NCBI GenBank assembly: GCA_012838995.1
Contig: DUOD01000014.1
Span: 1 to 48,058, forward strand
DNA length: 48,058 nt
Source of the DNA: Clostridiales bacterium
GTDB lineage: Bacteria; Bacillota; Clostridia; DUOD01
Direction: 5' to 3'
Below are positions 1 to 48,058 of this stretch, in pieces. Numbering within the stretch: the first letter of the stretch is position 1; each line of letters begins with the position of its first letter. A model generated the notes under the pieces. It searched no databases and was not told the DNA's origin. It saw nothing but the letters and a program-made list of their open reading frames with translations. A program made the translations under genes and the position numbers.

Positions 1-101
1 CCAACAGCCTAACATGCCATGTTCTCATCGTCAACTGCTTTCGCGGCATAAAAACGCTTAGGCTATTGTCTCATTAGCTACCGTTTGATAACCGAGGTAA
101 T

Positions 102-413
102 TTACACACTAATTTGGACTTGACTAATATCTTCGTTATAAACACTAACTGCTTTATAATAATTGTTGTTTTTAATAGCATTTTTGCACACAAATATGGG
201 ATCATTTATATAAAATATAAAGAAAAATGCACAAATTATCAACGCTACTACAATAGGTATAATAATAGTAGTTTTTTTGCTTTTTAAAAATCTAAATTTA
301 CCTATTAAGCATTTTCCTTGTAATGGAATATCTGTCAGTACTTTTTTGCCACACTTATCACAATAAACACTTCCGTCTCTTAATTCATTTCCACAGTTTT
401 TACAGATATTCAC
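102..413 (-). CDS. zinc-ribbon membrane protein, possibly truncated
   Basis: A 103-residue protein with an N-terminal zinc ribbon (two CxxC pairs at about residues 4-7 and 18-21), a linker rich in Lys, one hydrophobic segment at about 48-70, and a short tail. The start is GTG at 413, with AAGGAGA a few bases upstream, so the start is well supported. The layout matches small 'zinc ribbon plus one transmembrane helix' proteins of Firmicutes, whose extracellular part is usually much longer. Here the tail ends only about 30 residues after the membrane segment, next to a region full of gene fragments, so 3' truncation is plausible. Function unknown; nothing in the sequence points to a substrate. 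Confidence 0.6.
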   Translation of the reverse strand: MNICKNCGNELRDGSVYCDKCGKKVLTDIPLQGKCLIGKFRFLKSKKTTIIIPIVVALIICAFFFIFYINDPIFVCKNAIKNNNYYKAVSVYNEDISQVQISV

Positions 414-498
414 CTTAAACTCTCCTTATTTTGATTTTCTTGAATATCCATATTCGACGCTGGAAGGTAAATTCCTCCATATATGTTATTATAATGTT

Positions 499-684
499 TT
501 ATACTTACAACTAGATCAGAGACAAAGAAAGAGAGCTGCGCAGGAAGAAAGAAAATATATGCTTAGCTCACCAATTCCCCAAGTGGGTGAGATGATTAAA
601 CCGGAAGATAAACAGAGAGATGCTTTTTTTAAACCTGAAGTATGTTGTTACTACATTCTTATCCCATGCTGTTTGCAAATATAG
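499..684 (+). other. open frame without a start, possible gene remnant
   Basis: An uninterrupted frame with protein-like composition: a charged stretch (QRKRAAQEERKY) followed by a Pro/Glu/Lys-rich tail, ending in TAG at 682-684. It has no good ribosome site or early start codon, and I do not recognise the family. It could be the 3' end of a decayed gene or a chance open frame. The 681 bp between the zinc-ribbon gene and the interrupted gene at 1094 otherwise hold only the hairpin at 727-807. Confidence 0.2.
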
Positions 685-726
685 CTAGTATATGCTACAA
701 TATTTGCGGTTGCTTTTAAAGAATAT

Positions 727-807
727 AAACTGATGTTTTGAACTTATGGTTTATGGATACGCACTACAGTTGTGTCCATAAGTCTTAAGTTGAAGCATCA
801 GTTTTTT
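727..807 (+). terminator. long hairpin with T-run, orphan attenuator-like terminator
   Basis: AAACTGATG (727-735) pairs with CATCAGTTT (796-804), followed by further Ts. The interior continues to pair imperfectly, including the segments around ACTTATGG and CCATAAGT. A shorter hairpin lies just upstream: GCAAATAT at 675-682 with ATATTTGC at 700-707. The two-hairpin layout resembles a 5' leader attenuator, but no intact gene follows for about 290 bp. Confidence 0.55.
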
Positions 808-812
808 GTTTA

Positions 813-1093
813 TTGATTTCAATATGGAGAAATTGGGTTGCGACGGAAGCCGGATAAGTCCTATTTAAGTTACTAAACTGCCGGTTATTTTAAAGATTCA
901 TTTTAAGACAATAAGATGGGAAACAACATGATGAATTATCTTCGGTTGTCTGCGATTGTATTTTCTACAAGAGCTATAAGATCAAGAATCATCGTAAAGT
1001 TTCCATGGGTTTGTGCCATACTTTCATATTTTTATATAAGTCAAGGAATGTAACTGTTACTGGTGAGATAATACATCGGAAGGCGGGGATAAT
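813..1093. other. gene-free stretch
   Basis: No open frame of useful length and no structure that I can support on either strand. It separates the orphan hairpin from the interrupted gene at 1094. Confidence 0.4.
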
Positions 1094-1582
1094 ATGAGAA
1101 TTTATCATGTTACGCAGCCAAAGAAAGCACAAAGCATCCTAGAAAACGGGCTGGGGGGAGAAGGGTACAGGCCAAAGGGTGATACCGAAATGATCTCTTC
1201 AATAATTGATAAATACAAACCCGAACTATTTAAAGAGTACAGTAGGAGCGAAGCCATATTTTTCTATCTAAAGAGGCCAAAGGCCAGGTTTGCCTTGGAA
1301 GTGGAAACCGACGGGTTGGATAATAACAAGCTTATGTTTTTCAACATTAATATGGCCCAAAGAATTTATGACATTTTAGTGGACATGCAAGAGGAAAGGT
1401 ATAAGGGATGGGAAGATTTGGCCAGATAGAAACTAAAGAGAACGGCAAAGGCTTACTGGCAAAGCATGATACCGTATACGGCCTTTGACCGGGCCTTTGA
1501 CAACCCCGATAACTATGAAATTTTATATTTCGGTGAGGTTGCCCCCCGGAATATCTTTAGAATACAAGAAAGTTTACTTTAA
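1094..1582 (+). pseudogene. gene interrupted by in-frame TAG; possible ADP-ribosyltransferase-like fold
   Basis: The ORF from ATG 1094 (ribosome site GGAAGGCGGGG just upstream) runs 111 residues to TAG at 1427-1429. The same frame then continues with convincing coding sequence for 50 more residues to TAA at 1580-1582, giving 162 positions if the amber codon is read. The N-terminus has YHVT followed by a Ser/Ile-Leu-Glu-Gly pattern, and the C-terminus has YFGEVAPRNI. An early His and a late Glu in this arrangement recall the DarT / KptA-like ADP-ribosyltransferase fold; this is a weak resemblance. The simplest reading is a nonsense mutation, consistent with the decayed surroundings. Amber readthrough or a sequencing error is possible. 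The gene shows no other frame damage. Confidence 0.55.
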
Positions 1583-1851
1583 GAAAAGTTTATAATACAT
1601 TTATTGAAGAATTTAAGGGATACCAAGTTAATTATTTTTATACGGGGTTTTCCGTTAGTACCGATTATTTTATGATATTAGAAGCTGATTTTGATGAAAG
1701 TTCTAATAAATTTGTAGTAACATATGCAAATACCATAAACAATAAAGCGCAGAAGGTTTTTGAAAACTGTGCCTTAAAGTATAAGTTTAGCTTAGATATT
1801 AATGTTAATAAAGCAAAAGATTATCATAAAATTGCTGCCTTTAACGGCTAG
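1561..1851 (+). pseudogene. headless coding fragment, unknown family
   Basis: An open frame runs from just after a stop at 1558-1560 to TAG at 1849-1851 with a protein-like sequence rich in Tyr, Phe, Asn and Lys (for example GYQVNYFYTGFSVSTDYF). It has no start codon with a ribosome site and overlaps the 3' end of the interrupted gene in another frame. It looks like the C-terminal part of a secreted or extracytoplasmic protein whose 5' end was deleted. I do not recognise the family. It might once have belonged with a zinc-ribbon protein like that at 102-413, but this is a guess. Confidence 0.4.
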
Positions 1852-1870
1852 ATTAAGCATGGACTGGCAG

Positions 1871-1900
1871 TTGCTTTTATTACTGGGTTTGTGTTACAAT
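1871..1900 (+). promoter_or_regulatory. promoter of the MATE gene
   Basis: -35 TTGCTT at 1871-1876, 18-base spacer, -10 TACAAT at 1895-1900 with a TG one base before it (extended -10). Transcription would start near 1907, just ahead of the structured leader. Confidence 0.5.
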
Positions 1901-1919
1901 GAGCAAGGATTAATAGCAC

Positions 1920-2014
1920 AATGCTTTGCATTTGCCGCCGGGTAAATGCAATTAAAAAGCATTCGGATTTCATACCGTTAGGCCTTTGAAGGTATGAAAG
2001 TCGGGTGTTTTTTT
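1920..2014 (+). promoter_or_regulatory. structured leader with terminator, probable guanidine-IV (mepA) riboswitch
   Basis: Hairpin 1: AATGCTTT (1920-1927) pairs with AAAGCATT (1956-1963). Nested inside, GCATTT pairs with AAATGC around the loop GCCGCCGGGT (1934-1943). Hairpin 2 spans 1960-2007, with core TCATACC / GGTATGA and a loop containing TTAGGCC, followed by seven Ts: an intrinsic terminator ending only about 15 bases before the MATE start. Hairpin 1 takes up the 5' foot of hairpin 2, and the two loops contain complementary GCC and GGC. Known: guanidine-IV (mepA) riboswitches are two-hairpin transcriptional ON switches found before MATE genes in Clostridia. The class assignment is from memory of that layout, not a covariance match. 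Confidence 0.55.
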
Positions 2015-2028
2015 ATTGTGGAGGGAAT

Positions 2029-3330
2029 ATGGAAAGTAAAAACATTAAAAAAACATTTTGTAAATATGTCTCACTGAACGTCCTTGGAATGATGGGGATA
2101 TCCTGCTATATCCTTGCAGATACATTTTTTGTGGCAAGGGGGATTGGATCAAACGGCTTAGCAGCGCTAAATCTTGCCATTCCAATTTACAGCTTTATTT
2201 ACGGTGTGGGTTTAATGATTGGAATGGGAGGTGCTACCCGGTTTTCCATTTCAAAATCAAAAACGGTATTTACCCAATCCCTATACTTTATTCTGATATT
2301 ATCAGGCGTCTTTTTTGCAACGGGGTTGTTATTGTCAGACCGGCTGGCTTCTTTGCTGGGGACGAATGCAACTACCCATCAAATGACGAGCACCTATTTG
2401 AAAGTGGTGCTGTGCTTTTCACCTGCCTTCATGCTAAACAGTTTGATAACCTGCTTTATACGTAATGATGGAAATCCCAGGCTGGCAATGATTGCTATGT
2501 TGCTGGGCAGCTTTTCAAATATCATTTTGGATTATGTATTTATATTTATATTTGGAATGGGAATGTTTGGGGCAGCCGTTGCTACAGGTATTGCCCCGGC
2601 AATCAGTCTGACGGTATTATCAACACACATGGTTAAAAAGAAAAATAGCTTTCATTTGGTAAGATCCAAGCCGGCGCTATGGGTATTTTGTGATGTTTCA
2701 TCCCTTGGTGTGTATTCCCTTGTAACAGAGCTTTCATCAGGAATTGTTATGATCATTTTTAACAGTATTATCCTGGGGCTTGCCGGCAATCTGGGAGTTG
2801 CTGCATATGGAATAATTGCAAATATTGCCCTTGTAATATTATCAATATTTACGGGTATTGCCCAGGGAATGCAGCCAATTATCAGCAGAAATTATGGTGT
2901 GGGAAGGCATGGCAATATTCGTGAGGTCTTAAAATATGGGATTGTGGTGACCTGTGCTTTTGCCGTGCTGATATATATTATTTCCTTTACTTTTGCAGAG
3001 CCAATAGTCAGTATTTTTAACAAAGAACAAGATTTACGGCTCTCCGGTATGGCCATAGAAGGGCTGCGCATTTATTTTACAGCATTTTTGTTTATCGGAA
3101 TTAATATTTTATTGGCAACCTATTTTGGTTCTGTGGATGAGCCCAAAAATGCTTTTGTTATTTCAATCCTCCGGGGATTTATAGTTACCATTCCCTTGGT
3201 ATTTATACTGTCTGAATTTTTGGGGATGACCGGTGTCTGGATAGCAGTGCCCTTTGCAGAGCTGATTGTTTCAGTTTTTTCTGTGGGCATGCTGACACAA
3301 AAAAAATTAACTCCGGTGGCTAAAAGTTAA
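2029..3330 (+). CDS. MATE-family multidrug efflux transporter, MepA-like
   Basis: A 433-residue membrane protein with about 12 hydrophobic segments in two similar halves, the layout of MATE antiporters that expel cationic drugs using Na+ or H+. The opening (KYVSLNVLGMMG, then ADTFFVARGIG) and the two-fold repeat fit the MepA-type branch. ATG 2029 is chosen because GAGGGAA precedes it; an in-frame GTG at 2005 lies inside the terminator. No partner gene follows. Expression is probably set by the leader at 1920-2014; if that is a guanidine-IV switch, guanidinium or a related compound is a likely inducer and substrate. Confidence 0.85.
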   Translation: MESKNIKKTFCKYVSLNVLGMMGISCYILADTFFVARGIGSNGLAALNLAIPIYSFIYGVGLMIGMGGATRFSISKSKTVFTQSLYFILILSGVFFATGLLLSDRLASLLGTNATTHQMTSTYLKVVLCFSPAFMLNSLITCFIRNDGNPRLAMIAMLLGSFSNIILDYVFIFIFGMGMFGAAVATGIAPAISLTVLSTHMVKKKNSFHLVRSKPALWVFCDVSSLGVYSLVTELSSGIVMIIFNSIILGLAGNLGVAAYGIIANIALVILSIFTGIAQGMQPIISRNYGVGRHGNIREVLKYGIVVTCAFAVLIYIISFTFAEPIVSIFNKEQDLRLSGMAIEGLRIYFTAFLFIGINILLATYFGSVDEPKNAFVISILRGFIVTIPLVFILSEFLGMTGVWIAVPFAELIVSVFSVGMLTQKKLTPVAKS

Positions 3331-3457
3331 GTGCGGCGCAATCAAGCATTCAAATTATGTTATAATCCTTATTCTAAGTGCCATAGAATGCTTGAAGCAT
3401 ATTGTAATTCTATCCAAAAAAGAGTACACTATATATTCGGAAAGGAATGAGCAAATT

Positions 3458-3835
3458 ATGCTAAGGATTTTAGTGGTCGATGATTCCCTTTTCATGCGAA
3501 AAAAGCTAAAAGGTATTATTGAAAAAGCGGGGCATGTGGTTGTTGATGAGGCTACTAATGGAAATGATGCGTTATATAAGTATATAAAATCACAACCCAA
3601 TTTAGTTATTATGGACATTACCATGCCGGAGGTAGACGGGCTCGAAGGTTTGAAAAAAATAATGAGTGTAGACAATAATGCAAGGGTTATCATGTGTTCT
3701 GCCATAGGCCAAGAACCGTTTATAAAAGAGGCAATTGACAACGGTGCATTGTACTATATAGTAAAACCCTTTAGAAAAGAGCAGGTACTATATACTATCA
3801 ACAGGGTTTTGGAAATGGAAAAGTATAAACAGTAA
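3458..3835 (+). CDS. stand-alone CheY-like response regulator
   Basis: A 125-residue single receiver domain with no output domain. Acid pocket D8-D9, phosphoacceptor D53 (IMDITMPEVDG), switch residue S81 and conserved K103 (VKPF) are all present, so phosphorylation should be possible. Single-domain regulators of this type act in chemotaxis (CheY), in phosphorelays (Spo0F) or as diguanylate-signalling adaptors; no histidine kinase or chemotaxis gene is nearby to decide. The frame is open upstream to 3392, but ATG 3458 starts the domain exactly and has AAAGGA upstream. A strong hairpin follows at 3860-3899. Confidence 0.85.
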   Translation: MLRILVVDDSLFMRKKLKGIIEKAGHVVVDEATNGNDALYKYIKSQPNLVIMDITMPEVDGLEGLKKIMSVDNNARVIMCSAIGQEPFIKEAIDNGALYYIVKPFRKEQVLYTINRVLEMEKYKQ

Positions 3836-3859
3836 ACCATTAAATAAGGTTGTAAGGTT

Positions 3860-3905
3860 GGGGGACAGTTGTTATGCGGTTGCAGTAAGACTGTCCCCCA
3901 TTTTG
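3860..3905 (+). terminator. strong hairpin terminator
   Basis: GGGGGACAGT (3860-3869) pairs perfectly with ACTGTCCCCC (3890-3899) around a 20-base loop, followed by ATTTTG. It closes the response-regulator transcript and separates it from the convergent LysM gene. Confidence 0.7.
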
Positions 3906-3972
3906 ACTTAAGTTTGCGGGTGCGATCATTATGGCCTGTGTTGCAGTATTAACCGCCATGGGTTGTATACAA

Positions 3973-4494
3973 TTATTCCTTATCTTCAGCAGCCTGTTTA
4001 ATCTTCTTACGATCACGGCGGGGCGGTATGCATATTCTGTCGCCCACCTGTATTACATTGGGATCCGGTATCTGCGGGTTGGCTGCAATGAGTGCCTGAA
4101 GACTTACCCCAAACCTTTGCGCGATAAGGAACATGGTATCGCCGGCAGCCACGGTGTAGATAAAGCCGCCCGGACATGGTGGATCGGGCATTGGGGTTGG
4201 CGGGGGTATGCATATCTTTTGACCGATTTGAATTACGTTAGGATCGGCAATCTGGGGATTAGCTGCTATGAGTGCATCAAGGCTTACCCCAAACCTTTGT
4301 GCGATAAGGAACATGGTATCACCGGCAACTACCGTATAGATACATCCTCCGGGACAAGGCGGCATATGGTCGGGCATAGGTGGATGGTATGGAGGTTGGG
4401 GAGGATATGGTTCCACCGGCGGCATGGGGTGTATGGGACACCAAGGCCTTCTATGATAGTAGCCACACGTCTGGCATTTTGGATCGGAATACAC
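3973..4494 (-). CDS. LysM-repeat protein, probable spore coat or cortex protein
   Basis: 173 residues. A Cys/His/Pro-rich head (about 1-50) is followed by two LysM domains (about 52-98 and 112-158), each beginning YTV-AGDTMFLIAQRFGV and ending ICIPP, and a charged tail. LysM binds GlcNAc-containing glycans such as peptidoglycan. The two units repeat with a period of exactly 60 residues and are nearly identical in DNA, so this is a recent tandem duplication. There is no signal peptide, which suggests deposition from the mother cell as in SafA-type coat proteins rather than secretion. The start is GTG 4494, with AAAGGAGGG a few bases upstream. It is convergent with the response regulator. Confidence 0.8.
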   Translation of the reverse strand: MYSDPKCQTCGYYHRRPWCPIHPMPPVEPYPPQPPYHPPMPDHMPPCPGGCIYTVVAGDTMFLIAQRFGVSLDALIAANPQIADPNVIQIGQKICIPPPTPMPDPPCPGGFIYTVAAGDTMFLIAQRFGVSLQALIAANPQIPDPNVIQVGDRICIPPRRDRKKIKQAAEDKE

Positions 4495-4654
4495 CTTTTA
4501 CCCTCCTTTCGTTGTGGTATCTATACTATCCTATGCATCTCATACCCGGATTGATATAACATATCGCAATATAGAAGGGGTATATATTTACAAATAATTA
4601 TTTATAATCATATTGGAAATGGTCATAATAACAATGAAAGGAGGATGCTTACTT

Positions 4655-4846
4655 ATGAAGGTTTATGTGGATCAGGATTTATGTATTAGCTGTGGCCTGT
4701 GCATCAGTATATGTGAGGATGTGTTTGTATGGAATGATGATGAAAAGGCAGAGGCTGTAAAACCCGAAGTCGAAGAAGAGTTTCAGCAGTCCGTTAAGGA
4801 AGCGGTGGACTCATGCCCCACAGAAGCCATAAAGATTGAAGAGTAA
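4655..4846 (+). CDS. single-cluster [4Fe-4S] ferredoxin
   Basis: 63 residues, a small cytoplasmic electron carrier. Cluster ligands are C10, C13 and C16 (DLCISCGLC) and C54 (SCPTEAI), the pattern of monocluster ferredoxins such as those of Thermotoga and Desulfovibrio; C20 is an extra cysteine. Many acidic residues follow, as usual. ATG 4655 is chosen because AAAGGAGG lies just upstream; an in-frame ATG at 4613 has no ribosome site and adds an unconserved leader. It probably serves general low-potential electron transfer; no dedicated partner is adjacent. Confidence 0.9.
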   Translation: MKVYVDQDLCISCGLCISICEDVFVWNDDEKAEAVKPEVEEEFQQSVKEAVDSCPTEAIKIEE

Positions 4847-4998
4847 GAAAAAACTTAAGAACCTTGAAAACTCCATATAGGGTGGTGGCCGGTGGAGGCA
4901 CCCCTTCTGACATTACAATAATTCCGTTAGGTTTCAAATTCTATGGCCATATGATATTATTAATTTTAAAGGAAAAGGACAATAGGGGGGAATAATGT

Positions 4999-6153
4999 AT
5001 GCAATTCCAATTTCTTTCTGCCGGCAAAATAGTCTTCGGGATTGACAGCATAAAAGAGATGGGCACACTGGCGCGGCAATACGGGACTAATTTCTTGGTA
5101 ATCAGCGGCAGCAGGACATTGAGAAAAAGTGTGGTATTAGACAGCATATGCGAAAAGCTTACAGAAAATAAGGTTAAATATTACATACATGAAATTGCTG
5201 CCAGGGAACCACAGCTGGAAGATGTGGACACTGTGGTACAACTGGCGTTGGAGCATCAATGCGACGGCATCATCTCCATAGGCGGCGGAAGTGCAATTGA
5301 TATAGGCAAGGCCGTATCGGGGCTGGTGACAAATGGAGGTAGGATAATCGACTATCTCGAAGGAGTAGGTACGGGAAAAACCATACAAAAGGATACGCTG
5401 CCTTTTATTGCCGTACCCACCACCGCCGGTACGGGGTCGGAAGTTACCAAAAATGCGGTAATTTGCTCCAGCAAAGAAGGATTTAAGAAAAGTATAAGGA
5501 GCGAAAAGCTAATACCCGATGTGGCACTGATAGATCCCCGACTTTCGGTTTCTCTGCCGCCCAAGCAGACAGCCTATTCAGGATTGGACGCATTAACTCA
5601 GCTGATTGAAGGCTACGTTACCAAAAAGGCCAATCCAATTACCGATGCCCTTGCTGTATATGGTCTTAAAAAGGCTTCCCGTTCCCTGGAAAGGGCATAC
5701 AAGGACGGGGAAGATATTAAAGCCAGGGAAGACATGGCCCTGGCCAGTCTGATGAGCGGGTTGGTTTTAGCCAATGCAGGACTGGGTGCCGTCCACGGTA
5801 TTGCCGCATCCTTAGGGGCCAACTGCGGTATTGGTCATGGATTGGCCTGTGCCGTACTACTTCCGTCCGTAATAGAATATAACAGCAAGAAACTGCCCGA
5901 CAAGTATGCCCATATCGGCTGCCTTATAGCCGGGGCTTATACTATGAAGGAGCAGCAGGCAGTACAATACCTTTTAAATTGGTTAAATGACTTATACATT
6001 ACCTTAAATATACCCAGGCGTTTATCAGACCTTGGGGTTACAAAAGAAAAGATTGAAGTGATAGCCCAGGGTTCCAAGGGATCCAGTATGTCGGGCAACC
6101 CTGTGGATATGACGGAGGAGGATGTAAAGGCAATACTTAATGAACTTCTATAA
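4999..6153 (+). CDS. iron-containing alcohol dehydrogenase family protein
   Basis: 384 residues, the usual size of the Fe-ADH family, which interconverts alcohols or diols and aldehydes with NAD(P)H. It has the nucleotide-binding GGGSAIDIGKA motif (about 96-106) and PTTAGTGSEVT (140-150). Metal ligands expected are D197, H266 and H280, all present, but the second usual ligand is glutamine (Q201) instead of histidine. This substitution occurs in a known subset of the family and may change the metal or leave the site weaker. ATG 4999 has GGGGGG about 8 bases upstream. It sits alone, after a 150-base gap from the ferredoxin gene. The substrate cannot be deduced. Confidence 0.85.
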   Translation: MQFQFLSAGKIVFGIDSIKEMGTLARQYGTNFLVISGSRTLRKSVVLDSICEKLTENKVKYYIHEIAAREPQLEDVDTVVQLALEHQCDGIISIGGGSAIDIGKAVSGLVTNGGRIIDYLEGVGTGKTIQKDTLPFIAVPTTAGTGSEVTKNAVICSSKEGFKKSIRSEKLIPDVALIDPRLSVSLPPKQTAYSGLDALTQLIEGYVTKKANPITDALAVYGLKKASRSLERAYKDGEDIKAREDMALASLMSGLVLANAGLGAVHGIAASLGANCGIGHGLACAVLLPSVIEYNSKKLPDKYAHIGCLIAGAYTMKEQQAVQYLLNWLNDLYITLNIPRRLSDLGVTKEKIEVIAQGSKGSSMSGNPVDMTEEDVKAILNELL

Positions 6154-6252
6154 AATAAAACAAATTCTTGCTATAAGACGGTGAACATGTTTTTAAAAGG
6201 AGCGGAAAAGGCATTAATTGAGCTGTGTTCTGCTTCGTAATCGGTAGATTCT

Positions 6253-6280
6253 AAGGCCAATAATTTGTATTGTGGCCTTT
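6253..6280 (+). terminator. short hairpin after the Fe-ADH gene
   Basis: AAGGCCA (6253-6259) pairs with TGGCCTT (6273-6279) around a 13-base loop, with only a short T stretch. A moderate terminator candidate for the alcohol dehydrogenase transcript. Confidence 0.4.
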
Positions 6281-6284
6281 ATGG

Positions 6285-6400
6285 CATGGCGTTATTGAGC
6301 ATGACAACAAAGGTCGCTTTAAGCGATGGGTGCTCCATGGTTAAACCTGAATAAAAAATAGTTATGGGACATAATATAAATATGCCCCATAACTATTTTT
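6285..6400 (+). promoter_or_regulatory. structured leader plus terminator ahead of the MFS gene
   Basis: A compact fold is possible at 6285-6339: CATG/CATG (6285-6288 with 6336-6339), GAGCA/TGCTC (6297-6301 with 6331-6335) and a CGCT/AGCG hairpin (6315-6325). Seventeen bases later a 13-bp terminator stem (AAATAGTTATGGG, 6356-6368, with its complement at 6386-6398) ends in a T-run, and the MFS ribosome site follows at 6421. An aptamer-like fold plus a terminator just before a transporter start suggests attenuation or a riboswitch; I match it to no known class. It could also simply be a second terminator for the upstream gene. Confidence 0.4.
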
Positions 6401-6434
6401 GTTTGAAACTAATTATCCACTAAGGAAGGAAACC

Positions 6435-7634
6435 ATGAAACAGGAAACAAGGATGAAAGTGGCAGCTTTGGCTGCAACCAGCTTTATTATGGTTTTGGTA
6501 AATAATGCACTGTTCCCCGTCTTTCCCCAAATGGCCAAAGCCCTTAATATAAACTTAAAGAGTTTGTCCCTGTTGGTGGCCGCAGTGTCTTTCCCGGCTG
6601 CCGTGCTCAGCCCTTTTGGAGGCGTACTGGCAGATCGATGGAGTAAAAAGCTTATCATGGTCATATCGGTATTTATATTTGGTTTGGGCGGCCTTTTGGC
6701 GGGACTGGCCAAGTTCATTTTTGACAAGCCCTTTACGGTTATCCTTATAGGACGCTTTATTCAGGGTATCGGACTTTCCACGCCCATATATCTAAGCATG
6801 GCCCTGGCCGGGGATATTTTCCAAAGTGATGAAAGACATAAAGTAGTCGGCATATTGGAGGCCGCCAATGGAGGGGGAAAGCTGTTAAGCCCTGTAATAG
6901 GCAGTGTGGTAGGACTTATCGGCTGGTATGCGCCCTTTTTCATCTACCCGGCGGTTTCCATTCCCGTGGCTTTGGCCATATTATTTACCATTAAAGAGCC
7001 AAAGCAGCAGCCCATCCAGTGGGACCGGCAAAAGAAAGCCTTTGCTTCCTTTAAAAATTCCTCGCGGATAATTGCCCTAGTAGCAAGTTTTGCTACCCTT
7101 TTTGTGCTTACCGGCACCCTTTTCTGGCTCAGCGATTTTTTAGAAGAAAAGTTTAAGGACGGTAGAGTTATCCGAGGGTTTATACTGGCCTTGCCCATCT
7201 TGGGTATGAGTTTTACCGCAATGTTTGCCAGGTTCTTTGGCAAGCGCCTCGGTCCCAGGCTTACCATGGGTTTTGGTTCCTTTATCATGGCAGGGGGCAT
7301 GGTATCCATACCCTATACCTATAATACGGTTATTTTTTGGCCGTTATTGATTGTAATCGGTGTAGGAGCAGGTATGATCCTACCGTCCATAGACGCCGTC
7401 AGTACCGGTGTCAAAAAACGGGAATACAGGGGGGTGCTGGCAACTTGTTACGGTTCCAGCCGCTCCTTCGGGTCTGCCACGGCGCCGTATATTTTTGCGG
7501 TTTTAATGGATATGGGAAAGTTTAAAGAGACCTTTTTCCCGGTATCCATCGGAATTGCAGTTGTTGGTTTAGTCCTTATATTGTTTATAAAGGATAAGGA
7601 TTTACTTCCGGAAAGCCTGCTACCCCAAAGGTAG
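6435..7634 (+). CDS. MFS transporter, drug or metabolite efflux type
   Basis: 399 residues with about 12 hydrophobic segments. The MFS motif A between segments 2 and 3 is clear (GGVLADRWSKK), and GRFIQGIG in segment 4 fits 12-helix drug:H+ antiporters. It is a plasma-membrane secondary transporter; the substrate is unknown. ATG 6435 is chosen for the AAGGAAGG site upstream; an in-frame ATG at 6399 overlaps the leader terminator. The gene ends two bases before the stop of the convergent flippase gene, so no terminator separates them. Confidence 0.8.
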   Translation: MKQETRMKVAALAATSFIMVLVNNALFPVFPQMAKALNINLKSLSLLVAAVSFPAAVLSPFGGVLADRWSKKLIMVISVFIFGLGGLLAGLAKFIFDKPFTVILIGRFIQGIGLSTPIYLSMALAGDIFQSDERHKVVGILEAANGGGKLLSPVIGSVVGLIGWYAPFFIYPAVSIPVALAILFTIKEPKQQPIQWDRQKKAFASFKNSSRIIALVASFATLFVLTGTLFWLSDFLEEKFKDGRVIRGFILALPILGMSFTAMFARFFGKRLGPRLTMGFGSFIMAGGMVSIPYTYNTVIFWPLLIVIGVGAGMILPSIDAVSTGVKKREYRGVLATCYGSSRSFGSATAPYIFAVLMDMGKFKETFFPVSIGIAVVGLVLILFIKDKDLLPESLLPQR

Positions 7635-7636
7635 GC

Positions 7637-9196
7637 TTAAGTCTTTGAAAAGGGCAGCAGCCTTTTGAAATTTGATACAGAAACGGTTTTAGTTATAATC
7701 AGCAAAACCAGGTAGAGCAGTACGCTTGCCAATACCGATGATGCCAGGGACAGCCAGGGATTGGCGCCATGTTCGGACATTAATCTATAGAGTACATTGG
7801 ATAATAGTGCGGCGGCCATGGATATTACCAGGGGTTTCATTATTAAATTTCTTATTCTTATTTCTATGCCTATCTTCTTTTTTATAAAATTGATAGACAG
7901 CATGGTAGCTACTAGGGCGCTGAGGATGAAACCTATGGAGAATCCGTAAATCCCCACTTTAGGCATAGCCACAAGATAGAAAACACACAGCAGTACAATA
8001 CCGGAGCTGATGATGGAATATTTAAGGGCAACCTTTTGTTCCCCCATACCGTTTAGGATGGACGTCAATGTAAACTGAAGATACATAAATATTGAACCTA
8101 CTGCAAGGGATAACAGCATATCCCCTATCTGGCGGCTGTTGTATATAACCTGGGCAATGGGGTGGGATAAGGTCAGGTACAAGCAGCAGGTTAAGGTGGA
8201 TACGATCAGTGTCATCTTAATGGCTTGCGTGGTGCGCTTTGCAATAAGGGTATAATTTTTTAGGGGTGCGGCCTCCGAAATTGCCGGTATTAGGGTAACG
8301 CATAGGGCGGAGATGATGACCGAAGGGAAGAATATAAGGGGCAGTGCCATGCCCGAAATTTTTCCGAATATCGAAATTGCTTCCGTATTACTATAACCTG
8401 CCGCTACCAGCCGGTGGGGAATTAGTATGGCGTTTAAGGACTGCATGCCTGTACGTATAAGCCCGCTCATGGAAACGGGTATTGTCATGGACAGTATTTT
8501 TGTTATGGTGCCCAGGTTTATTATCCGTTTTTTTAATTTCAAAACGGTACCTTTGAATACCTTTTTTTTGTTTCGGACATAGTTAAAGTACAAAATCGCC
8601 AAGCCCGCCATTTCTCCGATCACCATGGCGGCAACGACAAGGGCTATTGAGTATTCAATGCCCAAGTGACTTATATAGGGTATGGCCAGCAATACTATTA
8701 TTATCTTTAACATTTGTTCTATTATCTGAGCCAAAGCCGGAGTGGTGCTCGACTGCATACCGTAGAAAAAACCCCGGAGAACGGAAGAATATCCTACTAT
8801 AAATAAACATGGTATGGATACCAATAAAGGTAAATATGTTCTTTCATCTTTTAATATATGGGTTGATATATCGGCCATTGAATAATATGTTATCATCGAA
8901 AGCACTATGTTCCAAAGGGTAATAACCACAACGCTGTTTATTATTACCCTCTTTATACCTAGGGTTTTACCTCTGGACCATTCCTCTGCCACAAATCTTG
9001 ATACGGTAACCGAAATGCCGGCGTTGGCCAGGGTAAGCAAAAAAACGTATATAGGCAATACCAGCTGATATATGCCAATACCCTCCGGTCCCAACAATCG
9101 TGATAGGTATATCCTAAATATAAAGCCCGACAACCTGACGATAAAATTTGCAAGGGTAAGAATTATTGCGCCTGTAATAAAGGAAGTCCTTTTCAT
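7637..9196 (-). CDS. spoVB: SpoVB/MurJ-like polysaccharide flippase
   Basis: 519 residues with about 14 hydrophobic segments, the size and pattern of the MVF / polysaccharide-export branch of the MOP superfamily. The start (SFITGAIILTLANFIVRLSG, then RIYLSRLLGPEGIGIYQL) is typical of stage V sporulation protein B and its YkvU/YtgP relatives, which flip lipid-linked peptidoglycan precursors; SpoVB is needed for spore cortex. Firmicutes often carry several paralogues, so the exact role (cortex or vegetative wall) is uncertain. ATG 9196 has GGAGAAA upstream. It is convergent with the MFS gene and divergent from the creatininase-family gene. Confidence 0.8.
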   Translation of the reverse strand: MKRTSFITGAIILTLANFIVRLSGFIFRIYLSRLLGPEGIGIYQLVLPIYVFLLTLANAGISVTVSRFVAEEWSRGKTLGIKRVIINSVVVITLWNIVLSMITYYSMADISTHILKDERTYLPLLVSIPCLFIVGYSSVLRGFFYGMQSSTTPALAQIIEQMLKIIIVLLAIPYISHLGIEYSIALVVAAMVIGEMAGLAILYFNYVRNKKKVFKGTVLKLKKRIINLGTITKILSMTIPVSMSGLIRTGMQSLNAILIPHRLVAAGYSNTEAISIFGKISGMALPLIFFPSVIISALCVTLIPAISEAAPLKNYTLIAKRTTQAIKMTLIVSTLTCCLYLTLSHPIAQVIYNSRQIGDMLLSLAVGSIFMYLQFTLTSILNGMGEQKVALKYSIISSGIVLLCVFYLVAMPKVGIYGFSIGFILSALVATMLSINFIKKKIGIEIRIRNLIMKPLVISMAAALLSNVLYRLMSEHGANPWLSLASSVLASVLLYLVLLIITKTVSVSNFKRLLPFSKT

Positions 9197-9393
9197 TAAT
9201 TATATTTCTCCTTTAATATTCTTTAATAATTCATATGCAAAACCGGGCGGGTATATTTAATGTATTTTTTTGTGGCAAGCCTGCTTGTTGAAAAATAAGA
9301 TGATGTGGTATACAATAAAGTCAGAAAAATATAGAAATTATGTAATTTCATAGAATAAAAGCCGTACCCGGCTTGTCCTGGGAGGATACGTTT

Positions 9394-10185
9394 ATGAACC
9401 TTAAGGATTATAATAAACAAAGGCAACTGTTTTCCGATAAGGAAAATGCAAAGATAGATTATTCCAAATACAGGCTGGAGATGCTCAAACCCAGGGAGTA
9501 TTTTTATATTAGAGAAAAGTATCCCGTTTTCTATCTGCCCTTGGGCACCATTGAATGGCATGAAAGGCATTTGCCCTTAGGCACTGACGGAATAAAGGCC
9601 CATGAATTGTGCTGTAGAATTGCCCGGCGAATAGGGGGGATAGTATCCCCTCCTTTGTATTGTGGATTGGACACCAACAAGGTGGGCGCTTCCGGTACCA
9701 TACGTCCGGGCATGGACGCAGCGGCGGATTTCCAACTTCCGGGCAGTATCTTTAGAATAAATGAAAGGGCGTTTGAAGACTTATTAACCGATGTGATAAA
9801 AGAGGTTTTCAAGGAAAATTTTAAACTGGTCATCATATGTAACGGCCACAACAGTCGGATACAGGAGCATTATATTAGAAAAGTGGCAAATAAATTTATC
9901 CAGGGGGACAGGATAAGGGTACTGGCCTTTTCGGAGTATGAGGAAGCAAAGGATGATTTGGATTGGGCAGGGGATCATGCGGGACAGTGGGAAACCTCTG
10001 TTATGATGAGCCTGAGGATGGATTTGGTGGATATAAATGAATTGCCCCCGTTGGATACGCCCTTGGTGGGGGCAAACGGTATTGACCCGAGAATAAATTC
10101 AAGCATTGCCCTTGGGGATGAATGTGTAGACCTTATCATAGAAAATGTTTGTAAAGAAATCCAGGATATACTGAGGAATTTGTAA
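9394..10185 (+). CDS. creatininase-family amidohydrolase
   Basis: 263 residues, the size of the creatininase family. These metal-dependent amide or cyclic-amide hydrolases include creatininase, FAPy deformylase and mycofactocin MftE. Metal-binding residues are visible: E54 and H56 (GTIEWHERH), D65 (PLGTD), later the CNGHN segment, and GDHAGQWETS with the second Glu. ATG 9394 has GGGAGGATA upstream. About 30 extra residues lie before the domain. It stands alone between the divergent flippase gene and hflX; there is no mycofactocin cluster. The substrate cannot be stated. Confidence 0.8.
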   Translation: MNLKDYNKQRQLFSDKENAKIDYSKYRLEMLKPREYFYIREKYPVFYLPLGTIEWHERHLPLGTDGIKAHELCCRIARRIGGIVSPPLYCGLDTNKVGASGTIRPGMDAAADFQLPGSIFRINERAFEDLLTDVIKEVFKENFKLVIICNGHNSRIQEHYIRKVANKFIQGDRIRVLAFSEYEEAKDDLDWAGDHAGQWETSVMMSLRMDLVDINELPPLDTPLVGANGIDPRINSSIALGDECVDLIIENVCKEIQDILRNL

Positions 10186-10252
10186 AATAATAATACTTGG
10201 GGGTTGATGAAAACTGGTAAACGGCAACACGGAAGGAATCAAACAGTCGATA

Positions 10253-11971
10253 TTGGATCAATTAAACGGTATTTATAACATACAAATAGATAAAAACCTA
10301 TTTGTTACAAAGGAAATATTAGAAATATTAAGCCAATGCAGCAGTCAAATTAATAGGGAAATATCAATATATATAAACAGAACGGGCAGGGTGGTTGATG
10401 TTTCCATAGGAAACGCCAGCACCGTGCCCTTACCGCATATAAAAGGCGAGAGAGGTATCAGGTGTATTCATACCCATCCCCAGGGTGAAGGTGAGTTGTC
10501 ATCCATCGATATTAATGCCTTAAAACAACTGGATTTGGATGCCATTGCCTCGGTGGGGGTGCGTAAAGGCCGGCCGACGGAAATATATTGTGCCTTTAAT
10601 ATAGGCGATGATGACTACACGATACAAGGGCCATATTCCGCTAAAGATATGGAAAACCCCGATTTAATGTTGGTATTGAATCGATACAACGATGAAAGAA
10701 ATAAAAATAACAGGTATTTCAATAATGCCGTCAAAAAGGAAAAGGCCATAACGGTTTCGGTTTTTGATATGAAAACTACCCAGCGGCAAATTGACTATTC
10801 AATGGACGAACTGGACAGCCTGGCCACCACGGCGGGTGCCGTTGTGGTCGATAGGATGTATCAGAGACGTAGGGACAAAGATCCGGCATATTATATAGGC
10901 AGGGGAAAGGTAGAACAATTGTCTTTATTAAGGCAGCATCACGATGCGGATTTGGTAATCGTAAATGACGAGCTAACTCCCGGCCAGCTTTATAATTTGC
11001 AGGATGCTTTAGGTATCAAAGTTGTCGACAGGACAACTCTTATATTGGACATTTTTGCCCAGCGGGCGTCCAGCCATGAGGGCAAACTGCAGGTGGAGCT
11101 TGCCCAGCTGGAATATAAACTTTCCAAGTTGGCGGGCATGGGACACCTGCTTTCAAGGTTAGGAGGAGGTATTGGGACCAGGGGTCCCGGTGAGGCAAAG
11201 CTGGAATCGGACAGAAGGCACATACGCAGGAGAATAGGCCAGCTTCGTAATGAACTGGGGCTGATAAAAAAACAGCGTTCCAACCAGCGAAAAAGAAGGC
11301 TGGAGTCCCGGCTGCCCATAGTAGCCCTTGTCGGCTATACAAACAGCGGGAAGAGCACCCTGCTCAACAAACTCACCGGTAGTAATGTACTGGTCGAGGA
11401 CAAACTTTTTGCTACCTTGGATGCCGTTACCAGGACCGTTAATTCGCCCTCCAATAAGAAATTCCTGCTTGTGGATACCGTAGGTTTTGTGGATAGGTTA
11501 CCCCACCATCTAATAGACGCCTTTAAATCCACCCTGGAAGAGATTAAATATGCCCATATAATACTTCATATTGTAGACGGAAGCAGTAGCAATATTGAAG
11601 GGCAGACAAAAACAGTTATGTCGGTATTGAAATCCTTGGGAGTGGATGAAGGAAAGGTAATAAAGGTATATAATAAAGCCGATTTGGTCAATGTAAGAGG
11701 GGAAGGATTATGGATTTCTGCCTTGGCGGGGCAGGGGATCCCACAGCTTCTGGAGCGGATAGAGCATGAGATATTCGGAGTACAAAAGACGGTCGAAATG
11801 CTGGTGCCATATGACCATGGCAGCGTAGCCAATGAAATTTTCCAAGGCCATTCGGTAAACCATTTCAGCCATGAAGACGTAGGGGTTAGGATGCGTGTTA
11901 ATGTAACTGCAAAGGAATATGAAATGTATAAAAGGTTTATTGTGAAAACCTTAGACAATGCTAAATTTTAG
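10253..11971 (+). CDS. hflX: GTPase HflX with JAMM-like N-terminal domain
   Basis: HflX is a ribosome-binding GTPase that splits or rescues stalled ribosomes. After about residue 165 the standard domains follow: GTP-binding N domain (VVVDRMYQRR, YYIGRGKVEQL), the coiled linker (GGGIGTRGPGEAKLE) and the G domain with GYTNSGKST, DTVGFVDRLP and NKAD. The first ~165 residues are an extension with CIHTHP, then ELSSID: the H-x-H-P...S-x2-D pattern of JAMM/MPN metalloprotease folds, with an upstream Glu (REISIY). Such extensions are usual in clostridial HflX. TTG 10253 is the first standard start, but the frame is open back to 10211 and encodes VNGNTEGIK, which looks conserved. CTG 10214, ten bases after GGGGG, may be the true start. 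Confidence 0.93.
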   Translation: MDQLNGIYNIQIDKNLFVTKEILEILSQCSSQINREISIYINRTGRVVDVSIGNASTVPLPHIKGERGIRCIHTHPQGEGELSSIDINALKQLDLDAIASVGVRKGRPTEIYCAFNIGDDDYTIQGPYSAKDMENPDLMLVLNRYNDERNKNNRYFNNAVKKEKAITVSVFDMKTTQRQIDYSMDELDSLATTAGAVVVDRMYQRRRDKDPAYYIGRGKVEQLSLLRQHHDADLVIVNDELTPGQLYNLQDALGIKVVDRTTLILDIFAQRASSHEGKLQVELAQLEYKLSKLAGMGHLLSRLGGGIGTRGPGEAKLESDRRHIRRRIGQLRNELGLIKKQRSNQRKRRLESRLPIVALVGYTNSGKSTLLNKLTGSNVLVEDKLFATLDAVTRTVNSPSNKKFLLVDTVGFVDRLPHHLIDAFKSTLEEIKYAHIILHIVDGSSSNIEGQTKTVMSVLKSLGVDEGKVIKVYNKADLVNVRGEGLWISALAGQGIPQLLERIEHEIFGVQKTVEMLVPYDHGSVANEIFQGHSVNHFSHEDVGVRMRVNVTAKEYEMYKRFIVKTLDNAKF

Positions 11972-11985
11972 CACATTTAAAGGAA

Positions 11986-12014
11986 TTGCAAAAATCGTGT
12001 ATTTATTATATAAT
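11986..12014 (+). promoter_or_regulatory. promoter of tRNA-Val
   Basis: -35 TTGCAA (11986-11991), 17-base spacer, -10 TATAAT (12009-12014), with the mature tRNA starting 16 bases later. Confidence 0.65.
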
Positions 12015-12029
12015 ATTATAGCCTGGAGT

Positions 12030-12105
12030 GGGGCGTTAACTCAGTTGGTAGAGTGTCACCTTGACATGGTGGAAGTCATTGGTTCGAGTCCAATACGCCC
12101 CACCA
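12030..12105 (+). tRNA. tRNA-Val (anticodon GAC)
   Basis: A 76-base cloverleaf. Acceptor GGGGCGT pairs with ACGCCCC, anticodon loop TTGACAT carries GAC, the T loop is GGTTCGAGTCC, and CCA is encoded at 12103-12105. It reads GUC (and GUU by wobble). Confidence 0.95.
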
Positions 12106-12159
12106 TTTTTCAAGTCTAGGGCTTTTTCAATAAAAAGTTTTAAAAAGTAAAGCGGGGTA

Positions 12160-12188
12160 TTGATTCAAAATACTCGGTATGTTATAAT
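12160..12188 (+). promoter_or_regulatory. promoter of tRNA-Gln
   Basis: -35 TTGATT (12160-12165), 17-base spacer, -10 TATAAT (12183-12188). The second tRNA therefore has its own promoter. Confidence 0.55.
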
Positions 12189-12206
12189 ATCATTCGTCGG
12201 TAACGC

Positions 12207-12280
12207 TGCGGGATGGTGTAATGGTAGCACATATGACTCTGGATCATATAGTCTAGGTTCGAATCCTAGCCCCGCAGCCA
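12207..12280 (+). tRNA. tRNA-Gln (anticodon CTG)
   Basis: A 74-base cloverleaf. Acceptor TGCGGG pairs with CCCGCA, the anticodon stem TATGA/TCATA encloses loop CTCTGGA with anticodon CTG (codon CAG), the T arm is CTAGG-TTCGAAT-CCTAG, and CCA is encoded. The last acceptor pair (A7) is a mismatch with C66. Confidence 0.9.
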
Positions 12281-12612
12281 ATATATAATCAATGCTCAAA
12301 GTCATGGGTCCCATCTTTGGGATGCCTGATTTTTTTTGGGAAGTTTTTTATAGTTTGACGATACTTATACGGCGGCCGGGCATAACGGCGAAATGCATAA
12401 TCCCGTGGCGGACGTATATGGAAATTACTGATTTTGGGCAGCATTGCCGATGGTAGCCGTAAACTTAATCGGGCGCCGTAATTAAACTGACAATTTCAGG
12501 GGCGGTCCATACAAAAAGATGGGCAAAATTATATTTGGTTATCTGTTGCGTTAATTTAACCGTTGTAATATAATAAATTATGGCAAGTTAAATATATTGG
12601 GTGGGGAGATGG
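12281..12612. other. gene-free stretch upstream of malic enzyme
   Basis: No supported gene. A weak hairpin with TCCCA / TGGGA at about 12309-12322, followed by a run of eight Ts, may end the tRNA-Gln transcript. The rest has no recognisable coding frame or RNA motif. Confidence 0.4.
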
Positions 12613-12655
12613 GCCACAATAAACGGGATGGTATATTCTGTTTGTTGTGGCTTTT
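12613..12655 (+). terminator. leader terminator before malic enzyme
   Basis: GCCACAA and AAAC (12613-12624) pair with GTTT and TTGTGGC (12640-12651) around a 15-base loop, followed by TTTTG. The ribosome site AAGGAGGA starts 16 bases later, so the hairpin lies in the 5' leader and could attenuate the gene. Confidence 0.5.
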
Positions 12656-12683
12656 GATTTAAGTTATTTTAAGGAGGATATGG

Positions 12684-13856
12684 ATGGAAAGTCGAGATAA
12701 GGTTCTTAAACTGCATGAAGAATGGAGAGGAAAAATTGAGGTAGTTAGTACCGTGGAGGTAGATTCCATGGAGGATTTATCAATTGCCTATACCCCGGGG
12801 GTAGCCGAACCTTGTAAGGAAATAAATAAAGAAAAAAACAAAGTATATGACTATACCCGTAAGTGGAATTTGGTTGCAGTGGTTACAGACGGTTCGGCTG
12901 TCCTGGGTCTGGGGGATATAGGTCCCGAGGCAGGTATGCCGGTCATGGAGGGCAAGGCTGTATTGTTCAAAACCTTTGCCGATGTGGATGCTTTTCCCAT
13001 TTGCATAGCATCCAAGGATGTGGATGATATAGTCCGAACGGTGAAGCTGATTGCTCCATCCTTTGGCGGTATAAACCTCGAGGATATTTCGGCACCCAGG
13101 TGCTTTGAAATAGAAGAGAGGCTTAAGGAAGAATTGGATATACCGGTGTTCCATGACGATCAGCATGGAACGGCAGTGGTTACACTGGCAGCCATGATTA
13201 ATGCTCTTAAAATAGTGGACAAGGATATTGAAGACGTTTCTGTTGTGGTAAACGGTGCAGGGGCTGCAGGAATAGCCATAACAAAACTCCTTATGGGTAT
13301 GGGCTTGAAGGATGTGGTGCTATGCGACAGACAGGGTGCCATATACAAGGGACGGGACGGTCTGAATACTTACAAAGGAGAAATAGCGGAAGTTACCAAC
13401 CTAGGCATGAAAAAAGGTTCATTAGAGGATGTTATGGCAGGTACCGATGTCTTTATAGGCGTGTCCGCTCCCAATACGGTCACTAAGGATATGGTGAGGT
13501 CAATGAATAAAGATGCCCTGATATTCGCCATGGCCAATCCCGTACCTGAAATATTCCCCGATGAGGCAAAGGAAGCCGGCGCCAGGGTGATTGGAACCGG
13601 AAGGTCGGATTTCCCCAACCAAATAAATAACGTACTGGCTTTTCCCGGTATTTTTAGAGGCGCTTTGGACGTAAGGGCAAGGGAAATAAACGACCAAATG
13701 AAGATAGCGGCAGCAAAGGCCATTGCTTCCTTGGTGGGGGACGAGGAATTAAATGAGGATTGTATACTGCCCAAGCCATTTGACAGGAGGGTGGGAACGG
13801 CGGTAGCCAAGGCCGTTATGAAAGCAGCCAGGGATTCAGGCGTAGCGCGGTTGTAG
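12684..13856 (+). CDS. malic enzyme (NAD(P)-dependent, oxaloacetate-decarboxylating)
   Basis: 390 residues, the short bacterial form without a phosphotransacetylase tail. It interconverts malate and pyruvate plus CO2 in the cytoplasm. Visible motifs are the N-terminal catalytic Tyr segment (AYTPGVAEPCKEI), the metal-binding GGINLEDISAPRCFEIE, FHDDQHGTAVV, and the Rossmann GAGAAGIA at about residue 190. NAD versus NADP cannot be settled by eye. ATG 12684 has AAGGAGGA upstream; the ATG four bases earlier is out of frame and stops at once. It stands alone behind a leader hairpin and ends before the bidirectional terminator at 14016-14049. Confidence 0.93.
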   Translation: MESRDKVLKLHEEWRGKIEVVSTVEVDSMEDLSIAYTPGVAEPCKEINKEKNKVYDYTRKWNLVAVVTDGSAVLGLGDIGPEAGMPVMEGKAVLFKTFADVDAFPICIASKDVDDIVRTVKLIAPSFGGINLEDISAPRCFEIEERLKEELDIPVFHDDQHGTAVVTLAAMINALKIVDKDIEDVSVVVNGAGAAGIAITKLLMGMGLKDVVLCDRQGAIYKGRDGLNTYKGEIAEVTNLGMKKGSLEDVMAGTDVFIGVSAPNTVTKDMVRSMNKDALIFAMANPVPEIFPDEAKEAGARVIGTGRSDFPNQINNVLAFPGIFRGALDVRAREINDQMKIAAAKAIASLVGDEELNEDCILPKPFDRRVGTAVAKAVMKAARDSGVARL

Positions 13857-14015
13857 AAAAAATTTACAAACACAGACATTTGTTCGGAAAACCATAGACA
13901 GAACGCTTATTTGCCTTCATTGGTCTTCGTGGATATTATAAGCATTTTGTGGATACTGCAAGCATCCCGCCCCATGACGGGGTGATGTTAAAAAGTAAAC
14001 ATGTAAAGTTTTGCC

Positions 14016-14052
14016 AAATTGAAAAGGACCCTAGGGTCCTTTTCAATTTAGA
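14016..14052. terminator. bidirectional terminator, perfect 34-bp palindrome
   Basis: A perfect inverted repeat centred on CCCTAGGG. The GC-rich core GGACCC/GGGTCC is flanked by an A-rich stretch on the left and a T-rich stretch on the right, so it works on both strands. It ends the malic enzyme transcript (plus) and the small peptide gene at 14060-14155 (minus). Confidence 0.8.
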
Positions 14053-14059
14053 CAAATAT

Positions 14060-14155
14060 TTATTCTTCAAAGCCAAACAATCCGCTGCCGAAAAAGATTA
14101 CCAGCAGCAGGAAGAAGAATAGTAAAGAAGAGCTTTTGCCACTGCTAAACATCAT
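14060..14155 (-). CDS. small hydrophobic sporulation-type peptide (YjcZ-like)
   Basis: 31 residues: a Ser/Gly/Lys head (MMFSSGKSSS), one very hydrophobic Leu/Phe segment (about 11-22) and the tail GSGLFGFEE. This is the look of the tiny YjcZ/YhdX-type peptides that Bacilli and Clostridia make during sporulation. GGAGGG lies 5 bases before the first ATG and 8 before the second, and a bidirectional terminator follows within 10 bases of the stop. So it is a complete transcription unit on the strand opposite its neighbours. Function unknown; a membrane-associated role is likely. Confidence 0.7.
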   Translation of the reverse strand: MMFSSGKSSSLLFFFLLLVIFFGSGLFGFEE

Positions 14156-14328
14156 ATAATCCCTCCAGATAAGTAAATTATTTGTTTACTATATAATATG
14201 AAATGCCACTTTTTTTGTTACAGGTGTATATCAAAAATGTATATAATCATTGGCATGGACGGACATGCTGATATAGTAATTTTGCATTAAAAGGCAAGAT
14301 GTTTGGCATTATAAAAAATGTATGTGTT

Positions 14329-14334
14329 ATAATT
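14329..14334 (+). promoter_or_regulatory. -10 element of the M1 peptidase gene
   Basis: TATAAT at 14329-14334 with TG one base before it (extended -10). It lies inside the 5' part of the open frame that begins at 14322, so the ATG there cannot be used and the TTG at 14367 is the start. Confidence 0.55.
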
Positions 14335-14366
14335 TAATAAAACGGACCATCTGGAGGATAGCAACG

Positions 14367-15989
14367 TTGGGTAAGCATACCAGGGATAGGATAAAGCAAT
14401 GGATTACTGCAGCGCTGTTTTGTTTTGCATTGATAATGGCAAGGGATGGGTGGGCACATGCCCATTCTGTTGTCGACCGGGCCGGTAATGTTCCCAAAGA
14501 CGGTCCCATATACAACATGTACATCGATCTTGATTTTAGAAACAGACTGTTACACGGCGTTTCATCAATAACCTTTGTTAATAAAAACGCTTCCTGCGCC
14601 GTTTTGTGGTTTCAGTTATATCAAAATGATATGGAAAAAAAGCTTATGGAAATTGAAACCATAACGGTAGGCGGCAAGGAGGCGGATTTTACATATTACA
14701 ACAATCTGGTGGCGGTATTCTGCCCTAAGGTTTTTAAAAAAGAAGAGGAAGTATCGGTTACCTTTACATACAAGGCTGAAATTCCCCGGTGTAACGATTA
14801 TACCTTTTACGGCTTAAAGGACGATATCTTTGCTCTATCCAGGTTTTATCCCTCCCTTGTACCCCAAAGGAACAACGGATGGATAACCACTCCTCCTTCA
14901 GAAATCGGTGATCCCTTTGTCAGCGACGCAGGATATTTTGATGTAGTCATTAAAGCTCCCATAACTCAGACGGTATTAGCCAGCGGGGAGGTGGCCGGAG
15001 CGGCTATATCAGGGAACAAGCAATTCATTAGGGTATTGGCAGGCCCGGCCAGGACCTTTAGCATAATCAGCAGCCATAAGTTTGGCCTGGTTACAGGGGA
15101 GCATAGGGGGACAAAAATAATATCGGCTTATAAAAAAGGGAACGAAAAGGCCGGATTAAACAATCTGATTTATACCAAGAAAGCGTTGAATACTTTTCAA
15201 AGGCTACTGGGCGAATATCCATACCATTATATTTATGTATGCCAGGCCCCCATCCGATCGAGTGGCATGGAATATTCAGGCATGATATGGATATCCCGGG
15301 CCAGGATGGAGGAGGGTGGCAGTGAGTCGACGGTTGCCCACGAAATAGCCCATCAATGGTGGTTTAATGCAGTGGGTAATGACGAATACAGAGAACCGTG
15401 GTTGGACGAGTCCTTGGCAAGGTATTGTGAGGTATTGTATTACGAGGAAAACTACGGCCGGAGCCATGGAAAAATACGTTTTCAGAATATGCAGCAGGGT
15501 TACATTGGTACAACCGATGGACGGAAGGGCCTAAAAATTGGGATGTCCTTGGATAAATACGACGAGGACACCTATTTTCCTACTGTCTATGAAAAGGGTG
15601 CCATGTTCCAGCACCAATTGAGAAGTATTATGGGTGACAAACGATACTTTAAAGCCCTGGGCAAATACTATAAAGAATATATGTGGAAGATTGCTACCAC
15701 CAAGGATTTTGAAAATATTATCAATGGATACACCAAGAAACATGTTTCCTTACTGTTTGACCATTGGGTGTATCAACAAGGCACAAATATAAGGGGCGAG
15801 AAATTAGTGGTGGCCAACAGCACCCTTCCGGTTTTTAACAGTCCCGATGCAAAATCCGTAAGGATAAGTCTGCTTTCCGATGGTACTATCGTAACCGCTG
15901 TTGAAAAAAGGGGAGATTGGTTGAAGATAATAACCCCGCGGGGCAGCAGGGGGTATGTATATTACAAGGGAATGAAAGCTCTAAGATAA
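14367..15989 (+). CDS. exported M1-type zinc aminopeptidase with C-terminal SH3-like domain
   Basis: 540 residues. A signal peptide is likely (charged start, hydrophobic stretch at about 14-27, then ARDGWAHAH). The M1 gluzincin motif is complete: H325-E326-x-x-H329 and E348 after 18 residues, plus an exopeptidase-type SGMEYSGM segment. M1 enzymes remove N-terminal residues from peptides using zinc. The last ~55 residues look like a bacterial SH3 domain (VRISLLSDGTIVTAV, GDWLKI, GSRGYVYY), which usually binds peptidoglycan and would hold the enzyme at the wall. TTG 14367 is chosen: GGAGGA lies 8 bases upstream. Confidence 0.85.
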   Translation: MGKHTRDRIKQWITAALFCFALIMARDGWAHAHSVVDRAGNVPKDGPIYNMYIDLDFRNRLLHGVSSITFVNKNASCAVLWFQLYQNDMEKKLMEIETITVGGKEADFTYYNNLVAVFCPKVFKKEEEVSVTFTYKAEIPRCNDYTFYGLKDDIFALSRFYPSLVPQRNNGWITTPPSEIGDPFVSDAGYFDVVIKAPITQTVLASGEVAGAAISGNKQFIRVLAGPARTFSIISSHKFGLVTGEHRGTKIISAYKKGNEKAGLNNLIYTKKALNTFQRLLGEYPYHYIYVCQAPIRSSGMEYSGMIWISRARMEEGGSESTVAHEIAHQWWFNAVGNDEYREPWLDESLARYCEVLYYEENYGRSHGKIRFQNMQQGYIGTTDGRKGLKIGMSLDKYDEDTYFPTVYEKGAMFQHQLRSIMGDKRYFKALGKYYKEYMWKIATTKDFENIINGYTKKHVSLLFDHWVYQQGTNIRGEKLVVANSTLPVFNSPDAKSVRISLLSDGTIVTAVEKRGDWLKIITPRGSRGYVYYKGMKALR

Positions 15990-15993
15990 AATC

Positions 15994-16022
15994 TTGACAT
16001 GATACAAGCCCTATAGTAAAAT
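15994..16022 (+). promoter_or_regulatory. consensus promoter of the T-box transcript
   Basis: -35 TTGACA (15994-15999), 17-base spacer, -10 TAAAAT (16017-16022). Transcription would start near 16029, about 30 bases before the T-box stem I. Confidence 0.8.
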
Positions 16023-16057
16023 CTTATACAAGTGTATATTAAGAAAAATACTATGAC

Positions 16058-16337
16058 AGGGACCAGTAGGCAATCAATAAATTCCAGAGAGTCATCGTTT
16101 GGTGTGAGATGATATTTATTATTGCTGAACCTCACCCTTGAGTAGTCAACCGAAATCCTATGTTGCGACGTAGGAGAGTAGACTTGAACGGCATCTCCCA
16201 CCGTTAATAAGAGGAGGAGGCATAAATAATAATTTGTGCCTTGCGACGAGGGGGGCGGCGATTGTCGTCCAACAAGAATGGTACCGCGGAAGCACAACCT
16301 TTCGTTTCTTGGGCAAACAGGAAACGGAAGGTTTTTT
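16058..16337 (+). promoter_or_regulatory. T-box leader, leucine (CUC) specifier
   Basis: A complete T-box. Base stem AGGG (16058-16061) pairs with CCCT (16135-16138). The specifier loop has AGTA (16065-16068) opposite GAAC and CTC-A (16127-16134). A long upper stem pairs 16070-16082 with 16114-16125, the AGAGAG bulge is at 16086-16091, and the distal loop GTTTGGTGTGA is closed by TCATC/GATGA. Stem III includes TCCTA/TAGGA at 16156-16175. The T-box core TGGTACCGCGG is at 16279-16289, and the terminator AACCTT...AAGGTT plus Ts at 16296-16337. The U after UGG would pair with A73, the discriminator of tRNA-Leu. Uncharged tRNA-Leu should allow readthrough into the acyl-CoA synthetase gene. Confidence 0.92.
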
Positions 16338-16390
16338 ATATATTTATTTAAATTCCTTTGAAAGGAGAACAATTGAAAGGAGAGCAGAAA

Positions 16391-18052
16391 ATGTCGCAAC
16401 TTATGGAAATCACCGTCGGTCAGCTGCTGGATAAAATGGCTGAGAAGTATCCTGACAAGGATGCCGTGGTATATCCCCTTGATAATGTACGGTATTCCTA
16501 CAGAGAGTTTAACGATATATGCGATAAGGTTGCAAGGGGTTTTATTAAAATGGGAATAAAAAAGGGTGATCACGTTGCCATATGGGCACCAAATTATCCC
16601 CAATGGCTGATCACGCAATTTGCTACCGCAAAAATAGGTGCGGTAATGGTTACGGTGAACACCAATTACAAGGTCTTTGAACTGGAATATCTTTTGAAAC
16701 AGTCGGATTCCACTACTTTGATATTAACGGACGGGTTTAAGGATTCTAACTATATACAGCATATATACAAATTGTGCCCGGAACTTAAATCGTGCAAGCC
16801 CGGACAATTAAACAGCCCTGAGTTTCCCTTTCTTAAAAACATCATATATATAGGCGATAAGAAATGGGAAGGAATGTATAATTGGGACGATTTATATACC
16901 ATGGCGGAGGATATAGACCAGAAGCAATTGGATGATATAAAAAAGACTTTGGATATTCACGATGTCATAAACATGCAATATACCTCCGGAACCACCGGTT
17001 TTCCCAAGGGAGTAATGTTGACCCATTATAATATAGTAAATAACGGTAATTTAATTGCCGACTGCATGAAACTGGGGCCAAAAGACAGATTGTGCATACC
17101 TGTACCTTTCTTCCATTGCTTTGGTTGCGTACTGGGCATAATGGCCTGTGTTACTAAAGGGGCTACCATTGTCTCGGTAAAATATTTTAAGCCGGAATGG
17201 GTAATGGAGGCCATACAGAGGGAAAGGTGTACCGGAGTACACGGCGTGCCCACCATGTTCATAGCCATTCTAGAACATCCGGATTTTGACAAATATGACT
17301 TTTCCTCTTTAAGGACGGGTATAATGGCCGGCTCGACCTGTCCTGAAAAGGTTATGAGTGCTGTCATCCATAAAATGGGTGCCTCTGAAATTACCATTGC
17401 CTATGGACAAACAGAGTCATCACCCGTTATGACCCAGACCAGAACGGACGATCCGATAGAACTGCGGGTGTCTACCGTAGGGCGTCCCCATCCCCATGTG
17501 GAAGTCAAGATAGTAGATCCCGAAACGGGGAAGGATCTACCGCCTGGCGTACCCGGAGAGATTGTAACCCGGGGCTACCATATCATGAAGGGATATTATA
17601 AAATGAAAGAAGCCACTGCGGAAGTAATCGATGAGGAAGGTTGGTTGCACACCGGTGATATTGGTGAGATGACGGAAGACGGGTATTTTAAGGTTACCGG
17701 ACGTTTAAAGGATATGATTATAAGAGGGGGAGAAAATATATATCCCCGGGAGATTGAAGAATTCCTATATACCCATCCGGCGGTTAAAGATGTACAGGTT
17801 GTAGGCGTCCCCAGCAGAATATACGGTGAAGAGGTGCTGGCATGTATAATACTAAAGGAAGGGGCAAGTGCCACCGAAGAGGAGATTATAGAATATACCA
17901 AAAAAGGACTGTCCCGGTTTAAGGCACCCAAGTATGTGAAATTTGTAGACCGGTATCCGCTGACTGCCAGTGGCAAGGTGCAGAAGTATAAGATACGAGA
18001 GCAGATGATAAAAGAATTAGGTTTGGAGGACGAAACAGAAGAATCTGTATAA
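16391..18052 (+). CDS. AMP-forming acyl-CoA synthetase under leucine T-box control
   Basis: 553 residues of the ANL superfamily: a carboxylic acid plus ATP and CoA give acyl-CoA, AMP and PPi. ATP-binding YTSGTTGFPKGVMLTH, the YGQTESSP segment, GRLKDMIIRGGENIYPREIE and the C-terminal catalytic Lys motif (LTASGKVQK) are intact. It resembles the medium/long-chain branch, but chain specificity cannot be read by eye. ATG 16391 is chosen: AAAGGAG lies 8 bases before it. The site is a tandem copy, since GAAAGGAGA occurs twice in 30 bases. It is monocistronic, directly behind the leucine T-box. That regulation, plus the VOR genes at 23789-26378, suggests a branched-chain acid such as isovalerate as substrate. 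Confidence 0.9.
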   Translation: MSQLMEITVGQLLDKMAEKYPDKDAVVYPLDNVRYSYREFNDICDKVARGFIKMGIKKGDHVAIWAPNYPQWLITQFATAKIGAVMVTVNTNYKVFELEYLLKQSDSTTLILTDGFKDSNYIQHIYKLCPELKSCKPGQLNSPEFPFLKNIIYIGDKKWEGMYNWDDLYTMAEDIDQKQLDDIKKTLDIHDVINMQYTSGTTGFPKGVMLTHYNIVNNGNLIADCMKLGPKDRLCIPVPFFHCFGCVLGIMACVTKGATIVSVKYFKPEWVMEAIQRERCTGVHGVPTMFIAILEHPDFDKYDFSSLRTGIMAGSTCPEKVMSAVIHKMGASEITIAYGQTESSPVMTQTRTDDPIELRVSTVGRPHPHVEVKIVDPETGKDLPPGVPGEIVTRGYHIMKGYYKMKEATAEVIDEEGWLHTGDIGEMTEDGYFKVTGRLKDMIIRGGENIYPREIEEFLYTHPAVKDVQVVGVPSRIYGEEVLACIILKEGASATEEEIIEYTKKGLSRFKAPKYVKFVDRYPLTASGKVQKYKIREQMIKELGLEDETEESV

Positions 18053-18310
18053 GTTTCGCCTATTTTTAAGGATTTGACGGTTTGGTGCATGTTGGGACAA
18101 TTACCGACCAAAACCCATCGGCTTTGGTAAAAGATTAACAGTGAAAACAGCGGTTATATCCGATCTGCCAAAGTTTTTGCCGGTATTCAGCTTCCGGGAC
18201 ATGGTTTTTGACTAAAATAATATTAGGTTATAACAAATAAAGTAATAAAGATAACATAGTCTTGGATAAAGAAAATGATATGGGAAACAATATTTCCAGG
18301 AGGTGATTGA

Positions 18311-18610
18311 GTGGCCATACTGGAAATTAGCATAACGCCGCTGGGTACCGAGGGGGCAAGCTTTAGCAGTTATGTTTCGGATGCTTGTAAGGTTGTAAAG
18401 GATAGGGGGCTGAAATATCAGATTACTCCTACTGCAACCATTATAGAAGGCAATGTGGACGATCTTATGGAAATAGCAAAAAAGATGCATCAAACGCCTT
18501 TTGATAGGGGAGTTAATAGGGTAATTACAAATATAACAATCGACGAACGAATCGATAAGAATATGGACCTGGGAAACCAGGTGCAATCCGTTACCAAAAC
18601 CATGATGTAG
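18311..18610 (+). CDS. MTH1187/YqgV-family thiamine-binding protein
   Basis: 99 residues. The opening MAILEISITPLG, the central TPTATIIEGNVDDLMEIAKKM and the end with RVITNITIDERID are typical of the MTH1187 (DUF77) ferredoxin-like fold, whose members bind thiamine or a related pyrimidine and form tetramers. It is cytoplasmic. Its role is not well settled; it may buffer or sense thiamine. The start is GTG 18311 with AGGAGGTGA close upstream. It is separated from the acyl-CoA synthetase by 258 bases with no recognisable feature, and a terminator follows at once. Confidence 0.85.
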   Translation: MAILEISITPLGTEGASFSSYVSDACKVVKDRGLKYQITPTATIIEGNVDDLMEIAKKMHQTPFDRGVNRVITNITIDERIDKNMDLGNQVQSVTKTMM

Positions 18611-18614
18611 CCTA

Positions 18615-18650
18615 TAGGAGTTCCCGCACTTGGGAACTCCTAAATTTTGG
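18615..18650 (+). terminator. terminator between convergent genes
   Basis: TAGGAGTTCCC (18615-18625) pairs perfectly with GGGAACTCCTA (18632-18642) around a 6-base loop, followed by AATTTTGG. It lies five bases after the thiamine-binding gene and faces bioY. Confidence 0.7.
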
Positions 18651-18666
18651 GTAATCTTTAGCAATA

Positions 18667-19224
18667 TTAATTTCTTATTAGGCGAATATGGGGGTTTATT
18701 TTGGTTGTAATCATTGAAGCCGCCAATGATTTTAGTATATCACCGGGGATAAATATAACTACACCCTTCCATAAAATACTGCTCACTGATAAAGGGCTGT
18801 TGTTTATTATATTGCTAATTATCCATAGATGAAAAACCCCTGTTCCGTAATAAATGGCCATGCCTAATATACAGCACAAAAACAATTTATATATTCTGTA
18901 TTTAGAGTAGGAAAGTTTTTCGGTAAGCTTTCCCACTATAAAGGCAGATATGGCAAAACCGGCAATATATCCAAAGGTAGGATGGAGGATATAGCCGGGT
19001 CCGGCTCCGTAGGCAAAAACGGGTATTCCTATAAGGCCAATAAATATGTACAATAATTGGCTGATTAAGGCTGCCCGAGAACCCAGCAGCAGGGAGGACA
19101 TTAGTACAAAGAGCGTTTGAAGGGTTATGGGTACCGGAGGCAAGGGTACTTTTATAAATGCGCCGACGGCTGTAAGTGCAGTAAATAAGGCTATTAACAT
19201 CATCTGCTTAACGGACAGTTTCAT
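18667..19224 (-). CDS. bioY: BioY, biotin uptake S component of an ECF transporter
   Basis: 185 residues with about 6 hydrophobic segments. BioY motifs are clear: ALFTALTAVGAFIKVPLPPVPITLQT near the start (quoted in part: VPLPPVPITLQT), GSRAALISQLLYIFIGL, and GPGYILHPTFGYIAGF. It captures biotin at the membrane and works alone or with a shared EcfAAT module, which is not in the window. ATG 19224 is chosen because GGAGGAACC lies just upstream; the frame is open 13 codons further but without a site. A BirA-type operator sits in its promoter region, so it should be repressed when biotin is plentiful. Confidence 0.92.
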   Translation of the reverse strand: MKLSVKQMMLIALFTALTAVGAFIKVPLPPVPITLQTLFVLMSSLLLGSRAALISQLLYIFIGLIGIPVFAYGAGPGYILHPTFGYIAGFAISAFIVGKLTEKLSYSKYRIYKLFLCCILGMAIYYGTGVFHLWIISNIINNSPLSVSSILWKGVVIFIPGDILKSLAASMITTKINPHIRLIRN

Positions 19225-19241
19225 GTTGGTTCCTCCCACTA

Positions 19242-19273
19242 TTGTAAACCTACATATAAACATAAGTTTACAA
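19242..19273 (-). promoter_or_regulatory. BirA-type biotin operator
   Basis: Inverted repeat TTGTAAAC (19242-19249) and GTTTACAA (19266-19273) with a 16-base spacer, the known form of BirA sites in Firmicutes. On the minus strand a TTGACA (near 19298) and a TAAAAT -10 lie just upstream, so the operator covers the transcription start of bioY. Confidence 0.8.
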
Positions 19274-19523
19274 AGATTTTATTATAAGGGCAGGGATGAT
19301 GTCAATACATTTTTGGTTGTGCATTTGGGCCAGAGGTTACATTTTACCGTTATCAGCGGCACGTATAGCATTAAGTATTACAGTTCTTTGGCAGATTATA
19401 AATCTTCGGTCTTGTTCAAATAACCAATGACTGGTATAATTTAGACAGCTATCGACATCGTGTTTTCGTTTTTTGTTTATGATCCATTAATAAACAAATT
19501 TAAGTAAAGAAGGTGATTGTCAG

Positions 19524-20333
19524 TTGATACCTGTTATAAAGGTTGAGGGACGCGGCTTGGCCGAGGCTTATGAGAAAGCCTTAATAGAGCTTTACCGCCA
19601 CGGTATGGAAATCCCCACCGACTATGATAAGGAAGGGGACAAGAAAAGCAAGGACTGTACCATGATAATATTGGTTAAGGAACCTTTATCGGAACCCATG
19701 ATCCACCGATGCTTTCCGGGTGGACTGGAGGATTTGGAAGAGTACCGGCAAGAGGTTTTGGACGGTATAAAGGACGAATTTGTAAGGAATTTGAATGATC
19801 CTGACGATAAGAGATGGTTATATACATATCATCAGCGGTTATCCCATCAGTTTCCCCGGGTACTTGCCGAACTGGCGAGGAATCCCTTTACCAGACGGGC
19901 TAATATGACCACCTGGTTGGCAGACAGCGACATTGAGAGCGAGGATCCGCCCTGCTTGCAGAGAATATGGTTGCGCTGTACCCAGCAAGATGATATCAAA
20001 TACTTGAACATGCATGTGTCCATGAGGTCCAATGATGCTTTTAAAGCCAGTTTTATGAATATGTTTGCCTTTATTATGCTCCAAAAACGGTTTGCCGATC
20101 AGTTGTCCGATATTTTAAATGAGCCCGTTAAGGTTGGACAGTACTTGCATATGGCTGACAGTTTCCACATTTATGGCTGCGATCTGGAGCAGTTTGAACA
20201 GCTATTTTTGAAATCTTTGAAAAACAGAAGCTTTGAAAATAGGACATACACCTATGAATTCTGTAAACCTTTTTTCGAAGAAGCAAAGGCCAAGATCAAA
20301 GAAAAAATAGCAAGGATGAGAGACGGAATCTAA
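19524..20333 (+). CDS. thymidylate-synthase-like protein (archaeal TysY-like)
   Basis: 269 residues. The C-terminal two thirds follow thymidylate synthase closely: R124-R125 before a Trp segment (the phosphate-binding arginines from the other subunit), catalytic C144 in EDPPCLQ, R168-S169-x-D171, N179 in the place of the Asn that selects dUMP over dCMP, and D212...H215-x-Y217 (ADSFHIY). Classical TS has GD-x-H-x-Y; here there is one extra residue (Phe). The head is unlike bacterial ThyA and nearer to archaeal TysY. A role in making dTMP from dUMP is likely but unproven. The start is TTG 19524 with AAGGTGAT upstream. Confidence 0.7.
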   Translation: MIPVIKVEGRGLAEAYEKALIELYRHGMEIPTDYDKEGDKKSKDCTMIILVKEPLSEPMIHRCFPGGLEDLEEYRQEVLDGIKDEFVRNLNDPDDKRWLYTYHQRLSHQFPRVLAELARNPFTRRANMTTWLADSDIESEDPPCLQRIWLRCTQQDDIKYLNMHVSMRSNDAFKASFMNMFAFIMLQKRFADQLSDILNEPVKVGQYLHMADSFHIYGCDLEQFEQLFLKSLKNRSFENRTYTYEFCKPFFEEAKAKIKEKIARMRDGI

Positions 20334-20364
20334 TGGCCGGCGGCCATTAGATTCCGTTGTTTTT
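20323..20364 (+). terminator. strong terminator overlapping the stop codon
   Basis: A 16-bp perfect stem, ACGGAATCTAATGGCC (20323-20338) with its complement at 20342-20357, three-base loop, then GTTTTT. The TAA stop at 20331-20333 lies inside the 5' arm, so terminating ribosomes cover half of the hairpin. Confidence 0.85.
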
Positions 20365-20640
20365 AATTTTCCAAAGTTTTGTTTTTCTTAATCGTGGTTC
20401 TAGACTTAAAACCATTGTTTTTCCATAACGGCTTCCAACAAAATCACGGCTTTCAAAAATTCTGACAATGCTGGTTTTCATTTAAACAGATCAATGTCTT
20501 GGCTGTTTAGCTTGTCGCTAGAAATAAATAATTAAATTTTATCATGGGTATTTTTCTACGCATGTTAAAAATTATTGTTTTTAACAATACCGTAAGTATT
20601 ATATAATAATTTTTAGGTTGGATTATGAAACATGGGGATT
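20365..20640. other. gene-free stretch upstream of cdaA
   Basis: AT-rich; no supported gene on either strand and no RNA motif that I recognise. Short ATTGTTTTTAA-type repeats occur but nothing longer. Confidence 0.4.
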
Positions 20641-20650
20641 TGGGGATATA

Positions 20651-20679
20651 TTGTAATAACAGCGGGCATGGAATATAAT
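20651..20679 (+). promoter_or_regulatory. promoter of cdaA-cdaR
   Basis: -35 TTGTAA (20651-20656), 17-base spacer, -10 TATAAT (20674-20679), about 100 bases before the cdaA start. Confidence 0.55.
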
Positions 20680-20780
20680 AACAGTAGTTAAAGAGTATAC
20701 TATTGTTAAATTTCCAATTCAAGGCTTTTATACATAAAGCTGGTTGCATGCACCAGTTATTGTAATGATGGGGTGAAAAT

Positions 20781-21623
20781 ATGTGGCAAAATCTCTGGGA
20801 CACAATTTCTATGTTTAGGTTGCGAGATGTGATAGACATCTTAATTGTAGCCTATGTATTATATAGATTCCTGGTTCTGATAAAAGAGACAAGGGCTGCT
20901 CAAGTTTTGAAGGGACTGGCTGTGCTGCTTATAGCCACCAAGGTAACCGAATGGCTGAAGCTTAATACCATTAACTGGCTTTTGTCCAATGCCATGACTG
21001 TGGGTGTAATCGCACTGCTTATAGTGTTTCAACCTGAGCTTAGAAGGGCTTTAGAACATATAGGCAGGGGACGTTTTTTTAACAGTGCGATTTTTATGCC
21101 GGACGAAAAAAAGTTTACCAAAGTTATTAATGAAATAACCCAGACGGTGCAAAATCTGGCCAGAAATAAAATAGGTGCTCTTATAGTAATAGAGCGTAAA
21201 ACCGGGATAAGTGATGTGGTAGAAACGGGGGTAAGAATAAACGGAACGGTATCCAGTGAGCTTTTATTTAATATTTTTGCACCTAATACCCCACTCCATG
21301 ACGGGGCTGTGATAATAAGGGAAGATCAAATATTGGCTGCCGGATGTTTTCTACCTCTTACCGAAAATCCAAATCTGAGCAAGCAATTAGGTACCCGTCA
21401 CCGAGCCGGTTTGGGCATTTCTGAAGTTTCGGATGCCATTTCTATTATAGTATCGGAGGAGACAGGCATTGTGTCCTTGGCTAAGGACGGCAAGCTTACG
21501 CGTTACTTGGATGCCAAGGGTTTGAGGGATATATTGAATGATATTTTCGGTAAAAACGTTGAAAGCAACCCCCTTAAGATAAGGAGGTGGAGAATCAAAA
21601 ATGATAGACATGTTAAAAAATAA
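20781..21623 (+). CDS. cdaA: CdaA, membrane diadenylate cyclase
   Basis: 280 residues. Three hydrophobic segments in the first ~90 residues anchor it in the membrane; a DAC domain follows with the catalytic LHDGAVII and GTRHRAGLG motifs (the DGA and RHR signatures) intact. It makes c-di-AMP from two ATP, a messenger for potassium, osmotic and wall homeostasis. ATG 20781 has GGGGTG upstream. It overlaps cdaR by 23 bases, so the two are co-translated. In most Firmicutes glmM follows as third gene; here it does not. Confidence 0.95.
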   Translation: MWQNLWDTISMFRLRDVIDILIVAYVLYRFLVLIKETRAAQVLKGLAVLLIATKVTEWLKLNTINWLLSNAMTVGVIALLIVFQPELRRALEHIGRGRFFNSAIFMPDEKKFTKVINEITQTVQNLARNKIGALIVIERKTGISDVVETGVRINGTVSSELLFNIFAPNTPLHDGAVIIREDQILAAGCFLPLTENPNLSKQLGTRHRAGLGISEVSDAISIIVSEETGIVSLAKDGKLTRYLDAKGLRDILNDIFGKNVESNPLKIRRWRIKNDRHVKK

Positions 21624-22821
21624 TCTGGCTTTAAAAGTAATATCGGTATTATTTGCCATAATACTATGGGCTTATGTGGTCAGCGAGCAAAACCCTATTT
21701 CAACCAAGATGTTAAGGGGAATAGATGTAAGTATACAAGGCATTACCGCCCTTGCCGCCAATAATCTTACAATAATAAATGAAGAGGATTATACTGTGGA
21801 TGTAAGAATCAGCGGGCGACGTAATGACATAATAAATATCAAGCCGTCTGATGTAAGGGCGGTAGTTAAAGTAGAGCACATAAATGCAAAGGGAACGGTT
21901 TCTCTACCTGTTTCAATAAGTGGGTTGCCGGAAAACGTAGAGATAATGAACACCGAGCCTTCATCCATTGAGTTGGAAATAGATAATGTCGTTGAGGTCC
22001 AGGTTCCCGTTGAATTAAGGGTAAGCGGTTCACCAAAGCGGGGCTATATAATGGGCCAGCATTCCATAGAACCTGACGAGATTCGGGTGCGAGGTCCTGA
22101 AAGTTTGGTAACGAAAATTAAGTTAGCCGTAGCTGAGATAAATATAGACGGTTCCGCCGATGTTGTCATAAGAACGGTACCCATCCAGCTATTGGACGGT
22201 GAAAATAACCAAATTTCTGAAGGCGTAGAAATGAAAAAGGAATTTGTAACGGTGCGGCAGGACATATTGTTTACCAAAGACGTTAACATAACGCCCAATA
22301 TTAAAGAATCGATCAATGATGATTATTTGGTGTCCAGCATAACGGTAACGCCGAGAACTCTGAAAATTGCCGGGAGAAGAAATGTATTGAACGATATTAC
22401 CGAAATATTGACAGAACCCATAAACCTAGATTGGATAACCCAGGACACCGTAATAGATGTGGGTTTAATAATTCCTTCACGGGTAACTTTGTTAGATGAA
22501 ATCAATAGGGTAAAGATTACAGTAAAAGTTGAAGAGAAACAACAACAACATACCATAACCGTGAACACCATCAATATAAATAATATTGAAGAAGGATATG
22601 TTAGCGAAATCCCGCCCACACCGGTAGTAGTTACCTTCAACGGTCTGGTAAGCAAAGTGAAAGGCATAACGGAAGATGGAATCAGCGTATACGTTGACGG
22701 AGCGGGACTAGAGCCCGGAATTCACCGCCTACCTATAAATGCCCAGCTTCCTGAAGGCTTGGAGTTAATAGACTTTAACCCTAAGGAAGTGGATGTAACA
22801 ATTAAACCTTCGGAAGAATAG
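21601..22821 (+). CDS. cdaR: CdaR (YbbR-domain regulator of CdaA)
   Basis: 406 residues. One N-terminal membrane segment (about 8-27, ending WAYVVSEQNP) is followed by an extracytoplasmic part made of about four YbbR repeats, recognisable by recurring 'V-P-V' and 'PxxVxVxGP' patterns (EVQVPVELRVSG, RVRGPESLV). It binds CdaA and tunes c-di-AMP synthesis. ATG 21601 has AAGGAGGTGG upstream, inside the end of cdaA. A terminator follows. Confidence 0.93.
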   Translation: MIDMLKNNLALKVISVLFAIILWAYVVSEQNPISTKMLRGIDVSIQGITALAANNLTIINEEDYTVDVRISGRRNDIINIKPSDVRAVVKVEHINAKGTVSLPVSISGLPENVEIMNTEPSSIELEIDNVVEVQVPVELRVSGSPKRGYIMGQHSIEPDEIRVRGPESLVTKIKLAVAEINIDGSADVVIRTVPIQLLDGENNQISEGVEMKKEFVTVRQDILFTKDVNITPNIKESINDDYLVSSITVTPRTLKIAGRRNVLNDITEILTEPINLDWITQDTVIDVGLIIPSRVTLLDEINRVKITVKVEEKQQQHTITVNTININNIEEGYVSEIPPTPVVVTFNGLVSKVKGITEDGISVYVDGAGLEPGIHRLPINAQLPEGLELIDFNPKEVDVTIKPSEE

Positions 22822-22864
22822 GGTGGTGTGACTATATCGTAAAGATAATGTGCACAGGATTATT

Positions 22865-22905
22865 AAAGGGGTGTCATAAAATCGTTTTGTGATGCCCTTT
22901 TTATT
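22865..22905 (+). terminator. terminator after cdaR
   Basis: AAAGGG...TCATAAAA pairs with TTTTGTGA...CCCTTT (22865-22900), followed by TTATTT. Confidence 0.7.
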
Positions 22906-23075
22906 TGTTAACATTTTGGTGCCTTAACGATTTATGGCATGCAGGACAAAAGGAAAAGTCGTTTATTGCACGTAAAGTGCATATAAAGACCCAAGGTGTA
23001 TTAATACTAGCAGCCTTCCATGGTATGTGTTATAATATAAGCTGTATTTTATTATGTTGGAAAGCAAGGTTAGGC

Positions 23076-23744
23076 ATGGGAAAGGAAAGGGTGAATATAT
23101 TTACAGGACACTTTGGCAGCGGTAAAACCGAGTTATCTATTAATTATGCCCTGACGTTAAAGGAAACCCATGAAAAAGTAGCAATAGTGGATTTGGATAT
23201 AGTAAATCCTTTTTTCAGGACGTCGGAACAAAGGGATATGCTGGTGGGTAACGGCATAAGGGTTATTATGCCCAATTTTGCCAACAGTACAGTAGATGTG
23301 CCTTCACTTCCCCCCGATATACTGTCGGTACTGGAAAATAAATGCTGGCAGGTAGTTTTGGATGTGGGAGGCGATGATTTGGGGGCCAGGGTTTTGGGTA
23401 GGTATTACCACCATCTAACCCGGTCGGGTTATAGAATGTTTTATGTAATCAATACAAAACGACCGTTGTCCGATACGGCTGAAACCATAGTGGACATGTT
23501 GAGACAGATTGAAGACAGTTCCAGGCTCAAGGTTACCGACCTGGTGAACAATACAAACCTGTCCTATCAGACCCGGGCCTGTGATATAATAGATGGGCAG
23601 AACATTGTCAATGAGGTGTCAAAAATCACAGGACTTCCCGTTACAATGGTTACCGGCACTGAAAACATTTTAAGGCAATTGCCCAGGGGATATCGACATT
23701 TGGTTTTTCCGATGAAGCTATACATGAAGCCACCATGGAATTAA
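23076..23744 (+). CDS. SIMIBI-type P-loop ATPase upstream of the VOR genes
   Basis: 222 residues with Walker A GHFGSGKTE at about residues 9-17, a DLDIVNPFFRT segment in the place of the second switch, and LDVGGDD further on. This is the MinD/CobB/NifH-like class of nucleotide-binding proteins. ATG 23076 is chosen because a TATAAT at about 23031 lies inside the longer open frame and AAGG precedes the ATG. It lies 44 bases before the ferredoxin subunit of the oxidoreductase with no terminator between, so it is probably in the same operon. A role in cofactor or cluster handling for that enzyme is possible but unproven. Confidence 0.75.
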   Translation: MGKERVNIFTGHFGSGKTELSINYALTLKETHEKVAIVDLDIVNPFFRTSEQRDMLVGNGIRVIMPNFANSTVDVPSLPPDILSVLENKCWQVVLDVGGDDLGARVLGRYYHHLTRSGYRMFYVINTKRPLSDTAETIVDMLRQIEDSSRLKVTDLVNNTNLSYQTRACDIIDGQNIVNEVSKITGLPVTMVTGTENILRQLPRGYRHLVFPMKLYMKPPWN

Positions 23745-23788
23745 ACAGGCTGTAATATATCGATAGCAAAGCAAAAGGAGTGGAGATA

Positions 23789-23995
23789 ATGCCCAAGGTT
23801 ACATTCAAGGAAGATTTGTGTAAGGGTTGTGAATTATGTACTACAGTTTGTCCAAGAGGTATAGTTACCATTGCCAAGGACAGGATCAATAAAAAGGGAT
23901 ACAATCCCGCCATTGTTACAGATATGGACAAATGTACGGGTTGTGCATTTTGTGCCCGCATATGTCCCGATGTTGTAATAGAAGTAGAAAAATGA
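23789..23995 (+). CDS. vorD: 2-oxoacid:ferredoxin oxidoreductase, ferredoxin (delta) subunit
   Basis: 68 residues with two [4Fe-4S] motifs: CKGCELCTTVCP at about 12-23 and CTGCAFCARICP at about 49-60. This is the electron-transfer subunit, passing electrons from the TPP subunit to external ferredoxin. ATG 23789 has GGAGTGGAGAT upstream. First of four genes in the order delta-alpha-beta-gamma, closely packed. Confidence 0.92.
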   Translation: MPKVTFKEDLCKGCELCTTVCPRGIVTIAKDRINKKGYNPAIVTDMDKCTGCAFCARICPDVVIEVEK

Positions 23996-24020
23996 AGAAA
24001 TGTATTTAGGAGGTTAATAT

Positions 24021-25091
24021 ATGGCTGAAAAAGTGCTTATGAAAGGTAACGAGGCTATAGGCGAAGCAGCCATTCAAGCCGGGTGTAAATATTTCTTCGG
24101 GTACCCTATTACACCTCAAAACGAGATCCCGGCTTACATGGCAAAGAAACTGCCCAAGGTGGGCGGTTGTTTTGTGCAGGCAGAAAGCGAAATAGCCGCT
24201 ATAAATATGGTATATGGTGCAGCCGGAGCGGGTGCCCGGGTGATGACTTCATCATCCAGTCCGGGAATCAGCTTAAAGCAGGAGGGGATTTCTTATATAG
24301 CCGGCGCGGAACTGCCCTGTTTGGTGGTTAACATTGTTCGAGGCGGTCCGGGGCTGGGCGGTATTCAACCGGCCCAATCGGATTATTTTCAGGCCACCAG
24401 AGGCGGCGGGCACGGTGATTACAGAATGGTAGTCCTTGCGCCTTCGACTGTTCAAGAGGCGGTGGATCTCGTTATGGACGGTTTTGATATAGCCGATATG
24501 TACAGGAACCCTGTTTTACTGTTAGGTGACGGCATGCTGGGTCAGATGATGGAGCCTGTGGAGTTTAAGGAAAGAAAACCCAGGCAGTTGCCCGAAAAGA
24601 CCTGGGCTGCCACAGGATGGAAGGGAGACAGGCCCAGAAGTGTAATAAATTCGCTGTTTATTGACCCGGCGGAACTGGAAAGGCATAATATAAAACTTCA
24701 GGCCAAATACGACACCATAGAGAAAGAAGAAGTAAGATATGAAGCTTATAATACCGAAGGTGCCCAGGTTATAATAGCTTCATACGGCACCACGTCGAGG
24801 ATAGTTAAAAATGTTATAGACGATGCTGCCCGGGAAGGAATTAAGATAGGCCTGATACGGCCCATAACTTTGTGGCCCTTCCCCAAGGAGATATTTGCAA
24901 AGGTTGTTGGGCAGCAAACCGTTAAGGCCGTCTTAGCCGTGGAAATGAGTTTGGGACAGATGGTGGACGATGTTAGATTGGCGGTTAACGGACAAAAGCC
25001 CGTTTATTTCTATGGCCGTACCGGAGGCATGGTACCCCGTCCTGATGACATACTAAGGCAGGTCAAAATGATACTGGGGGGTGAAGCGTAA
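24021..25091 (+). CDS. vorB: 2-oxoacid:ferredoxin oxidoreductase, alpha subunit (VorB type)
   Basis: 356 residues. The start ([18 protein letters not shown], then [18 protein letters not shown]) and the central [21 protein letters not shown] (in part: [13 protein letters not shown]) closely match subunits named VorB, the 3-methyl-2-oxobutanoate (branched-chain) enzyme, as I remember them. It takes 2-oxoacid plus CoA plus oxidised ferredoxin to acyl-CoA plus CO2, and can run in reverse. 2-oxoglutarate-type KorA proteins are close relatives, so the substrate is not certain. ATG 24021 has AGGAGG upstream. Its stop overlaps the next start by one base. Confidence 0.9.
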
Positions 25092-25840
25092 TGGTTAAGG
25101 TATTTGAAAAACCCAAGGCTTTAACGGATAAACCCTTTCACTATTGTCCCGGCTGTACCCATGGTATTATCCATAGGTTGGTAGCTGAGGCTATTGATGA
25201 GCTTGATATACAGCAAAAAACCATAGGTGTGGCACCGGTGGGTTGTGCAGTTTTTGCCTATGATTACTTTAACTGTGATATGATGGAGGCAGCCCATGGC
25301 AGGGCTCCTGCCGTAGCAACGGGAATAAAACGCGTTCACCCCGATAAAGTGGTATTTACCTATCAGGGAGATGGGGACCTAGCTTCTATTGGTGCTGCCG
25401 AAATAGTTCATGCTGCCACCAGAGGTGAGAAAATAACCACAATATTTGTCAATAATGCCATATACGGTATGACCGGTGGACAGATGGCACCTACTACCTT
25501 AGTAGGGCAGGTGACCGCTACTTCTCCTTACGGTCGCCAGCCTGAAATTGCCGGGTATCCAATAAGGATCAGCGAAATGCTGTCCACCATTGAAGGGGCT
25601 GCGTATATAGCCCGGGTATCTGTCCATGACATAAAACACCTGATGCAGGCCAAAAAGGCCATAAAAAAAGCCTTTGAAATACAGATAAAGGGTAAGGGAT
25701 TCAGTATTGTAGAGGTTTTATCAACCTGCCCAACCAATTGGGGTTTAACCCCCATTGAAGCTTTAAATTGGCTGAAGGAAAATATGATACCCTATTATCC
25801 GTTGGGGGTAAAGAAGGACATTGACGGGGGCGGTGAATAA
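25091..25840 (+). CDS. vorA: 2-oxoacid:ferredoxin oxidoreductase, beta (TPP-binding) subunit
   Basis: 249 residues. The N-terminal CPGCTHG provides cluster or zinc-type cysteines seen in this subunit. [12 protein letters not shown] with a following [11 protein letters not shown] is the thiamine diphosphate motif. It holds the active-site TPP that decarboxylates, or in reverse carboxylates, the substrate. Start and stop overlap with vorB as taATG, indicating coupled translation. It ends one base before vorC. Confidence 0.92.
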
Positions 25841-25841
25841 A

Positions 25842-26378
25842 ATGAACGAGCAGATTATAATAGCAGGTTTTGGCGGCCAAGGGATAATGTTAATGGGACA
25901 ATTACTGGCCTATGCAGGAATGCTTGAAGGAAAGTATGTATCATGGTTGCCGTCCTATGGACCGGAAATGCGTGGTGGTACTGCAAACTGTAACGTTATT
26001 ATATCCGATTCACCGGTGGGTTCTCCCATAGTTACCGAGGCTACCACTGTAATTGCCATGAACAGGCCTTCGCTGGATAAATTCGAAAACAGCTTAAAAA
26101 AAGACGGTTTGCTATTGATAAACTCTTCATTGGTTGATAGGCAGGCCGAAAGGAAGGATGTAAGGTCTTATTATATAGATGCCAATGACATTGCCAATCA
26201 ATTGGGCAACTTAAAGGTGGCAAACATGGTAATGCTGGGGGCCCTTGTTGAGTTAACCGGTATTGCATCGATAAAAACCGTCCTGGAATCTTTGAAAAAG
26301 GTACTGGGACCCTCCAAGCAACATCTAATACCCCTTAATGAGCAGGCCTTGGAAAGGGGCGGACTTAGGGTAAAATAG
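25842..26378 (+). CDS. vorC: 2-oxoacid:ferredoxin oxidoreductase, gamma subunit
   Basis: 178 residues with the typical start [21 protein letters not shown], then [14 protein letters not shown]. The gamma subunit completes the catalytic heterotetramer; it contributes to the CoA side of the active site. ATG 25842 has GGGGGCGGTG upstream, inside the end of vorA. A terminator follows within 15 bases, closing the operon. Confidence 0.92.
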
Positions 26379-26391
26379 CAAAGAAGTTGAG

Positions 26392-26428
26392 TTAATGGGT
26401 AGATTTTAATGCTACCCATTAATATTCT
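26392..26428 (+). terminator. terminator of the vor operon
   Basis: TTAATGGGTAG (26392-26402) pairs perfectly with CTACCCATTAA (26412-26422); the T-run is weak (TATTCT). Confidence 0.6.
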
Positions 26429-26645
26429 AAAAGCGGCATAGATACCAAGCCATATGTCCACGCCCTTGCCTGGCATTATATAACTTTGAACATATCGGCT
26501 GTAAGTAGGATGTGGACAATATTTTAAAATGGGTTCTAACTATCACTCCGAGGTAATAACTATTACTAAGATATTGTGAGCACCGTTCATGATAAATGTT
26601 ATATTTGCATTTTGGGCGGGTAACAATATCAACCGGAGTGATGGT

Positions 26646-27110
26646 ATGAACCTTATCCAATTATTTAGAATAGTCTACACCTTTGTTTTTACATACATAT
26701 TATTATTGGTATCTTTATTTATACTGGCTATCTTTATTATAATATTATTGGCAGCCTTCGTTATACAGTGTAAAAACAGTCCAAAAAGACTGAGACTGGA
26801 ACATACCTTTGGAATTGATGGGGATCTGAATGAAGTTTTTGATAAAACCGTAGCCATATTGGACAGTTGGGGTATGTGTATATTGGATAGAAATAGGCAA
26901 CAGGGTTACATAAAAGCGGTAAAAAGGTATCCTTTTAATTTGTTTAATTGGGAAATGGCGCTAAGATTTGTGCGGGAAAATGGAGGGTATACACCCCATA
27001 CCAGGGTAGTACTTTCCGTTATACCCAAAGGATGCTTTACCTTTTTGGATAGGGTTATTATAAACAACAGTACCAAGAGACTTTCTTCCTACTACGGTAT
27101 ATCAAATTAA
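26646..27110 (+). CDS. small membrane protein of unknown function
   Basis: 154 residues. One long hydrophobic segment (about 10-40) is followed by a cytoplasmic or external domain of about 110 residues with no motif that I recognise; the region LEHTFGIDGDLNEVFDKTVAIL begins it (in part: GIDGDLNEVFDKTVAIL). ATG 26646 has CGGAGTG upstream and begins just before the membrane segment. The 267 bases before it hold only the vor terminator. It is followed after 88 bases by the MgtC-like gene in the same direction, so co-transcription is possible. Confidence 0.6.
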   Translation: MNLIQLFRIVYTFVFTYILLLVSLFILAIFIIILLAAFVIQCKNSPKRLRLEHTFGIDGDLNEVFDKTVAILDSWGMCILDRNRQQGYIKAVKRYPFNLFNWEMALRFVRENGGYTPHTRVVLSVIPKGCFTFLDRVIINNSTKRLSSYYGISN

Positions 27111-27198
27111 AGGAGTAGGTGTTAGGCATATTTTGAAATAAATATCCTTTGTTTCTTCACAAGGGTAGCGGGTTATTAAAAAATGGTAGGGTGATGTT

Positions 27199-27858
27199 AT
27201 GTCTTTTTTGGATATTTTAATACGGATAGTCCTAGCCGGTGTATTGGGAGGAATAATAGGAATTGAGAGGGAAAGCATCAACAGGCCGGCGGGGTTTAGG
27301 ACCCATATATTGGTATGTGTGGGATCTGCCTTGGTGATGATAACATCCCAGTACATATTTTCCCTTTATAGTTCTAAGGTCAATTTAGACCCTGCGCGGT
27401 TGGGCGCTCAAGTTATAAGCGGTATAGGCTTTTTAGGAGCAGGTACCATAATTAAAGAACGGGCTTCGGTTAAAGGATTAACCACGGCCGCCAGTCTTTG
27501 GGCAGTGTCATGTGTAGGTTTGGCTGTGGGGGTTGGATTTTATATTGGCGCTGTGGTTGCATCCGGTATAATATATTTGGTTCTTGTGGTATTAAAGAGA
27601 GGGGAAAAATATTTGTTCCACCAAAAAAAACAGCTTCAGATGTTATTGCTGGTTGAGAATAAACCGGGCCAGATAGGGAAAATAGGGGATATTTTAGGCG
27701 AACTAAATGTTAATATAAGAGACATAAAAATCCGACAGTTTGAAGATGATAATGAAATCGCCGAGGTAATGCTTACCGTTAAACTGCCATATGAAGTGGA
27801 AAAACACCATGTTATCTGTCAATTGGCGGCTGTGGACGGTATTAAAGAGATACAATAG
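27199..27858 (+). CDS. MgtC/SapB-family membrane protein
   Basis: 219 residues. The MgtC core is clear: about four hydrophobic segments with GGIIGIERESINRPAGFRTHI (in part: GIERESINRPAGFRTH), GIGFLGAGTIIKE and GLTTAASLWAV. An ACT-like soluble domain follows at about 150-219 (VENKPGQIGKIGDILGEL). MgtC proteins influence magnesium limitation responses and membrane ATPase activity; the biochemical role is debated. ATG 27199 has GGGTGATG upstream. A hairpin terminator follows. Confidence 0.88.
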   Translation: MSFLDILIRIVLAGVLGGIIGIERESINRPAGFRTHILVCVGSALVMITSQYIFSLYSSKVNLDPARLGAQVISGIGFLGAGTIIKERASVKGLTTAASLWAVSCVGLAVGVGFYIGAVVASGIIYLVLVVLKRGEKYLFHQKKQLQMLLLVENKPGQIGKIGDILGELNVNIRDIKIRQFEDDNEIAEVMLTVKLPYEVEKHHVICQLAAVDGIKEIQ

Positions 27859-27867
27859 CTACAAATC

Positions 27868-27896
27868 GGGCCGCCAGGTGGCCCTTGTTTTATTTG
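27868..27896 (+). terminator. terminator after the MgtC-like gene
   Basis: GGGCC (27868-27872) and GGCCC (27880-27884) around a 7-base loop, then TTGTTTTATTT. Confidence 0.6.
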
Positions 27897-27945
27897 TAAG
27901 CAGGTGTGCAGAATATGGACAGGCGGCTTGTTAAAAACACACCTG

Positions 27946-27974
27946 TTGACAGGTCTTGTATGATTGTATACAAT
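27946..27974 (+). promoter_or_regulatory. promoter of the aconitase operon
   Basis: -35 TTGACA (27946-27951), 17-base spacer, -10 TACAAT (27969-27974), about 55 bases before the aconitase start. Confidence 0.75.
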
Positions 27975-27982
27975 TATACAAG
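27955..27982. promoter_or_regulatory. 28-bp palindrome across the aconitase promoter, probable GntR-family operator
   Basis: Outer arms CTTGTAT and ATACAAG enclose ATTGTATACAAT; the whole 28 bases form an inverted repeat with a single mismatched pair. The centre TTGTATACAA matches the general form of FCD-type GntR operators (T-G-G/T-TATAC-C/A-A). It fills the spacer and the -10 box, so a bound repressor would block transcription. The GntR/FCD gene at 31133 in the same unit is the natural candidate; this is an inference. Confidence 0.65.
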
Positions 27983-28029
27983 GTATATTTTCTATATATT
28001 ATTACTTCAAATCAGGGGGACTTGTTTAT

Positions 28030-29955
28030 ATGGGAAAAAATTTAGTGCAAAAAATCATTGAAAATCATTTGGTAAGCGGTGTCATGGAACCGGGTAGTGA
28101 AATAGCCATAAGAATAGATCAGACTCTCACCCAGGATTCCACCGGTACCATGGCATACTTGCAGTTTGAGGCCATGGGAATACCAAGGGTTAAGACAAAA
28201 TTGTCGGTGGCTTACATAGATCATAATACCTTGCAGGCAGGCTTTGAAAACGCCGACGACCATAAGTATATACAGACGGTGGCACAAAAATATGGCATCT
28301 ATTTTTCAAAGCCGGGTAACGGTATTTGTCATCAGGTACACTTGGAGAGGTTTGGCGTGCCTGGTTGGACTCTGCTGGGTTCCGACAGCCATACGCCCAC
28401 CTGCGGTGGAATAGGCATGCTGGCCATTGGTGCTGGCGGACTGGATGTGGCGGTGGCCATGGGTGGGGGCCCGTATTATTTAACAATGCCCAAGGTATGC
28501 AAAGTGGAATTAAAGGGCAGCCTTAAACCATGGGTATCTGCCAAGGATATTATACTTGAGGTTTTAAGAAGGCTGTCTGTAAAGGGCGGCGTGGGCAAGA
28601 TAATGGAATACTGTGGCGAGGGTGTTAAGCATCTAAGCGTTCCCGAAAGGGCAACTATTACAAATATGGGTGCTGAGCTGGGGGCTACTACATCAATATT
28701 CCCCAGTGATGAAAGAACCCGTGAGTTTTTAAGGGCCCAGGGGAGAGAAGAGAACTGGACACCTCTGGCTGCTGACGAAGATGCATCGTACGATGAGCAC
28801 ATTATTATAGATTTGGATAGTCTGGAACCTTTGATAGCCCAGCCCCACAGCCCGGATAATGTGGTGAAGGTAAAAGATATAGAAGGCTTGAAGGTTGATC
28901 AGGTGGCCATTGGCAGCTGCACCAATTCATCGTACATGGATCTTATGAAGGTGGCCGGTATCTTAAAAGGCAAGACCGTTCATCCTTCGGTCAGCTTGGT
29001 AATATCTCCCGGATCGAAACAGGTGTACACAATGCTGGCCGAAAACGGAGCGTTGGCCGATTTAATAGATGCAGGGGCAAGGATTTTGGAATGCGCATGT
29101 GGACCCTGTATAGGCATGGGCCAAGCGCCTGCAACCAATGCAGTGTCTCTTAGAACCTTTAATAGGAATTTTTATGGCAGGAGCGGTACAATGTCGGCTG
29201 ATGTATATCTGGTCAGCCCGGAAGTGGCAGCCGCGTCGGCCGTTTTCGGTGAAATTACCGATCCCAGGAAATTGGGTGCCGCTCCCCATGTGGATATGCC
29301 CCAGAGTTTTAAAATAAACGATAACCTGGTGATACCTCCGGCAGAGGACGGTAGTAAGGTGGAAGTGGTAAGGGGACCCAACATAAAACCCTTTCCCATT
29401 AATAAACCCTTGGCGGAAGAGATTAGCGGGTCGGTATTATTAAAAATGGGGGATAATATTACTACTGACCATATCATGCCTTCCAATGCCAAGCTCTTGC
29501 CCTATAGATCCAACATACCCCATCTGTCCGACTATTGTTTAGTGCCGGTGGATGAGACATTCCCCAAAAGGGCTAAGGAACAGGGCGGAGGATTTCTGGT
29601 GGGAGGCCACAATTACGGTCAGGGTTCCAGTAGGGAACACGCTGCCTTGGTTCCGTTGTACCTTGGTATAAAAGGCGTTGTGGCAAAATCCTTTGCCAGG
29701 ATACACATGGCAAATCTTATAAATTCGGGTATATTGCCCTTAACCTTTGTCGATGAAAGGGATTACGATAATATCCAGGCCGGCGATCGTTTGGTAATAA
29801 GGGATAGTATTAACCAGCTAAAATCGGGAATCATTAGAATATATAACCAGCAAAAGGATATATATATCGATACCAAGCTCGATGTGTCCGAAAGACTTAT
29901 CAATGTTCTTATAGCGGGTGGGTTGCTGAATTTTACAAAAGAAAACAAAGCTTAA
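28030..29955 (+). CDS. acnA: aconitate hydratase
   Basis: 641 residues, the shorter aconitase form common in Clostridia and thermophiles. Cluster ligands are visible in GSCTNSSYMDL and CACGPCIGMG, and the C-terminal swivel domain has SNAKLLPYR and GQGSSREHAALVPLYLG. It isomerises citrate and isocitrate through a [4Fe-4S] cluster. ATG 28030 has AGGGGGA upstream. It is the first gene of a unit with two chromate-transporter-like genes and a GntR regulator. No citrate synthase or isocitrate dehydrogenase lies nearby. The palindrome in the promoter suggests repression. Confidence 0.93.
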   Translation: MGKNLVQKIIENHLVSGVMEPGSEIAIRIDQTLTQDSTGTMAYLQFEAMGIPRVKTKLSVAYIDHNTLQAGFENADDHKYIQTVAQKYGIYFSKPGNGICHQVHLERFGVPGWTLLGSDSHTPTCGGIGMLAIGAGGLDVAVAMGGGPYYLTMPKVCKVELKGSLKPWVSAKDIILEVLRRLSVKGGVGKIMEYCGEGVKHLSVPERATITNMGAELGATTSIFPSDERTREFLRAQGREENWTPLAADEDASYDEHIIIDLDSLEPLIAQPHSPDNVVKVKDIEGLKVDQVAIGSCTNSSYMDLMKVAGILKGKTVHPSVSLVISPGSKQVYTMLAENGALADLIDAGARILECACGPCIGMGQAPATNAVSLRTFNRNFYGRSGTMSADVYLVSPEVAAASAVFGEITDPRKLGAAPHVDMPQSFKINDNLVIPPAEDGSKVEVVRGPNIKPFPINKPLAEEISGSVLLKMGDNITTDHIMPSNAKLLPYRSNIPHLSDYCLVPVDETFPKRAKEQGGGFLVGGHNYGQGSSREHAALVPLYLGIKGVVAKSFARIHMANLINSGILPLTFVDERDYDNIQAGDRLVIRDSINQLKSGIIRIYNQQKDIYIDTKLDVSERLINVLIAGGLLNFTKENKA

Positions 29956-29990
29956 AAATAAGGGGGTTTATGCCCTCTTATTTTAAATGA
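29955..29990 (+). terminator. hairpin between aconitase and the chromate-transporter genes
   Basis: AAAATAAGGGGG (29955-29966) pairs with CCCTCTTATTTT (29973-29984) around a short loop and ends in Ts. It starts at the aconitase stop and would reduce readthrough into the next genes. Confidence 0.6.
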
Positions 29991-29999
29991 GGTGGCAAA

Positions 30000-30569
30000 G
30001 TGAAGGGCAAAATTTTATTGCAACTTTTCTGTACCTTTTTTAAGATAGGTTCATTTACCTTTGGCGGTGGGTATGCAATGCTTCCATTGATTGAAAGAGA
30101 GGTGGTTGACAACCGCCGTTGGATAAGCCAACAGGACATTGTAGATATCCTGGCCCTTGCCCAAACTGCGCCGGGGGCAATAGCGGTGAATTCGAGTATT
30201 TTTATCGGAAAAAAAGTAGCCGGAGTGTGGGGAGCTTTGTTTGCCGTTACAGGCATGGTATTGCCTTCCTTTATTATTATCTCAATAATTGCCGTATATT
30301 TACACAAGTACGGCGATAACGTTATGGTTGCAAAGGCTCTTAAAGGTATCCGACCGGCCGTGGTTACCCTTATTATACTGGCTGTGTTAAGGATGGGTAA
30401 GTCGGCCGTTTATGATAAAATCACAATAATTATAGCTTTAGCTGCCTTTATACTGCTTATTTTTGGTGGAATAAGCCCTATCCTGGTTATAATTTCCGGT
30501 GGCATGGTGGGCGTTGTCCATACATTGCTGTGGCCCAGAAAAGAGGTAAAAAACCGGGATGTTGATTAG
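30000..30569 (+). CDS. chromate transporter (CHR) family, half-size protein 1
   Basis: 189 residues with about 5-6 hydrophobic segments. The CHR signature FFKIGSFTFGGGYAMLPLIERE is near the start (in part: KIGSFTFGGGYAMLPL), followed by LAQTAPGAIAVNSSIFIG. Short CHR proteins come as adjacent pairs that probably form a heterodimer, unlike the long two-domain ChrA. Chromate export is documented for some members; the natural anion of the clostridial pairs is uncertain. The start is GTG 30000 with GAGGTGG upstream. It overlaps the second copy by 11 bases. Confidence 0.88.
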   Translation: MKGKILLQLFCTFFKIGSFTFGGGYAMLPLIEREVVDNRRWISQQDIVDILALAQTAPGAIAVNSSIFIGKKVAGVWGALFAVTGMVLPSFIIISIIAVYLHKYGDNVMVAKALKGIRPAVVTLIILAVLRMGKSAVYDKITIIIALAAFILLIFGGISPILVIISGGMVGVVHTLLWPRKEVKNRDVD

Positions 30570-31086
30570 GCTGTTTATTAGCTTTATAAAAATAGGTTTG
30601 TTTAGTTTTGGCGGCGGATATGCCATGATTCCTCTCATCCAGCAGGAAATAGTAAACCAGGGCTGGTTGACCACAGAGGAATTGATAAACATAATTTCCA
30701 TTGCCGAAATGACACCGGGACCCTTTGCCATTAATTCAGCAACTTATATAGGTATTATTCAAAATGGCATATTGGGGGCTGTCATATCTACCGTTGCCGT
30801 AGTGTTGCCGTCCTTTGCGGTAGTAATGGCATTGTCCACCATTTTTGCAAGGTATAGGGAGCATAGATTATTATCCGGCTTGTTGTACGGCATCAGACCC
30901 GTGGTGGTAGCATTGATTGCCAGCGCGGCGCTGCTTATCGCAAAGACCGCTTTAGTGGCTGATGATGTCGTAGAGATAAGGAGTATTATCATACTGGTTT
31001 TAAGTTTTTTTGCTGTCAAAAGGTTTAAAGTACATCCTATTTTAGTAATCCTGGGTGCAGCATTGTTGGGCGTGTTAATTTATTAA
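30559..31086 (+). CDS. chromate transporter (CHR) family, half-size protein 2
   Basis: 175 residues with the same layout: FIKIGLFSFGGGYAMIPLIQQE, here given in part as KIGLFSFGGGYAMIPL, then AEMTPGPFAINSATYIG. It is a paralogue of the preceding gene and overlaps its end, so the two are translated together and probably assemble as one transporter. ATG 30559 has AGAGG upstream. It is followed by the GntR gene after 46 bases. Confidence 0.88.
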   Translation: MLIRLFISFIKIGLFSFGGGYAMIPLIQQEIVNQGWLTTEELINIISIAEMTPGPFAINSATYIGIIQNGILGAVISTVAVVLPSFAVVMALSTIFARYREHRLLSGLLYGIRPVVVALIASAALLIAKTALVADDVVEIRSIIILVLSFFAVKRFKVHPILVILGAALLGVLIY

Positions 31087-31132
31087 ATAAAAAACATGGT
31101 ATTGATATTTATCATAAAGGGGGAACACTGGA

Positions 31133-31798
31133 GTGGCGGCACAATTTTTGGACGCTGATCAGCATTCCCTGAGGGCTAGAGTATTTAACCACATTAGGGA
31201 GAGCATTTTGGACGGTCGGTACAAGCCGGGTGACAGTCTGGTTGAAACTAAACTGGCAAAAGAACTGGGGGTAAGCCGAACCCCTATAAGGGAAGCCATT
31301 AGACAACTGGAGTTTGAGGGACTGGTACATAGTATTCCCAACAAAGGTGTAATTGTTCAGGGTATTAGCACCCAAGATGTAGATGATATATATATCATAA
31401 GAAAAATGGTTGAAGGCCTTGCTGCCCGGTGGGCCGTAGAAAGAATTACGACCCAGGAACTGAAAACCCTCCAGGAAACCCAAGAACTGATGGATTATTA
31501 TACAAAAAAGAGTGATTTCGAGCAAATAGCCAAACTGGATACAAAATTTCACGATACTATCTATGCAGCCAGTAAAAGTAAGATGCTGAAGATTATGCTA
31601 AGCAGCTTCCACCATTATGTTCAAAAGGCCCGACTGATTTCCCTAAAGGTGTCGGGCAGGGCAAAAGACGCTTTGCTTGAACATGGAAACATAGTCAATG
31701 CATTTGTTAAGCGAGACGGTGAACTGGCTGAAAAGATGCTTATCTATCATGTAACCAATGCATGTAACAATATATTGTCCCACAGGGAAAAGGTGTAA
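31133..31798 (+). CDS. GntR-family transcriptional regulator, FCD (FadR) type
   Basis: 221 residues. A winged-helix DNA-binding domain at about 10-75 (GDSLVETKLAKELGVSRTPIREAI, seen as LGVSRTPIREAIRQLE) is followed by an all-helical FCD domain with metal-ligand-like residues in LDTKFHDTIY and the later His positions. FCD regulators sense small organic acids or their CoA esters. The start is GTG 31133 with GGGGGA upstream. Last gene of the aconitase unit; it probably represses this unit through the palindrome at 27955-27982, with a metabolite such as citrate as candidate inducer. The ligand is not known. Confidence 0.85.
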   Translation: MAAQFLDADQHSLRARVFNHIRESILDGRYKPGDSLVETKLAKELGVSRTPIREAIRQLEFEGLVHSIPNKGVIVQGISTQDVDDIYIIRKMVEGLAARWAVERITTQELKTLQETQELMDYYTKKSDFEQIAKLDTKFHDTIYAASKSKMLKIMLSSFHHYVQKARLISLKVSGRAKDALLEHGNIVNAFVKRDGELAEKMLIYHVTNACNNILSHREKV

Positions 31799-31908
31799 TA
31801 CCTATAATATATTTTTTCATAGTGATAGTTTATACAGCTGTCAAGAATAATTATATATTACGTTTTTTAACGAAAATGTAAGACAATAGGGAGGATATAA
31901 AGTCTTGC

Positions 31909-31937
31909 TTGACATGGGTGGGAAAAAAATGTACAAT
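31909..31937 (+). promoter_or_regulatory. promoter of rex
   Basis: -35 TTGACA (31909-31914), 17-base spacer, -10 TACAAT (31932-31937). Confidence 0.75.
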
Positions 31938-31943
31938 ATAATC

Positions 31944-31957
31944 GTTAAAAAATTAAC
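31944..31957. promoter_or_regulatory. Rex operator at the rex transcription start
   Basis: GTTAA-AAAA-TTAAC, the core of the known Rex site (TTGTTAA-N4-TTAACAA), placed 7-20 bases after the -10 box. It implies that Rex represses its own gene when NADH is low. Confidence 0.7.
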
Positions 31958-31984
31958 ATAGATTATAATTAAGGGGGAAGATAA

Positions 31985-32638
31985 ATGCAAAGGCGTACAT
32001 CCAAGGTTTCGGACGCTGTGATAAGACGTCTCCCAAGGTATCATAGATATCTGGAGGAACTCGTCAGGGATGGCATTAAGCGCATATCATCCAAAGAACT
32101 GAGCCGTCGCATAGGTTTTACGGCTTCCCAAATAAGACAAGATTTTAATTGTTTTGGAGGCTTCGGACAACAGGGATATGGGTATAACGTAGAATTGCTG
32201 TACAATGAGATAAAAAAGATATTGGGGCTAAATGAACGGTACAATACGATAATTGTAGGTGCCGGCAATCTTGGTCAAGCCATAGCAAATTACACCAATT
32301 TCAGAAAAAGGGGTTTTGAGGTCAAGGCGTTATTTGATATCAACCCAAAGTTGATTGGCTTGTCTATAAGGGGAATAGAGATATTGGATATTGATAAAAT
32401 GGGAGAGTTCGTAAGGGATAATGATGTAAAAATCGCAATTTTATGTACCCCCAGGGAGAATGCACAGCAAGTAGCAGAAACCTTGGTTGAATACGGTATT
32501 AAATCCATATGGAATTTTGCACCCATTGATCTTGACTTGCCCAATGACGTAATAGTAGAGAATGCTCACCTTAGTGATAGTTTGTACGTCTTATCCTACA
32601 GGATGGCAGAAAGAGAAAAGGAGAATAAGGAAAAATAA
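31985..32638 (+). CDS. rex: redox-sensing transcriptional repressor Rex
   Basis: 217 residues, normal length. A winged-helix domain (about 1-80, with LSRRIGFTASQIRQDFNCFG seen in part as TASQIRQDF) and a Rossmann domain opening with IIVGAGNLGQA at about 90. The conserved GQQGYGYNV loop links them. Rex reads the NADH/NAD+ ratio and represses fermentation genes when NADH is low. ATG 31985 has AAGGGGGAAG upstream. It has its own operator and promoter. It converges with the ytaF gene, 11 bases apart, with no obvious terminator between. Confidence 0.95.
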   Translation: MQRRTSKVSDAVIRRLPRYHRYLEELVRDGIKRISSKELSRRIGFTASQIRQDFNCFGGFGQQGYGYNVELLYNEIKKILGLNERYNTIIVGAGNLGQAIANYTNFRKRGFEVKALFDINPKLIGLSIRGIEILDIDKMGEFVRDNDVKIAILCTPRENAQQVAETLVEYGIKSIWNFAPIDLDLPNDVIVENAHLSDSLYVLSYRMAEREKENKEK

Positions 32639-32649
32639 AACACCATCCT

Positions 32650-33285
32650 TTACAGCAGTCGAAGAATGCCCAGCATTATCAATAATATGCCCGGTGTTAA
32701 TTCAATTTTATTATGGGACCATAGCCTGCTTAACCTATGACCTATGGTTAGACCTAAGGACAAAAAGGTTACATTAAACACCGTGGTTAATATGATAATA
32801 ACCATCATATTGAATTCTCCTATGGATGCCCCAAGGCCTGCGCCAAAGGAGTCGAGAGCAAGGGCTATGCCTAAAATTAATGCTTCTTTAGTGTTTATTT
32901 CCCCTGAAACATCCATGTCAGCCTGACTAGGTTCTTTCAAAATAGCCATTATGATTTCTATTAATTTCAAATTCTTGTTTGTTGATGTTTTATCAAAGTT
33001 GGATTCTTTTTTGTGCCGACTATTTAATGTTACCAATGAGTGGAAGAACATCCACAAGCCTAAGCCTAATAGCATCATACAGCTTATAATTGCCGATATT
33101 TTCGGAGAAACAAACATATTGATTGTGTCACCTATAGCCCTGGATAGCAAAAGGGATGCTGTAGATTCCGATATGATAAGTACAAAGGGGAAAATGGGTA
33201 TTCTAAGTTTTTTTATACCGTAGGATACACCTATACTAAAACTGTCTATGCTTATGGCAACGGATAAAATTAAAGGCGTTAGCAT
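32650..33285 (-). CDS. ytaF: YtaF-like sporulation membrane protein (MntP family)
   Basis: 211 residues with six hydrophobic segments in two halves, each with the acidic motif ALDSFGAG or ISIDSFSIG. MntP-type proteins export Mn2+; the YtaF branch is made in the mother cell during sporulation of Firmicutes, with unproven transport function. A charged linker of about 60 residues separates the halves. ATG 33285 is chosen because AAAGGAG lies close upstream; the frame is open further but that part is unlike the family. Divergent from the PRC-barrel gene. Confidence 0.85.
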   Translation of the reverse strand: MLTPLILSVAISIDSFSIGVSYGIKKLRIPIFPFVLIISESTASLLLSRAIGDTINMFVSPKISAIISCMMLLGLGLWMFFHSLVTLNSRHKKESNFDKTSTNKNLKLIEIIMAILKEPSQADMDVSGEINTKEALILGIALALDSFGAGLGASIGEFNMMVIIILTTVFNVTFLSLGLTIGHRLSRLWSHNKIELTPGILLIMLGILRLL

Positions 33286-33425
33286 GGTTACTCCTTTAAA
33301 ACTTATCAATTTAGTGAACAATATATATCTATGCTTTATTGCCTGATCCTGTGAATCTGATTTGTTTTTGCTGAAGTGGGACAATATTACTATATTTGTC
33401 TTAGGATGTAAAAAAAGAAGGAATT

Positions 33426-33454
33426 TTGTCAAAATTACTAGAATCTAGAATAAT
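33426..33454 (+). promoter_or_regulatory. promoter of the PRC-barrel gene
   Basis: -35 TTGTCA (33426-33431), 17-base spacer, -10 AATAAT (33449-33454). Confidence 0.5.
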
Positions 33455-33508
33455 GTAATATTGAAATAATATTGTAAGGCAGGGTTGGTGAGAGGGGGAA
33501 GAACTATA

Positions 33509-34339
33509 ATGAGAAGTGCCAATGAAATAATGGGTTTGGTTCTTTTATGTATTAATGAAGGTAAAGAAGCAGGTACCGTTAAAGATATGCTAATAGATAG
33601 ACAAACGGGCACTGTAGAATTTTTGGTATTGGATGATGGCCAGTGGTATTTTGGAGCTAAGGTAATATCCTTTAAAGATATTTTAGGCATTGGATCCAAC
33701 GCCGTTACCACCGAGACCGAAGATAACATTGAAAGGTTTGTGGAAGTAGAAAGGGCTGTGGCGTTGATCCAGGACGGTATTAAGTTGATCAGTGCCAAGG
33801 TATATACCGAAAAGGGTAGGTATATCGGTAAGATTGATGAATTTTTCATAGATGATGACGGAGGTATTGCAGGGTGCAGACTTATACTGGATGACGGTCA
33901 GATAAAAATTATACCGCGACAAAGTATTGTCACCTTTGGTAAAAATGTTATTGTAGTAGAGGACAATATAGAAGAAAAATTCATGGACCATGCAGACAAT
34001 GAAGTGCCATCCTATGAAGAAAAAAAGCACCTCGAACTACAAGAATACCATCACCGGGAAACGTCAAAAAATGGTACCCAAAAACCTTTTAATGATATTC
34101 TATTAAATGAGTCAAAAACCCATGTAAAAGAAGAATTGGCGGATAAGGCAGAGGCTGCAAAATCCTTTGAACAAAAACAAAGGCAGTTCCTCATTGGGCG
34201 GAAGGTGAGTAAAAGGATTACCAGTAAAGACGGTGAAATATTGGCCGAAAAGGGAACCATAATAACCGATGAACTAATTGATAAAATTAAGGAAAACGGA
34301 AAATATATGGAACTTACAATGAGCACATCCCCGCGATGA
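33509..34339 (+). CDS. PRC-barrel domain protein
   Basis: 276 residues, soluble. Two PRC-barrel-like units in the first ~165 residues (GTVKDMLIDRQTGTVEFLVL and GRYIGKIDEFFIDDDGGIAG), then a charged, probably disordered linker, and a C-terminal segment (GRKVSKRITSKDGEILAEKG) with a barrel-like pattern. PRC-barrels bind RNA or proteins, as in RimM; free-standing clostridial members are linked to sporulation (YlmC/YmxH-like) without known function. ATG 33509 has GAGGGGGAAG upstream. A terminator follows. Confidence 0.75.
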   Translation: MRSANEIMGLVLLCINEGKEAGTVKDMLIDRQTGTVEFLVLDDGQWYFGAKVISFKDILGIGSNAVTTETEDNIERFVEVERAVALIQDGIKLISAKVYTEKGRYIGKIDEFFIDDDGGIAGCRLILDDGQIKIIPRQSIVTFGKNVIVVEDNIEEKFMDHADNEVPSYEEKKHLELQEYHHRETSKNGTQKPFNDILLNESKTHVKEELADKAEAAKSFEQKQRQFLIGRKVSKRITSKDGEILAEKGTIITDELIDKIKENGKYMELTMSTSPR

Positions 34340-34347
34340 ACAGGGAT

Positions 34348-34378
34348 GCCCCGTAAATAAATGCGGGGCTATTTTTGT
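34348..34378 (+). terminator. terminator after the PRC-barrel gene
   Basis: GCCCCG (34348-34353) pairs with CGGGGC (34364-34369), then TATTTTTGTTG. Confidence 0.75.
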
Positions 34379-34470
34379 TGTAGGGTTGACTGATTCAATT
34401 GACAGGTAATTTTTCACAAAAAAGCTGGTATAATACTTATAAGAATGTTTGGTAATTGATGGAGGAAATA

Positions 34471-35178
34471 ATGGAAACAAAGAGTTTAACAGCTCTCTTT
34501 ATAATATTTGCAGCCGTATTTCTTATCTGTAATCTAACAATCAAAAGGGCCTACGAGATAAGGATAACCACCTTGGGATATGATCGAAGGCAAATTGGGG
34601 AGGACGACCAATTGGAGCTCAAAACAGCAAGTCCTGAGGGGATAAACGGTAAGTTGAGTTTTAAGGACGAAATGGGGAAGAAAAATGTTTCCCATAAAAG
34701 GGATAACATATATTTGCTGGTGGATATATTAACAAATAGACTTACTGTATACATGGATAACCGGCCTGTCAAATCCTATCCTGTTGTTTTGGGGAGAGAT
34801 ACCATGAAAGGTGATAAAGAGGTTAAGGGGGATTACCGCACTCCCAGGGGCGAGTTCTACATATGCCAAAAGGCGGTAATAAGCGGTCGGGAAGAAATCG
34901 GTACACGATGGATACGACTGAGCTATCCGAATATACAGGATGCTACAAGGGGCCTGAAGGCGGGAATAATATCTAAGTCCCAGCATGACAGCATTGTAAA
35001 GGCCATAAGGGAGGGCGGCATACCGCCCCAAAGAACTCCCTTGGGTGGAGGCATAGGTATTCATGGGGGAGCTCAGGTTAAGGATAGTACCCAAGGCTGC
35101 ATATCCTTATATGACAAGGATGTGGAGGAGTTATATGAATTGGTGGACATAGGCACCAGAGTAATAATAATCGACTGA
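34471..35178 (+). CDS. L,D-transpeptidase (YkuD), membrane anchored
   Basis: 235 residues. One N-terminal membrane segment (about 5-24), a linker, then a YkuD domain from about 85 (LLVDILTNRLTVYMDNRPVK) to the end, with the active-site signature IHGGAQVKDSTQGCISL intact (catalytic Cys, His). It forms 3-3 crosslinks in peptidoglycan or attaches proteins, on the outer face of the membrane. ATG 34471 has TGGAGGAAA upstream. An extended -10 TGGTATAAT lies at 34426-34434. The next gene makes meso-diaminopimelate, the residue that these enzymes crosslink. Confidence 0.88.
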   Translation: METKSLTALFIIFAAVFLICNLTIKRAYEIRITTLGYDRRQIGEDDQLELKTASPEGINGKLSFKDEMGKKNVSHKRDNIYLLVDILTNRLTVYMDNRPVKSYPVVLGRDTMKGDKEVKGDYRTPRGEFYICQKAVISGREEIGTRWIRLSYPNIQDATRGLKAGIISKSQHDSIVKAIREGGIPPQRTPLGGGIGIHGGAQVKDSTQGCISLYDKDVEELYELVDIGTRVIIID

Positions 35179-35324
35179 TCGTTGAATTTGCAAGATTCAT
35201 TGCAGAGTATCCACCGCCATTCTTGAAATTGGCCGGGGAATATATTATCATCAAAATAGCAATGTATAAAAACATGTAACAGAATATGTTCCGTCATGGT
35301 CTTAGAAACGAAAGGAGAACAAAA

Positions 35325-36230
35325 ATGGAGAAAATCAGAATTGCTGTGGTAGGATACGGAAATATAGGAAAATTTGCGGTGCAAGCTGCCGAGCAGGCTC
35401 CTGATATGGAAATAGCCGGTATAGTTAGAAGGGCTTCATCCCTCAAAAAGCCTGTTCCCCCTGAAATAGCAGGATATAAAATTGTGTCATCCATAAAGGA
35501 ATTAGAGGATGTGGACGTAGCTGTTTTATGTATCCCCACCTTGAGCATTCCCGAAACTGCCATGGAGATACTGTCCATGGGGATAAATACGGTGGACAGT
35601 TATGATATCCACGGTCGGTTGTGGGATTTAAAGCAACAGTTGGATCCCGTCGCGCGACAAAACAATGCCGTTGCTATTATTTCCTCGGGCTGGGATCCGG
35701 GAAGCGATTCAATTATAAGGACGCTATTGCAAGCACTGGTCCCAAGGGGTATAACCTATACCAACTTCGGACCGGGAATGAGCATGGGCCATACAGTTGC
35801 GGCTAAGGCCATAGACGGTGTAAAGCATGCCCTTTCCATGACCATTCCCTTGGGAACAGGAGTACACAGAAGGATGGTTTACGTAGAGTTGGAGGAAGGT
35901 GCGGAGTTTGAAGAAGTTGAACGGGCACTGAAGGCCGATGAGTATTTCGTTAAAGATGAGACCATTGTTATCCAGGTTGAGGATGTCAACCGGCTTATTG
36001 ATATGGGCCATGGAGTATTAATAGAACGTAAGGGAGTTTCGGGTGCTACCCATAACCAGTTGTTGGAGTTTAAGATGAAAATAAACAATCCTGCTTTAAC
36101 AGGCCAGGTGTTAATCAGTGTTGCCCGGGCATCCGTTAAACAAAAACCGGGTGCCTATACAATGGTGGAGATACCGGTTATCGATCTGTTATACGGCGAT
36201 AAGGAAAATATAATAAAATCTTTGGTATAA
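35325..36230 (+). CDS. ddh: meso-diaminopimelate D-dehydrogenase
   Basis: 301 residues. Rossmann motif VVGYGNIGKFA at about 8-18; IISSGWDPGSDSIIR, GPGMSMGHTVAAKAI and HRRMVYVELEEG are typical of Ddh. The enzyme makes meso-diaminopimelate from tetrahydrodipicolinate with NADPH and ammonia, the one-step branch of lysine and peptidoglycan synthesis. The length fits the shorter Ddh group. ATG 35325 has AAAGGAG upstream. It lies 146 bases after the L,D-transpeptidase gene, with no terminator seen. Confidence 0.92.
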   Translation: MEKIRIAVVGYGNIGKFAVQAAEQAPDMEIAGIVRRASSLKKPVPPEIAGYKIVSSIKELEDVDVAVLCIPTLSIPETAMEILSMGINTVDSYDIHGRLWDLKQQLDPVARQNNAVAIISSGWDPGSDSIIRTLLQALVPRGITYTNFGPGMSMGHTVAAKAIDGVKHALSMTIPLGTGVHRRMVYVELEEGAEFEEVERALKADEYFVKDETIVIQVEDVNRLIDMGHGVLIERKGVSGATHNQLLEFKMKINNPALTGQVLISVARASVKQKPGAYTMVEIPVIDLLYGDKENIIKSLV

Positions 36231-36306
36231 ATACAAACTTAGACTAACCACCGGCTGGAGTATGGTATATAATAAGTTTAAGACCAATTAGGAAGGAATG
36301 TTAGTT

Positions 36307-36534
36307 TTGAGGAAGTTTGGGTATAAGGCAGGGATTAGTCTAATAATAATCGGATTTTTGATACTGATAGCCTATGTGCTTTATCAAATACTCAGCATAA
36401 TCATAAATATGGCTGCAGTGGTGGTTATTGCCATTGTAGCCATAATACTGGGCTTTATCATCGTTCTTTTATCCATGGCAATAGAAAGAAGGCGGATAAA
36501 AAAGGAGGAAGACGATGATATTAGTAAGTACTAG
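36307..36534 (+). CDS. small two-helix membrane protein, unknown
   Basis: 75 residues: two hydrophobic segments (about 8-30 and 35-58) and a charged C-terminus (RRRIKKEEDDD). No family recognised. TTG 36307 is chosen because GAAGGA lies 9 bases upstream; the in-frame ATG at 36298 is too close to that site. A TATAAT at 36268-36273 may be its -10. It overlaps the next gene by 20 bases, so the two are probably translated together and may act together. Confidence 0.65.
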   Translation: MRKFGYKAGISLIIIGFLILIAYVLYQILSIIINMAAVVVIAIVAIILGFIIVLLSMAIERRRIKKEEDDDISKY

Positions 36535-36829
36535 CGAAATTCCCGAAAAGAGAATATTAACGGTCCATGGTTTGGTAATAGGTAGCACTGTACATTCCAA
36601 AAACATTGGCAGGGATATCATGGCAGGATTCAGAACGTTGGTGGGTGGAGAGGTAAAGGAGTATGCCAAGATGATGGAAGAAGCAAGGCAGGTCGCAATT
36701 AAAAGAATGATAGATCAAGCCGAGAAATATGGAGCAAATGCTATTGTAAACATACGTCTTTCTACATCGTCCATAATGGCGGGAGCTGCTGAGATAATCG
36801 CGTATGGTACCGCTGTTACCGTTGAATAG
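36515..36829 (+). CDS. YbjQ/UPF0145-family protein
   Basis: 104 residues. The family pattern is clear: a start with VSTSEIPEKRI, then GLVIGSTVHSKNIGRDI and a helix with AIKRMIDQAEKYGANAIVNIRL. These small proteins form pentamers and have no established function. ATG 36515 has AAAGGAGG upstream, inside the end of the membrane-protein gene. The pairing with a two-helix membrane protein suggests a membrane-linked job. Confidence 0.88.
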   Translation: MILVSTSEIPEKRILTVHGLVIGSTVHSKNIGRDIMAGFRTLVGGEVKEYAKMMEEARQVAIKRMIDQAEKYGANAIVNIRLSTSSIMAGAAEIIAYGTAVTVE

Positions 36830-36883
36830 TTTTGCTCGTTTATAAGTATGAACTAAAGGATAAATGCAAACGGGGTAGTATCA

Positions 36884-37939
36884 TTGAATTATTACGTTTC
36901 CCAACAGGAGTATATACAAATCGATAGAAGACCTCCCTATATAACCATTACATTACTTATAATTAATATAGTTTTATGGTTGCTAATGACCATAGCAGGC
37001 GGTTCTACCAATGTATTCGTTCTGCAATCATTTGGTGCAAAGGTTAATGTTCTGATAGCTTCAGGCCAGTATTGGCGGCTTTTTACGCCTATGTTTTTGC
37101 ACATTGGCATTGTCCATCTGTTTTTTAACAGCTATGCGTTGTATACATACGGTACCCTCGTGGAAAGGTTATTTGGCAAGGTTAAGTTTTTAATTATCTA
37201 TCTGGCATCGGGGCTTTTCGGTACCGTTTTCAGTTATATGTTTAGCCATCCCATTTCGGCAGGAGCTTCCGGGGCCATATTCGGCCTGTTTGGGGCGCTG
37301 TTATATTTTAGGAAAGCCCGTAGAGGCATATTTAAGAGATTGCTTGGTGCCAATTTAATAATAGTTATAGGTTTTAATCTGATTTACGGTTTTACCAGAA
37401 GCGGTATTGACAACTGGGGTCACATAGGAGGTTTGGTGGGAGGTTTTCTTATTAGTTCATGGCTTGATTTGTATTCAGAAAAATCCTTTACTTTAAAGCG
37501 TGTTATGTTTCTGTTGCTGGCAGTTGTTATATTAGCAGTTGGGATAAACTGGGGGAATTACAAGTATCGGCAGGAAGCTCTTATAAACAAAGCATTAAAC
37601 AGCTATTCTGCGGGTGACACCCAGGAGGCGGTGGAAAATATTCAAAATTTCCTTGATGACAATCCCGACAGCATAGAAGCCAGGTATGTTTTGGGTGCCA
37701 TTTATGCAGAAACAGGACATATTGATAAAGCCATCGACCAGTTAAGCATCCTATTGGATAAGGATGATGGGCACGTGCCAACCCATTTACTACTTGGCAA
37801 AATATATCTTTCAACGGGTCAATTGGATTTGGCCAAGGATCATTTAGAAAGGGTACTGAGCATAGATCCCGGTATAGAGGAGGCCCGAGACCTTTTAGAA
37901 AGCATTCAGCAGCATATGAATGCGCACACCCTTGGGTGA
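36884..37939 (+). CDS. rhomboid intramembrane serine protease with TPR repeats
   Basis: 351 residues. A six- or seven-helix rhomboid core has catalytic S129 in GASGAIFGLFG and H180 in NWGHIGG; the HLFFNSYALY segment carries the oxyanion Asn. A last membrane helix at about 205-222 leads to a cytoplasmic or external C-terminal part with two to three TPR repeats (about 235-345). This GluP/YqgP-like layout fits a protease that cuts membrane proteins inside the bilayer; in Bacillus it acts on MgtE with FtsH. The start is TTG 36884 with GGGG upstream, a weak site. Confidence 0.88.
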   Translation: MNYYVSQQEYIQIDRRPPYITITLLIINIVLWLLMTIAGGSTNVFVLQSFGAKVNVLIASGQYWRLFTPMFLHIGIVHLFFNSYALYTYGTLVERLFGKVKFLIIYLASGLFGTVFSYMFSHPISAGASGAIFGLFGALLYFRKARRGIFKRLLGANLIIVIGFNLIYGFTRSGIDNWGHIGGLVGGFLISSWLDLYSEKSFTLKRVMFLLLAVVILAVGINWGNYKYRQEALINKALNSYSAGDTQEAVENIQNFLDDNPDSIEARYVLGAIYAETGHIDKAIDQLSILLDKDDGHVPTHLLLGKIYLSTGQLDLAKDHLERVLSIDPGIEEARDLLESIQQHMNAHTLG

Positions 37940-38276
37940 AACATTTTATGATTCCGTTGGGAATCTATCATTTATCAGCTCCCATATTCCTTAGGTCGTT
38001 TTTTTACATATCTGCTTAAACGCTTTACACCGGGCATATATGTTAAACGTTCCCAATCTGGCCCGGTGGATATTAATTCAATGGTCTATTATTATCGAAC
38101 GGTTTTTGGCATGAAGGATTTTTTTGCTAAGGATTTTCTTGTGTTACTGCCACTCTGTTAGAGCCGGCCGTTTTAATCATTGAGATGTTTTTATGTATTT
38201 ATGACAAATTGCCTATTCAAATTATATTTTTTGGGCATAAATGGTTTCGGTGATAAATCCCTTTCCATAAATTATG
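37940..38276. other. gene-free stretch
   Basis: A small GATTCC/GGAATC hairpin at about 37950-37965 may end the rhomboid transcript. The rest is AT-rich with no supported gene. A TATAAT near 38278-38283 is the probable -10 of the DUF362 gene. Confidence 0.4.
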
Positions 38277-38345
38277 CTATAATAATTGATATTGCATTAC
38301 AACAAAACAATATACACAGCCGGATTAAAAATTAGGGAGACGAAT

Positions 38346-39488
38346 ATGAACAGAGTATATTTGGAACACTGTGACGGGTATGAAACTAACAGGATTAAAG
38401 AGTGTTTGGACAATAGTTTTAATGCCTTAGGTGGCATAAGAAAGTACATAAAACCAGGCGACAGGGTTTTGTTAAAACTAAATCTTGTGATGAAGAAACA
38501 TCCTGATAAAGGGGCTACTACCCATCCCGTTTTTGTAAAGGCATTGGTAGAAATATTAAAAGATGCAGGTGCCCAGGTGGTATTAGGCGACAGCCCCGGT
38601 GGATTGTTCACGGTAAGCGCGTTAAAGGGTGTGTATAAGGCCTGCGGCATTGAGCAGGTGGCACATGAAACAGGAGCCGTCCTGAATTATAATACAAGAG
38701 ATACAGTTATTTCGTTTAAAAGGGGCAAGGTATTGAGGGAGATTACCATAGCAAGTATGGTAAAGGATGTTGATAAAATTATCTCGGTATCCAAAATGAA
38801 GACCCACAGTATGACCTTGTTTACCGGTGCCGTAAAGAATATGTTTGGCGTAGTACCTGGTGTGACTAAAGCAGAATACCATTTTGCCATGCCGAATATA
38901 GAGGATTTTTCCAATATGTTGGTTGATATATGTGAGGCCGTCAGGCCCGATTTGTCTTTCATGGACGGGATTATTGCCATGGAAGGACCGGGGCCGACGG
39001 CCGGTTATCCAAGGAAGGTAGGTGCTTTTCTGGCAGCCCGAAACCCCCATGCTCTTGACCTGGTTGCTGCGGAAATTATTGGCATCCACCCCAAGTCGAT
39101 TCCTACTATTTTACAGGCGCAGCGAAGGGGTTTATGTCCTTTATCAGTGGAAGAAGTAGAGATTGCGGGTACTTGCATTGATGAGCTTAAAATTAGGGAT
39201 TTTTTAATACCTAAGACAGGCAATGTGGAGCTATTGAAGGGTAGGGTACCTGATTTTATTGAAAAGTTGGTTAGTTCAATACTAAAAACAAAACCCGTGT
39301 TTTCTAAAAAGCTATGTGTGGGATGCGGGGACTGTGTAAATAATTGTCCTCCAAAGGCAATAATAATCAAAAAAAGATTACCTAGGGTAATCTATAAAAA
39401 ATGCATTAGATGTTATTGTTGTCAAGAACTATGTCCCAGTGCTGCTGTTACTATAAAACGGTCGTTAATTAGGAGATTTATTCGATAA
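38346..39488 (+). CDS. DUF362 protein with C-terminal 2x[4Fe-4S] ferredoxin domain
   Basis: 380 residues. A DUF362 domain (about 1-290; LLKLNLVMKKHPDKGATTHP, GAVKNMFGVVPG, MDGIIAMEGPGPTAG) is followed by two ferredoxin motifs (CVGCGDCVNNCP and CIRCYCCQELCP). Such fusions are widespread in anaerobes and are often called iron-sulfur cluster-binding proteins; the reaction is not known. The clusters imply electron transfer to or from ferredoxin. ATG 38346 has GGGAGA upstream. It stands alone between gene-free DNA and the minus-strand transglycosylase. Confidence 0.88.
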   Translation: MNRVYLEHCDGYETNRIKECLDNSFNALGGIRKYIKPGDRVLLKLNLVMKKHPDKGATTHPVFVKALVEILKDAGAQVVLGDSPGGLFTVSALKGVYKACGIEQVAHETGAVLNYNTRDTVISFKRGKVLREITIASMVKDVDKIISVSKMKTHSMTLFTGAVKNMFGVVPGVTKAEYHFAMPNIEDFSNMLVDICEAVRPDLSFMDGIIAMEGPGPTAGYPRKVGAFLAARNPHALDLVAAEIIGIHPKSIPTILQAQRRGLCPLSVEEVEIAGTCIDELKIRDFLIPKTGNVELLKGRVPDFIEKLVSSILKTKPVFSKKLCVGCGDCVNNCPPKAIIIKKRLPRVIYKKCIRCYCCQELCPSAAVTIKRSLIRRFIR

Positions 39489-39511
39489 CAAGCACTAATA
39501 CTTTAATGTAA

Positions 39512-40264
39512 TTATTCGTTACCGGTTTTATTGAGCTGTTTTAGGTTGTTTAGAATTGTGTTTATATAATTTCTTGTTTCTCTAAAGGGCGGGATGCCGT
39601 TATAGGCTTTCACATTACCCGGACCTGCGTTGTAGGCTGCCAGTGCCAGTTCCAAGTTATTATTGAAAATATCCAGCATGTTGCGCAAATACTTGCTTCC
39701 GCCCAGAATATTTTGTTCTATATCAAAGGCATCCGTTACGCCCAAACCGGCGGCGGTTTTGGGCATCAATTGCATTAGCCCCATGGCGCCTGCCCTTGAT
39801 ACTGCTTTGGGGTTAAAATTGGATTCGGCCTTAATAACCGATCGTATTAAATTTGCGTCCAGGTTATATAACTGGGATGCTTTGGCAATGGCGGCCTCAA
39901 TGGCGGAGCGTATGTCAGTTTTAGCCCCGGCATCGGTGTCAATGTGGGTCTCGGTATCCATCCCGGTATCAATGTTATTGTCTAAATTATTACCGTGGAA
40001 ATTATTATCGTGCAAATCAATTCTTTGCAGGGGTATATTTAAGGGTATACTATTGTTTAAAAAACCGTTGATGTCTAAGATATTGTTGGTATTAACGGGT
40101 ACATATTGTTCCCCCTGCTCAGTTTCCTGATGCATTTCCTTCATTTCCTTGAGAATGGAGGAAAAATCTATTCTTTTTCCAACGGATGTGTTTAACTTCA
40201 CGGGTATTCTACTTTGTATTTCCTGAATTTTTTGCTCCAGGATGGCATCTACTGATAAATACAC
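39512..40264 (-). CDS. lytic transglycosylase (SLT domain)
   Basis: 250 residues from GTG 40264. A low-complexity head with many Asn/Asp (NNFHGNNLDNNIDTGMDTET-type) precedes an SLT domain at about 135-245: catalytic Glu in VIKAESNFNPKAVS, then GAMGLMQLMPKTA, and ALAAYNAGPGNV. It cleaves peptidoglycan glycan chains to anhydromuramic ends. GTG 40264 has GGGTGGTGA upstream; the longer frame to ATG 40336 has no ribosome site and adds an unusual stretch. No clear signal peptide is seen, so export by other means or mother-cell use in sporulation is possible. Confidence 0.85.
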   Translation of the reverse strand: MYLSVDAILEQKIQEIQSRIPVKLNTSVGKRIDFSSILKEMKEMHQETEQGEQYVPVNTNNILDINGFLNNSIPLNIPLQRIDLHDNNFHGNNLDNNIDTGMDTETHIDTDAGAKTDIRSAIEAAIAKASQLYNLDANLIRSVIKAESNFNPKAVSRAGAMGLMQLMPKTAAGLGVTDAFDIEQNILGGSKYLRNMLDIFNNNLELALAAYNAGPGNVKAYNGIPPFRETRNYINTILNNLKQLNKTGNE

Positions 40265-40518
40265 GTCTACTAATTCACCACCCAAGGGAAATTTATAAAG
40301 GCGAAACAACGCCAAAATATAAAAATAAATATTCATTATCAGTATAACATGACATTATGTATACAAAAATAGGCCTTGATTACTATCCATTCTTTGTCTT
40401 TGGTGTTGCCAGGGTTTTTAACAATTCTTAAACCCAGGGTAAAAACGATAAAGCTGCTGAATAAATTTTTTTTGATGGGGACAGTTTAAAGTAATAAAGC
40501 CTTGGGAAGGTGATATTA

Positions 40519-41484
40519 TTGAAATGTGGGTATGATATGGGAAAAGTGACTATTATCGGTGCGGGCATGGTAGGGGCAACGGCATGCTACGCCCTTATGA
40601 TGGGTCATGTGGTTTCCGAAGTCGCATTGATAGATATAGACGAGGAGAGGGTGGAAGGCGAGGTCATGGATCTAAACCACGGTGTATCCTTTGCACCCCA
40701 TATAAGGATCAAAGTAGGGGATTACAGCGATTGTGCCCATTCCAATATAATAATCATCGCTGCCGGCGCAGCCCAAAAACCCGGTCAGACCCGGCTGGAC
40801 CTGGTTGTAGAGAACACCCGGATCTTTAAAGAAATTATACCTCGGATTACTTCGTACACTAGGGATGCTATATTGCTAATAGTGACAAACCCGGTGGATA
40901 TATTAACCTACGTTGCATTAAAAATATCCGGACTTCCGGCGGGACAGGTAATTGGTTCGGGTACAGTACTGGACAGTTCCAGGTTCAGGTATTTGATTAG
41001 CCAACACTGCAAAGTAAATGTAAGGAATGTCCATGGATACATAATCGGGGAACACGGCGACAGTGAGGTGGCAGTCTGGAGCCTGGCAAATATTGCGGGG
41101 ACAAGGATGGATGATTTTTGTCCCCTGTGCGGCAGTAGGTGTGAGGAAGGGTACAAGGATAGAATATCTAAACAGGTAAGAGATTCTGCATACCACATTA
41201 TAGATGCCAAGGGTTCCACCTATTATGCTGTAGGGCTGGCCATTAGAAGGATAGTGGAAAGTATAATCATGGATGAAAATTCCATACTGACAGTGTCCAC
41301 CCTTATGGAGGGCTATTATGGGGTGGAAGATGTTTGTTTAAGCTTGCCCTGTATTATGAACAGAAAGGGTGTGGAAAAGGTGCTTAATCTGCCGCTAGCC
41401 CCCAAAGAAATAGAAGAGTTTAGGGACTCCGCTCAAAAATTAAAGGCTATCATAAAAAATATATCAAAGTCTTTACCCACGTGA
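40519..41484 (+). CDS. ldh: L-lactate dehydrogenase
   Basis: 321 residues. Rossmann IIGAGMVGA at about 12-20, substrate residues Q86 and R92 in the AQKPGQTR loop (Gln as in lactate, not malate, dehydrogenases), D152/R155 and catalytic H179 (GEHGDSEV). It reduces pyruvate to L-lactate with NADH. The start is uncertain: TTG 40519 follows AAGGTGAT by a few bases, GTG 40510 overlaps that site, and ATG 40537 is rather far. No Rex operator is visible upstream, although NADH control would be expected. Confidence 0.93.
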   Translation: MKCGYDMGKVTIIGAGMVGATACYALMMGHVVSEVALIDIDEERVEGEVMDLNHGVSFAPHIRIKVGDYSDCAHSNIIIIAAGAAQKPGQTRLDLVVENTRIFKEIIPRITSYTRDAILLIVTNPVDILTYVALKISGLPAGQVIGSGTVLDSSRFRYLISQHCKVNVRNVHGYIIGEHGDSEVAVWSLANIAGTRMDDFCPLCGSRCEEGYKDRISKQVRDSAYHIIDAKGSTYYAVGLAIRRIVESIIMDENSILTVSTLMEGYYGVEDVCLSLPCIMNRKGVEKVLNLPLAPKEIEEFRDSAQKLKAIIKNISKSLPT

Positions 41485-41494
41485 TCGAAAGCTA

Positions 41495-41524
41495 TTGACA
41501 TTACCATATTATTCTATATATAAT
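41495..41524 (+). promoter_or_regulatory. promoter of the Fur-family gene
   Basis: -35 TTGACA (41495-41500), 18-base spacer, -10 TATAAT (41519-41524). Confidence 0.75.
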
Positions 41525-41547
41525 GCAAATACAAGTGATTTGCATTA
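41521..41547. promoter_or_regulatory. perfect inverted repeat, probable Fur-family operator
   Basis: TAATGCAAAT (41521-41530) and ATTTGCATTA (41538-41547), ten matching bases each side of seven. It begins in the -10 box and covers the start site. The form differs from the usual Fur (GATAATNATTATC) and PerR boxes. It implies that the Fur-like protein controls its own gene and the cbi genes behind it. Confidence 0.7.
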
Positions 41548-41561
41548 TAGGGGGCCGTAAA

Positions 41562-41951
41562 ATGAAGTCCAAGGGGATTAGAATGACCGCCCAGAGGAAG
41601 GTTATCATGGAAATACTGAAGCATTCCGACAGCCATCTTTCGGCCGATGAAATTTATCTAAAGGCCAGGGAGCGGAAAATAAACATTGATTTTTCTACGG
41701 TGTACAGAAATCTTAACATGATGGAAGAGAATGGCTTGGTTTCAAAACTGGATTTTGGTGACGGTAAAAGACGGTATGAGCTGAAAGAAAAACATCACCA
41801 CCACCACATTATCTGCGTTAATTGCCGGAAAACCTATAAACTTAAATGTTGTCCCTTGGACGGTCTTGAGGAGGAGCTGAGAAAAAAAAGCCGGTTTAAA
41901 ATTTCCGGCCATAAATTTGAAGTGTATGGTCACTGTCCTGACTGTCAATAA
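41562..41951 (+). CDS. Fur-family metalloregulator, possibly Zur or Nur type
   Basis: 129 residues, a little short for the family. A winged-helix domain (MTAQRKVIMEIL, HLSADEIYLKAR, DFSTVYRNLNMME) and a dimer domain with five His in a row (KHHHHHIICVNC) and a second CxxC at the end (CPDC), which together form the structural zinc site. It senses a metal; the neighbouring cbiMQO suggests cobalt or nickel, although zinc is possible. ATG 41562 is chosen: AGGGGG lies just upstream, and the ATG at 41523 overlaps the -10 box. It lies 37 bases before cbiM. Confidence 0.88.
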   Translation: MKSKGIRMTAQRKVIMEILKHSDSHLSADEIYLKARERKINIDFSTVYRNLNMMEENGLVSKLDFGDGKRRYELKEKHHHHHIICVNCRKTYKLKCCPLDGLEEELRKKSRFKISGHKFEVYGHCPDCQ

Positions 41952-41988
41952 GTAACGAAAATTATTAAATGTTAGCAAGGTGATTTAT

Positions 41989-42762
41989 GTGAGCCATTTA
42001 CATATTCCCGACGGAATAATACCAATTGTTTGGGCGGCTGTTGGATATCTGGCGACTGTTCTAATCCTTGTCTTGTGTACCTACATGCTTAAAAGACGGC
42101 AGATTCGAAGAACACCGTTAATAGGTATATTTGCGGCCGTTATGCTCCTCACAATGGGAGTCTTCCCATATCATCTAAACCTTGCAGTTTTAAGCGGTAT
42201 TGTTTTAGGTCCATGGATGGGTTTAATTGCTGTATTCATAGTAAACCTATTGTTGAGCTTGATGGGACATGGAGGCATTACCGTCGTAGGACTGAATACG
42301 CTTATCCTCGGTAGTGAGGTAGTGCTGGGATACATATTGTTTAAATTGTTAAAAGGCTATATAAAACCCATGCCGGCTGCAGGGGTTACTGCCATAGTAT
42401 CTTTAACGGTTTCCCTGTTCTTTATGTTTTCGGTGGTGGGTTTAGTGAATTTAGACCCGGTTACTGTCTTAAACCATGGACACGGCATTGAATTTCACCA
42501 AGAAGCCCATCACATCATTGAAAATGATGACAGTCATAATTATTCTAAGCACATACATAAAAACGATGTCGGGAGACATGGGCATATTATGCAGCAAACA
42601 TTTGCTGAATACGATAACTCAAATGGCGACGCCAAGTTTTCTTTGCATAGATTTACAAGGATTTTCTTACCTGTAGCAATGCCGGGTATTATTATAGAGG
42701 CCGTTGCTACCATATTAATTATAGGGTTTATAATGAAGATTAGGCCAAATATACTGTGTTGA
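41989..42762 (+). CDS. cbiM: CbiM-type cobalt/nickel ECF transporter substrate component
   Basis: 257 residues with about 7 hydrophobic segments. The start MSHLHIPDGIIPIVW holds the HIPDG motif of CbiM/NikM, in which the N-terminal amine and early His bind the metal; here three residues precede the usual position. MGHGGITVVGLNTLILG follows. A 45-residue loop between the last segments is rich in His (at about 164-205) and may store or deliver metal. No separate CbiN is present. GTG 41989 is chosen since AAGGTGAT precedes it. Cotranscribed with the Fur-like gene. Confidence 0.88.
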   Translation: MSHLHIPDGIIPIVWAAVGYLATVLILVLCTYMLKRRQIRRTPLIGIFAAVMLLTMGVFPYHLNLAVLSGIVLGPWMGLIAVFIVNLLLSLMGHGGITVVGLNTLILGSEVVLGYILFKLLKGYIKPMPAAGVTAIVSLTVSLFFMFSVVGLVNLDPVTVLNHGHGIEFHQEAHHIIENDDSHNYSKHIHKNDVGRHGHIMQQTFAEYDNSNGDAKFSLHRFTRIFLPVAMPGIIIEAVATILIIGFIMKIRPNILC

Positions 42763-42775
42763 ACGGGTAGGGATT

Positions 42776-43480
42776 ATGGATTTAACATTTATTGATCGAA
42801 TATCAATCAAAGGAGATTCTTTCTTCCACAGAGTTTCCCCCTTGGCTAAAATCATTAATACTCTGGGTTTAATAATTATTGTGGTTATATGTAACCAGCC
42901 TTCTAGATTGGCTGTACTATTGTCGGTTGTGACACTGCTTTTGTTGTTGTCTCGGTTTCCTCCTAATAAATTATTACATTTTTTTGCATATCCCGTGGTT
43001 TTTAGCTTAATATTTGCCGTGAGCAGCAGCTCAGCGTCGGCCGGTTATGGAATAGCGATAGTACTAAAAGCAGTAGTTGCAGCAGGTTCTGTGCTGTTCT
43101 TGGTTGCCACCACCCCCTATACTGAAATTTTTTCATGGATGTCCCTATTGCTTCCTGCAGTTGTTATCGATAGCATGTTTCTTACCTATAGATCCTTTTT
43201 TATTCTGGTGACCAAAGCGGCAAATCTTTTTACCGCAATAAAGCTAAGGGCAGGTTATAACCCCTTGAGAATATTGTACAATCTAAAAAACACGGCTAAA
43301 ATGGTGGGAATGACACTTTTACATTCCATTGATATGAGCGAAAGGATGTACAATATATTTCTGCTCAGGGGTTATGACGGCAGCATACTTTACTCTCGGC
43401 CCAAATTGTCGCTAAAAAAACAGGACGGTGTCCTGCTGTTAATACTTGCAATGTTATTTTGGATGGTGATTGGATGGTAG
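42776..43480 (+). CDS. cbiQ: CbiQ-type ECF transporter T component
   Basis: 234 residues with about five hydrophobic segments and the coupling-helix arginine motifs of EcfT proteins (SERMYNIFLLRGYDG). It joins the metal-binding CbiM to the ATPase. ATG 42776 lies 13 bases after cbiM with GGGTAGGG upstream. Its end overlaps cbiO by seven bases. Confidence 0.88.
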   Translation: MDLTFIDRISIKGDSFFHRVSPLAKIINTLGLIIIVVICNQPSRLAVLLSVVTLLLLLSRFPPNKLLHFFAYPVVFSLIFAVSSSSASAGYGIAIVLKAVVAAGSVLFLVATTPYTEIFSWMSLLLPAVVIDSMFLTYRSFFILVTKAANLFTAIKLRAGYNPLRILYNLKNTAKMVGMTLLHSIDMSERMYNIFLLRGYDGSILYSRPKLSLKKQDGVLLLILAMLFWMVIGW

Positions 43481-44313
43481 AGGAAATACTGAATTTAAAG
43501 GATGTAAAACATGTATATCCCGACAATACCCAGGTTAAAATACACGGCCTAAACTTTTCAGTTAACAGGGGTGAAAGGGTGGTGGTACTGGGACCCAACG
43601 GCGCCGGAAAGACCACTTTGCTGTCCCTGATATTGGGCCTGCTAAAGCCGGTGGAAGGTCATGTTGAGGTGTTTAGATGCAATCCCCTTAATGAATATAA
43701 AAAAATTCGAAGGAAAATAGGGGTGGTATTCCAAAATGTGGATGAGCAGATCATCGGCCCCACTGTGTTTGACGACATAGGCTTTGCCCTAAAAAGCGAG
43801 GGCATCAAAGGAGAACGGCTTAAAGAGAGGGTAGTTAAAATAGCGACTGAAATGGGTATACAACATTTATTATCGAAGTTGCCCCATTATTTAAGCGGTG
43901 GGGAACGGAAAAAGGTTGCCTTGGCGGGTGCCATGGTGCTTATACCCGAGCTGCTTATACTGGATGAGCCTTTCGACGGTCTGGACCCTGCATCCATGAG
44001 GGAGATTATAGATCTGCTCAATAAACTCAACGGCAAGTACAAAACCGCAATGGTAATTACTACCCATAACGTAAATATAGTACCTAAAATAGCAGATACC
44101 GTATACATAATAAATAACGGCAGCTTAATTAAAAAGGGTGGAACCAGGGAGATATTTAGCGATACCGCCCTTTTAGCACAAGCCAACCTCGAACCTCCGA
44201 TATTAGTCCAGCTTTTTAACTGCTTAAAGGAGGCCGGTTTGGATTTGGACATGCCGCTGGATTTAAAGGAAGCGGCGGATACATTAATAAATAAATTTGT
44301 TAGTTGCAAGTAA
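43474..44313 (+). CDS. cbiO: CbiO-type ECF transporter ATPase
   Basis: 279 residues. Walker A GPNGAGKTT at about 38-46, Q-loop VFQNVDEQI, signature LSGGERKK, Walker B LLILDEPFDGLD and switch His (TTHN) are all intact. It powers the CbiMQ metal importer. The start ATG 43474 lies inside cbiQ, with GGATGGTGA upstream. A small terminator follows at 44317-44338, closing the fur-cbiMQO unit. Confidence 0.92.
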   Translation: MVEEILNLKDVKHVYPDNTQVKIHGLNFSVNRGERVVVLGPNGAGKTTLLSLILGLLKPVEGHVEVFRCNPLNEYKKIRRKIGVVFQNVDEQIIGPTVFDDIGFALKSEGIKGERLKERVVKIATEMGIQHLLSKLPHYLSGGERKKVALAGAMVLIPELLILDEPFDGLDPASMREIIDLLNKLNGKYKTAMVITTHNVNIVPKIADTVYIINNGSLIKKGGTREIFSDTALLAQANLEPPILVQLFNCLKEAGLDLDMPLDLKEAADTLINKFVSCK

Positions 44314-44316
44314 AAC

Positions 44317-44343
44317 AAAAACCGCATCAGGCGGTTTTATATT
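44317..44343 (+). terminator. terminator after cbiO
   Basis: AAAACCGC (44318-44325) pairs with GCGGTTTT (44331-44338) around a 5-base loop. Confidence 0.65.
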
Positions 44344-44372
44344 ATGAATAAAATTGGAAAGGAGAAGTGTCA

Positions 44373-44867
44373 ATGGCGTTGAATGTGGTATTGGTGGAAC
44401 CTGAAATACCTCAAAACACCGGAAATATTGTAAGAACTTGTGCGGCAACGGGAACCAACTTATATCTTATAAAACCCCTTGGTTTTTCTTTAAATGATAA
44501 ATATCTTAAAAGAGCCGGTTTGGATTACTGGAAATCGGTTAATATAAAAATATACGATAATTTTTCACAATTGCTGGATGAAAACAAGGGAAAACTGTTT
44601 TATTACTGCTCTACAAAGGCGCCCAACTGCTACTGTGATGTGAGGTATACAAATAATTGTTTTTTGGTATTTGGGAAAGAAACAGCGGGTCTTCCCGAAC
44701 AATTGCTTTTAGATAATTATTCACAGTGCATAAGGATACCCATGAAGGACGACATCCGCTCTCTAAATTTGTCCAATTCTGTAGCAATTATTTTATACGA
44801 GGCTTTAAGGCAATTGCAATTCGACGGTCTAAGGAAAACAGGAGCGTTAAACTACAAAAAACAATAA
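44373..44867 (+). CDS. trmL: tRNA (cytidine(34)-2'-O)-methyltransferase TrmL
   Basis: 164 residues, a minimal SPOUT methyltransferase. The start VVLVEPEIPQNTGNIVRTC, then LIKPLGFSLNDKYLKRAGLDYW, LVFGKETAGLP and IPMKDDIRSLNLSNSVAI form the knotted SAM-binding fold of TrmL. It methylates the wobble base of tRNA-Leu isoacceptors. ATG 44373 is chosen over GTG 44367 because AAAGGAG lies 9 bases before it. It stands between the cbi operon and the phosphate transporter. Confidence 0.93.
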   Translation: MALNVVLVEPEIPQNTGNIVRTCAATGTNLYLIKPLGFSLNDKYLKRAGLDYWKSVNIKIYDNFSQLLDENKGKLFYYCSTKAPNCYCDVRYTNNCFLVFGKETAGLPEQLLLDNYSQCIRIPMKDDIRSLNLSNSVAIILYEALRQLQFDGLRKTGALNYKKQ

Positions 44868-44954
44868 AATACGACTTTGATTTTGTCTATGTATGGGGTA
44901 TAATTAATCATTGATGGCCTAATAACAAACTACATATATTTGCGGAGGATAATC

Positions 44955-46559
44955 ATGGACATTGAGATCTTGATACAGTTTGTCGGCGGGTTGGGCCTTT
45001 TCATGTACGGTATGAAGATGATGGGCACTGGGCTGCAGAAAGCGGCCGGTGACAGAATGAAAAGGTTTTTGGAAGTACTCACCAGCAACAGGATATTGGG
45101 CGTACTGGTGGGCACAGGTGTTACCGCCATCATTCAGAGCAGCAGCGCTATCACGGTTATGGTGGTCGGTTTCGTTAACGCTGGTATCATGAACCTTGCC
45201 CAGGCTACCGGTGTAATAATGGGGGCAAATATAGGTACTACCGTCACGGCACAATTGATTGCCTTTGAGCTTACTTCCATAGCTCCCATAGCCATATTTA
45301 TAGGGGTAGCCTTTATTTTATTTGCAAAGAATAAATTTTATCGTAGAATAGGGGAAATACTAGCCGGTTTTGGGGTACTGTTTTTAGGCATGAGTTTAAT
45401 GAGCCACGCTATGGTGCCTTTGAGGGAAAACCAAGCTTTTTTAAATGTTATAGCCGGGCTGGAAAATAGGTTCATCGGTCTGCTGGCAGGTTTTGCAATT
45501 ACCGCAATCCTGCAAAGCAGTAGTGTCACTGTGGGTATGCTTCAGGCTTTGGCCATGCAGGGATTAATTGATATAGACATGGCTTTGCCGGTAATTTTCG
45601 GCCAAAATATAGGTACATGTGTTACGGCTTTGTTGTCCAGCATAGGCACATCACCGGCGGCTAAGAGAGCGGCAGTTATACATTTATTATTCAATGTTAT
45701 CGGTACAGCCATTTTCATGGGAATAGCTTCCGTTGTGGATTATGGAGGCTTGATTTTATCAATATCTCCCGGGTCTTTAACAAGGCAAATAGCCAATGCC
45801 CATACCATATTTAATATAGTAACTACCGTAATTCTGTTACCCTTTGCATCAAAGTTGGTGAACATGGCTACCAGGCTGGTGCCTGCAAAGGCTAAGGAGG
45901 ACGAGCATTTATTGAAATATTTGGACGTGCGTATACTCCAGTCTCCTTCAATTGCGGTGGTTCAGGCGGTTAAAGAAGTTGTAAGGATGGGCGAGATTGC
46001 CCAGCAAAACTTTACCAACGCATACAAGGCTTTTATGGAACAGGATGAGAATTTGATAGAGCAAGTTTTGGAAAGGGAAAAGGTTTTAAATTATCTTAAC
46101 CGGGAAATAACCAAATATTTGGTGGACATATCCAACCTACCCTTAAATTTTGAGGAGTCTAAAATAATAACCGGCATATATCACAGTGTCGTTGATTTTG
46201 AAAGGATAGGGGATCACGCAGAAAACCTTACCGAATTGGCAGAGTACAGGATAGAAAACAATTTGGTGTTTTCGGATGAGGCCGTTGAAGAATTAAATGA
46301 TATGTACGGAAAGGTTAATGCCATAGTTGTTGACAGCATAAAGGCTCTAAAGGATGGCGATAAAGAATTGGCTGCCACCATTGAGCCAAGGGAAGCAGAA
46401 ATCGATACATTGGAAGAAACTTTAAGAAAGAGCCACATAGCAAGACTAAACAATCAACAGTGTTTACCGGCTTCCGGGGTTATATTCCTTGATGTGGTAA
46501 ACAATTTGGAAAGGGTGGCGGACCATGCTTCCAATGTAGCCTATACGGTGTTGGATTAA
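44955..46559 (+). CDS. Na/Pi cotransporter family protein with PhoU domain
   Basis: 534 residues. About eight membrane segments in two inverted repeats, each with the QSSS motif (IIQSSSAITVM and ILQSSSVTVGM) and GANIGTT / GQNIGTC loops, as in NptA/YjbB-type sodium-phosphate cotransporters. The cytoplasmic tail (about 330-534) is a PhoU-like helical domain (FERIGDHAENLTE, LERVADHASNVA). It probably moves phosphate, inward or as overflow export. ATG 44955 has GGAGGA upstream. A strong terminator follows. Confidence 0.9.
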   Translation: MDIEILIQFVGGLGLFMYGMKMMGTGLQKAAGDRMKRFLEVLTSNRILGVLVGTGVTAIIQSSSAITVMVVGFVNAGIMNLAQATGVIMGANIGTTVTAQLIAFELTSIAPIAIFIGVAFILFAKNKFYRRIGEILAGFGVLFLGMSLMSHAMVPLRENQAFLNVIAGLENRFIGLLAGFAITAILQSSSVTVGMLQALAMQGLIDIDMALPVIFGQNIGTCVTALLSSIGTSPAAKRAAVIHLLFNVIGTAIFMGIASVVDYGGLILSISPGSLTRQIANAHTIFNIVTTVILLPFASKLVNMATRLVPAKAKEDEHLLKYLDVRILQSPSIAVVQAVKEVVRMGEIAQQNFTNAYKAFMEQDENLIEQVLEREKVLNYLNREITKYLVDISNLPLNFEESKIITGIYHSVVDFERIGDHAENLTELAEYRIENNLVFSDEAVEELNDMYGKVNAIVVDSIKALKDGDKELAATIEPREAEIDTLEETLRKSHIARLNNQQCLPASGVIFLDVVNNLERVADHASNVAYTVLD

Positions 46560-46564
46560 AACAG

Positions 46565-46597
46565 GACTGGCAGGTATCTGCCGGTCTTTTATTTTTG
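46565..46597 (+). terminator. terminator after the Na/Pi gene
   Basis: GACTGGCAG (46565-46573) pairs with CTGCCGGTC (46578-46586) around a 4-base loop, then TTTTATTTTTG. Confidence 0.85.
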
Positions 46598-46760
46598 TCT
46601 GTCTCTATGGTGAAATTTGAAAAAAGGAATTTTGATGCATGTGTGGAATATTAATAATATAAGATTATTAAATACCATGGCTTGATGACATTAAGATAGG
46701 CATACAGCATAAGGCTATATTAGGTAGCGGTACAGGTTGTTTTTGGAAGGGGTGAATTTC

Positions 46761-48058
46761 ATGGAAATGGATTTTGATACAACCCTTAAACAGGTGCCAA
46801 AGCTGGTTATGACCCCTGAAATGCAGCAATCCATAAGGATATTACAATTGTCTTCTGTGGAGTTGGCGGAGTATGTTCAAAGGGAAATTGAGCACAATCC
46901 CATGTTGGAACTTGAAGAGGATGATGACTTTGAAGGGGCCGGTCAAGTAAAACAAGCCAGGCTGGAGGCACCGGCCGACTGGAAGGAAGTATTTCGCCAG
47001 GAGGAGACCTATTATGAAACTGATACGGAAAATACCGTATATGTGGATGATGATAATGATTATTCCTATGAGAACATGGTGACAAAACCACCCTCCTTGC
47101 ATGAATTTTTAATGTACCAACTTAATATTTCCGGATTAAAAGGTGTAGACAAAAGGGTGGGCATGTTTTTAATCGACAGTATAGATGATAATGGATATTT
47201 GACCATAAGCAAGCACGAAATAGCCCGAATTTTGGGTGTTGATCGAAAAAAAGTTACCGAAATATTAAAACTGGTACAGGGGTTTGACCCGGTTGGGGTG
47301 GGGGCCAGGAGCCTAAGGGAGTGTTTGTTGATACAGTTAAGAGCCAAGGGATTGCTGGATGATATTACTACGAGGATAATATACGAGCATCTAAAGGACC
47401 TGGCCGATGGTAGGTATACCCATATTGCCAACAGTTTAAACCTTTCTTTAAAAGATGTACAGCGGATCGGGGATGTTATAAAATCTTTAGAACCCAAACC
47501 CGGCAGACAGTTTTCTTCCAACAGCACTATAAAATACATAATTCCGGACGTGGTATTAAGGGTTATAGATGATGTCTACCATGTAATGATCAATGAAAGT
47601 GCCCTTCCCAAACTTAAGGTCAGTCCTTATTATAGACAACTATATCAAAAGGTACAAAAGGGTGATAAACTGTACCAATATTTAACTGTGAAATTAAACT
47701 CTGCCCTTTGGGTTGTAAAGGCCATTGAGTATCGGAAACAAACGTTGTTAAAGGTGGTAAACGTTATTGTTGACCAGCAAAGGGCGTTTTTTGAAAAGGG
47801 TATCAATTATTTAACGCCCCTTACCCTAAAGGAAGTAGCGGGTTTAACGGGTGTACACGAATCAACGGTGAGTAGGGCCATTAACGGAAAGTATCTGCAA
47901 ACTCCGAGGGGTACCTTTGAGCTTAGGTATTTTTTCACCAGTAAATTAACGGGAGATTACGGCAGGGAAATTTCATCTCATAGTATAAAGGTTTTTATAA
48001 CATCCATAATAGAAAGGGAAGACAAAAAAAAGCCCCTTAGCGACAGGGTCATTTGTGA
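46761..48058 (+). CDS. rpoN: RNA polymerase sigma-54 factor, cut by the window end
   Basis: 432 codons are visible with no stop. Region I, the Gln/Leu-rich activator-binding part, is at about 1-50 (PEMQQSIRILQLSSVELAEY), followed by an acidic region II and the core-binding domain (FDPVGVGARSLRECLLIQL). The DNA-binding helix-turn-helix (LKEVAGLTGVHESTVSRAI, then FFTSKL) is near the end. Only the C-terminal RpoN box is missing. Sigma-54 needs enhancer-binding ATPases to start transcription. ATG 46761 has GGAAGGGGTG upstream. No sigma-54 promoter was recognised in the window. Confidence 0.95.
   Translation, partial: MEMDFDTTLKQVPKLVMTPEMQQSIRILQLSSVELAEYVQREIEHNPMLELEEDDDFEGAGQVKQARLEAPADWKEVFRQEETYYETDTENTVYVDDDNDYSYENMVTKPPSLHEFLMYQLNISGLKGVDKRVGMFLIDSIDDNGYLTISKHEIARILGVDRKKVTEILKLVQGFDPVGVGARSLRECLLIQLRAKGLLDDITTRIIYEHLKDLADGRYTHIANSLNLSLKDVQRIGDVIKSLEPKPGRQFSSNSTIKYIIPDVVLRVIDDVYHVMINESALPKLKVSPYYRQLYQKVQKGDKLYQYLTVKLNSALWVVKAIEYRKQTLLKVVNVIVDQQRAFFEKGINYLTPLTLKEVAGLTGVHESTVSRAINGKYLQTPRGTFELRYFFTSKLTGDYGREISSHSIKVFITSIIEREDKKKPLSDRVIC

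What the first reader, a model, noticed from the sequence alone, without database searches (positions are those of the whole stretch)
1920..2014. Probable guanidine-IV riboswitch in front of a MATE pump
Two hairpins with potentially contacting loops (GCC against GGC), the second being a terminator that ends about 15 bases before the start codon of a MepA-like MATE gene. Hairpin 1 consumes the foot of the terminator. This fits the mepA-type (guanidine-IV) transcriptional ON switch. If confirmed, it assigns guanidinium or a related cation as signal and probable substrate.
Basis: partly seen in the sequence, partly recalled or inferred. Interest (0 to 1): 0.5.

Follow-up and report, generated by a model that had tools for sequence, protein, structure and literature searches.

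The report
Guanidine-sensing RNA switch before efflux pump
The stretch in front of this efflux-pump gene is almost certainly a known kind of RNA switch (guanidine-IV riboswitch) that lets the pump be made when guanidine builds up; it is a well-formed new example of a known class rather than a new kind of system.

Summary
Window 1927-2014 folds into hairpin P1 (loop GCCG) and a terminator hairpin P2 (14-nt loop) followed by seven T, 14 nt before the ATG (2029) of a MATE gene; the loops can kiss (GCC 1937-1939 with GGC 1981-1983). Rfam 15 gave no hit there or on 40 related loci, so that test cannot decide. Comparison does: 27 of 29 loci with related MATE genes carry the element, and kissing pair 1937/1983 is a standard pair in 86 of 86 class-scan elements (A-U 58, G-C 23, G-U 3, C-G 2). 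A covariance model built only from eight SMR (SugE-type) leaders finds the window at 63 bits (E 1e-11 in its genome; next 22.9 bits). Downstream genes are mostly PnuC, MATE and SMR, the transporter classes published for guanidine-IV. The extra hairpin that marks the Gd4v variant is absent. The pump is a MATE protein but scores below NCBIfam's MepA cut-off. The 'hairpin 1 takes the terminator foot' feature exists here (8 bp, 1920-1927/1956-1963) but is not a family trait. New member of a known class; ligand untested.

The parts
1871..1900 (+). probable promoter: TTGCTT (1871-1876), 18 nt, TGTTACAAT (extended -10; TACAAT 1895-1900)
   Evidence: read from the sequence; not listed by the consensus scan; inference
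1920..1927 (+). 5' strand of the outer P1 extension, complementary to the terminator foot 1956-1963
   Evidence: 8 perfect pairs; present in the fold of RNA truncated at 1999; not a family-wide trait
1927..1950 (+). P1 hairpin, loop GCCG 1937-1940 (kissing bases 1937-1939)
   Evidence: models R1 and R2 align here
1954..1966 (+). 5' foot of the terminator (contains 1956-1963, the 3' strand of the P1 extension)
1968..1999 (+). upper P2 helix and 14-nt loop 1977-1990 GTTAGGCCTTTGAA; kissing bases 1981-1983; conserved G1988
2001..2014 (+). 3' strand of the terminator and seven-T run (2008-2014)
2020..2025 (+). ribosome-binding site GGAGGG
   Evidence: sequence
2029..3330 (+). MATE-family efflux transporter gene (433 aa from ATG 2029)
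   Evidence: Pfam MatE 118.9 bits, over cut-off; below the NCBIfam cut-offs for PRK09575, FepA, MepA and TIGR00797; nearest solved relative BH2163, E 1.4e-47

Best explanation
This is a guanidine-IV riboswitch, a transcriptional ON switch. Without ligand, P2 zips up fully into an intrinsic terminator and transcription stops at 2008-2014, before the MATE gene. When guanidinium binds, loop 1 (GCC 1937-1939) kisses loop 2 (GGC 1981-1983); the kissing complex hinders the lower terminator helix (1954-1966 with 2001-2013) and polymerase reads through into the pump gene. In this particular leader an 8-bp outer extension of P1 (1920-1927/1956-1963) may additionally compete for the terminator foot. Shown here: the two hairpins, terminator, kissing complementarity and its covariation, family membership by an independent model, and gene contexts. 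Inferred: ligand, direction (from published members), and that the pump exports guanidinium.
For: 27 of 29 loci with related MATE genes carry the element (none found in L020, and L044 has no upstream DNA). Covariation in 31 leaders: 14 of 18 pairs change on both sides, 97.4% of cells paired against 48.5% when slid by one column. Kissing pair 1937/1983: 86 of 86 class-scan elements keep a standard pair, four pair types. SMR-only model R2 finds the window at 63.2 bits, E 1e-11 genome-wide, next 22.9 bits. First recognised gene downstream in those 86 elements (window included): PnuC 44, MATE 25, SMR 5 (one a fragment), pyridoxamine-oxidase-like 5, GNAT 1, ornithine cyclodeaminase 1, none recognised 5. 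SMR, PnuC and MATE are the transporter classes named for guanidine-IV (PMC7736828). The G-C kissing form, the window's own, is in 6 of the 8 SMR leaders used. The SMR protein behind L051, the one searched against solved structures, fits 6wk5 best (E 6.5e-36; recalled to be Gdx-Clo, a guanidinium exporter) against 2e-11 for EmrE. In the C. botulinum RNA the published double change A29G-U72C, which makes the window's G-C pair, restored the kissing loop (PMC11611296). A DUF1989 gene follows another element, L157. Of 81 element-bearing class genomes five have a strong SMR match (E below 1e-20), and in four of them it sits directly behind the element. The window's genome has no SMR gene and no guanidine-I element.
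Against: No Rfam hit in the window or in 40 related loci. The position of Lla U67 / Cbo U72, given as 97% conserved in print, is C here (compensated by G in loop 1); in the C. botulinum RNA the neighbouring swap C30G-G71C did not restore the kissing loop, so pairing alone is not the whole story there. No experimentally tested guanidine-IV sequence could be fetched for direct alignment; the match is by published position numbers and needs a one-base gap between G62 and G66; Lla A71 is U1987 here, a position that varies between A and U. G-C kissing pairs are enriched before MATE (15 G-C: 8 A-U) relative to PnuC (3:41), P 7e-7 without correction for relatedness, so a functional sub-type is possible. 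No ligand data.
Confidence: 0.88

Rival explanations
1. It is a relative of the Gd4v variant (guanidine-IV-like fold, unknown ligand) or another ligand-shifted variant, and the MATE protein exports something else.
For: MATE genes follow both motifs in print (PMC9788692). The window's kissing pair is G-C where U is 97% conserved in the published guanidine-IV alignment, and G-C is commoner before MATE than before PnuC.
Against: [quoted passage not shown] Two Gd4v-like RNAs found here (L129 before GNAT, L130 before ornithine cyclodeaminase) appear to have it, by eye, with a C-G kissing pair. G-C elements precede SMR genes, while sugE is reported as never found with Gd4v (PMC9788692).
Confidence: 0.08
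2. A plain intrinsic terminator or protein-controlled attenuator (for example PyrR-like) that happens to have complementary loops.
For: Weak PyrR alignment, 18.3 bits. A strong terminator hairpin exists.
Against: The PyrR gathering score is 54 bits. Loop nucleotides are near-invariant or covary across unrelated downstream genes, which neither a bare terminator nor a PyrR site explains.
Confidence: 0.02
3. A different mechanism within the same class: switching in this leader rests mainly on ordinary strand exchange, the extended P1 (1920-1927/1956-1963) being the antiterminator and the kissing loop only stabilising it. (Not exclusive of the best explanation, so the odds overlap.)
For: 8 perfect pairs overlapping the terminator foot, formed in the fold of the RNA truncated at 1999 and absent from the full-length fold. 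L092, whose MATE is 64% identical, shows a similar ATGCTT/AAGCAT pairing (listed).
Against: No family-wide excess of such complementarity: mean duplex energy -3.99 against -3.88 (sd 0.18) for permuted partners, 109 loci; a fold-based test on 93 loci gave 2.76 foot bases taken against 2.75 with shuffled upstream (MATE leaders 4.12 against 3.69), and the window 9 against 8.6.
Confidence: 0.25

Closest known systems
Guanidine-IV riboswitch (GGAM-1 / mepA motif)
   Same: Two hairpins, kissing loops, second hairpin is an intrinsic terminator, same spacing of the conserved loop-2 G, Y and G, same main downstream gene classes (SMR, PnuC, MATE)
   Different: Kissing pair G-C instead of A-U; an 8-bp P1 extension that overlaps the terminator foot; no ligand test
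Gd4v motif (guanidine-IV variant, ligand unknown)
   Same: General fold, terminator, MATE genes among its targets
   Different: No extra hairpin in loop 2; the family here includes SMR genes, which Gd4v is reported never to precede
[quoted passage not shown]
   Same: Presumed ligand and exporter targets
   Different: Unrelated folds (literature); no guanidine-I in this genome (-II and -III were searched only in the window, by Rfam). R1 gives no significant match in L140, a Paraclostridium plasmid SugE leader that looks like guanidine-I by eye, untested (7.1 bits over the leader, best elsewhere 11.8)

Membership tests
Guanidine-IV riboswitch | Two hairpins with a loop-loop pseudoknot | tested here: met
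   P1 and P2 present; kissing pair is a standard pair in 86 of 86 elements counted
Guanidine-IV riboswitch | 3' hairpin is a Rho-independent terminator before the gene | tested here: met
   P2 followed by seven T, 14 nt before ATG
Guanidine-IV riboswitch | Conserved loop-2 bases (Lla G66, U67, G72 = Cbo G71, U72, G77) | tested here: inconclusive
   G1982 and G1988 match; U67 is C1983, compensated by G1937; comparison by published numbers only
Guanidine-IV riboswitch | Belongs to the same alignable family as SMR(SugE-type)-gene leaders | tested here: met
   R2 built from eight SMR leaders only: window 63.2 bits, E 1e-11 in genome
Guanidine-IV riboswitch | Gene contexts SMR, PnuC, MATE | tested here: met
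Guanidine-IV riboswitch | Match to a curated covariance model | not testable with these tools
   Rfam 15 gives no hit on the window or on 40 related loci, so a model for it seems not to be held
Guanidine-IV riboswitch | Guanidinium binding and read-through | not testable with these tools
   needs bench work
[quoted passage not shown]
   loop 2 is 14 nt without an insert; definition from PMC9788692
Gd4v motif | Not associated with sugE | tested here: not met
   6 of the 8 SMR leaders used have the window's G-C kissing type
Gd4v motif | D1, D3 and D4 sequence differences | not testable with these tools
   drawn in a figure that is not held; D1 only described as 'never G'
MepA multidrug pump (NCBIfam NF000131) | Score over curated cut-off | tested here: not met
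   109 bits, cut-off 850; MATE family by Pfam is met

The most novel reading that the evidence does not exclude
The G-C kissing-loop form, enriched in front of MATE genes, is a functional sub-type of guanidine-IV (different affinity window or a substituted guanidine as ligand), and in this lineage the steric kissing-loop mechanism is being replaced by ordinary strand exchange through an extended P1. In a few relatives (L017, L133, L167) loop 2 itself has become the 5' strand of a terminator.
Probability: 0.15. Interest if true: 0.5.

Novelty: new member of a known kind. Interest (0 to 1): 0.22.

Why it matters
It assigns a likely signal (guanidinium) and a likely physiological substrate to an otherwise generic MATE pump, in a genome with no SMR gene found. 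It also yields covariance models (R1, R2) for a riboswitch class that the held Rfam release did not detect in any locus tried, and a kissing-pair census that can guide mutational tests of the class's unusual antitermination mechanism.

Tried and rejected
Rfam at gathering and at permissive thresholds: no guanidine-IV hit, only sub-threshold matches such as PyrR; 40 related loci likewise (the one hit there is a tRNA).

A family-wide antiterminator formed by bases upstream of P1: permutation and shuffle tests negative (109 loci, 93 loci). The fold-based test is muddied because short-linker members share the P1 3' strand with the foot.

Fetching a tested sequence (L. lactis 95 Lla, C. botulinum): L. 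lactis appears only among the named control genomes, without a handle; the plasmid searches, of which I saw the first 25 and 60 rows, gave relatives but not those RNAs. The Limosilactobacillus MATE locus L139 has no R1 match.

Rows dropped: one search listed 36 pattern matches; four chance matches (L009 twice, L010:3380, window 43593) and L030 (near copy of L029) were left out, giving the 31 rows of A2. Of the 90 matches in A3, L128, L132, L134 and L135 were left out of the 86 counted (weak or partial; first loop not in place in L128 and L132). R1 was built from MATE leaders that include the window, so its window score is circular; R2 is the independent test. R2 used 8 of the SMR leaders seen; L160 (divergent) and L127 (gene fragment) were left out. 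Alignment A1 used a wrong L003 range and was discarded. The class and phylum scans used stricter filters, so their counts are lower bounds, and both include the window's own genome.

Papers: PMC7736828, outline, passages and parts 2-3 of 6; PMC9788692, parts 1-4 of 6 and passages; PMC11611296, passages; PMC12186494, passages. Others only as search listings with the start of abstracts. Figures and supplements were not seen; Salvail et al. 2020 was not seen.

Full report
WHAT IS THERE. Window 1927-2014 holds two hairpins. P1 pairs 1927-1936 with 1941-1950 around loop GCCG. P2 pairs 1968-1976 with 1991-1999 around the 14-nt loop GUUAGGCCUUUGAA, and continues below an A1967/G2000 mismatch as a 13-pair foot (1954-1966 with 2001-2013) running into seven T (2008-2014). 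The fold of 1915-2016 is -41.6 kcal/mol, z -6.3, 0 of 200 shuffles as stable. GGAGGG (2020-2025) and ATG 2029 follow. A plausible promoter (TTGCTT-18-TACAAT with an extended -10, 1871-1900) is read from the sequence; the consensus scan does not list it.

THE GENE. The 433-aa product is a MATE transporter (Pfam MatE). NCBIfam scores it below the cut-offs for PRK09575 (219.8 of 445), FepA (209.1 of 900), TIGR00797 (142 of 147.4) and MepA (109.3 of 850), so 'MepA-like' should be read as 'MATE'. The nearest solved relative is BH2163, E 1.4e-47.

CONSERVATION. A scan of species genomes returned 29 loci with related MATE genes. The element was found in 27 of them: 25 by pattern, L018 and L036 by model. 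None was found in L020, and L044 has no upstream DNA. In some (L017, L021, L026, L028, L041) it lies several hundred bases upstream of the MATE gene. Of 13 further MATE matches from relatives five carry it by pattern (L003, L005, L006, L007, L010); the other eight gave at best weak scores (18.8 bits in L008, 16.3 in L009, none listed for the rest). In the 31-leader alignment A2 loop bases are nearly invariant, 14 of 18 pairs change on both sides and 97.4% of cells pair, against 48.5% when slid by one column.

FAMILY. Model R1 (31 MATE leaders) finds only the window in its own genome (76.6 bits, next 19.7), 81 of 391 class genomes and 25 of 398 phylum genomes; both counts include the window's genome, and the samples overlap in part. 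In 86 class-scan elements (90 aligned, four weak or partial ones dropped; window included) the first recognised downstream gene within 1.7 kb, by tblastn with seven reference proteins, is PnuC 44, MATE 25, SMR 5 (L127 a fragment only), pyridoxamine-oxidase-like 5, GNAT 1, ornithine cyclodeaminase 1, none 5. The phylum scan adds SMR, MATE, PnuC, oxidase-like and one DUF1989 gene, and a few with no recognised gene. SMR, PnuC and MATE are the transporter classes that Lenkeit et al. name for guanidine-IV (PMC7736828).

INDEPENDENT TEST. R1 contains the window, so its window score is circular. Model R2 was built from eight SMR-gene leaders only. It finds the window at 63.2 bits, E 1e-11 in the whole genome with the next match at 22.9 bits. 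One of those SMR proteins (L051) is far closer to 6wk5 (listed as an SMR-family protein; recalled as Gdx-Clo, a guanidinium exporter) than to EmrE. Six of the eight SMR leaders have the window's G-C kissing pair.

KISSING PAIR. Position 1937/1983 is A-U in 58, G-C in 23, G-U in 3 and C-G in 2 of the 86 elements, never mismatched. The pairing is not in the models' structure, though the models do score those bases. By published numbering it is Cbo A29-U72, with C30-G71 beside it and G77 five bases on (PMC11611296); the window has the same spacing with G and C for A and U. In that RNA the double change A29G-U72C, which makes the window's form, restored the kissing loop, while C30G-G71C did not. 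The Lla numbering (G62, U63, G66, U67, A71, G72; PMC7736828) fits if one base is gapped between G62 and G66; A71 is U here, at a position that is A in 42 and U in 36 of 86. U67 is given as 97% conserved in print, so the window's C is a departure, compensated by loop 1. G-C is commoner before MATE (15:8) than before PnuC (3:41), P 7e-7, G-U left out and uncorrected for relatedness.

MECHANISM. Published work has guanidine stabilising the kissing loop and so blocking full terminator closure, an ON switch (PMC7736828, PMC11611296, PMC12186494). The window has every part needed. It also has an 8-bp outer P1 extension (1920-1927/1956-1963) over the terminator foot, formed in the fold of RNA truncated at 1999 and absent from the full-length fold. 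L092, whose MATE is 64% identical, shows a similar pairing. Two tests show no family-wide excess, and in the second the window does not exceed its own shuffles.

GD4V. The published variant has an extra hairpin on the terminator and is reported never to occur with sugE (PMC9788692). The window lacks that hairpin and its element type precedes SMR genes. D1, D3 and D4 are drawn in a figure I could not see. Two elements found here (L129, L130) look Gd4v-like by eye: extra loop-2 hairpin, C-G kissing pair, GNAT and ornithine cyclodeaminase genes.

GENOME CONTEXT. The window's genome has no SMR gene and no guanidine-I element. In the class sample 23 of 391 genomes have a strong SMR match (E below 1e-20; my threshold); five of them bear the element, and in four (G136, G157, G242, G312) the SMR gene is directly behind it; the fifth (G108) has only a 27-bit element match. 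At Pfam's own cut-off 48 of 391 genomes pass; the further element-bearing ones (G020, G103, G202, G216, G378) have only weak, partial matches of 24 to 27 bits. This fits MATE and PnuC acting where SMR exporters are missing, but does not prove it.

VERDICT. A guanidine-IV riboswitch controlling a MATE pump, a new example of a known class. Not shown: ligand binding, read-through, transport.

Noticed in passing
L017:2913-2981; L167:1345-1412 (- strand); L133:1640-1728 (- strand): In three relatives loop 2 (GTAGGCC or TTAGGCC region) is itself the 5' strand of a 10-pair (wobble allowed) terminator hairpin followed by T, so kissing and termination would exclude each other by base pairing. L017 and L167 also carry a second, canonical element upstream. 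The same scan lists five more loci with 8 or 9 pairs (L029, L030, L086, L113, L115); those I did not count.
   Followed up: partly
L129:1565-1654 (-), L130:101-193 (+): Gd4v-like elements with an extra loop-2 hairpin (by eye) and a C-G kissing pair, before a GNAT gene and an ornithine cyclodeaminase gene.
   Followed up: partly
L077, L110, L119, L121, L125, L144, L146, L147, L165: A pyridoxamine-oxidase-like (Pyridox_ox_2) gene is a recurrent first recognised gene behind the element; on a Monoglobus plasmid (L137) such a gene follows the MATE gene, and the record's predicted-resistance table calls it nimG-like.
   Followed up: no
L152:800-878 (-), L153:1501-1579 (-): Elements with a G-U kissing pair before a gene whose start looks like a radical-SAM protein (CxxxCxxC, by eye); no known guanidine link.
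   Followed up: no
L157:1501-1586 (-): Element before a DUF1989 gene (like urea-amidolyase-associated proteins but below their cut-offs), a context that would fit guanidine breakdown.
   Followed up: partly
window 16044-16312: T-box leader (RF00230, 119 bits); tRNA genes at 12030-12102 and 12207-12277.
   Followed up: no
window 3458-3835: CheY-like single-domain response regulator just downstream of the MATE gene.
   Followed up: no
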